Assembly: GCA_017548765.1 (NCBI GenBank)
Contig: JAFYZH010000093.1
Span: forward strand, 1 to 33,196
DNA from: Lachnospiraceae bacterium
GTDB taxonomy: Bacteria > Bacillota > Clostridia > Lachnospirales > Lachnospiraceae
Reading direction: 5' to 3'
DNA: 33,196 nucleotides
Below the pieces are notes generated by a model. The model saw nothing but the letters and a program-made list of their open reading frames with translations. It did not search any database and was not told the origin of the DNA. Positions 1 through 33,196 of the stretch are shown here, one piece after another. The first letter of the stretch is position 1, and every line of letters begins with the position of its first letter. The position numbers were made by a program, and so were the translations under genes.

Positions 1-143
1 CTGTGCAGGAAGAGGCCGGCTGTAGCGTATGCTTCAACGGAAAATGGTTTCGCGACCGCGACGACTTCTTCAAAGAAGCCTGCATCGGGAACACCAAACT
101 GACCGCCCTCTACCGCGACCTGTACGGTTTTAAGGTGAAGTAA
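1..143 (+). CDS. C-terminal fragment of an unrecognised protein
   Basis: An open frame runs in from the left edge (first full codon at position 3) and stops at TAA 141-143, giving about 46 residues. The tail is rich in charged and aromatic residues, contains two cysteines in GCSVCF, and ends LYRDLYGFKVK. I do not recognise the family from this fragment. Codon use looks like that of the following genes. The next start codon lies 80 bases downstream; a TATACT box at 174-179 could be a weak -10 for it, but I see no good -35. Confidence 0.55.
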   Translation, partial: VQEEAGCSVCFNGKWFRDRDDFFKEACIGNTKLTALYRDLYGFKVK

Positions 144-223
144 GCTGGTATTTTTATCGTACGCATTGCCCGTTATACTTTGACTGAAAGGACCTGGGAA
201 GGCCTTAAAAAGGAGGGAACGAC

Positions 224-1000
224 ATGGTGATCGAAGATAGAGATCGGTATGATGATTATACGGAACTGCTGGTCCAGAGGGACCAGTTGGAGAAGGAGGC
301 AGCATCCTATTTGACTGTATACACGCAGGAATTCGGCGAGCTGATCTGCGCGAATTTTGAGTTGAAGATACAGTGTATCAAGGTAAAAAAATCCATCAGT
401 TATTGTCGCAGGCGTTTGAATCGTGGCCTGTCCGTGGATCCCGCGAAGATGGAAGAGGAGATCGAGCGGGAGATGACGGCATACTACCTGCAACGTGATG
501 AACTTCAGAAGAGTTATTCCCGAGCAAAAGAAGCCAAGGAAGTGGATGGCATTTCTGTCATGCGTGCGAAGAAGATCTATCGCCGCCTGGCAAAACTGCT
601 CCACCCGGATATCAACGAAAAGACGGAACAGAATGCTGAACTCATGGATCTCTGGAACCGGATCGTGGATGCTTATCGAATGTCGGACGCGCAGAAACTG
701 GAGGAACTGGAAGTCCTGGCGAAACGCAAACTGGAAGAACTCGGAGAGGAAGGTTTCGAGAAGGATCTTTCGAACCTGGAAGAACGGATCGAAAGGGTAG
801 AGCGTCAGATCGATAATATCCTCAATACAGAGCCTTATACATACAAAGAGCTCTTGATGGATGAAGAGAAAAAGAAGGCGTTCCGGGAAACTCTGCAGGC
901 GGAGCATGACGATTTTGAGCAGTACCTCGCGACATTACAGCATGCTCTGGAAGAAATGATGAAAGAGGAGGCATCGAAGGTTATATGGCTAACGAATTAG
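224..1000 (+). CDS. J-domain-like coiled-coil protein
   Basis: This is a 258-residue soluble protein. Residues about 112-152 look like the core of a DnaJ J-domain: a helix with KKIYRRLAKLLHPD, including the HPD tripeptide at 127-129, then a second helix containing AYR. In J-domain proteins HPD stimulates the ATPase of Hsp70. Long charged helices flank the domain (about 10-105 and 155-255), so the J-domain is internal rather than N-terminal. There is no Gly/Phe region, zinc finger or DnaJ C-terminal substrate domain, so it is not canonical DnaJ; it is more likely a specialised cochaperone or a scaffold. The start has a strong RBS (AAGGAGGG, 209-216). The 3' end overlaps the HIRAN gene by 16 bases, which suggests translational coupling. 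The partner and client are unknown. Confidence 0.8.
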   Translation: MVIEDRDRYDDYTELLVQRDQLEKEAASYLTVYTQEFGELICANFELKIQCIKVKKSISYCRRRLNRGLSVDPAKMEEEIEREMTAYYLQRDELQKSYSRAKEAKEVDGISVMRAKKIYRRLAKLLHPDINEKTEQNAELMDLWNRIVDAYRMSDAQKLEELEVLAKRKLEELGEEGFEKDLSNLEERIERVERQIDNILNTEPYTYKELLMDEEKKKAFRETLQAEHDDFEQYLATLQHALEEMMKEEASKVIWLTN

Positions 1001-1383
1001 ACAAGATCAAACAAAATATGCTTACATTGACCTCGTCGGACCATGCGATCGAAGAACTGATCAAACCGCTGAGCCGGGAGATCCATTTGTTTGACTCCTT
1101 TATCGCCGGCACGAGTTTTGTTAAAGACGAGTCGGTTTTTGAAGAGATCAAGGTCGGGGATAAACTGATCCTGCAGCGGGAAGAGGATAATCGTTTTGAC
1201 GATAAAGCGATCCAGATCCTGGACCCGAAGAAAAGGAAACTCGGATATATTCCGGAGAAGGATAACGTTATTTTTGCCAGACTGATGGATGCCGGAAAAT
1301 ATCTGATCGCGATCATCGACGGGATCGAGAAAAAAGGCTCATTCCGGCAGATCAAGATCGGGATCTATTTGGTAGACTTTTAA
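985..1383 (+). CDS. HIRAN-domain protein
   Basis: This is a 132-residue protein whose residues about 34-130 match the HIRAN pattern: a strand FIAGTSFV, then GDKLILQREEDNRFDDKAI (about 59-76), and LGYIP (86-90). HIRAN domains bind DNA ends or 3'-hydroxyl ends, as in HLTF and Rad5-type proteins, and small stand-alone bacterial versions are common. Here the domain is nearly the whole protein, with a short helical N-terminus. The start ATG lies inside the end of the J-domain gene, with AGGAGG at 966-971, so the two are probably co-expressed and may act together. A DNA-binding role is inferred from the family, and the cellular function is not shown. Confidence 0.85.
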   Translation: MANELDKIKQNMLTLTSSDHAIEELIKPLSREIHLFDSFIAGTSFVKDESVFEEIKVGDKLILQREEDNRFDDKAIQILDPKKRKLGYIPEKDNVIFARLMDAGKYLIAIIDGIEKKGSFRQIKIGIYLVDF

Positions 1384-1425
1384 TGATAACATTTCACTGC
1401 GATACGTGTCAGCAAGGAGGTCATT

Positions 1426-2415
1426 ATGCCGAAGGGAAGCAATCAGAAACTGAAACTATATTATCTCAGCCGCATTATGCTGGAGAAAACGGACGACGAG
1501 CATATGATCACCATGCCGGAGATCCGGCTGGCCCTGGAAGCCTATGGGGTGACGGCTGACCGCAAGAGCCTGTACGACGATATGGAGGCGCTGCGGGTGC
1601 TCGGGATCGAAGTGCTCGGCGAGAAGGTCGGGCGGAATTACTATTACCATGTTTGCGGAAAGCAGTTCGAGATAGCGGAATTGAAGCTCTTAGTGGATGC
1701 GATCCAGTCTTCGAAGTCGATCACCGAGAAGAAGTCCAATGAACTGATCCGAAAGATCGCAGGCATGGCGAGTAATTACGAAGCGTCACAATTAAAGCGT
1801 CAGGTGGTCGTGCAGGGACGCGTCAAAACGATGAATGAAAGCATCTACTACTTCGTGGATGATATCCACCGGGCGATCGCCGAAAACAAGCAGATCCGCT
1901 TTGAATACATGCGGTGGAATTTAGATAAAAAGATGGAGCGGCGGAGGGAGAAACCATACGTGGTAAGCCCTTGGGCGCTGACTTGGGATGATGAAAATTA
2001 CTATCTGATCGCATATGACGAAGACGCAGCAGGGATCAAACATTTTCGCGTCGACAAAATGAAGAGCATTCAGGTGTTGGAAGAGAAGAGGAACGGCCTG
2101 GAGCAGTTTAAACAGTTCGACTTGGCGAAATACTCAAAGATGAACTTCGGCATGTTTGCGGGCGAGCCGGTTCGTGTCAAACTGGCCTTTAAAAACGATC
2201 TGGTCGGGATCTTTTTGGACCGTTTCGGCCGGGATATCACCATTCGTCCCTCGACGCGTGAAGGCTGGTCGGAGACACATGTGGATGTTTCCATGAGCGA
2301 CCAGTTCCTCGGGTGGATCTTCGCCCTCGGCACCGATGTGAAGATCCTCGGGCCTGAGGAAGCCGTTGATAGGTTCCGGGACGAACTAAAGGCTATGTAT
2401 GATCAATATTTGTAA
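1426..2415 (+). CDS. WYL-domain transcriptional regulator (YafY/DeoR-like)
   Basis: This is a 329-residue protein with the standard architecture of WYL regulators. The N-terminal winged helix-turn-helix covers about 5-75 (KLYYLSRIML, then the recognition region ADRKSLYDDMEALRVLG). A linker helix region follows, then the WYL domain at about 140-220 (SPWALTWDDENYYLIAYDED...HFRVDKM), with YYL in place of the literal W-Y-L. A C-terminal WCX extension covers about 240-325 (VRVKLAF...FGRDITIRPS...FLGWIFALG). WYL domains sense ligands, often nucleotides or oligonucleotides, and control stress or defence genes. The RBS AGGAGGT is at 1414-1420. It is 42 bases after the HIRAN gene and is followed by a terminator, so it closes this operon. 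It may regulate its own operon, though I cannot identify an operator. Confidence 0.9.
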   Translation: MPKGSNQKLKLYYLSRIMLEKTDDEHMITMPEIRLALEAYGVTADRKSLYDDMEALRVLGIEVLGEKVGRNYYYHVCGKQFEIAELKLLVDAIQSSKSITEKKSNELIRKIAGMASNYEASQLKRQVVVQGRVKTMNESIYYFVDDIHRAIAENKQIRFEYMRWNLDKKMERRREKPYVVSPWALTWDDENYYLIAYDEDAAGIKHFRVDKMKSIQVLEEKRNGLEQFKQFDLAKYSKMNFGMFAGEPVRVKLAFKNDLVGIFLDRFGRDITIRPSTREGWSETHVDVSMSDQFLGWIFALGTDVKILGPEEAVDRFRDELKAMYDQYL

Positions 2416-2440
2416 ACAGGCGATACCTATGGATAATTGA

Positions 2441-2473
2441 AAGAGCGGGGAGCTGCCTCCCCGTTCTTTTTTT
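2441..2473 (+). terminator. Rho-independent terminator after the WYL regulator
   Basis: A stem of CGGGGAG / CTCCCCG with a CTGC loop extends outward by five more pairs, one of them G-U, and is followed by a run of seven or more T. It separates the J-domain/HIRAN/WYL operon from the lipase operon. Confidence 0.9.
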
Positions 2474-2477
2474 CCTC

Positions 2478-2515
2478 TAGGCAAAAGAAAAATAAGGTGT
2501 TATAATGTAGGCAAA
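2478..2515 (+). promoter_or_regulatory. Promoter of the lipase operon with a flanking 8-bp direct repeat
   Basis: A perfect -10 TATAAT (2501-2506) lies 17 bases from a -35-like TAGGCA (2478-2483, 4/6 match). The octamer TAGGCAAA occurs at 2478-2485 and again at 2508-2515, exactly 30 bases apart, so one copy covers the -35 and the other the likely transcription start. That spacing is about three helical turns and could be two half-sites for a regulator, but this is inference. Confidence 0.65.
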
Positions 2516-2559
2516 TGAACAAATTGACGAATGAAATTCAACAGAAAGGCGGTGATGGT

Positions 2560-3888
2560 ATGAAGCAGGGACGTGGCAGATGGTTGTCGGCGGTGTTCGT
2601 GGCAGTGATCCTTTGGATCGTGGCAGGGGTGAGTACACGGACAGTGTATGCCGACGATGTTGTATCCGATACACAGGATGAGGACATTAAGACGGTTTTA
2701 AAGTTCCGCGATGGCGAGATCGAGGCAGAACTGAATAAGCAGACGTTCAATCGTGACAGCTCGCGGTTCCATAAGGAACTGGCTCTGTTGGCGATGGGAC
2801 TGGCTGGCGTAGCCTATGACGATGGCAGCCCGACGCTCGGAAGCGGAGAGTATTTGATCCCTGCGTATCACTCGCTGGGATTTACGGATGATAATATCTG
2901 GCTGTTCAGTTATCCGAAGAATGAACTAAACCGAACGGAGGAAGAGATCTTCACTGACAACTCCCTGGCGTTTTCCATCGCCTGTCGGGAGTTGGGCGAC
3001 CAGCTTCTGTTGGTCATGGATTTCCGCGGGTCCTCGGCGCAGGAAGACTGGGATTATAATTTCCTGGGGCTTAGCGAGACGGAGGGCCGTTCGTTCTATG
3101 GTGAGAATAATGCCTGGCCGGGCTTTATAGAGTTCCTGGAAGGCTTAAAGAAGGGTCTGAAACTGTATGTAGAGGCACATCCGGTCGTAAAGCAGGCGGA
3201 TCAGGCCGGAAAACTGGTGGCTTTCGTTGTAGGACATAGTTTAGGCGGCGCGGGCGCAAACCTGACCGGTAAGCTGCTTAACGAGGGAGATGCGGGCTTA
3301 GAGAACCTGGATCCGAGCCGCATCTTTGTATATACATTTGCCGCGCCGTTGGTATCTCTGGATGTGACCCAGGATGCAAACATACATAACGTGGTCAATG
3401 ATAACGACATCGTGCCGCACCTTCCGATCGGACGGAAGCATTACGGCGTAGATTACCATTTCTCGACAGGCAGCAGCCTGTATGAGTGCCACACGATGAT
3501 GACGTATGCGCGGGCGATCCTGGAGGATCGCGTGGATCCGATCGCGCCCGCGCTGGAGATCCTGCAGGGAGCGTTTCTAAGCCTGGTGGATGGAAAGACC
3601 GAGCCCACGACGGCGGAGGTAGCCGAGCCTACGACAGCGGAAGTGATCGAACCTACAACAGCGGAAGCGGTCGAACCTACGACGGCGGAGATCGCTAAGG
3701 TGGAGTCTACGACGGCAGAGAAAGCTACCGAGGCTGCGACCGAGGCGCCCACGGAGAGTGTGAAAGAGCCCGAACCGGATGATTATCACAACATCGTTCC
3801 GCCACTGATCCTGATCTGCGGCGGTGTTCTGATCCTGATCATTTTGGTGATCGTGATCCGGGCAGTTAAGAAAAACAAGAAAGCATGA
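2560..3888 (+). CDS. Secreted, membrane-anchored class 3 lipase
   Basis: From ATG 2560 (GGCGGTGATGG upstream) this encodes 442 residues. An in-frame ATG at 2515 exists, but it overlaps the promoter and lacks an RBS. Residues 1-31 form a signal peptide (basic start, hydrophobic VFVAVILWIVAGV, likely cleavage after VYA). The alpha/beta-hydrolase core has the nucleophile elbow VGHSLGG with Ser227. A VVNDNDIVPHLP segment supplies the likely catalytic Asp283, as in lipase class 3 (Lipase_3). The catalytic His is probably downstream, in YHF or YECH. A Thr/Glu/Pro stalk of four 8-residue repeats follows, then one transmembrane helix near the C-terminus (PPLILICGGVLILIILVIVI) and a basic tail. It is therefore a surface esterase or lipase held by a C-terminal anchor. 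The substrate cannot be told from sequence. Confidence 0.88.
   Translation: MKQGRGRWLSAVFVAVILWIVAGVSTRTVYADDVVSDTQDEDIKTVLKFRDGEIEAELNKQTFNRDSSRFHKELALLAMGLAGVAYDDGSPTLGSGEYLIPAYHSLGFTDDNIWLFSYPKNELNRTEEEIFTDNSLAFSIACRELGDQLLLVMDFRGSSAQEDWDYNFLGLSETEGRSFYGENNAWPGFIEFLEGLKKGLKLYVEAHPVVKQADQAGKLVAFVVGHSLGGAGANLTGKLLNEGDAGLENLDPSRIFVYTFAAPLVSLDVTQDANIHNVVNDNDIVPHLPIGRKHYGVDYHFSTGSSLYECHTMMTYARAILEDRVDPIAPALEILQGAFLSLVDGKTEPTTAEVAEPTTAEVIEPTTAEAVEPTTAEIAKVESTTAEKATEAATEAPTESVKEPEPDDYHNIVPPLILICGGVLILIILVIVIRAVKKNKKA
3601..3696 (+). repeat. Four tandem 24-bp repeats coding the lipase stalk
   Basis: Four consecutive 24-base units encode EPTTAEVA, EPTTAEVI, EPTTAEAV and EPTTAEIA (residues 348-379). 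A fifth decayed copy (ESTTAEKA) follows after a short insertion. The repeat is in frame and likely varies in copy number between strains, changing stalk length. Similar Thr/Glu stalks occur in the esterase at 6181 and the secreted protein at 31461. Confidence 0.9.
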
Positions 3889-3907
3889 CGCACGTTCGGA
3901 GGCGCGT

Positions 3908-4492
3908 ATGAACACGGATTTTTATAAGATACATGCGGATGAAGCGATTAAGCGTCTGTCCGAGGGCAATGCCCGTTTTGTCGCCCAGGAGTGTCAGAAT
4001 ATCGACACCTCGATCGGGCGCCTGAAGGTATTTGCCGAGAAGGGGCAGAGACCGTACGCGATCGTCGTGGCTTGCGCGGACTCGCGTGTGATCCCCGAGG
4101 TGATCTTTGATGCGCAGATCGGCGATCTGTTCGTCATCCGCGTCGCGGGCAATGTGATCGATAACCACCAGCTCGGCAGCATCGAGTACGCGGCGGAGCA
4201 TCTGGGGACAGGTCTGGTCTGCGTGCTCGGACATACACACTGTGGCGCGATCGACGCGGTGCTGCAGGGACATTCCGGGGAATATATCCAGTATATAGCC
4301 CGCACGATCGAGAAAGCGATCGGAAAGGAGCAGGATCCGTACCGCGCGTGCTGTCTGAATGTGCAGGAGGCGTGCCGGCACATCGAGGAAAGCCTGCAGA
4401 TCCAGAAGGATGAGCAGGAGTACGGCCTGCGCGTGATCGGTGCGGTGTACGATCTGGAAACGGGACGGGTGGAGATACTCGATCCCCAATAA
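3908..4492 (+). CDS. Beta-class carbonic anhydrase
   Basis: This is a 194-residue enzyme of the usual bacterial length, interconverting CO2 and bicarbonate. Zinc ligands and catalytic residues are visible: CADSR with Cys56, Asp58 and Arg60, and HTHCG with His109 and Cys112. There is no signal peptide, so it is cytoplasmic. It starts 19 bases after the lipase (RBS GGAGG, 3899-3903) and ends 12 bases before the alcohol dehydrogenase, so it is probably co-transcribed with both. Bicarbonate supply would suit the biotin-dependent carboxylation chemistry elsewhere in the window, but that link is only inference. The fold and activity are well supported. Confidence 0.95.
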   Translation: MNTDFYKIHADEAIKRLSEGNARFVAQECQNIDTSIGRLKVFAEKGQRPYAIVVACADSRVIPEVIFDAQIGDLFVIRVAGNVIDNHQLGSIEYAAEHLGTGLVCVLGHTHCGAIDAVLQGHSGEYIQYIARTIEKAIGKEQDPYRACCLNVQEACRHIEESLQIQKDEQEYGLRVIGAVYDLETGRVEILDPQ

Positions 4493-4504
4493 AGGGGTTT
4501 TATT

Positions 4505-5683
4505 ATGCAATCGTTTATATATGACACTCCGACGCGGGTGTATTTCGGTAAGGATCAGGAGCAGAAGGTGGGCGAGATCATCGCGGGTTATGGCGCGAAG
4601 AAGGTCTTGATCCACTATGGAACGCAGAGCGCGGTCCGCAGCGGCCTGATCGATCTGGTGACGGAAAAACTGGATGCGCAGGGTATCGCATACGTACTCC
4701 TGGGAGGAGTGCAGGCGAACCCCGAGATCCAAATGGTGCGAGAAGGCATTAAGCTGTGCCGGGCAGAAGGCGTGGATTTCATCCTCGCGGTCGGAGGCGG
4801 TTCTGTGCTGGATTCGGCGAAAGATATCGCGAATGGTTATGCGAACCCCGAGGTCGATGTTTGGGAATTCACGATGGGGACGGCGCAGCCCGCAAAGACC
4901 ACGCCGAAAGGATGTATATTGACCATATCGGCGGCTGGCTCGGAGATGTCGGACTCGTGCGTGATCTCGGACTCCGGTCGCGGGATCAAACGCGGCTACG
5001 GCAGCCCGATGAACCGCATGAATTTTGCGATCGAGAACCCGGAACTGACGTATTCGGTCAGCGCTTACCAGACGGCGTGCGGAGCGGTCGATATAGCGAT
5101 GCATACGATCGAGCGGTATTTCTGCCCGGGGCAGGACACCTACCTGACGGACGCGATCGCCGAGGCGGTCATCAAGAGTGCGTTTAAGGCGGGCGCGGAT
5201 TGTATCGCAGATCCGAAGGATTATACCGCACGGGCCAATATGATGTGGGCGTCTTCACTGGCGCATAACGGTCTGACCGCTTGCGGGCGGAAGGTGCAGC
5301 TGGTGGTTCACCAGTTGGAGCATGAGGTTTCCGCGATGTATCCGAAGGTGGCGCATGGCGCCGGGCTGGCGGCGCTTTGGTGCAGTTGGGCACGGTATGT
5401 TTACAAAGACAACCTGCCGCGTTTCCTGCAATATGCCGAGCATGTCTGGAATGTGGACATCGATTACGACCACCCCGAGCGTTCGGCGCTCGCCGCGATC
5501 GCGAAGCAGGAGGAGTATTACCGGTCCATCGGCATGCCGACGAGCCTGCACGAGCTGGATGTGAAAGAAGAGGATCTGGAGACATTGGCCCTGCGATGCA
5601 GCCGTGAGAAAACGCGGTCGCTGTTGGGAGCGCGTCCCCTTTCCTACGAAGACATTTTAGCGATCTATCGGATGGCGCTGTGA
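4505..5683 (+). CDS. Iron-containing alcohol dehydrogenase (butanol dehydrogenase-like)
   Basis: This is a 392-residue protein of the group III Fe-dependent alcohol dehydrogenase family, NAD(P)H-linked and reducing aldehydes to alcohols. The N-terminus FIYDTPTRVYFG is typical of the BdhA/YqhD branch. The dinucleotide motif GGGSVLDSAKDIA is at 97-109. Likely metal ligands are Asp196 and His200 (GAVDIAMH), a His in VHQLEHE (269 or 273) and His284 (VAHGAGLA). Length is normal. The gene is 12 bases after the carbonic anhydrase. A role in fermentative aldehyde reduction is inferred, and the substrate is undetermined. Confidence 0.93.
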   Translation: MQSFIYDTPTRVYFGKDQEQKVGEIIAGYGAKKVLIHYGTQSAVRSGLIDLVTEKLDAQGIAYVLLGGVQANPEIQMVREGIKLCRAEGVDFILAVGGGSVLDSAKDIANGYANPEVDVWEFTMGTAQPAKTTPKGCILTISAAGSEMSDSCVISDSGRGIKRGYGSPMNRMNFAIENPELTYSVSAYQTACGAVDIAMHTIERYFCPGQDTYLTDAIAEAVIKSAFKAGADCIADPKDYTARANMMWASSLAHNGLTACGRKVQLVVHQLEHEVSAMYPKVAHGAGLAALWCSWARYVYKDNLPRFLQYAEHVWNVDIDYDHPERSALAAIAKQEEYYRSIGMPTSLHELDVKEEDLETLALRCSREKTRSLLGARPLSYEDILAIYRMAL

Positions 5684-5690
5684 AGCCGGA

Positions 5691-5711
5691 GACCGGGAAA
5701 CGGGCCCGGTC
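5691..5711. other. Intercistronic GC-rich hairpin
   Basis: GACCGGG and CCCGGTC form a perfect 7-bp stem around a 7-base loop, directly after the alcohol dehydrogenase stop. There is no T-run, so it is not a standard terminator. It may stabilise or process the polycistronic mRNA. Confidence 0.55.
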
Positions 5712-5728
5712 GCGGATGAGGTGTGTAA

Positions 5729-6184
5729 ATGGGTGAATATAAAAAGATGGCCGTGTTTACGGCGATCGTAAATCTTTTGTTGTGGGGGCTGTTGATGGCG
5801 GCTGACTACATGAAAGAAACGAAAAAGAACGATTCAGCATCGGAGTTGTTTGTGGGCATCCTGTTGGTGACCATGATCCTCGTGATCGTTGTGTACATCC
5901 GGTTTTTCAGCGGGTCCCGGGCGTCAAAACGGACGCTTCAGGAGGTCGTCCTGGAGAAAGGTGTCTGGTTGGCGGTGAGCGCGATTTTCGCCCTCCCCAT
6001 CATCCACCTGGTAAATAACCGCACTTGGTTCATCAAGCAGGATATGTCGCGGATGCTCAACGGCTTTGAGTACCTCTTGATCGCGTTTGCATTTGCCGCA
6101 TATTCGGTCGTTTTTGCAGCGATCGACCTGGGGTGCCGATGGTGGAACCGAAGAAAAGAATCACAGATTGGAGACGGAAAATGA
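5729..6184 (+). CDS. Small multi-pass membrane protein, function unknown
   Basis: This is a 151-residue protein with four predicted membrane helices: about 9-24 (FTAIVNLLLWGLLMAA), 40-60 (LFVGILLVTMILVIVVYIRFF), 82-97 (VWLAVSAIFALPIIHL) and 114-135 (EYLLIAFAFAAYSVVFAAIDLG). The ends are basic. I do not recognise a family. The RBS is GAGGTG. The stop overlaps the start of the esterase gene in an ATGA arrangement, so the two are translationally coupled and this protein may assist or anchor the esterase at the membrane. Confidence 0.75.
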   Translation: MGEYKKMAVFTAIVNLLLWGLLMAADYMKETKKNDSASELFVGILLVTMILVIVVYIRFFSGSRASKRTLQEVVLEKGVWLAVSAIFALPIIHLVNNRTWFIKQDMSRMLNGFEYLLIAFAFAAYSVVFAAIDLGCRWWNRRKESQIGDGK

Positions 6185-7371
6185 TGAGTTTTAGTGATGA
6201 TGACCGCGATCCGCATATCAGTACGGCGTTGATCGTGTGCATCGTGTTGGCGGCGCTTTTGATTTCAGGAGCATTCCTGATACCGAAGATCCTGGGGGAT
6301 CGTTCGAAGGATGAGCCGGAGGAGACGACGGTGGCAGAGGTGACTACGGCAGAGGCAACGACAGAGGCAACGACAGAGGCTGTGACGGAGCCGACCGCGG
6401 CAGCGCAGCCGACTACGGAAGAAGCGACTACAGCAGCACCGACGACGGCAACACCCACCACGGAAGCGCCGACGACCGAAGAGCCGAAAACGGAAGATCC
6501 GACAAAGGAAATAGAAACATCAACGGAGGAAACTATGGAATACAAGACCTACATGGATAAGATCCGCGCAGAGTACGTAACGGAGGTACCGAAGGACGTT
6601 CAGAAGAACAACACCGGTAAACTCGAGCACATCAAGTATTATTCGAAGAAGGCTGAGAAGGAAAAAGGCGCCTATGTATGGCTGCCGCCGGAATACTCGC
6701 CGGAACAGAAGTACCCTGTATTCTACGTTAACCACGGCATCACGGGCGATGAGGGCTCCATGCTTCAGGGATTCGCCCTGACGGAGATGGCGTCAAACCT
6801 GATCCGGAGCGGAGAGGCGAAGCCCATGATCATGGTCTTCACCTTCATGTACACCAACAAAAACAAGGCAAACTGCACGGCGATCACGGCCGAGGAGACA
6901 CCGTTCTACGATGCGTTCCTGGATGACCTGACCGACAGCCTGATGCCTTACATCGAGGAAAACTATCCGGTCCTGACCGGTTTTGAGAACACCGCGATCG
7001 GCGGTTTCTCCATGGGCGGCCGTGAGTCGCTTTACATCTCCATCATGCGTCCCGACCTGTTCGGCTACGTGGCAGCCTCTTCACCGGCGCCCGGTGTCGT
7101 TCCCGGTAAGGATATGTTCATGGTACATGAAGGTTGCATGAGCGAGGATGAGTTCAAGTTCGAGAAGGATGCTATGCCGCACGTGCTGATGATCGCCGGC
7201 GGAACGAGTGATTTTGTTGTCGGGACATTTCCCCAGCAGTATCACGAACTCTTCGAGAAGAACGGAACGGAGCACATCTGGGTGAGCGTACCCGGAGGCG
7301 GACATGACGGAAGCGTCGGTATCCCGCTGTTCTACAACTTCTTAAAGTGTTTGTTTAAAGCAGGCGAGTAA
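6181..7371 (+). CDS. Membrane-anchored esterase (feruloyl esterase / esterase D-like)
   Basis: ATG 6181 overlaps the previous stop by four bases and has GGAGACGG upstream; an upstream in-frame ATG at 6133 lies deep in the previous gene and is unlikely. The 396-residue product has an N-terminal signal anchor (about 14-36, STALIVCIVLAALLISGAFLIP). A long Thr/Glu/Ala/Pro stalk follows (about 45-118), then an alpha/beta-hydrolase domain. That domain has HGITGDEG near the oxyanion region, the nucleophile elbow GGFSMGG with Ser277, probable Asp344 (GGTSDFVV) and His375 (GGGHDG). This triad layout matches putative esterases linked to xylan side-chain removal. An extracytoplasmic catalytic domain on a stalk fits the lipase in the same operon. 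The exact substrate is unknown. Confidence 0.88.
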   Translation: MMSFSDDDRDPHISTALIVCIVLAALLISGAFLIPKILGDRSKDEPEETTVAEVTTAEATTEATTEAVTEPTAAAQPTTEEATTAAPTTATPTTEAPTTEEPKTEDPTKEIETSTEETMEYKTYMDKIRAEYVTEVPKDVQKNNTGKLEHIKYYSKKAEKEKGAYVWLPPEYSPEQKYPVFYVNHGITGDEGSMLQGFALTEMASNLIRSGEAKPMIMVFTFMYTNKNKANCTAITAEETPFYDAFLDDLTDSLMPYIEENYPVLTGFENTAIGGFSMGGRESLYISIMRPDLFGYVAASSPAPGVVPGKDMFMVHEGCMSEDEFKFEKDAMPHVLMIAGGTSDFVVGTFPQQYHELFEKNGTEHIWVSVPGGGHDGSVGIPLFYNFLKCLFKAGE

Positions 7372-7407
7372 GGAAATAGAGAAAGTGGTCGTTGGAGGGA
7401 ATGGTTT

Positions 7408-8451
7408 ATGAATTTTTTTGCGTTAGCGCAGGAGACGATCCAAATCACTGAGGATGGGCTGTATGAGGTCGGGGGGAAGACCGTGCAGCTGCCGAAGGGC
7501 GAGTTCGAAGAGGTGATCGTGTACGATCCGGAACTCGGAGAGGAGATGTCTCACGTAACGAAGAAGGCGAATGGGGCAGGCCGGATCATCGTGACCGGTG
7601 AAGATTCATTTGAGGCCGCGGCGCGGTATAAGAACCCGCTGGTCATGAGTTTTGCAAATGCTCTGCATCCGGGCGGCGGTTTTAAGATGGGCTCAAATGC
7701 ACAGGAGGAATCTTTGTGCCGTGCGAGTACATTGTACGCATCGATCGCTTCCGAGCACGGGAAGCTGATGTACGATTACAATGCGAGCCACCCGAGTAAG
7801 GTCGCTTCGGACTTTATGTTGTTGTCACCGAATGTCACCGTATTCCGCGATCCAAACGGGGAATTGCTTTCGAAACCGTATACGGTCGGCGTGATCTCCG
7901 TGCCGGCTCCGAACCGGGCGGGCGCTGCATTCCGTGTTCGTAAGGCTACGACCGCAGAGGCGATGGAGAAGCGACTCCGTATCATGCTTTCGGTTGCCTA
8001 TCAGAATAATTACCGCAACCTGGTCCTCGGGGCCTGGGGCTGCGGCGTGTTCCGCAATGAGGCGCAGGATGTCGCCGAGCATTTCCGAAAGGTCCTGATC
8101 GACGAAGGGTATGCAAAGTATTTCAATGAGATCTGTTTTGCGATCCACCGCAAGGCGAATAAAAAAGAGAGTAAGAACCAGAGGATCTTCCGTCTTACAT
8201 TGACCCCGGAAGCAGAGCCGGAGCAGGTGCCGGAGAAGAAAAAGAAAAAAGCGAAGCTTCCCGGAAAGATCCGGTTGCCGAAGGTCCCGAACGTGAAAAA
8301 GGTTAAGGAAAAACACGCGGCAAAGGTAGCCACGAAGGCGGAGAAAAAGGCTGAAAAGAAGGCTGAAAAGAAGGCGGCAAAAGCGGAGAGGACCGGTCAC
8401 GGTGAGAAGCATCGGAAGAGCCGTAAACGTGAGAAGAACGGGGAAGAATAG
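7408..8451 (+). CDS. Bacterial poly(ADP-ribose) glycohydrolase-like protein (TIGR02452 family) with basic tail
   Basis: This is a 347-residue protein. Residues 1 to about 250 match the macrodomain-like TIGR02452/microbial PARG family. The PARG catalytic signature GGG-X6-8-QEE is intact: GGG 89-91, seven residues, QEE 99-101 (LHPGGGFKMGSNAQEES). A second conserved block is LGAWGCGVFRN. Enzymes with this signature remove ADP-ribose chains or modifications. An unusual feature is the roughly 95-residue C-terminal extension, highly enriched in Lys, Arg and Ala (KKAEKKAEKKAEKKAAKAER...KHRKSRKREK), which may bind nucleic acid or ribosomes. The gene lies 36 bases after the esterase with RBS GGAGGG and is probably the last gene of that operon, though it looks functionally unrelated. 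Confidence 0.9.
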   Translation: MNFFALAQETIQITEDGLYEVGGKTVQLPKGEFEEVIVYDPELGEEMSHVTKKANGAGRIIVTGEDSFEAAARYKNPLVMSFANALHPGGGFKMGSNAQEESLCRASTLYASIASEHGKLMYDYNASHPSKVASDFMLLSPNVTVFRDPNGELLSKPYTVGVISVPAPNRAGAAFRVRKATTAEAMEKRLRIMLSVAYQNNYRNLVLGAWGCGVFRNEAQDVAEHFRKVLIDEGYAKYFNEICFAIHRKANKKESKNQRIFRLTLTPEAEPEQVPEKKKKKAKLPGKIRLPKVPNVKKVKEKHAAKVATKAEKKAEKKAEKKAAKAERTGHGEKHRKSRKREKNGEE

Positions 8452-8458
8452 AAGAAGC

Positions 8459-8486
8459 TTTACAAACTGTTTACACAATTTGTAAA
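8459..8486. repeat. Inverted repeat downstream of the PARG-like gene
   Basis: TTTACAAA and TTTGTAAA form perfect 8-base arms around a 12-base loop, just after the stop codon. It is AT-rich without a T-run, so it could be a weak terminator or a protein-binding site. Its role is not determined. Confidence 0.5.
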
Positions 8487-8541
8487 ATCTGAAGAAAAAG
8501 AAAGAGAAGTTAAATATTTCTAAATTCCAGTTCTGAAACTA

Positions 8542-8570
8542 TTGACATGACACTTAACTTATGCTACAAT
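8542..8570 (+). promoter_or_regulatory. Strong promoter of the mini-transcript
   Basis: A consensus -35 TTGACA (8542-8547) and near-consensus -10 TACAAT (8565-8570) are separated by exactly 17 bases. The predicted start is near 8577. No long gene begins downstream before the terminator at 8660-8693. Confidence 0.85.
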
Positions 8571-8598
8571 TAAATCAGAAAAAGAGATGGCCCAGTAG

Positions 8599-8649
8599 AT
8601 GAAGGATGAGCAGTTGGTTTGGAATTTGTCTAAGGCTTCGAGAGCGTAA
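8599..8649 (+). CDS. Possible 16-residue small ORF inside the mini-transcript
   Basis: ATG at 8599 opens a frame encoding MKDEQLVWNLSKASRA and ends at TAA 8647-8649, one base-pair region before the 3' half of the closing stem and 10 bases before the terminator. A three-codon ATG-GCC-CAG-TAG frame sits immediately upstream. There is no good Shine-Dalgarno sequence, only a weak GAG around 8584-8586. It may be a leader peptide, a microprotein or chance. Confidence 0.3.
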   Translation: MKDEQLVWNLSKASRA

Positions 8650-8659
8650 GGCCATCGAG

Positions 8660-8693
8660 GAACCGTCCCGGATCCCGGGGCGGTTCTTTTTTT
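8660..8693 (+). terminator. Rho-independent terminator of the mini-transcript
   Basis: Twelve-base arms (8660-8671 and 8675-8686, one G-U pair) close a 3-base ATC loop and are followed by seven T. This is a very strong intrinsic terminator. Confidence 0.93.
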
Positions 8694-8709
8694 GCAACAT
8701 CGGAAACAG

Positions 8710-8738
8710 TAGACAGTTTCAGCGGAAAATGATATGAT
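8710..8738 (+). promoter_or_regulatory. Promoter of the nuclease/ATPase pair
   Basis: TAGACA (8710-8715) and TATGAT (8733-8738) are 17 bases apart, each 5/6 to consensus. The leader to ATG 8803 is about 60 bases. It lies after the upstream terminator, so the pair is transcribed independently. Confidence 0.7.
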
Positions 8739-8802
8739 AGATAAGGATCATTTTAGTGTTGGAAGTGACTGGGGTGGACATCACCCGGAATAGGAGCGGA
8801 TC

Positions 8803-9891
8803 ATGAAAATGATACATTGTGCGGATCTGCACTTGGATTCGAAAATGGATGCTAACTTAAGCTCCGAAGCGGCGAAGATCCGGCGTGCAGAGATCCTTCA
8901 GACCTATCTGGATATGGTCGAATATGCGAAGACGCATGATATAAAGACCATCTTGATCGCTGGGGATCTGTTTGATAAGAAGAATATTTCCGCGACCACG
9001 AAAACGGCAGTTAAAAGCAGCATAAGTCAAAATCCCGGGATCACTTTCTACTATCTGCAGGGAAACCATGACAGTGAGAATTTCCTGGACCCCGAGGATG
9101 AACCGGAGAACCTGAAACTGTTTTCCGATGCATGGACGTATTATGAGACCGACGGCGTTGTGATCGCGGGCGTTGCGTTTACGAAGAATAATCACGGCAC
9201 ACTGTGGAATTCCCTGACGCTGGACCGTAGTAAGGTAAATATCGTGATGCTGCACGGGCAGATCGCGGAAACAGACGGAAGACCCGGAGATGAAAACGTG
9301 AACCTGAAGGCGCTGAAGAACCTGGGTATCGACTACCTGGCGCTGGGACATATCCACACCTATCGCAAGGAGGCTCTCGATGCGCGTGGTGTGTATTGCT
9401 ATCCGGGCTGTCTGGAGGGACGCGGTTTCGATGAGTGTGGGGAGCATGGTTTCGTAGTCGTGGATGCGGACACGAAGACCGGAAAGGTGACGTCGGAGTT
9501 CATCGTGACGGGACGCAGGCGCATGTATGAGGTGCGCGCGGATATTTCCGGATGCATGAATACCGAGGAGATCAAGCCCCGGGTGCGCGAAGCATTGGCC
9601 GATGCGGGCTGTACGAAGGCGGACCTGGTGAAGCTGGTACTTAGCGGCGAGGTGGACGTAGAGTGCGAGATCGAGCCGGAGGCTGTGCGCGCGGCGTATT
9701 CCGATGTGTACTTCTTTTTGAAGGTGCAGGATCAGACGAGCCTGAAGATCGATCCTGCGATGTATATAGGCGATGTCTCGCTGAAGGGCGAGTTTGTGCG
9801 TCAGGTCCTGGCGGCGCCGGATCTGAGTGAAGAAGATAAAAACCGGGCCATCCGCTACGGTATCAAGGCGCTGCAAAATGAAGAGATCTAG
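8803..9891 (+). CDS. Mre11/SbcD-like DNA repair exonuclease (YhaO-like)
   Basis: This is a 362-residue calcineurin-type metallophosphoesterase with all the metal-binding blocks of the Mre11/SbcD family: Asp8 and His10 in CADLHLD, Asp55 in AGDLFD, the GNHD block (87-90), LHGQ, and GHIHT. A C-terminal segment of about 130 residues (from about 235) probably contacts the ATPase partner. Such enzymes process DNA ends. The RBS is AGGAG. The partner ATPase starts 21 bases downstream, the usual yhaO-yhaN pairing. It is shorter than SbcD and closer to the YhaO branch by length and partner type. Confidence 0.92.
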   Translation: MKMIHCADLHLDSKMDANLSSEAAKIRRAEILQTYLDMVEYAKTHDIKTILIAGDLFDKKNISATTKTAVKSSISQNPGITFYYLQGNHDSENFLDPEDEPENLKLFSDAWTYYETDGVVIAGVAFTKNNHGTLWNSLTLDRSKVNIVMLHGQIAETDGRPGDENVNLKALKNLGIDYLALGHIHTYRKEALDARGVYCYPGCLEGRGFDECGEHGFVVVDADTKTGKVTSEFIVTGRRRMYEVRADISGCMNTEEIKPRVREALADAGCTKADLVKLVLSGEVDVECEIEPEAVRAAYSDVYFFLKVQDQTSLKIDPAMYIGDVSLKGEFVRQVLAAPDLSEEDKNRAIRYGIKALQNEEI

Positions 9892-9912
9892 GAAATGTTT
9901 GGAGGGCAGACC

Positions 9913-12762
9913 ATGAAGTTGATATCATGTCATATCGACAACTTTGGGACACTTAGTAACCTGGACCGGGAGTTCGTTCCGGGGGAAAATGTCATCATGG
10001 AAGACAACGGAAGCGGGAAATCGACATTTGCCGCCTTCCTTCGAGTTATGTTTTTCGGTTTCGAGGGCGATCGTAAGCACGATGTCCTGGACAATGAACG
10101 CAAGCGTTTTCAGCCCTGGCAGGGCGGAGCGTACGGCGGTCGCGTGACCTTTGAGGTCGAAGGTAAGACCTACGAAGCGACGCGGAAGTTCGGCGAGACC
10201 GAGAAGAAGGATGTCTTCGAACTCAGAGACGCGAAGACGAACCTGATCAGCGGCGATTTTACGGAGCGCCTGGGCGAGGAATTGTTTCAGATGGATCGCC
10301 AGAGTTTTTCACGCACGATCTTCGTGGGACAGATGGAGATCGAGACGAAGACTACGGACGACATCAATTCACACATCGGTAATGTTGCGGATGTGCAGAA
10401 CGATATGAACCATTTCAACGATGCCGTGAAGATGCTGGATGATCTGGCGAACCGCATGTCCGGGACACGTAAGACCGGCAGCATCAGTAAGCGTAAGGAG
10501 AAGATCAGCGAGATCGAGGCGGAACTGCGTTCGTACGACGCCGTCCTGAACTCGATGGAGCAGGCGAAGATCCGCATGGAGGATGCGGACCGTAAGCGCT
10601 CCGAGCTGGAAACGCGGATCCGTGAGAACGCGGATGATCAACAGAAACTGGCGGATGCTACCGTTCGTAAGGAGCACGTACGTCAGGAACAGGAGCTTTC
10701 GCAGAAACTGGATGCGGCGGTGAAGAAAGAGCAGGAGTTGCGCGCAGCATTGCCCGCGAAGATCCCGGAGGTAGACGAGGTCGCCCGCCAGGACGAACTG
10801 GCAAGGAGACTGTCCGGAGCCACACGCAGCGTGCGTGAACATGCCGTGACAGAGGAGCAGGAGGCACGCTGGAACACCCTGAACGCGTTGTTTGCGGAAC
10901 ATCCGGTGACGCAGGAGCAGATCCGGGCGTATTCCGAAGAGGGAACGACGCTGGTACAGACGAAGGCGGGGCTCGGCTCGAAGAACCTGACCGAAGGGGA
11001 AAACGGACGACTGAGTGTTTTAGCCGAGTTGTTTGCGAACGATTCGGAGGAGAATACACCGAAGCACGCGCAGAACCTGTTGCATCAGATCGAACTGGAC
11101 CGCGTCAGCCAGCAGCGTGCGTATGACGACCTGAAGCGAAGCCATCAGGATGTGAGCAGCGTGCGTGCGCAGAAGACCGACATCGAAGCGCAGATAAAGG
11201 CTTACGAGGCGCAGCTTAAAGGCATCGACGAACATGAAAAGGAACTACTGCCTAAGGAGAGCAACCTGAAGCATTACCTGATAAAGGGTCTGCTGTGTCT
11301 GGCTATCCTGGGCTATGTTGCCTGGCATTTCATAAAAAAATACATTGAGACCCAGGAAGCGAATTATCGCGTGATCATCCACATCCAGGATGTATTCGTT
11401 CCGGCGGTCGCGATCATTGCGATCATCTTCGTTCTGGTATACGTTTCGAACCCGGAGCGTAAGGAAGAACCGGATAAGGTGGGGCCGCCGCCCGAGACTA
11501 TGCGTAAGAGCTTCGAGGACCGTTTGGCGGCGCTGAACCGGGATCTGGAAAACAAGCGTGCGATCGTCGCGGAGAAGGATGACGTCGTTCTTCGCTGGAA
11601 GACGAAGATCAGTGAGGAAATGACGCAACTGCAATCGTATTTGCGTGTTCACGGCGTCGAGAAGGATCTCGAGAACACCGAGACCGCGGAGATAAAGAGC
11701 GAACTGGATGAACTGGAAGAGGCCTACGGCGAATACCGCCGCCTCACCATGAAACTGGCGGAGTTTCCGGAGGAGGATCTGCAGACGGCGTCCTCCCGTA
11801 TGGATGAGATCCGCGGGTTCCTGAATGTGTATCATTTGCCGATGGAGGATGATGCCTCGGTCAATAAGCGCCTGCACGAGTTGTCGCAGATGCTTTCCGA
11901 ATATGAGAAACTGTCGGAGCAGAAGCGGGACTACGAGAGCGCGCTTCGGGAGCAGAAGGATCTGCAGGCGACGATCCGTTCGTTCTTCGATGAGTATGAG
12001 ATCGCGGGCGTTACCAACCTGCAGGACTATTCGTTTGACGACTTGCGCGACCAGGTGCAGGGCTACCGCCGTGCACAGGCGGACGCGGCAAATGCGAAGC
12101 GCGAGCTGGAGACCTTCCGTGCGCAGAAAGCGGACGCTCTGGCGGCGCCGGAGAGCGACTTAGAGCCGGGGCTGACCCGGGAGGAACTTCTGGAGCGCAG
12201 GACGCAGCTCGAAGCGGAGAAAGAAGAAGCTTCAAGACTGTTTTCCGCGTACCGCGAGGAGCTGGCGAAGAAGGCGGAGCAGCTGGATGAAATGGACGAG
12301 ATGCGCATCAAACTCGAGGAGCTGACGGAGGAGCAGTCCGCCGAGAAGGTAAAGCTCGCAGGCATACAGAATGCGAAGAAATACCTAGAGAAGGCGAAGG
12401 CGGAAGTGGTTTCCCGCTACTCCGCGCCGATCCTGGAGTCGTTCGAAAAGAATATGAGATTCATTGACCCGGAGAACCAGGCATCCTACCGGATCGACAC
12501 GAACATGCAGGTGACCGTGGATGCGGAAGGCCTGCAGCGCGACAGCGAGCTGTTCAGCGCGGGCTACCGTGACCTGATGGGCTTCTGCCTGCGACTGGCG
12601 TTCATCGACGCGGTCTTCACCGAGGAGAAGCCGATGCTGATCCTGGACGATCCGTTCACCAACCTGGACGACGAGAAGATCAAAAAGGCGAGGGAACTCG
12701 TTAAAGAAATATCAAAAGATTATCAGGTACTGTATTTTACATGCAGTGCATCCAGACAATAA
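9913..12762 (+). CDS. Rad50/SbcC-like AAA ATPase with central membrane segments (YhaN-like)
   Basis: ATG 9913 is preceded by GGAGGG (9900-9905); an in-frame ATG at 9895 is rejected because the RBS lies inside it. The product is 949 residues. An SMC-type head half is at the N-terminus with NGSGKST at 32-38; the usual first Walker-A Gly is Glu (EDNGSGKST). Long coiled coils span about 180-450 and 525-840. The second head half has LFSAGYRDLMGFCLRLAF (signature-like) and Walker B MLILDDPFTNLDD near the end. Two hydrophobic helices lie at about 455-515 (LLCLAILGYVAWHFI and VFVPAVAIIAIIFVLVYV), where SbcC carries a zinc hook, as in membrane-associated YhaN proteins. With the nuclease before it, it probably forms a DNA-end processing complex, perhaps at the membrane. 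Confidence 0.9.
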   Translation: MKLISCHIDNFGTLSNLDREFVPGENVIMEDNGSGKSTFAAFLRVMFFGFEGDRKHDVLDNERKRFQPWQGGAYGGRVTFEVEGKTYEATRKFGETEKKDVFELRDAKTNLISGDFTERLGEELFQMDRQSFSRTIFVGQMEIETKTTDDINSHIGNVADVQNDMNHFNDAVKMLDDLANRMSGTRKTGSISKRKEKISEIEAELRSYDAVLNSMEQAKIRMEDADRKRSELETRIRENADDQQKLADATVRKEHVRQEQELSQKLDAAVKKEQELRAALPAKIPEVDEVARQDELARRLSGATRSVREHAVTEEQEARWNTLNALFAEHPVTQEQIRAYSEEGTTLVQTKAGLGSKNLTEGENGRLSVLAELFANDSEENTPKHAQNLLHQIELDRVSQQRAYDDLKRSHQDVSSVRAQKTDIEAQIKAYEAQLKGIDEHEKELLPKESNLKHYLIKGLLCLAILGYVAWHFIKKYIETQEANYRVIIHIQDVFVPAVAIIAIIFVLVYVSNPERKEEPDKVGPPPETMRKSFEDRLAALNRDLENKRAIVAEKDDVVLRWKTKISEEMTQLQSYLRVHGVEKDLENTETAEIKSELDELEEAYGEYRRLTMKLAEFPEEDLQTASSRMDEIRGFLNVYHLPMEDDASVNKRLHELSQMLSEYEKLSEQKRDYESALREQKDLQATIRSFFDEYEIAGVTNLQDYSFDDLRDQVQGYRRAQADAANAKRELETFRAQKADALAAPESDLEPGLTREELLERRTQLEAEKEEASRLFSAYREELAKKAEQLDEMDEMRIKLEELTEEQSAEKVKLAGIQNAKKYLEKAKAEVVSRYSAPILESFEKNMRFIDPENQASYRIDTNMQVTVDAEGLQRDSELFSAGYRDLMGFCLRLAFIDAVFTEEKPMLILDDPFTNLDDEKIKKARELVKEISKDYQVLYFTCSASRQ

Positions 12763-12769
12763 GTAAAAG

Positions 12770-12798
12770 GGCAGGAGGATCGACCTCCTGCCTTTTTT
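12770..12798 (+). terminator. Rho-independent terminator after the YhaN-like gene
   Basis: GGCAGGAGG and CCTCCTGCC form a perfect 9-bp stem around ATCGA, followed by six T, eight bases after the stop codon. Confidence 0.95.
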
Positions 12799-12800
12799 GA

Positions 12801-12833
12801 ATGTGTCAAAAGGGACGGTTCTAATTGACACAT
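12801..12833. repeat. REP-like hairpin, left copy
   Basis: ATGTGTCAA and TTGACACAT are perfect 9-base arms around a 15-base loop carrying GGGACGGTTCT. A related element in the opposite orientation is at 13464-13500. Short hairpins with an ACGGTTC core and TTGACAC arms recur between genes in many Firmicutes; this comparison is from memory, not a search. Confidence 0.7.
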
Positions 12834-12858
12834 TATCAGATTATTTGTAGTTAGGGGT

Positions 12859-12940
12859 TATCATAGTGCCCGGGGGCTGTAAAGGCCGAGCCGCCTGCGG
12901 CGGTGCTTCGCAGCCTTGACAGCCCCCGGGCACTATGATA
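12859..12940. repeat. 82-bp cruciform-capable inverted repeat
   Basis: Two perfectly complementary 22-base arms (12859-12880 and 12919-12940, with a CCCGGGGGC core) flank 38 bases. Those bases fold further: AAGGC/GCCTT extends the stem after one mismatch, and CCGCC-TGC-GGCGG (12891-12903) and TGC-TTC-GCA (12904-12912) form two small hairpins at the tip. There is no T-run on either side. As DNA it could extrude a cruciform; as RNA it would be a very stable branched hairpin. Confidence 0.9.
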
Positions 12941-12955
12941 CGTGGTGATCAAGGT

Positions 12956-12984
12956 GTTGTAAGCCGGCTTACGCCGTTTACAAC
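12956..12984. repeat. Nested palindromes
   Basis: GTAAGCCGGCTTAC (12959-12972) is a perfect 14-bp palindrome. It overlaps a second inverted repeat, GTTGTAA (12956-12962) with TTACAAC (12978-12984). These alternatives are mutually exclusive folds or dimer-binding sites next to the large inverted repeat. Confidence 0.75.
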
Positions 12985-13020
12985 GGCCAATGTGGGACTG
13001 GGTGAAACTGCCTTGAAATT

Positions 13021-13432
13021 GAGAAGCCCGCCTATATGAAATTAAGGCACTATAGGAGGTTAGTTCATCGGGCGGAAGTTTGGAGAGACCGCCTATACGA
13101 AATCGAGGAGCTATAGGAGGTTAGTTCAACGGATGGAAGTTTGAGAAGACCGCCTATACGAAATCGAGGAGCTATAGGAGGTTAGTTCATCGGGCGGAAG
13201 TTTGAGAAGCCCGCCTATACGAAATTGAGGAGCTATAGGAGGTTAGTTCAACGGATGGAAGTTTGAGAAGACCGCCTATACGAAATCGAGGTGCTATAGG
13301 AGGTTAGTTCAACGGATGGAAGTTTGGAGAGACCGCCTGTAAGAAATCGAGGAGCTATAGGAGGTTAGTTCATAGGACGATAATTTGAAAAGCCTCCCTA
13401 TACGATATTCACGCGCCATAGGAGGTGAATTG
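13021..13432. repeat. Seven-copy tandem repeat of a 61-bp unit
   Basis: The block CCGCCTATA starts at 13028, 13089, 13150, 13211, 13272 and 13333, exactly 61 bases apart, with a decayed seventh copy at 13394. Each unit holds CCTATA, about 14 bases, then TATAGG(AGG), a potential hairpin, then TTAGTTCA and GGAAGTTT. The stretch between units alternates between CATCGGGCGG and CAACGGATGG forms. The period is not a multiple of three and no long frame crosses it, so it is not protein-coding. Each unit carries AGGAGGT on the + strand, identical to an ideal Shine-Dalgarno sequence. Units are conserved along their whole length, so this is not a CRISPR array. Confidence 0.95.
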
Positions 13433-13463
13433 AAAGAGAAGCAAGCTCCTTGCGTATTTCTGT

Positions 13464-13500
13464 AAATGTGTCAAATGGAACCGTCTCCATTGTCACATTT
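13464..13500. repeat. REP-like hairpin, right copy (inverted relative to left copy)
   Basis: AAATGTG and CACATTT outer arms continue inward imperfectly (TCAAATGGA with TCCATTG) around an ACCGTC core. Its reverse complement aligns with the element at 12801-12833 across the ACGGTTC core and the TTGACACATT end. The two therefore bracket the repeat block as imperfect inverted repeats of about 33 bp. Confidence 0.7.
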
Positions 13501-13504
13501 ACCT

Positions 13505-13548
13505 CTGTCACATCGGAATGTGACATTTGTCAATTCCGATTGTGACAG
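13505..13548. promoter_or_regulatory. Long palindrome upstream of the ABC transporter promoter
   Basis: Arms 13505-13518 and 13534-13548 are complementary with one bulged base (CTGTCACA...TGTGACAG outside, TCGGAA...TTCCGA inside). The centre holds TGACA-TT-TGTCA. It ends about 30 bases before the -10 at 13579, where an activator or repressor site would lie. It shares TGTCACA/TGTGACA words with the REP-like hairpins, so it may instead be another member of that family. Confidence 0.55.
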
Positions 13549-13555
13549 CGTTCAC

Positions 13556-13584
13556 TTTTGCGGGCCTTTGGGGCGGGGTATAAT
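13556..13584 (+). promoter_or_regulatory. Putative promoter of the ABC/two-component operon
   Basis: A perfect TATAAT (13579-13584) lies 54 bases before the ATPase start. No -35 matches well: TTTTGC sits at 17-base and TTGCGG at 15-base spacing. A weak -35 next to a palindrome fits an activated promoter, plausibly by the response regulator of this operon. Confidence 0.5.
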
Positions 13585-13638
13585 GGGCTCAAGATCGGAG
13601 ATAGGTCCGGTCGGTTGCCGAAACAGGAGGATTTGAAC

Positions 13639-14586
13639 ATGGCAGAGACAGTAGTAAAGATCACGAATTTGGTTAAAAGATATAAGGAGCTCATCGCGCT
13701 GGATAATTTCAGCATGGAGATCCAAAAGGGCGAGGTGTTCGGCCTGCTGGGTCCGAACGGTTCGGGTAAGACGACGACCATCAATTGCCTGCTCACCTTA
13801 CTTTCTTACGACAACGGCGAGATCGAGTTGTTCGGGGAGAAGATGACATCGAAGCGCAGCGACCTGAAGGCGCGCATCGGCGTCGTTCCGCAGCAGGTGG
13901 CTGTGTTTGATGAATTGACCGTTTATGATAACATCGATTTCTTCTGCGGTCTGTACATCAAAGACAAAGAGACACGCAAGAAATATGTGGAGGATGCGAT
14001 CGAGTTCGTCGGACTTCAGGAGTTCAAGAAATTCTATCCGAAGAAGTTGTCGGGCGGCCTGCTTCGCCGTTTGAACATCGCCTGCGGCATCGCGCACAAG
14101 CCGGAACTCATAATCTTCGATGAGCCGACAGTCGCGGTCGACCCGCAGTCCAGAAACCGCATCCTGGAAGGCATTTCCCGTTTGAACGAGCAGGGCGCGA
14201 CGATCATCTATACGACCCACTACATGGAGGAAGTCGAGCAGCTGTGCTCGCGCATCCTGATCATGGATCATGGTAAGAAGATCGCGATCGGCACGAAGGA
14301 CGAGCTCAAGGGCATGATCAAAAACACCGAGAGTGTGATCGTGAACGCACACGGCCTCACCCAGGACTTCATCGAGAAGGTGCGTGCCCTGAACCACGTG
14401 TACGACGTGTCCTACCGCGACGATACATTGACCGTAAAGTGCAGCGGCGGCAAGCACAACATCGTACATGTTGTCGATTGCTTCGCGGACAATGAAGTGA
14501 AGTATCAGCAGATCTATTCGATCCTGCCGACACTGAATGAGGTATTTTTGGAGATCACCGGCAAGCAGCTGCGTGACAACGAATAG
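13639..14586 (+). CDS. ABC transporter ATP-binding protein (LnrL/NatA-like)
   Basis: ATG 13639 has AGGAGG upstream; an in-frame ATG at 13558 overlaps the promoter and is rejected. The product is 315 residues with Walker A GPNGSGKT (38-45), Q-loop VVPQQ, signature LSGGLL (137-142, with L where Q is usual), Walker B LIIFDEP (157-163) and the switch His in TTHYMEE. A C-terminal domain of about 90 residues follows (SVIVNAHGL...), as in ABC-2 exporters of drugs or peptides. It is followed by two permeases and a two-component system, the order seen in B. subtilis linearmycin resistance (lnrJKLMN, there with regulators first). The substrate here is not known. Confidence 0.93.
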   Translation: MAETVVKITNLVKRYKELIALDNFSMEIQKGEVFGLLGPNGSGKTTTINCLLTLLSYDNGEIELFGEKMTSKRSDLKARIGVVPQQVAVFDELTVYDNIDFFCGLYIKDKETRKKYVEDAIEFVGLQEFKKFYPKKLSGGLLRRLNIACGIAHKPELIIFDEPTVAVDPQSRNRILEGISRLNEQGATIIYTTHYMEEVEQLCSRILIMDHGKKIAIGTKDELKGMIKNTESVIVNAHGLTQDFIEKVRALNHVYDVSYRDDTLTVKCSGGKHNIVHVVDCFADNEVKYQQIYSILPTLNEVFLEITGKQLRDNE

Positions 14587-14600
14587 AGAGGTGGATAGGT

Positions 14601-15740
14601 ATGTATTTCCGTGTATTTGTCTATCGGATCAAAAAGAACCTGCGGGATCGTGAACTGATCCTCTGGTCGCTTTTGTTCCCCATCGTACTGGGAACGTTGT
14701 TTTATATGGCGCTGGGCTCGATCTATAAGAACGCGGCCGTGGAGACGAAAAGCGTGGCGCTGGTCGGCGGGACGGAGGCGAACACCGAGTTCGTAAAGAC
14801 GACGCTCGAGGGCATCAAGAGTTCCGAAGGGACGGCGATGTTTGAGGTGACCGTGGCAGACGCGGCGGACGAGCAGAAACTGCTGTTTCAGGACGAGGTT
14901 GCCGGCGTGATGGATATCTCGGACATGAGCGACATCCGGTTGCACATCGCGAAGGATGAGGTCGCACAGAATGTCCTGGCGCACGTGATCGGCATTTTCC
15001 GCAGAAACGCAGTGCTGATGCAGAAGGCGGCCGCTGACCCCGCGTCGGCATTGAAGATCATGAACCTGATGACGGAGGACACCGAACTCGTGAAGCAGGT
15101 CAATGCTGCCGGCGAAAATAAGGACCCGTATGTATCGTTCATGTACGCTTTGCTGGCCATGGTCTGCGTGATGGCGTCCAATGCGGGACTTCAGGTTCCT
15201 ATCGACTCCCAGGCGAACATTTCCACACAGGGTGCGCGCGTTTCGGTCACACCCGTGAACCACAGGATGTATGAGCTCGCGAGCCTGCTGGCTGCCTTCC
15301 TGATCCAGACCGTATGCACGATGGTCGGCCTCTTCATGATCGTCGGTGTCTACAAAGTCAACATGGGGTGCAGCATCGGTTTCCTGATCCTGATCTGTAT
15401 ACTGGGAACCATGCTCGGTTGTTCTCTGGGCTTTATGCTGGGACATGTTTCGAAGCTTTCGAAGAGCTCAAAGGAAGCGATTTTGCTTTTGTTTGTAACG
15501 TTCGGCGGTTTTCTGGCCGGCCTCATGTTCGACCGGATGAAGATGATCGTCGAGATGTACTGCCCGATCATCAACCGCATCAATCCCTCCGCCCTCATTC
15601 ACGATGCATTTTACAGCTTGAATATTTTCGGGGTGGGCGAACGTTTTTATCGCTCCATGATCACCATGGTCGTTATGACCATCGTTTTCACGACGATCGG
15701 ACTGGTGATGTCCAGAAGGAGAAGCTATGCAAGTATTTAA
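14601..15740 (+). CDS. ABC-2 type permease, first subunit (LnrM-like)
   Basis: This is a 379-residue membrane protein with ABC-2 permease topology. One helix lies near the N-terminus (about 18-40, RELILWSLLFPIVLGTLFYMAL), then a large extracytoplasmic domain of about 150 residues. Five or six C-terminal helices follow (from about 180: FMYALLAMVCVMASNAG; LAAFLIQTVCTMVGLFMIVG; FLILICILGTMLGCSLGF; ILLLFVTFGGFLAGLMF; MITMVVMTIVFTTIGLVM). The stop overlaps the next permease by 14 bases. It should pair with the second permease to form the channel driven by the upstream ATPase. Confidence 0.9.
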   Translation: MYFRVFVYRIKKNLRDRELILWSLLFPIVLGTLFYMALGSIYKNAAVETKSVALVGGTEANTEFVKTTLEGIKSSEGTAMFEVTVADAADEQKLLFQDEVAGVMDISDMSDIRLHIAKDEVAQNVLAHVIGIFRRNAVLMQKAAADPASALKIMNLMTEDTELVKQVNAAGENKDPYVSFMYALLAMVCVMASNAGLQVPIDSQANISTQGARVSVTPVNHRMYELASLLAAFLIQTVCTMVGLFMIVGVYKVNMGCSIGFLILICILGTMLGCSLGFMLGHVSKLSKSSKEAILLLFVTFGGFLAGLMFDRMKMIVEMYCPIINRINPSALIHDAFYSLNIFGVGERFYRSMITMVVMTIVFTTIGLVMSRRRSYASI

Positions 15741-16908
15741 GATGTTTTTCAAGATACAGAAAAAGTATATGATCCCGGCGATCATCTTCTTCGCGATGGG
15801 CATCCTGATGATCGTGGTCAATTATGAATTTCTGATCAAGAATTCGACCTCCTCTATGAAGGATTTCCAGACCATGAAGATGCCGATCCACCTGACCGAT
15901 GAGGATCACAGCACCGTTTCGGATTACTTTGTCGACTACCTGAAGAAGTATCATAATGTGGACGACAAAACGTATACGAAGGACGTTTTGACCGACCGGT
16001 TATACTACGAGGATATCTCGTCGATCATCACGATCCCGGCAGGCTTTGGTGAAGCATTCCTTTCCGGTGAGACGGGAGAATGCCCGCAGATCCAGAGTGT
16101 GGTCGATGAAGGCATTGCCCACGGACAGATGCTGAACCTGGAGCTGCAGTCGTATTTGAGCAGCATGTACGCGTTCTACCACAGCGGAATGGAGCTTTCG
16201 GAGGCGGCCGCGAAGGCAGAAGAGACGCAGCGTTCGGAAAACTATGTGACCATCGTCGATGAGATCAAAGAGGACGGAACGACGCAGTCTCACAACACCC
16301 AGAGCGTCGGTGGAATCTTGTTTCTTTTCATCCCGTATGTTATAATGAGTTGTGTATTCGGCTCCTTGCTTTCGGCGGTTTTATCCTTTAATGAGACCGA
16401 AAAGAAAAAACGTGAGAATGCATCCGGTTATGCTACCTGGAAGCGCAGTCTGACCCTGGCCTTCGGGTCTTTGGTCTTCGCATTATTCTTCTTCCTCATG
16501 TACGTAGTGGTCCTCGCGATCTTCTGCGGAAGCGAGGCATTTACCAAGATGTGGTTCCTGATGGTGTTGAACCTTCTGGTGTACACGATCGCTACGGTCA
16601 TGATGATGGCGTTTATCGCTGTGATCCCTCTGAAAGCTTCCGTGCTTTCATCGATCGTATCCACGGTCGTATCCCTCGGTTTTGCTTTCCTGGGCGGCAT
16701 TTTCGTTCCGCTGTCCCAGTTGGGTGAAGGTGTCAAAGCTATCGGCCGCTTCCTTCCGACGTACTGGTATGCGACGGCGGTGGACGCGCTGGATAAGGGA
16801 AAAGGCTTTATGGATGTCCTTCCTTACTACGGGATCCAACTGTTGTTCGGAGCAGCGTGCCTGGCCATCGGAATGGCCCTTTCGAAAGCATCGGAGCGTG
16901 CACATTAA
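15727..16908 (+). CDS. ABC-2 type permease, second subunit (LnrN-like)
   Basis: This is a 393-residue paralogue of the preceding permease in topology. An N-terminal helix (about 13-35, YMIPAIIFFAMGILMIVVNYEF) is followed by an extracytoplasmic region to about 195. C-terminal helices include ILFLFIPYVIMSCVFGSLLSAVL, LAFGSLVFALFFFLMYVVVLAIF, LVYTIATVMMMAFIAVIPL and LSSIVSTVVSLGFAFLGGIFVP. It begins inside the end of the previous gene with AGAAGGAG as RBS, so the two permeases are probably made in equal amounts. The kinase gene starts 28 bases later. Confidence 0.9.
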   Translation: MQVFKMFFKIQKKYMIPAIIFFAMGILMIVVNYEFLIKNSTSSMKDFQTMKMPIHLTDEDHSTVSDYFVDYLKKYHNVDDKTYTKDVLTDRLYYEDISSIITIPAGFGEAFLSGETGECPQIQSVVDEGIAHGQMLNLELQSYLSSMYAFYHSGMELSEAAAKAEETQRSENYVTIVDEIKEDGTTQSHNTQSVGGILFLFIPYVIMSCVFGSLLSAVLSFNETEKKKRENASGYATWKRSLTLAFGSLVFALFFFLMYVVVLAIFCGSEAFTKMWFLMVLNLLVYTIATVMMMAFIAVIPLKASVLSSIVSTVVSLGFAFLGGIFVPLSQLGEGVKAIGRFLPTYWYATAVDALDKGKGFMDVLPYYGIQLLFGAACLAIGMALSKASERAH

Positions 16909-16936
16909 TTTGTTTTGAACGTAAGGACATGTGTCT

Positions 16937-18121
16937 ATGAAGCAGCTGGCAGATAAGATCATACTGTTTCTTTTATCGGTATTTGCCATGCAGGTCTGCC
17001 TGCATGGCAGATACCTTGTTGCCGTTATTTACGCGGTGATCATGTATGCTGCGATCTGTTTCCGTTTCAATATATCGGAGGATGACGACCAGAAGATACG
17101 CCGGACGCTTCAGACGGCCTTCCAGTGTGTCAGTGCGGTGCTTTCGGCTGCGATCTGCGGCGGCATCAGCGCGGCGCCCATGCTTTTGTATGACATGACC
17201 GCCTGCAAAAACTATCTCGCGATCGGCGTTTTGGGCACGGCTCATGCGATCGGACTGGCGACGTATTATCAGGAATTGTTGCCGACGGATACGACGTATT
17301 GGAACCAGATCCTGTTTTTCTCCTATCTGGCGATCTTGTGTATCCTTTCCGTGTTTTTTGCCATTCGGACGGCACGGTATGAACGCCTGAAGACACAACT
17401 GATCCACCTGCGCGACCGCGACCACATAAAGCAGGAGAAACTGCGGGAGCAGACGAACCAGGTGCTGGAAGCGAAAGACCAGGAGATCTACACGGCACAG
17501 CTGGCGGAACGAAACCGCATTGCCCGTGAGATCCACGACAACGTCGGTCACATGCTGACGCGCGGGATCCTGCAGGTCGGCGCCATGATGACCGTCCATA
17601 AGGATGAACCGGTCGCCGATGAGCTCGCGATGCTACGGGAGACGCTGGACACGGCCATGACAAACATCCGGACCAGCGTGCACGACCTGCACGACGAGTC
17701 GGTGGATCTGAATTTCGCGCTGGAGCAGATGGTGAAGCCGCTGCACGAGCGCTTTAAAGTACATTACGAGGTCAATGTCGAGACGCGGGTGCCGCGGAAT
17801 ATCAAATATGCGGTCATCGGCATCGCGAAGGAGGCGGTCTCCAACGTGATCAAACACAGCAAAAACGATTGTGTCGATCTCACGTTCAATGAGCATCCGT
17901 CGCTGTTTCAGCTGGTCGTTCACGACTATCCGGAGCACGAAACGGCGGAGACGGCCGTGAAAAACATGACCCATGAGGAAGTCACCGGGCAGGATGACGT
18001 GGGCATCGGCCTGTCGAACATCGAGGCGCGCGTAGCCGGCGTCGGCGGCTATGTGAACATCACGCGCGAGCATGGTTTCCGGGTATTCGTAACGATCCCG
18101 AAACCGAAGGAGGAAGCATGA
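16937..18121 (+). CDS. Sensor histidine kinase, NarL-type (HisKA_3)
   Basis: ATG 16937 is chosen because AAGGAC (16923-16928) gives good spacing; a GTG at 16931 would be too close. The product is 394 residues. About 145 N-terminal residues form four or five membrane helices with short loops, so it may sense its signal within the membrane, as proposed for kinases paired with lipid-acting drug exporters. A coiled linker follows, then the HisKA_3 dimerisation box with His200 (ERNRIAREIHDNVGH). The HATPase domain shows the N-box (KEAVSNVIKHS) and a G-box (DDVGIGLSNIEARV). The end overlaps the regulator gene by four bases (ATGA). Confidence 0.92.
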   Translation: MKQLADKIILFLLSVFAMQVCLHGRYLVAVIYAVIMYAAICFRFNISEDDDQKIRRTLQTAFQCVSAVLSAAICGGISAAPMLLYDMTACKNYLAIGVLGTAHAIGLATYYQELLPTDTTYWNQILFFSYLAILCILSVFFAIRTARYERLKTQLIHLRDRDHIKQEKLREQTNQVLEAKDQEIYTAQLAERNRIAREIHDNVGHMLTRGILQVGAMMTVHKDEPVADELAMLRETLDTAMTNIRTSVHDLHDESVDLNFALEQMVKPLHERFKVHYEVNVETRVPRNIKYAVIGIAKEAVSNVIKHSKNDCVDLTFNEHPSLFQLVVHDYPEHETAETAVKNMTHEEVTGQDDVGIGLSNIEARVAGVGGYVNITREHGFRVFVTIPKPKEEA

Positions 18122-18762
18122 ATATACTGGTTGTGGATGATGATAAACTGGTGGCGATGTCGCTGCGCATGATCATCGAGGCCGACCCGGATATGACCGT
18201 GGTCGACGTCGGATACAGCGCGGCCGATGCGATCCGCCTGTATAAGAAGCATTTGCCGGATGTGCTTTTGATGGATATCCGGATGGCAGACCGGACCGGG
18301 CTGTCGGCGGGAGCGGAGATCCGCGAGAAATATCCGAACGCGAAGATCCTCTTTCTGACCACGTTTAATGACGACGAGTACATCGTGAAGGCGCTGTCCA
18401 TCGGCGCGCGAGGCTACATCATCAAGCAGGATTTCGAGTCGATCATCCCTGCGTTGAAGGCGGTGCAGGAGGGACAGACGGTGTTCGGAAGCGATGTCGT
18501 CGGACGCCTGCCGTCCATGATCCGCCCCGAAAAGCAGGAGGGCTTCGATCCCGAGGCCTTTGGGCTTTCGGACCAGGAGGCGGAGGTCATGCGCCTCGTA
18601 AGCTGCGGCCTTAGTAACCGTGAGATCGCGGATAAACTGTGCCTCTCCGAGGGCACCGTCCGGAACTACATCAGCAACATTTTAGCAAAACTGAACCTGC
18701 GGGATCGCACGAATCTGGCGATCTTTTACCTGACCGGCGGGAAGCCTGCCAGAGCAGACTGA
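18118..18762 (+). CDS. Response regulator, NarL/LuxR family
   Basis: This is a 214-residue protein with a receiver domain (acidic pocket DDD at 7-9, phospho-acceptor Asp53 in LMDIRM, Thr81/82, Lys103) and a LuxR-type helix-turn-helix at about 147-205 (LSDQEAEVMRLVSCGLSNREIADKL...GTVRNYISNILAKL). It is translationally coupled to the kinase. It most likely controls the ABC transporter genes upstream in the same operon. The palindrome at 13505-13548 is a candidate target, though that is inference. Confidence 0.95.
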   Translation: MNILVVDDDKLVAMSLRMIIEADPDMTVVDVGYSAADAIRLYKKHLPDVLLMDIRMADRTGLSAGAEIREKYPNAKILFLTTFNDDEYIVKALSIGARGYIIKQDFESIIPALKAVQEGQTVFGSDVVGRLPSMIRPEKQEGFDPEAFGLSDQEAEVMRLVSCGLSNREIADKLCLSEGTVRNYISNILAKLNLRDRTNLAIFYLTGGKPARAD

Positions 18763-18789
18763 AAAAACGGGCTTAGGCCCGCTTTTTTT
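18762..18789 (+). terminator. Rho-independent terminator after the two-component system
   Basis: CGGGC-TTAG-GCCCG is preceded by six A and followed after one C by seven T, immediately after the response regulator stop. The A and T tracts extend the stem. Confidence 0.93.
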
Positions 18790-18824
18790 GTGTTTTTTTT
18801 CGCCTGAAAACAGCAAAATTTGAC

Positions 18825-18861
18825 TTGCTTTATTGACAGGTCGCGTATATAATGGTATGTG
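18825..18861 (+). promoter_or_regulatory. Overlapping promoters of the decarboxylase operon
   Basis: A perfect TATAAT (18848-18853) is 17 bases from TTGCTT (18825-18830). A consensus TTGACA (18833-18838) is 17 bases from TATGTG (18856-18861). The two candidates are offset by eight bases and would give starts near 18860 and 18868. The leader to ATG 18911 is about 45 bases. Confidence 0.7.
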
Positions 18862-18910
18862 GTTAAATTTGTTTTTTTAACAGTACTACATTTATGGAGG
18901 GCTGATAGCA

Positions 18911-20371
18911 ATGAGCAACACAGCACAGACCCAGGCGGGTAAGCGTATTTTATCGCTGCTCGATCAGGGGAGTTTTGTTGAGATCGGCGGACGTGTGACC
19001 GCGCGTAATACCGATTTCAATCTTCAAAACAAAGAGTTGCCGTCCGATGGCGTTATCACCGGTTACGGCACGATCAATGAAAGTCTGGTATATGTTTACA
19101 GCCAGGATGCAAGCGTACTCGGCGGTTCCATCGGCGAGATGCATGCGAAGAAGATCGTGAAGTTATACGACCTTGCAATGAAAACGGGCGCGCCCGTGAT
19201 CGGTTTGGTCGACTGCGCAGGTCTTCGTATTCAGGAAGCGACGGACGCCCTGAATGCATTCGGCGAGGTTTACATGAGCCAGGTCTTGGCATCGGGAGCG
19301 GTACCTCAGATCACCGCGATCTTCGGTACCTGCGGCGGCGGCCTCGCGCTCGTTCCTGCACTTACCGATTTTACTTTTATGGAGGAGAAAACGGCGAAGC
19401 TGTTCGTGAACTCGCCGAATACCCTCGACGGAAACATCATTTCCAAGTGTGACACATCTTCCGCTGATTTCCAGTCGAAGGAAGCAGGTCTTGTAGACGG
19501 CGTCGGAAGCGAAGACGATGTGCTCGCACAGATCCGTACTTTGATCAGCATCCTCCCCTCAAATTATGAGGACGATATGTCATATACAGAGTGCACGGAT
19601 GACTTAAACCGCCTTTGCGACGGCATCGAAGCAGGAGCGAAGGACGCAGCTTATGTTCTTTCCGTGATCTCCGACGATAATTTCTTCTTCGAGACGAAGA
19701 AAGAATACGCAAAAGAAATGGTTACAGGATTTATCCGTATCAACGGAGCGACCATCGGTGCGGTAGCGAACCGCAGTGAGCGCTTCGGAGCGAACGACGC
19801 GGTAGAGCAGGAGGTCGAGAAGTTCGATACCACATTGACCGCACAGGGTTGTGAGAAGGCAGCCGCATTCGTTCGTTTCTGTGATTCGTTCGGTATCCCG
19901 GTACTGACCCTGACCAGCGTGACCGGTTTCAAGGCTACGACCTGTCAGGAGAAGAAGATCGCGAAGGCTGCAGCGGCGCTTGCAAGTGCATTTGCCGATG
20001 CAACTGTACCGAAGGTAAACATCGTGATCGGACCGGCGTATGGAACCGCTTACAATGTTATGAACTCTAAGGCGCTCGGCGCTGATCTGGTATATGCATG
20101 GCCGCAGGCCAGCATTGGCCTGATGGATGCGAAGGCAGCCGTTAAGATCATGTATGCGGACGAGATCGCGAAGGGCAATGGAGCCGACGTGATCGCACAG
20201 CGTTCCGCTGAATACGAAGCTTTGCAGAATGGTGCGGTCTCCGCTGCAAAGAGAGGTTATGTTGATGATATCATCGAGCCGGTAGAGACTCGTCAGTATG
20301 TAGCGGCTGCTTATGAACTTCTGTTCACGAAGCGCGAGGATCGTCCCGCGAAGAAGCACGGCGCTAGATAA
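18911..20371 (+). CDS. mmdA: Acyl-CoA carboxyltransferase subunit (methylmalonyl-CoA decarboxylase alpha-like)
   Basis: This is a 486-residue protein of the carboxyl transferase (crotonase-fold) superfamily: MmdA, PccB and the transcarboxylase 12S subunit. Oxyanion-hole segments typical of the family are visible in both halves: LVDCAGLRIQEA...FGTCGGGLALVPALTDFTFM in the N-half, and VTGFKAT...IVIGPAYGTAYNVMNSKALGADLVYAWPQASIGLMDAKAAVKIMYADE in the C-half. It moves a carboxyl group between an acyl-CoA and biotin. The N-half reads GGGLALVP where relatives usually have GGAVYSP, so the acyl-CoA is uncertain; methylmalonyl-CoA is the default guess. It is first in an operon with gamma, biotin carrier, beta and OadA-type subunits. 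RBS is GGAGGG. Confidence 0.88.
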   Translation: MSNTAQTQAGKRILSLLDQGSFVEIGGRVTARNTDFNLQNKELPSDGVITGYGTINESLVYVYSQDASVLGGSIGEMHAKKIVKLYDLAMKTGAPVIGLVDCAGLRIQEATDALNAFGEVYMSQVLASGAVPQITAIFGTCGGGLALVPALTDFTFMEEKTAKLFVNSPNTLDGNIISKCDTSSADFQSKEAGLVDGVGSEDDVLAQIRTLISILPSNYEDDMSYTECTDDLNRLCDGIEAGAKDAAYVLSVISDDNFFFETKKEYAKEMVTGFIRINGATIGAVANRSERFGANDAVEQEVEKFDTTLTAQGCEKAAAFVRFCDSFGIPVLTLTSVTGFKATTCQEKKIAKAAAALASAFADATVPKVNIVIGPAYGTAYNVMNSKALGADLVYAWPQASIGLMDAKAAVKIMYADEIAKGNGADVIAQRSAEYEALQNGAVSAAKRGYVDDIIEPVETRQYVAAAYELLFTKREDRPAKKHGAR

Positions 20372-20385
20372 GGGAGGCACTGTCT

Positions 20386-20742
20386 ATGGTATACACATAT
20401 TTGGCAGCGGCTGCGGAAACATCCGGATTTGATCTGGCGGAAGCGCTTCGTAACACTGCAGTAGGTATGGGCACCGTTTTCGTGATCCTGATCCTGCTGA
20501 GCGGTGTGATCGCCCTGTTCCGGTTCATCCCCAACACGGATAAAAAGCCGGCAGCGAAGGTAGCTCCGGTGAAGGCAGCTCCGGTCGTAACGCCGGCAGC
20601 TCCGGAAACTGTAGAGGATGATACCCAGCTGATCGCCGTTATCACGGCAGCGATCGCCGCATCGATGGGGACCACATCCACGAACGGTTTCGTCGTTCGT
20701 TCGGTCCGCAGAGTCGGCGACAGTCGTTGGAAGAAGTCATAA
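20386..20742 (+). CDS. oadG: OadG/MmdD-like gamma subunit of a Na+-pumping decarboxylase
   Basis: This is a 118-residue protein with one membrane helix (about 23-46, NTAVGMGTVFVILILLSGVIALFRFI), a Lys/Ala/Pro linker and a short C-terminal domain ending SVRRVGDSRWKKS. That layout and ending are typical of OadG/MmdD subunits, which tether the carboxyltransferase to the beta pump and help assembly. Position between the carboxyltransferase and the biotin carrier supports the call. The sequence is short and poorly conserved, so identification rests on topology, the C-terminal motif and context. Confidence 0.85.
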   Translation: MVYTYLAAAAETSGFDLAEALRNTAVGMGTVFVILILLSGVIALFRFIPNTDKKPAAKVAPVKAAPVVTPAAPETVEDDTQLIAVITAAIAASMGTTSTNGFVVRSVRRVGDSRWKKS

Positions 20743-20766
20743 TTATACAAGGAGAATAGAATTATC

Positions 20767-21162
20767 ATGAAGAACTATATCATCACCGTTAATGGTGTAT
20801 CTTATGAGGTATCTGTAGAAGAGACCGGCGCTACAAGCGCTCCCGCAGCAGCACCTGCGAAGGCAGCAGCTCCCGTGAAGGCAGCGGCTCCCGCAGCACC
20901 CGCAGCTCCCGCTAAGGCAGCAGCTCCCGCTGCAGCAGCAGGCGCAGGCTCGATCAAAGTCGCAGCCGGCGCAGCAGGTAAGATCTTTAAGATCGAAGCA
21001 AGTGTAGGCGCCTCCGTTAAGAAGGGCGACGCTGTCATCATTCTGGAAGCCATGAAGATGGAGATCCCGGTTGTTGCTCCCGAGGATGGAACCGTGGCAT
21101 CTATCGACTGTGCAGTCGGCGATATGGTGGAAGCAGGCGCAACTCTCGCCACTTTGAACTAA
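20767..21162 (+). CDS. Biotin carboxyl carrier protein (decarboxylase / transcarboxylase 1.3S-like)
   Basis: This is a 131-residue protein: a short N-terminal strand region, a flexible Ala/Pro/Lys linker (about 24-60), then a biotinyl domain (61-131). The biotin acceptor is Lys97 in EAMKMEIPV. It shuttles carboxyl groups from a carboxyltransferase to the Na+ pump or to a second carboxyltransferase. It is the only biotin domain in the operon. A 7-bp hairpin follows it before the beta-subunit gene. Confidence 0.95.
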   Translation: MKNYIITVNGVSYEVSVEETGATSAPAAAPAKAAAPVKAAAPAAPAAPAKAAAPAAAAGAGSIKVAAGAAGKIFKIEASVGASVKKGDAVIILEAMKMEIPVVAPEDGTVASIDCAVGDMVEAGATLATLN

Positions 21163-21172
21163 TAAAATGGAC

Positions 21173-21191
21173 CCGTCACGAGGTGTGACGG
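21173..21191. other. Intercistronic hairpin in the decarboxylase operon
   Basis: CCGTCAC-GAGGT-GTGACGG is a perfect 7-bp stem 10 bases after the carrier stop and about 10 bases before the RBS of the beta subunit. There is no T-run. It may help make more carrier than membrane subunit by stabilising the upstream mRNA; that role is inference. Confidence 0.55.
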
Positions 21192-21206
21192 AATACGGAG
21201 GTTATC

Positions 21207-22361
21207 ATGGTTGAAATAATCGAGAACCTCCTGCGTCAGACGGCCTTTTACAACCTGACATGGGGTAACTATGTAATGATCCTGGTTGCGTGCATACTTT
21301 TGTTCTGCGCGATCAAATTACAGTATGAGCCTTTGCTCCTGATCCCCATTTCGTTCGGTATGTTGCTGGTAAATATCTATCCGGGTATTTCGGCAGAACC
21401 GGTCACGGATGCAAACGGCGTCGAGACGGCGGCAGGTGGTTTATTATATTACTTCTTCAAACTGGATGAGTGGGCGATCCTGCCTTCCCTCATCTTCATG
21501 GGCGTCGGTGCCATGACGGACTTCGGTCCCCTGATCGCCAATCCTATGAGTTTCTTCTTAGGAGCGGCAGCGCAGTTCGGTATCTACGCAGCATATTTCA
21601 TCGCTTTGGCGATGGGCTTCAACGGTATGGAGGCCGCAGCGATCTCCATCATCGGCGGAGCGGATGGTCCTACATCCATTTTCCTGGCAGGTAAGTTGGG
21701 ACAGACGAACCTGATGGGTCCGATCGCGGTTGCGGCATATTCCTATATGTCACTGGTTCCGATCATTCAGCCGCCGATCATGAAACTGTTCACAACAGAG
21801 AAAGAACGTAAGATCAAGATGGATCAGCTCCGTCACGTTTCCAAACTGGAGAAGATCCTGTTCCCGATCATCGTTACGATCGTTATCTGTATGATCCTTC
21901 CCACAACGGCTCCTCTGGTAGGTATGCTGATGTTGGGTAACCTGTTTAAGGAGTGCGGCGTCGTTCGTCAGCTTACCGAAACCGCTTCCAATGCGCTGAT
22001 GTACATCGTAGTTATCCTGCTGGGTACTTCCGTAGGTGCAACGACCAGCGCAGAGAAATTCCTGCAGGTGACCACACTTAAGATCGTTGTACTCGGTCTG
22101 GTCGCATTTGCGTTCGGTACATGGGCCGGCGTTATGTTCGGTAAACTCATGTGCGTACTGACGCATGGAAAGATCAATCCTCTCATCGGATCCGCCGGTG
22201 TATCCGCGGTGCCGATGGCGGCGCGTGTTTCGCAGAAGGTCGGCGCGGAAGCAGATCCGACGAACTTCCTGCTCATGCATGCGATGGGCCCCAACGTAGC
22301 CGGCGTTATCGGTACAGCCGTGGCGGCGGGTACCTTCATGGCTATCTTTGGTAAGTTTTGA
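21207..22361 (+). CDS. oadB: Na+-translocating decarboxylase beta subunit
   Basis: This is a 384-residue polytopic membrane protein of the OadB/MmdB/GcdB family, which decarboxylates carboxybiotin and exports Na+. The conserved core is clear: GVGAMTDFGPLIANP, the AQFGIY region, and GGADGPTSIF with Asp153, whose counterpart in OadB is essential for Na+ transport. A second conserved region occurs near the end (GSAGVSAVPMAARVSQKVG...NFLLMHAMGPNVAGVIGTAVAAG). Length and hydropathy are normal. RBS is GGAGG. It needs the carrier and carboxyltransferase encoded on both sides. Confidence 0.97.
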   Translation: MVEIIENLLRQTAFYNLTWGNYVMILVACILLFCAIKLQYEPLLLIPISFGMLLVNIYPGISAEPVTDANGVETAAGGLLYYFFKLDEWAILPSLIFMGVGAMTDFGPLIANPMSFFLGAAAQFGIYAAYFIALAMGFNGMEAAAISIIGGADGPTSIFLAGKLGQTNLMGPIAVAAYSYMSLVPIIQPPIMKLFTTEKERKIKMDQLRHVSKLEKILFPIIVTIVICMILPTTAPLVGMLMLGNLFKECGVVRQLTETASNALMYIVVILLGTSVGATTSAEKFLQVTTLKIVVLGLVAFAFGTWAGVMFGKLMCVLTHGKINPLIGSAGVSAVPMAARVSQKVGAEADPTNFLLMHAMGPNVAGVIGTAVAAGTFMAIFGKF

Positions 22362-22378
22362 TTAGAAGGAGAAATAAA

Positions 22379-23797
22379 ATGGCAGAAACAGAGATTCAGA
22401 AAAAGCCTGTTAAGATCATGGAGACCGTTCTTCGTGACGCGCATCAGTCATTGATCGCAACGCGTATGACGACAGAGCAGATGCTCCCGATCATCGATAA
22501 AATGGATCAGGTCGGCTATCATGCCGTAGAGTGCTGGGGCGGCGCGACCTTCGATGCTTGCCTTCGTTTCCTGAAGGAAGATCCGTGGGAGCGTCTTCGT
22601 AAGCTCCGCGCGGGCTTCAAGAACACGAAGCTGCAGATGTTGTTCCGCGGCCAGAATATCTTGGGATATCGTCACTATGCCGATGATGTGGTTGAGTACT
22701 TCGTACAGAAGTCCATCGCAAACGGTATCGACATTATCCGTATTTTCGACTGTTTGAACGACCTTCGTAACCTTCAGACAGCGGTCAATGCTTCCCGTAA
22801 GGAGGGCGGTCACGTTCAGATCGCGCTTTCCTACACCTTGGGCGATGCTTACACCCTGGACTACTGGGTAACCATGGCAAAGCGCATCGAGGAGATGGGA
22901 GCAGACTCCATCTGTATCAAGGATATGGCAGGACTTTTGCTTCCGTATAAGGCAACCGAGCTGGTTACCGCGATCAAGTCCGCTACGAAGATCCCGCTTC
23001 AGATGCATACACACTATACTTCCGGCGTAGCCAGCATGACTTACCTTAAGTCGGTAGAGGCAGGCGCAGATATCATCGATACCGCGATGTCTCCGTTCGC
23101 ACTGGGTACCAGCCAGCCGGCGACCGAAGTTATGGTAGAGACCTTCAAGGGTACTCCCTACGATACCGGTTATGACCAGAACCTTCTCGCTGAGATCGCG
23201 GATTACTTCCGCCCGCAGCGTGACGCAGCTCTTGAGAGCGGTCTCTTGAATCCGAAGGTTATGGGTGTTAATATCAAGACTCTTCTGTACCAGGTTCCGG
23301 GCGGCATGCTTTCCAACATGATCTCCCAGCTGAAGGAGCAGAACGCAGAAGACCGTTACTACGACGTGCTTCGTGAGATCCCGTTGGTTCGGAAGGACCT
23401 CGGTGAGCCGCCTCTTGTAACTCCTTCTTCCCAGATCGTAGGTACACAGGCAGTCTTCAACGTACTTCTGGGCGAGCGCTATAAGATGGCGACGAAGGAG
23501 ACGAAGGCAGTTCTGTCCGGCGAATATGGCCAGACCGTTAAGCCTTTCAATCCGGAAGTTCAGAAGAAGGTTATCCAGGATAAGAAGCCGATCACCTGCC
23601 GTCCGGCAGACCTGATCCCTGCAGAGCTCGATAAGATCGAGTCCGAGATGTCCCAGTATAAGATGCAGGACGAGGATGTTCTTTCCTACGCACTGTTCCC
23701 GCAGGTTGCTGTTGACTTCTTCAAGTACAGAGAAGCTCAGAAAGAGAAGATCGACCCGACCGCAGCAGACACTAAAAATAACGCATACCCTGTTTAA
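22379..23797 (+). CDS. oadA: OadA-type carboxyltransferase lacking a biotin domain (transcarboxylase 5S-like)
   Basis: ATG 22379 has AGAAGGAG upstream; an in-frame ATG at 22358 overlaps the previous gene. The product is 472 residues: a TIM-barrel carboxyltransferase with metal ligand Asp20 (TVLRDAHQS), Lys181 (CIKDMAG, the lysine that is carbamylated in relatives) and His210/His212 (MHTHYTSG). A conserved PGG..SNM..QLKEQ domain follows to the C-terminus. It handles oxaloacetate/pyruvate. Full OadA has an extra C-terminal biotin domain; here it is absent and supplied separately by the carrier at 20767, as in the transcarboxylase 5S subunit. Together with the MmdA-like subunit it gives the operon two different carboxyltransferases. 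Confidence 0.93.
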   Translation: MAETEIQKKPVKIMETVLRDAHQSLIATRMTTEQMLPIIDKMDQVGYHAVECWGGATFDACLRFLKEDPWERLRKLRAGFKNTKLQMLFRGQNILGYRHYADDVVEYFVQKSIANGIDIIRIFDCLNDLRNLQTAVNASRKEGGHVQIALSYTLGDAYTLDYWVTMAKRIEEMGADSICIKDMAGLLLPYKATELVTAIKSATKIPLQMHTHYTSGVASMTYLKSVEAGADIIDTAMSPFALGTSQPATEVMVETFKGTPYDTGYDQNLLAEIADYFRPQRDAALESGLLNPKVMGVNIKTLLYQVPGGMLSNMISQLKEQNAEDRYYDVLREIPLVRKDLGEPPLVTPSSQIVGTQAVFNVLLGERYKMATKETKAVLSGEYGQTVKPFNPEVQKKVIQDKKPITCRPADLIPAELDKIESEMSQYKMQDEDVLSYALFPQVAVDFFKYREAQKEKIDPTAADTKNNAYPV

Positions 23798-23812
23798 GAG
23801 GTAGAGTGATCC

Positions 23813-24772
23813 ATGAAAAGCGCTACGAAATATAAAGTGGAGCAGTCGCTCCTCGAGCATATTACGAAGAACGCGTTCGGCGTCAAGCCCATCAGCGTCC
23901 AGGCGATCGATGACGGTTCCTTTAACGCAGTTTACCTGATCGAGGTACCGGATGGCCGCCGCGCCGTATTGAAGGTGGCACCTTGCGACGATGAACGTGT
24001 CTTGCGCTATGAAAAAAACATAATGTACACCGAGGTCAGTGTGATGCAGAAGATCAAGCGTCACACGGCCGTCCCGGTGCCGGATCTGTACTATTTCGAC
24101 GCCGCTCACACCTCGTGTCCGTCCGATTACTTCTTCATGCAGTACATCAACGCCTCCAACTATCATCTGGTGGAGACGCAGCTGTCGGAGGAAGTCCGCA
24201 ACCGGATCGATGAGCAGATCGGAATGTATAACCGCTATATCAACGAGATCAAAGGACACCTGTTCGGGTATTTCGGACAGGAGCGCCGGCAGAAAGAGAC
24301 CTGGTACGAAGCATTCTCCCGTATGTTGGAGGATATCATCGCAGACGCGAAGCACTACAACGTAGAGTTCGGTCTGGATGAAAACGTATTCTACCGTCTG
24401 CTGGAGAGCGACGAGGAGGCGTTCAACGCCGTGACCGAGCCGCGCCTGGTCCACTCGGATCTCTGGGCGGGCAATGTCTTCATCCGCGAGGATAAGATCG
24501 TCGCCATCATCGACTGGGAGCGTTGCCTCTGGGCGGATCCCCTGATCGAACGCGGTTTCCGCAGCGAGTACTTGAAACAGTCGTTCCTGCGGGGCTATCA
24601 GCGTGAAGAGCCATTCACGGCCCAGGAACGCAGAAGACTGCGTTGGTACGACCTGTACTACTACATGACATTGGCCGTGGAAGAGTGCGCACGTGAATAC
24701 GATGACGAAAACTACCACGAGCACGTATGGAAGCAGTACCACCAGGCACTGTCCCGATTGAAACTGGATTAA
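23813..24772 (+). CDS. APH/choline-kinase-like phosphotransferase
   Basis: This is a 319-residue kinase of the aminoglycoside phosphotransferase fold. The N-lobe has GSFNAVYLIE followed by RRAVLKVAP (ATP-binding Lys). The C-lobe has the catalytic loop LVHSDLWAGNVFI with HxDxxxxN and the metal site IIDWERC. The family phosphorylates small molecules such as choline, sugars, fructosamines, homoserine or aminoglycosides. The HSDLWAGN loop resembles fructosamine kinases (HGDLWSGN), but the rest does not allow a substrate call. It lies 15 bases after oadA and 26 before glyA, so it is probably co-transcribed with both. Codon use appears less biased than in those highly expressed neighbours. Confidence 0.85.
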   Translation: MKSATKYKVEQSLLEHITKNAFGVKPISVQAIDDGSFNAVYLIEVPDGRRAVLKVAPCDDERVLRYEKNIMYTEVSVMQKIKRHTAVPVPDLYYFDAAHTSCPSDYFFMQYINASNYHLVETQLSEEVRNRIDEQIGMYNRYINEIKGHLFGYFGQERRQKETWYEAFSRMLEDIIADAKHYNVEFGLDENVFYRLLESDEEAFNAVTEPRLVHSDLWAGNVFIREDKIVAIIDWERCLWADPLIERGFRSEYLKQSFLRGYQREEPFTAQERRRLRWYDLYYYMTLAVEECAREYDDENYHEHVWKQYHQALSRLKLD

Positions 24773-24798
24773 ATTATTAAATTATAGAAGGAGACCTT

Positions 24799-26043
24799 AT
24801 GTATTCTTTTGATGAAATCAAGAAGACGGATCCCGAAATCGCCGCAGCGATCGCTTCGGAGGTTTCCCGTCAGAACAGTCACATTGAGTTAATCGCATCG
24901 GAGAACTTCGTAAGCAAGGCAGTCATGGCAGCCATGGGCAGCCCCCTTACGAATAAGTATGCCGAAGGATATCCGGGTAAGCGTTACTACGGCGGCTGCG
25001 AGTGCGTAGACGTAGTAGAGGAGCTGGCTCGAGAGAGAGCGAAGGAGATCTTCGGTTGCGAGTACGTTAACGTACAGCCGCACTCCGGCGCACAGGCAAA
25101 CATGGCCGTATTCTTCGCTGTATTGAATCCCGGCGACACCTACATGGGCATGAACCTGGCACACGGCGGCCACCTGTCCCACGGAAGCCCGGTAAATATG
25201 TCCGGTAAGTATTTCAACTGCGTGCCTTACGGTGTAAATGATGACGGTTTCATCGACTACGATGAGGTTCGCCGCATTGCCCTCGAGTGCAAGCCTAAGA
25301 TGATCGTTTGCGGTGCTTCCGCATATCCTCGTGAGATCAACTTCAAGCGTTTCCGCGAGATCGCAGACGAAGTCGGCGCAGTACTGATGGCAGATATCGC
25401 TCATATCGCTGGTCTGGTAGCTACCGGCCTTCACATGAGCCCCATCCCTTACGCTCACATCACGACCACGACCACACATAAGACCCTTCGCGGACCGCGC
25501 GGTGGTATGATCATGTGCTCTAATGAGGTCAATGAGCGCTTTAACTTCAACAAGGCAGTATTCCCCGGCATCCAGGGTGGCCCTCTGATGCACGTGATCG
25601 CTGCAAAGGCTGTAAGCTTCAAGGAAGCTCTGTCTCCTGAATTTAAGGAGTACCAGACACGTATTAAGGCAAACAGCGCAGCTCTGGCTAAGGCTATGAT
25701 GGAGCGCGGCTTCAACCTGGTATCCGGCGGTACAGAGAACCACCTGATGCTCGTAAATCTGCTTAACCTCGGCGTTACCGGTAAGGCAACCGAGAAGCTT
25801 CTCGACGCGGCAAATATCACCTGCAATAAGAACGCCATTCCGAACGATCCTGCATCACCGTTCGTAACCAGCGGTATCCGTCTCGGAACAGCTGCAGTCA
25901 GCGCACGCGGCATGCAGCCTGAGGATATGGTGACCATCGCAGAGGCGATCAAACTGGCCGTGATCGACAACGATCAGGAGTCTGCTAAGGCTTTGGTAAA
26001 GACATTGACCGATAAATACCCTCTCTACGAGGAACTTGCATAA
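24799..26043 (+). CDS. glyA: Serine hydroxymethyltransferase
   Basis: This is a 414-residue PLP enzyme converting serine and tetrahydrofolate to glycine and methylene-tetrahydrofolate. The family signatures are complete: IASENFVS near the N-terminus, [25 protein letters not shown], the PLP-contacting Asp199/His202 in MADIAHIAG, and the Schiff-base Lys228 in [15 protein letters not shown]. Length is normal. RBS AAGGAG is strong and codon use is biased, as in a highly expressed gene. I see no separate promoter or riboswitch in the 26-base gap upstream, so it is probably read from the decarboxylase operon. Confidence 0.98.
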
Positions 26044-26082
26044 GTCAATTGAAAAAATAAGCAAAAAATAATCAAATTTATG

Positions 26083-26123
26083 GCGGGAAATGACTGGATT
26101 TTTTCAGCATTTCCCGCTATAAT
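26083..26123 (+). promoter_or_regulatory. Promoter with operator-like palindrome for the fucose-isomerase-like gene
   Basis: Perfect 10-base arms GCGGGAAATG (26083-26092) and CATTTCCCGC (26108-26117) flank 15 bases, and TATAAT (26118-26123) follows with no gap. A weak -35 TGGATT (26095-26100) at 17-base spacing lies between the arms. A protein bound to the palindrome would cover the -35 and spacer. There is no T-run, so it is not an ordinary glyA terminator. Confidence 0.7.
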
Positions 26124-26225
26124 GTTATTCAGAAGAAATGCGCTTGCTGACCATCCGGACATACGAACCGTTGGGAAGGGGAGAAGAGCGCGTCTCGGAA
26201 CAAAAAAACAGGAGGATTCATGCAC

Positions 26226-27710
26226 ATGAATAACATTCCCAAAATTAAACTTGGTATCGTTGCAGTAAGCCGTGACTGCTTCCCTGAGTCACTTGCTGTC
26301 AACAGAAGAAAGGCATTGGTTGCTGCATACGCTAAGAAGTATGACGCAGCTGATATCTACGAGTGCCCGATCTGCATTGTAGAGAGTGAGATCCACATGG
26401 TACAGGCTCTGGAAGATATCAAGAAGGCAGGCTGTAATGCACTTTGCGTATATCTCGGAAACTTCGGTCCTGAGATCGCTGAGACATTGCTTGCTAAGCA
26501 CTATGACGGACCTAAGATGTTCTGCGCAGCTGCAGAGGAGAGCCAGGATAACCTGATCGGTGGCCGAGGCGACGCTTACTGCGGTATGCTGAACGCAAGC
26601 TACAACCTGAAGCTTCGTAACACCAAGGCTTACATCCCGGAGTATCCGGTAGGTGACGCTGAGGATTGCGCAGATATGATCCACGAGTTCCTGCCTATCG
26701 CACGCGCACTCGTTGGTCTTTCCAAACTGAAGATCATCGGCTTCGGACCTCGTCCGCTCAACTTCCTTGCATGTAATGCACCGATCAAGGCTCTCTATGA
26801 CCTTGGTGTTGAGATCGAAGAGAACTCCGAGCTCGATCTGTTCGAGGCTTTCAAGAAGCACGAAGGCGACCCTCGTATTCCTGAGGTAGTTGCTGACATG
26901 GCTGCAGAACTCGGCGCAGGCAACAAGAAGCCTGAGATCCTGCCGAAGCTCGCTCAGTACGAACTGACACTCCTTGACTGGGTTGAGGCTCATAAGGGTT
27001 ATCGTGAGTACGTTGCGATCGCAGGTAAGTGCTGGCCCGCATTCCAGACCCAGTTCGGTTTCGTACCTTGCTACGTTAACAGCCGTCTGACCGGTCGCGG
27101 TATCCCGGTATCCTGTGAAGTAGATATCTACGGCGCACTTTCCGAATTCATCGGTACCTGCGTATCCGAAGACATCGTTACCCTGCTCGATATCAACAAC
27201 TCCGTTCCGAAGGATATGTACGAAGAGTCCATCAAGGGTAAATTCGACTACACACACAATGATACATTCATGGGCTTCCACTGCGGTAACACCTGCTCTA
27301 AGAAGCTTGCATTCTGCGACATGAAGTATCAGCTCATCATGGCAAGAGCTCTTCCGGAAGAGGTTACCCAGGGTACCCTCGAAGGCGATATCGCTCCCGG
27401 CGACATCACTTTCTTCCGTCTGCAGAGCACCGCTGACACCAAGCTTCGCGCTTACGTTGCACACGGTGAGGTTCTCCCGGTTGCTACACGTTCGTTCGGT
27501 GGTATCGGCGTATTCGCGATCAAGGAAATGGGACGTTTCTATCGTCACGTTCTGATCGAGAAGAACTTCCCTCACCACGGCGCCGTAACTTTCGGTCACC
27601 ATGGTAAGGCTCTGTTCGAAGTATTCAAGTACCTCGGCGTTCCGATGGAAGACATCAACTTCAATCAGCCTGCAGGTATGATGTATCCTACAGAGAATCC
27701 TTTCAAATAA
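26226..27710 (+). CDS. L-fucose/L-arabinose isomerase-fold protein, function uncertain
   Basis: ATG 26226 gives 9-base spacing from GGAGGA (26211-26216); ATG 26220 is too close. The product is 494 residues. The N-terminal half is Rossmann-like (KIKLGIVAVSRDCFPESLAVNR...CPICIVES), as in the FucI/AraA superfamily. The C-terminal half carries conserved acidic and His residues in CEVDIYGALSEFIG, VTLLDINN, FMGFHCGNTC and FGHHGKALFEVFKYLG. Classic FucI is about 590 residues, so this is a shorter member of the kind often annotated as fucose isomerase in Clostridia. An aldose-ketose isomerase role is plausible but unproven. No sugar transporter or kinase adjoins it. Codon bias suggests high expression. 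Confidence 0.8.
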   Translation: MNNIPKIKLGIVAVSRDCFPESLAVNRRKALVAAYAKKYDAADIYECPICIVESEIHMVQALEDIKKAGCNALCVYLGNFGPEIAETLLAKHYDGPKMFCAAAEESQDNLIGGRGDAYCGMLNASYNLKLRNTKAYIPEYPVGDAEDCADMIHEFLPIARALVGLSKLKIIGFGPRPLNFLACNAPIKALYDLGVEIEENSELDLFEAFKKHEGDPRIPEVVADMAAELGAGNKKPEILPKLAQYELTLLDWVEAHKGYREYVAIAGKCWPAFQTQFGFVPCYVNSRLTGRGIPVSCEVDIYGALSEFIGTCVSEDIVTLLDINNSVPKDMYEESIKGKFDYTHNDTFMGFHCGNTCSKKLAFCDMKYQLIMARALPEEVTQGTLEGDIAPGDITFFRLQSTADTKLRAYVAHGEVLPVATRSFGGIGVFAIKEMGRFYRHVLIEKNFPHHGAVTFGHHGKALFEVFKYLGVPMEDINFNQPAGMMYPTENPFK

Positions 27711-27740
27711 GATTTGAAAAAACATCGATAAAACGAGACG

Positions 27741-27767
27741 GCCTGTCGTGAAAACGACAGGCTGTTT
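27741..27767 (+). terminator. Terminator after the fucose-isomerase-like gene
   Basis: GCCTGTCGT and ACGACAGGC form a perfect 9-bp stem around a GAAA tetraloop, followed by TGTTTTG. The T-run is interrupted but adequate. Confidence 0.8.
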
Positions 27768-27769
27768 TG

Positions 27770-27798
27770 TTGCTTTTTGGGGTGGGGTGTGATAAACT
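27770..27798 (+). promoter_or_regulatory. Putative ung promoter
   Basis: TTGCTT (27770-27775) and TAAACT (27793-27798) are 17 bases apart, and TGA directly before the -10 makes an extended -10. The -35 hexamer equals that of the decarboxylase operon. The leader to the GTG start is about 60 bases. Confidence 0.5.
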
Positions 27799-27863
27799 AA
27801 GAATGATACGAAGTCGGTATAAGCAGGACCGGCTTAGACTCGATGGGATAGAGAGGTACGACA

Positions 27864-28553
27864 GTGGCATCGATCCAAAATGACTGGCTTTCAGTGGTTT
27901 CCCCGGAGTTTCGGAAACCCTACTATAAAGAATTATACGAGTTCATCTGTCGCGAGTACCAGGAGCACACGGTATACCCGCCGGCGCAGGACATCTTTAA
28001 CGCGTTCCACTTTACGCCGCTGTCGGAGGTGAAGGTGGTGATCCTGGGGCAGGATCCGTACCACAACATCGGCCAGGCGCACGGCCTGTCATTTTCCGTA
28101 CAGGTCGGACAGGAGATTCCGCCGTCCTTAGTAAATATCTATAAGGAACTGCAGGAGGATCAGGGCTGCTACATCCCGAACCACGGCTGCCTGAAGAAAT
28201 GGGCAGACCAGGGCGTACTTCTTCTGAATACGGTGCTGACCGTGCGGGCGCATCAGGCATTTTCCCATCAGGGAAAGGGCTGGGAGATGTTCACCGACGC
28301 GGTGATCCGGGGCCTCGAGCAGGTCGACCGTCCCATCGTATACATGCTGTGGGGAAAGCCCGCGCAGGAGAAGCGTAAGATGATCACGAACCCGAATCAT
28401 TTGGTGCTTACGGCGCCGCATCCGTCGCCACTCTCGGCGTACCGCGGTTTCTTCGGGTGCAGGCATTTTAGTAAGGCCAATGCGTTCCTTAAGGAGCATG
28501 GGCTTGCGACCATAGACTGGCAGATAGAAAGTGTAGAGGATAGCAGATCATGA
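27864..28553 (+). CDS. ung: Uracil-DNA glycosylase, family 1
   Basis: This is a 229-residue enzyme that excises uracil from DNA. Both family-1 signatures are intact: GQDPYHNIGQAHGLSFSV with catalytic Asp64, and HPSPLSAYRGFFGCRHF with His186. It also has the uracil-binding LLLNTVLTVR. It starts with GTG 27864 (GAGAGG upstream); no in-frame ATG lies close upstream. Length matches E. coli Ung (229). The stop overlaps the next gene by ATGA. Confidence 0.97.
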   Translation: MASIQNDWLSVVSPEFRKPYYKELYEFICREYQEHTVYPPAQDIFNAFHFTPLSEVKVVILGQDPYHNIGQAHGLSFSVQVGQEIPPSLVNIYKELQEDQGCYIPNHGCLKKWADQGVLLLNTVLTVRAHQAFSHQGKGWEMFTDAVIRGLEQVDRPIVYMLWGKPAQEKRKMITNPNHLVLTAPHPSPLSAYRGFFGCRHFSKANAFLKEHGLATIDWQIESVEDSRS

Positions 28554-28936
28554 ATAAAACGATCGTAGTTTGCGTCATCCGCAAGGCGGAGAACGCTGAA
28601 GATATCAAGGCTTGTGTACCGAATGTGGACCGCGTTGCGTCGGAGATCACGCTCGCGGATATCGCTTATGTTGCCGAATACGGCGAGGACCATGCGGTCG
28701 TAAAGCGTATGGACGGACGGGCGGCCGCGCTGCTCGACAACACTGCACGCGACGAGGAGTTTCAGGTGAAGCTGACGCTCACCGGCCTGACGCCGCTGGT
28801 TTCCTTTACCGTATTTGTATATGACGAGACGGAGAAGATCAGCCGCTATCGCCGCGTGGCGAATTCCGCAGGCATCTTGGAGTTCGTCTGCGATATTCCG
28901 GCCGGCGGCTACGGGCTGGTTTTGCAAAATGCGTAA
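28550..28936 (+). CDS. Uncharacterised 128-residue protein coupled to ung
   Basis: The ATG overlaps the ung stop by four bases, so translation is coupled. I recognise no family. The N-terminus (KTIVVCVIRKAE) and the middle (RVASEITLADIAYVAEYGEDHAVVKRMDGRAAALLDN) suggest an alpha/beta segment. The last 60 residues (EFQVKLTLTGLTPLVSFTVFVYDETEKISRYRRVANSAGILEFVCDIPAGGYGLVLQN) look like a small beta-sandwich. There is no signal peptide or membrane helix. No function is assigned. Confidence 0.75.
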   Translation: MNKTIVVCVIRKAENAEDIKACVPNVDRVASEITLADIAYVAEYGEDHAVVKRMDGRAAALLDNTARDEEFQVKLTLTGLTPLVSFTVFVYDETEKISRYRRVANSAGILEFVCDIPAGGYGLVLQNA

Positions 28937-28947
28937 GATGATGCATC

Positions 28948-28964
28948 TGTTCACAATTTGAACA
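28948..28964. promoter_or_regulatory. Inverted repeat upstream of the OmpR-type regulator
   Basis: TGTTCA (28948-28953) and TGAACA (28959-28964) are perfect 6-base arms around CAATT. A TAGAAT box at 28976-28981 could be the -10, but no -35 is at good spacing. It is a candidate autoregulatory site. Confidence 0.4.
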
Positions 28965-29020
28965 TATCAAAACGTTAGAATAACCATATAGAGAATACCT
29001 TTATACATGGAGGGATGATT

Positions 29021-29701
29021 ATGGACCAGCCGAAGATCATGGTAGTGGATGATGAGACCAGAATGCGCAAACTGTTGCGCGACTTTCTGGTGAAAGAAGG
29101 TTTTCAGGTGATCGAAGCCGAAGACGGCGCGAAAGCCATCGATATCTTCTTCGAGAATAAAGACATTGACCTCGTGCTTTTGGACGTTATGATGCCGAAC
29201 ATGGACGGCTGGGAAGTGACGAAGTGGATCCGCCAGTATTCCAAGGTGCCTATCATCATGCTCACGGCGAAGAGCGAAGAGCGTGACGAACTGAAGGGCT
29301 TTGAACTGGGCGTGGATGAATACGTTACCAAACCGTTCAGCCCGAAGATCCTGATGGCCAGGGTAAATGCACTCCTGCGCCGCACAGGCACCGTTTCGAA
29401 CGGCGACGTGATCGAGGTCGGCGGCATCGTGCTGAATAAGAGTGCGCATTCCGTGACGATCGACGGAAACCCGATCGATCTGAGTTTTAAAGAGTTTGAA
29501 CTTTTGGCGTTCTTCCTGGATAACCAGGGGATCGCATTGTCCCGTGAGAAGATCCTGAATTTCGTGTGGGACTACGATTATTTCGGCGACGTTCGTACCA
29601 TCGATACACACGTAAAGAAACTGCGCAGCAAGATGGGCGAGAAGGGAAACTACATCAAGACAGTTTGGGGCATGGGCTACAAATTTGATCTGAATTCGTA
29701 A
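29021..29701 (+). CDS. Response regulator, OmpR/PhoB family
   Basis: ATG 29021 is 6 bases after GGAGGG (29009-29014); ATG 29015 abuts the RBS. The 226-residue product has a receiver domain (Asp10/11, phospho-acceptor Asp55 in LLDVMMPNMDG, Thr82, Lys104) and an OmpR-type winged helix at about 130-225 (SFKEFELLAFFLDNQGIALSREKIL...VDTHVKKLR-like RTIDTHVKKLR...TVWGMGYKF). It is 12 bases before the kinase gene and forms a two-component system with it. The targets are unknown. Confidence 0.96.
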   Translation: MDQPKIMVVDDETRMRKLLRDFLVKEGFQVIEAEDGAKAIDIFFENKDIDLVLLDVMMPNMDGWEVTKWIRQYSKVPIIMLTAKSEERDELKGFELGVDEYVTKPFSPKILMARVNALLRRTGTVSNGDVIEVGGIVLNKSAHSVTIDGNPIDLSFKEFELLAFFLDNQGIALSREKILNFVWDYDYFGDVRTIDTHVKKLRSKMGEKGNYIKTVWGMGYKFDLNS

Positions 29702-29713
29702 ATCGAGGTAGGC

Positions 29714-31273
29714 ATGAAGTACAGAAATACATTTCGCTTTCGGTTTACTGTACTGTTTCTTATCGTTTTAGCCGTGGTCTATGCGGGAACCTATTTTGTG
29801 TTCCGCCAGTTCCTCGCGCCTTATGCCTTGGAGAAAAAGAGCGACCTGATGGAGTCGGTATGCCAGGACCTGCTGGAGATGGACGCCGGCACGAATGACC
29901 GTATCAAAGGTGTGACGTCTTTCGCGGAGGTGTTCCAGGAGGAAGAGGCGTACTATCAGGAATACCTGGATTTCATTAAGGAACAGTACGGTATCTCCGT
30001 ATATATGGAAACCACGTTTCAACGTGTGCATCCGGCTTACGGTTCGCAGCTCCAGACGTTGCGCATCGCTTCCCGGGACGTTGACGCGGACTATATGAAA
30101 TCGCGTTTGAACAACCTGAAGCGCACGTATGCGATGCAGAGCCGCTTCGAGGATTCGAACACGGTCGTAACGAAAGAAAACTACACGATCCGATATAATG
30201 CCGAGACATCCTCGGATAATAATCACATCGACGGATGGGGCGGGGCCGACGGCTTCCAGTTCCTCGTTTCGATGACCGTGGCGGACGTCCGCAACAACAT
30301 CAAGATCGTGCAATCCTTCTATATCTATGTCGGCCTGGGCGGCTTTTTGATCGGCGGCTTACTGATCTTCCTCGTCATGCGCAGGGCGACCCGCTCCGTA
30401 ACGCGACTCACTGACATTTCCAATCAGATGATGGAGATGGACTTCAGCGCGAAGTACATCGGTAACTCGAAGGACGAGATCGGAGTGCTCGGGCAGAACA
30501 TGAATGCATTGTCCGAGAAATTGGAACATACGCTGTTGGAACTGAAGACGGCGAACCTCGAGTTGATGAACGACATCGAAAAGAAAAACGAGATCGAGCA
30601 GCAGCGGACGGAGTTCATCTCCAACGTTTCACATGAGTTGAAGACGCCGATCGCGCTGATCCAGGGATATGCCGAAGGCCTCAGCGAGGGCGTCACCGAC
30701 GATCCGGAGAGCGTGCGCGATTACTGCAACGTCATCGTGGACGAGGCGCAGAAGATGAACCGCATGGTGCGTCAGCTGCTGAGCCTGAACCAGATCGAGG
30801 CGGGCCAGAACATGCTGGACATCAGCCGTTTCGACATCACCGAACTGATCAACGGCGTGGTAGGTGCGCAGGAGATCGAGCTTACGAAGAAGAAGGCCCT
30901 GGTCATCGTGCGGCAGCATGATCCCGTATTTGTAATGGGCGATGAATACCGCATCGAAGAAGTATTGACCAACTACATCTCCAACGCGATCAACCATCTT
31001 GCTGGAAAGCGTGAGATCGTGATCGATACGACGACGAAGGATGGTAATGTCCGCGTCAGCGTATCCAACACCGGAAAGCCCATCCCGGAAGAGGAGATCG
31101 ACCGCATCTGGGAGAAATTCTACAAAGTGGATAAGGCACGCACCCGCGAGTACGGCGGCCACGGCATCGGCCTTTCGATCGTTAAGGCGATCATGGATCG
31201 TCACCACGGCAAATGCGGCGCGTACAATACAGACACAGGCGTTGTATTTTGGTTCGAACTGCCTTGTGGCTGA
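29714..31273 (+). CDS. Sensor histidine kinase, HAMP/HisKA/HATPase type
   Basis: This is a 519-residue kinase. TM1 is about 11-30 and the extracytoplasmic sensor domain about 31-195. TM2 is about 201-222 and HAMP about 222-275. A coiled linker leads to the H-box with His307 (FISNVSHELKTPIALIQGYAEGL). The HATPase domain has the N-box (EVLTNYISNAINHL), a G1 region reading NTGKPIP in place of DxGxGIP, an F-box (WEKFYKVDKAR) and G2 (GGHGIGLSIVKAIM). The roughly 165-residue sensor is mixed and not recognised. It is paired with the regulator directly upstream. The NTG variant occurs in other active kinases, so I expect activity. Confidence 0.95.
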   Translation: MKYRNTFRFRFTVLFLIVLAVVYAGTYFVFRQFLAPYALEKKSDLMESVCQDLLEMDAGTNDRIKGVTSFAEVFQEEEAYYQEYLDFIKEQYGISVYMETTFQRVHPAYGSQLQTLRIASRDVDADYMKSRLNNLKRTYAMQSRFEDSNTVVTKENYTIRYNAETSSDNNHIDGWGGADGFQFLVSMTVADVRNNIKIVQSFYIYVGLGGFLIGGLLIFLVMRRATRSVTRLTDISNQMMEMDFSAKYIGNSKDEIGVLGQNMNALSEKLEHTLLELKTANLELMNDIEKKNEIEQQRTEFISNVSHELKTPIALIQGYAEGLSEGVTDDPESVRDYCNVIVDEAQKMNRMVRQLLSLNQIEAGQNMLDISRFDITELINGVVGAQEIELTKKKALVIVRQHDPVFVMGDEYRIEEVLTNYISNAINHLAGKREIVIDTTTKDGNVRVSVSNTGKPIPEEEIDRIWEKFYKVDKARTREYGGHGIGLSIVKAIMDRHHGKCGAYNTDTGVVFWFELPCG

Positions 31274-31319
31274 CAAATAAGAAAATCCGTAAAATAATTC
31301 TAAAAATTTTTATTTTCTC

Positions 31320-31370
31320 TTTTAATTCCTCGGAAAATACGCTATAATTATAGTGTTAGTTCCGAGGAAT
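31320..31370 (+). promoter_or_regulatory. Promoter enclosed by an 11-bp perfect inverted repeat
   Basis: ATTCCTCGGAA (31325-31335) and TTCCGAGGAAT (31360-31370) are perfect arms 24 bases apart. A consensus TATAAT (31343-31348) lies between them; TTTTAA (31320-31325) is a weak -35 at 17 bases. The right arm begins about 12 bases past the -10, near the transcription start. The layout suits a dimeric repressor or an RNA hairpin at the 5' end. Confidence 0.7.
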
Positions 31371-31460
31371 GTTTCGTGTGGCGGCATTTTCCGATCCATT
31401 CCTGAAAAAATAGATCTTATAAGCACGTAAAGATACGTGATGTACGAGAAGGAGGCACCT

Positions 31461-32822
31461 ATGAAGAAACGAATATCATTTCTGATGGTAGTGATCATGT
31501 TGCTGTCACTGGCAACTTCGGTCGGAGCATCGGTCGTGGACGAAGACACGTTTAAATCCCTGAAACCGGAACATGTATCGCTTCAGTGGATGGAGGGAAA
31601 CGATTCCCCGACGACCTGTACATTGACCTACAGTGTTCCGACGGTTATCTCCGAGTTTTTCACGAAGAAGGACGAAGCCGAAGATAAGGAAGCATTCTGG
31701 GCGCAGTTCGGTCTTACGGACGGCTGGGTAAACGTCCAGTTTGACTGGGCGCTGGATGACGTGAATGATCCGGTATCCGGCTGGCATTACAATAAGTATT
31801 GGGACGGCGACCCGACCCACGGCCTGGGCCGTGACAGCGATGGCGGTTACCATTACAGCGATTGGGATGGCGTCGACTACGGCTTCGGAAACATTACGGA
31901 AACGGTCAATGATTCCTGGGTATTCCGTGGCATCCCGAATGGTGACCGATGGAACGGGAATCCGGAAACCGGATATATCGGCGTTAAGGATCAGCTGAGA
32001 GAAGATCAGTATACCTATGATTATGATGAGGAGTGCCTCAAGATCGATTTCTCCAAACATACCATGTATGTTCGCGTTCGCTATGTATTTACCTTACGCA
32101 AAGACGGGGAAGACGATCGGTATATATTCTCGGATTGGTCGGATATCGCCAGCTGTGGTAAGGACGCGAAGAAATATGAGCCGCTCACGGCGAAGGACAT
32201 TCCTGCACCGGTGATCACGAACCTTCGCATGACGGATGAAGAGTTTAACGGAAATCCGGTCGTTGCATATACATTGACCGTTCCTGATGATCTGATGCAG
32301 AAATCGGTCGAAGCAGAGGCAAATCACGGTTATATCGTGATCGAAACGTATGCACGTGTAAAGGGCGACTCCGAGTGGACCGGCATGGGTAACAGTGACT
32401 GGGAGATCAAGCCTGGTGAAATGAAGGCTGCCCTCCTGTCGCTTATGAGCGAAGAACATCCGAAGATCGATGCAAACACACCGATCGAACTTCGCGTTCG
32501 TTATCGTTGCAGTCAGTCCGAACTAGATGATGTTTACTCCGAGTATTCACAGACATTGGTTTTCGAGACGACAGAGATCTCAAACCCGACCCAGCCCGTG
32601 CCGACCGAAACGCAGCCGGAAGTTACGAAGCCTACCGAAGAAACAACGACCGTGGCGCCTGAACCTGAGAAGGATGATAAGTGTCCGCTCTGTCACTTCT
32701 GTCCGCAGCCTTTGGGACTGTGCATTTTCATTTGGCTCTTGATCATCCTGATCATCGCCGTAGTCGTATACGTTGTTATCCGCGTCGTTAAGAAGAAAGA
32801 TAAGAACGAGGGCAATAAGTAG
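31461..32822 (+). CDS. Secreted, C-terminally membrane-anchored protein, function unknown
   Basis: ATG 31461 has AAGGAGG at good spacing; ATG 31437 does not. The 453-residue product has a signal peptide (about 1-24, cleavage near VGA). A large extracellular part has at least two beta-rich modules with similar endings (MYVRVRYVFTL...YIFSDWSDIA and IELRVRYRCS...DVYSEYSQTLVFE), resembling fibronectin-III-like folds. A Trp/Gly/Asp/Tyr-rich stretch (WHYNKYWDGD...GGYHYSDWDG) and a Thr/Pro/Glu stalk follow. A Cys cluster (CPLCHFCPQPLGLC) abuts a transmembrane helix (IFIWLLIILIIAVVVYVVIRVV) and a Lys-rich tail. No enzyme motif is seen. A role as a surface sensor, adhesin or binding protein is guesswork. 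Confidence 0.8.
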   Translation: MKKRISFLMVVIMLLSLATSVGASVVDEDTFKSLKPEHVSLQWMEGNDSPTTCTLTYSVPTVISEFFTKKDEAEDKEAFWAQFGLTDGWVNVQFDWALDDVNDPVSGWHYNKYWDGDPTHGLGRDSDGGYHYSDWDGVDYGFGNITETVNDSWVFRGIPNGDRWNGNPETGYIGVKDQLREDQYTYDYDEECLKIDFSKHTMYVRVRYVFTLRKDGEDDRYIFSDWSDIASCGKDAKKYEPLTAKDIPAPVITNLRMTDEEFNGNPVVAYTLTVPDDLMQKSVEAEANHGYIVIETYARVKGDSEWTGMGNSDWEIKPGEMKAALLSLMSEEHPKIDANTPIELRVRYRCSQSELDDVYSEYSQTLVFETTEISNPTQPVPTETQPEVTKPTEETTTVAPEPEKDDKCPLCHFCPQPLGLCIFIWLLIILIIAVVVYVVIRVVKKKDKNEGNK

Positions 32823-32856
32823 AAGAAACCTGAATAAATAGGATATTTTCGGAACG

Positions 32857-32886
32857 ATCCCCGTGCATTTATGCACGGGGATTTTT
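32857..32886 (+). terminator. Rho-independent terminator before the rRNA operon
   Basis: Perfect 12-base arms (32857-32868 and 32871-32882, ATCCCCGTGCAT type) with a two-base TT gap are followed by TTTTT. It insulates the secreted-protein gene from the rRNA promoter. Confidence 0.95.
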
Positions 32887-32903
32887 CCGTGCCGGGAACG
32901 CTC

Positions 32904-32964
32904 AAAAAAAAGTTTAAAAAAATTCAAAAAAGGTGTTGACATTTAAATAGAAGCATGGTAATAT
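32904..32964 (+). promoter_or_regulatory. rRNA operon promoter with UP-like A-tracts
   Basis: Consensus TTGACA (32936-32941) is 17 bases from TAATAT (32959-32964). Upstream lie three A-tracts centred near 32908, 32919 and 32929, about one helical turn apart. This is typical of an UP element and intrinsically bent DNA at rRNA promoters. Confidence 0.9.
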
Positions 32965-33162
32965 TTAGAAGTTCGCCGCGAAAACGCCTCTGAAAAGAGA
33001 AACGAAGCAGCAAACAGCACCTTGACAATCAAATAGTATACTCCAACCTTGAAAATTCAAAAGAGAATTAAAAGATTGAGAACAGCTTAGAAATAAGCAA
33101 ACCTAAGAAACAGTAAAGACAGGAACGATGAACGCAGAGTTTGTCTGATGTCAGAAAAGATT
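32965..33162 (+). promoter_or_regulatory. 16S rRNA leader with boxB-like hairpin
   Basis: About 200 bases of leader contain no gene. GCTTA-GAAA-TAAGC (33085-33098) is a 5-bp hairpin with a GNRA loop and resembles a boxB element of the rRNA antitermination signal. The stretch CCTTGAAAATTCAAAAG upstream may be the boxA-related part. The flanking AT-rich sequence probably pairs with sequence beyond the 16S gene for RNase III processing; that part lies outside the window. Confidence 0.65.
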
Positions 33163-33196
33163 AAACATGAGAGTTTGATCCTGGCTCAGGATGAAC
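33163..33196 (+). rRNA. rrs: 16S ribosomal RNA, 5' end only
   Basis: The universal AGAGTTTGATC-CTGGCTCAG sequence is at 33170-33189. By alignment with E. coli numbering (this block begins at base 8), the mature 5' end is near 33163. The gene runs off the right edge of the window. Confidence 0.97.

Follow-up and report, generated by a model that had tools for sequence, protein, structure and literature searches.

The MITEs and BIMEs of bacteria are noncoding, dispersed, intergenic, palindromic and mosaic elements, and among retroelements an exchange between the two end repeats leaves a single repeat, the solo LTR. When REPs or IS110 elements move, no target duplication is expected. According to the available parts of the respective sources, 1) canonical REPs have the tetranucleotide GT[AG]G at the foot of the hairpin (PMC6006769), 2) CGTC REPs are said to be without a dedicated transposase (PMC3733652) and 3) IS1111 elements have a predicted bridge RNA in the same noncoding end that we compare with our locus below (PMC11208160; PMC11187229). 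REP/RAYT palindromes, the noncoding end of IS110 elements and tandem hairpin arrays are usually described separately. Here we report a locus that ties them together; no description of such an element was found among the open-access titles and abstracts listed on REP letters, IS110-derived repeats, orphan bridge RNA and Lachnospiraceae hairpin arrays.

The DNA analyzed, referred to as the window, is a whole stretch of 33,196 nucleotides from a Lachnospiraceae bacterium whose genome we denote G000; G001 to G005 are five further genomes of the same genus. The stretch of interest is an insert without a gene in the intergenic region between a YhaN-like gene on one side and an ABC operon on the other. 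Its outer parts are two REP-like hairpins in inverted orientation. Between them lie a long inverted repeat (LIR) of 82 bp and the small hairpin that follows it, which together we call the head, and an array of about 6.7 hairpin units of 61 bp. We conclude, with a probability of about 0.6, that three families of repeated mobile DNA are nested in this stretch as a mosaic, the parts of which are gained and lost separately. What lies between these two genes of a rumen bacterium looks like little-known mobile DNA and not like one simple transposon; it is most likely mobile DNA, and we assign it no demonstrated host function.

Relative to the sister species G004 the insert extends from 12799 to 13518, the left match stopping at 12798 and the right match starting at 13519. 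The left REP-like hairpin (12800-12834, forward strand), detected by inverted-pair search and folding, and the right one (13465-13499, reverse strand), detected by inverted-pair search and by the REPs at RAYT loci, form an inverted pair of 41 nt at 80%. The LIR (12859-12940, forward strand), recognized as an inverted repeat and from alignment, covariation and copies elsewhere, has 28-bp arms, matching at 96% over 28 nt, around a conserved core. It is followed on the same strand by the tail hairpin of the head (SL2, 12946-12990, the hairpin itself at about 12953-12988), which is delimited by our alignments A1 and A2 and by the same hairpin behind IS110 transposases, and by the array (13019-13426, forward strand; 6.7 copies by tandem repeat search), each unit of which contains a hairpin CCTATA..TATAGG. 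The flanks contribute two further structures. The intrinsic terminator of the YhaN-like gene (12765-12797, forward strand; an inverted repeat and a T run) lies outside the insert and is common to G004; it was not seen in G003 and G002, where a perfect REP with a T run replaces it (L086 at about 394-428, L087 at about 2752-2786). A hairpin found by folding at 13509-13544 overlaps the insert border; we assign it to the promoter side of the ABC operon because its 3' half is kept in G004, which has no insert. The frame of the ABC gene is listed from 13558, and the ATG at 13639 is taken as its start. The original prediction, made from the letters of the window, gave this order of parts with small differences in coordinates, and its inverted REP-like brackets correspond to the 41-nt pair. 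It also saw no reading frame of note inside, in agreement with the largest wholly internal ORF of 36 aa (those that cross the ends of 12799-13518 are up to 39 and 56 aa long).

When 12799-13560 was shuffled 100 times with its dinucleotides kept, inverted pairs of 41 nt had at best 27 matches compared to 33 observed, pairs of 28 nt at best 21 compared to 27, and 0 of the 100 shuffles reached either observed value. The whole stretch has an RNA folding z-score of -14.2 relative to 20 shuffles, and a single 61-bp array unit alone folds barely better than its shuffles (z = -1.7). No DEDD transposase is found in the insert, and PF01548 has no match in G000. Elsewhere in the window we noticed a gene with a microbial PARG catalytic domain (PF10021; 7408-8451) upstream of the metallophosphatase/SMC-like pair, and short tandem repeats within reading frames (3599-3689 and 6346-6510).

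REPs are abundant in the genus. The REP pattern (both strands, at most 2 mismatches, a few palindromic REPs being counted twice) has 40, 67, 120, 37, 36 and 19 matches in G000 to G005, respectively, and the reversed pattern used as a control has 0. The ACGGTTC core and TTGACACATT ends, which the original prediction noted as shared by the two brackets, are the common REP letters across the genus. Three of the six genomes (G001, G003 and G004) contain a Y1 transposase (RAYT) gene, and in all three loci this gene is bracketed by inverted REPs that have the same GGGGACGGTTC core but differ slightly in their stems. The draft genomes G000, G002 and G005 gave no Y1 transposase, and this absence may reflect the draft assemblies. 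The REP-flanked RAYT genes (L111, L112 and L113) were seen at one site, adjoining a greA-like gene named by eye. By eye, the GT[AG]G tetranucleotide was not seen at the hairpin foot in the REPs of the RAYT loci and in the REP pattern matches, hence the REPs described here are a variant and not canonical. The REP-core letters at 8660-8686 of the window were considered as a further copy and rejected; they belong to a separate terminator-like hairpin (GAACCGTCCCGG..CCGGGGCGGTTC with a T run, 8658-8695), which shares the core letters by chance or descent. For 39 heads the flanking sequence is long enough to look for a REP on the outer side; one lies within 100 nt in 20 of them and within 200 nt in 24, and consequently heads occur without REPs too.

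Comparison of the focal site between sisters separates the parts of the insert from each other. G004 has no insert; G003 has a REP pair only, one of them degenerate; G002 has an orthologue (REP-head-array-REP) with an extra REP; and G000, with the order REP-head-array-REP, has no second head. The site is occupied in G005 by an unrelated 870-bp stretch and in G001 by other sequence (compared on the ABC side only), both of which are, by eye, partly like a second repeat family. This family, a REP-bracketed repeat of about 300-380 bp (GTGAAAAAC..GGGGGCCCGCTTCGA..), was noticed beside heads (L027 895-1240, L029 1060-1430 and L072 670-1080), and letters like it stand at the focal site in G005 and perhaps in G001. 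At another site the order in G002 is REP-head-array-head-REP; a solo LIR stands there in G004, its left side matching the first head of G002 and its right side the second. At a site beside dapA (gene named by eye) there is no array between the heads in G002 and G005, an array in G001, and only a tail-hairpin remnant in G003. Solo LIRs, LIR pairs without an array and LIR pairs with an array all occur away from the focal site. The inner parts and the hairpins thus vary independently at the focal and other sites, the very pattern that the original prediction had set against its own reading as one element, so that the insert is bounded but mosaic.

It is in our judgment quite unlikely that the whole REP-to-REP unit is one MITE, i.e., a single non-autonomous transposon moved by a RAYT. 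The REP ends are inverted and RAYT-linked, the ends of the insert are sharp against G004, and five elements (L030, L079, L073, L092 and L099) have REPs near both outer sides, all of which agree with such a unit, but the inner parts differ between loci as well as at the same site, and heads without REPs and REPs without heads are common. What survives of the proposed bounded, MITE-like or RAYT-dependent unit is its sharp border and its mobile, RAYT-linked character, the REPs flanking the RAYT gene in 3/3 loci; its unity does not. The empty site in G004 stands as an observation, yet it may be a deletion and not the original state, because other sisters keep extra letters before the shared GTGACATTT and G004 joins the terminator there directly. 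Accordingly, the one comparison available for a target-site duplication, which showed none, is with a state that may itself be a deletion. No movement of the insert was observed in the compared genomes. The inserts of G000 and G002 are 91-95% identical and the flanking genes 82-85%, and the ABC-side flank of G000 is 97% identical to that of G003 and G004; the higher identity of the insert would fit either recent transfer or strong constraint.

Copies of the insert exist well beyond this site. A BLAST search of the insert against its own genome gave 39 matches, self included, and matches were found in all six genomes of the genus. A 22-nt head-core pattern (at most 1 mismatch, both strands), which misses variant cores, has 6, 9, 13, 1, 1 and 2 matches in G000 to G005, the sole match in G003 being the insertion sequence (IS) copy described below, and its reversed control has 0. 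A model search found a head at E<=1e-6 in 30 of 397 family genomes, 3 of the 30 in this genus; since this search scored 8 candidates per genome, copy numbers are taken from the patterns and BLAST. Scanning genome contigs with the exact head-core pattern yielded 44 named loci, ranging from Lachnospiraceae to Paenibacillus, Sporomusa and single matches in other phyla. Nine of these have an IS110 transposase or a piece of one, 19 are L123-like, 13 belong to this genus and 3 are other, where the labels are based on transposase matches and flanking-letter resemblance, and the L123-like class on flanking letters and not on the neighboring genes at each locus. Phages gave no blastn match to the insert, and viral contigs 0 matches to the exact head-core pattern. 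Most heads outside the genus among the matches listed are of a second type, in which the LIR lies inside an outer stem and no tail hairpin follows. The head of L123 lies behind a ParB-like gene (Pfam match); as read in L123 and L138, such second-type heads have a ParB-like gene on one side and on the other a gene starting MKRPLAY.., in an apparent conjugative element, and by similarity L125, L126, L139, L142 and L143 have the same setting. The arm letters of heads vary between many loci and are mostly kept within one locus between species.

The head is related to IS110 elements of the IS1111 type. The LIR and tail hairpin occur directly behind an IS1111-type transposase (PF02371, PF01548) in G003, in a Butyrivibrio proteoclasticus plasmid and in other genera, and plain blastn with the window alone retrieves both the IS110-linked copy in G003 (E = 5.2e-19) and one plasmid record from Butyrivibrio (E = 3e-11), in which the copy lies just behind an annotated IS110 transposase. 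Transposases of this IS110 lineage are present in 19 of 299 family genomes (E<=1e-60). We collected 33 IS entries, including duplicates (L254 and L124 are one and the same place, and L271 seems identical to L272); the 3' end of the transposase is intact in 27 of them, and by eye a GTCAAG..CTTGAC stem-loop, exact or slightly changed, lies behind 26 of the 27. The stem-loop is missing in L267, where the 3' end is intact, and in five truncated entries; L184 has a head, although at the cut-off used no transposase was matched there. Two other IS110 loci and the three RAYT loci of the genus have no head match.

We scored these copies with a model, R1, built from 33 sequences that include two IS110 copies, L049 (the G003 IS) and L114, and therefore the R1 matches of these two are not independent. 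The alignment A1 has 32 of the 72 rows among the matches listed, many of the 72 being the reverse strand of the same LIR; it omits L050 and L081-L083 (no intact tail), L051, which is the orthologue, and further copies, L076 and L098 among them. With R1, 25 of the 26 stem-loop IS entries score E<=1 and 12 distinct IS loci, among them L184, reach 78-131 bits. The distant IS copies, which are about 51-64% identical to L103, reach only 14-44 bits, and in 8 distant entries the better or only R1 strand is opposite to the transposase. The opposite-strand matches fit a terminal loop reversed relative to the tail by eye, and in L253, L252 and L259, more distant IS copies, the terminal loop of the stem-loop seems inverted relative to the tail. 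Because of the low scores and the opposite strand, the homology of the distant copies is based on stem, loop and tail letters compared by eye and is less secure. Judging from these sequence comparisons, we regard the head as homologous to the stem-loop behind IS1111-type IS110 transposases, with weak scores in distant copies.

The stem differs between the two settings. In the nearer IS copies it mostly has an internal loop, the broken copy L188 being nearly fully paired, and in orphan heads it is fully paired. The IS copies also contain a subterminal inverted repeat, GGTCATTACATAT, of the related IS lineage, which has no match in the insert at up to 2 mismatches and two chance-like matches elsewhere in the window. 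Since the place of the stem-loop is fixed in the IS copies, we infer that orphan heads derive from the IS and not the reverse. The head may be part of the bridge RNA, a candidate membership suggested by its placement in the bridge-RNA end. We also considered the head loop as a guide to the IS target: 7 of the IS copies, in which TAG or AAG precedes the left end, differ in their loops, which is weakly against such a role, the argument being weak because the TAG/AAG letters may belong to the IS and not to the target. The G003 IS1111-type element (L103 200-424) was observed at the base of a hairpin unit in another hairpin array (CGGTTAG^TTAGCC, the right side being deduced from the previous unit).

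The fold of the head is maintained in spite of sequence change. In 33 aligned head copies, 95.7% of cells pair and both sides have changed in 20 of 41 pairs, giving a covariation score of 0.344 compared to 0.141 in shuffles and 0.07-0.09 in slid alignments. Covariation of this strength shows that the folded strand of the head is under selection, as pure decay would not keep the fold. The selected strand may be either RNA or single-stranded DNA. We tried to decide between the two by the asymmetry of G-U and A-C mismatches, and the result is not decisive. In this genus there are 46 G-U and 14 A-C distinct events, 31 and 14 when the two richest columns are left out (p = 0.016), and 21 and 11 in the arms alone (p = 0.11); in a wider count the numbers are 43 vs 12 for this genus, 28 vs 23 for other heads and 3 vs 12 for IS copies, in which the stem has an internal loop.

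These data bear on the reading of the head, with or without the array, as a functional structured noncoding RNA of the host that was spread by mobile DNA and kept for its own function, which we hold to be unlikely while still worth weighing. The strong covariation of the stem, the related heads in other genera and the G-U excess within the genus, which is expected if the head strand is transcribed, would all suit a host RNA, but the excess fades in the arms alone and in the other heads and is opposite in the IS copies. Further results speak against it: promoter-like sites in the stretch are not above chance (1 found, 1.4 expected), Rfam has no match over the gathering cut-off in the window, insert included, and 0 matches to the heads in 20 loci (two TwoAYGGAY matches lie elsewhere in L127), the ten neighboring proteins scanned for heads outside the genus are mixed and share no common gene partner, and in sisters the element is absent from the same site or rearranged there.

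The third family is formed by the tandem arrays. Within the genus a period of 61 bp is found in the window and its G002 orthologue, L073, L092, L075, L079 and L091, and a period of about 74 bp in L030, L071 (75), L080 and L094; L030 has a second array of 63 bp. The hairpin CCTATA..TATAGG is common to four of the 61-bp loci (the window, L073, L075 and L079), and the linkers differ by eye. The unit number of one array is 6.4 in G002 but 2.4 in G001. Tandem arrays adjoin heads above chance: in 800 kb sampled from two genera, 16 tandem-array rows were obtained, of which 8 lie within 1 kb of a head compared to 4.2% of the sequence (p about 5e-7) and 6 within 300 nt compared to 1.6%, where the sample is partly on contigs with known heads, includes one 7.8-kb overlap and itself supplies the chance fraction. 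Of the 20 second-type loci, five (L148, L149, L152, L153 and L164) passed the repeat test, L164 looking irregular; L154-L156 of G239 have three copies at 63-bp spacing, and the remaining ones have no clear array. In G308, long intergenic arrays of ATGGTGGAG/TATATGCCC (L148, L149) and TTCTGTAAA (L148, L150) were noticed adjoining heads, partly as large inverted repeats. The idea of a guide and its target was rejected, as the LIR arms match their own array no better than others (mean longest match 6.4 vs 6.5 nt, 10 arm sets).

The near-perfect long inverted repeats and the unit length of 61 or about 74 bp, retained in most diverged arrays, could also be taken to mean that the stretch is a DNA-level site, i.e., a cruciform, nucleoid or recombination site selected for its shape. 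We consider this very improbable in view of the patchy presence among sisters and of arm letters that follow the locus and not one motif.

In the mosaic reading, the parts are related as follows. The outside is an inverted, RAYT-associated REP pair; a Y1 (HUH) transposase would be expected to excise these REPs and to move them in the form of single-stranded hairpins. The head inside is a homologue of the first stem-loops of the right noncoding end of an IS1111-type IS110 element, without the transposase and with the stem fully paired. The array behind it, made of hairpin units that are specific to the locus and constant in length, grows and shrinks, and in complete copies it is closed by a second, inverted head. 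Because the LIR is itself palindromic, the two inverted heads could also behave as direct repeats, and recombination between them would leave one LIR, much like the solo LTR of a retroelement. The families, the border against G004, the same-site variation, the homology and covariation of the head, its association with arrays and the REPs beside RAYT genes are observed; the transposition mechanism and the recombination routes are what we infer, and no host function would be needed. Against the mosaic reading count 1) the missing target-site duplication and movement and the possible deletion in G004, 2) the three drafts in which no Y1 transposase was found and the window copy without a second head, 3) the 19 of 39 heads without a REP within 100 nt and 4) the distant IS homology seen by eye, a covariation beyond what decay would keep and an insert identity that also fits constraint. 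A different function would follow if the heads were orphan RNA domains that escaped from IS110 and act in trans, each head RNA folding about a stem particular to its locus and binding the IS110 recombinase, with the fixed-length hairpin arrays as recombination or landing sites. This we consider a speculative and rather improbable reading; if true, it would explain the pairing of heads with arrays in several genera, the solo LIRs and the G003 IS1111-type element at the base of an array hairpin.

If the mosaic reading is right, noncoding fragments are shed by IS110 elements and go on to persist and multiply in the absence of a transposase, and some of the unexplained intergenic palindromic DNA of rumen and gut Lachnospiraceae could be annotated. 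The insert resembles bacterial MITEs and BIMEs in being noncoding, dispersed, intergenic, palindromic and mosaic, and differs from them in its nested families, its locus-specific tandem hairpin array and its solo-LIR derivatives. The likeness to solo LTRs, in that an exchange between two end repeats leaves one, is an analogy only, since there is no reverse transcription here and the route would depend on the palindromic LIR. With the noncoding region of IS1111-type IS110 elements (bridge RNA/seekRNA) it shares the head, which in the IS copies alone lies directly behind the transposase stop, in the end with the predicted bridge RNA; in contrast, the orphan copies occur without a transposase, comprise no more than the first ~135 nt and have a full stem in place of the internal loop seen in the IS. 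Finally, like REP/REPIN/RAYT (TnpA_REP) systems, it has short palindromes in many copies and inverted pairs, with the same core on either side of a Y1 transposase gene, but the core here is GGGACGGTTC where the canonical foot is GT[AG]G, and the pair encloses hundreds of bp. The REPs of this genus have GACG/CGTC inside the hairpin and yet flank RAYT genes; although they may not be CGTC REPs as meant in the available part of PMC3733652, such GACGG-core REPs beside RAYT genes bear on the claim made there that CGTC REPs are without a dedicated transposase.
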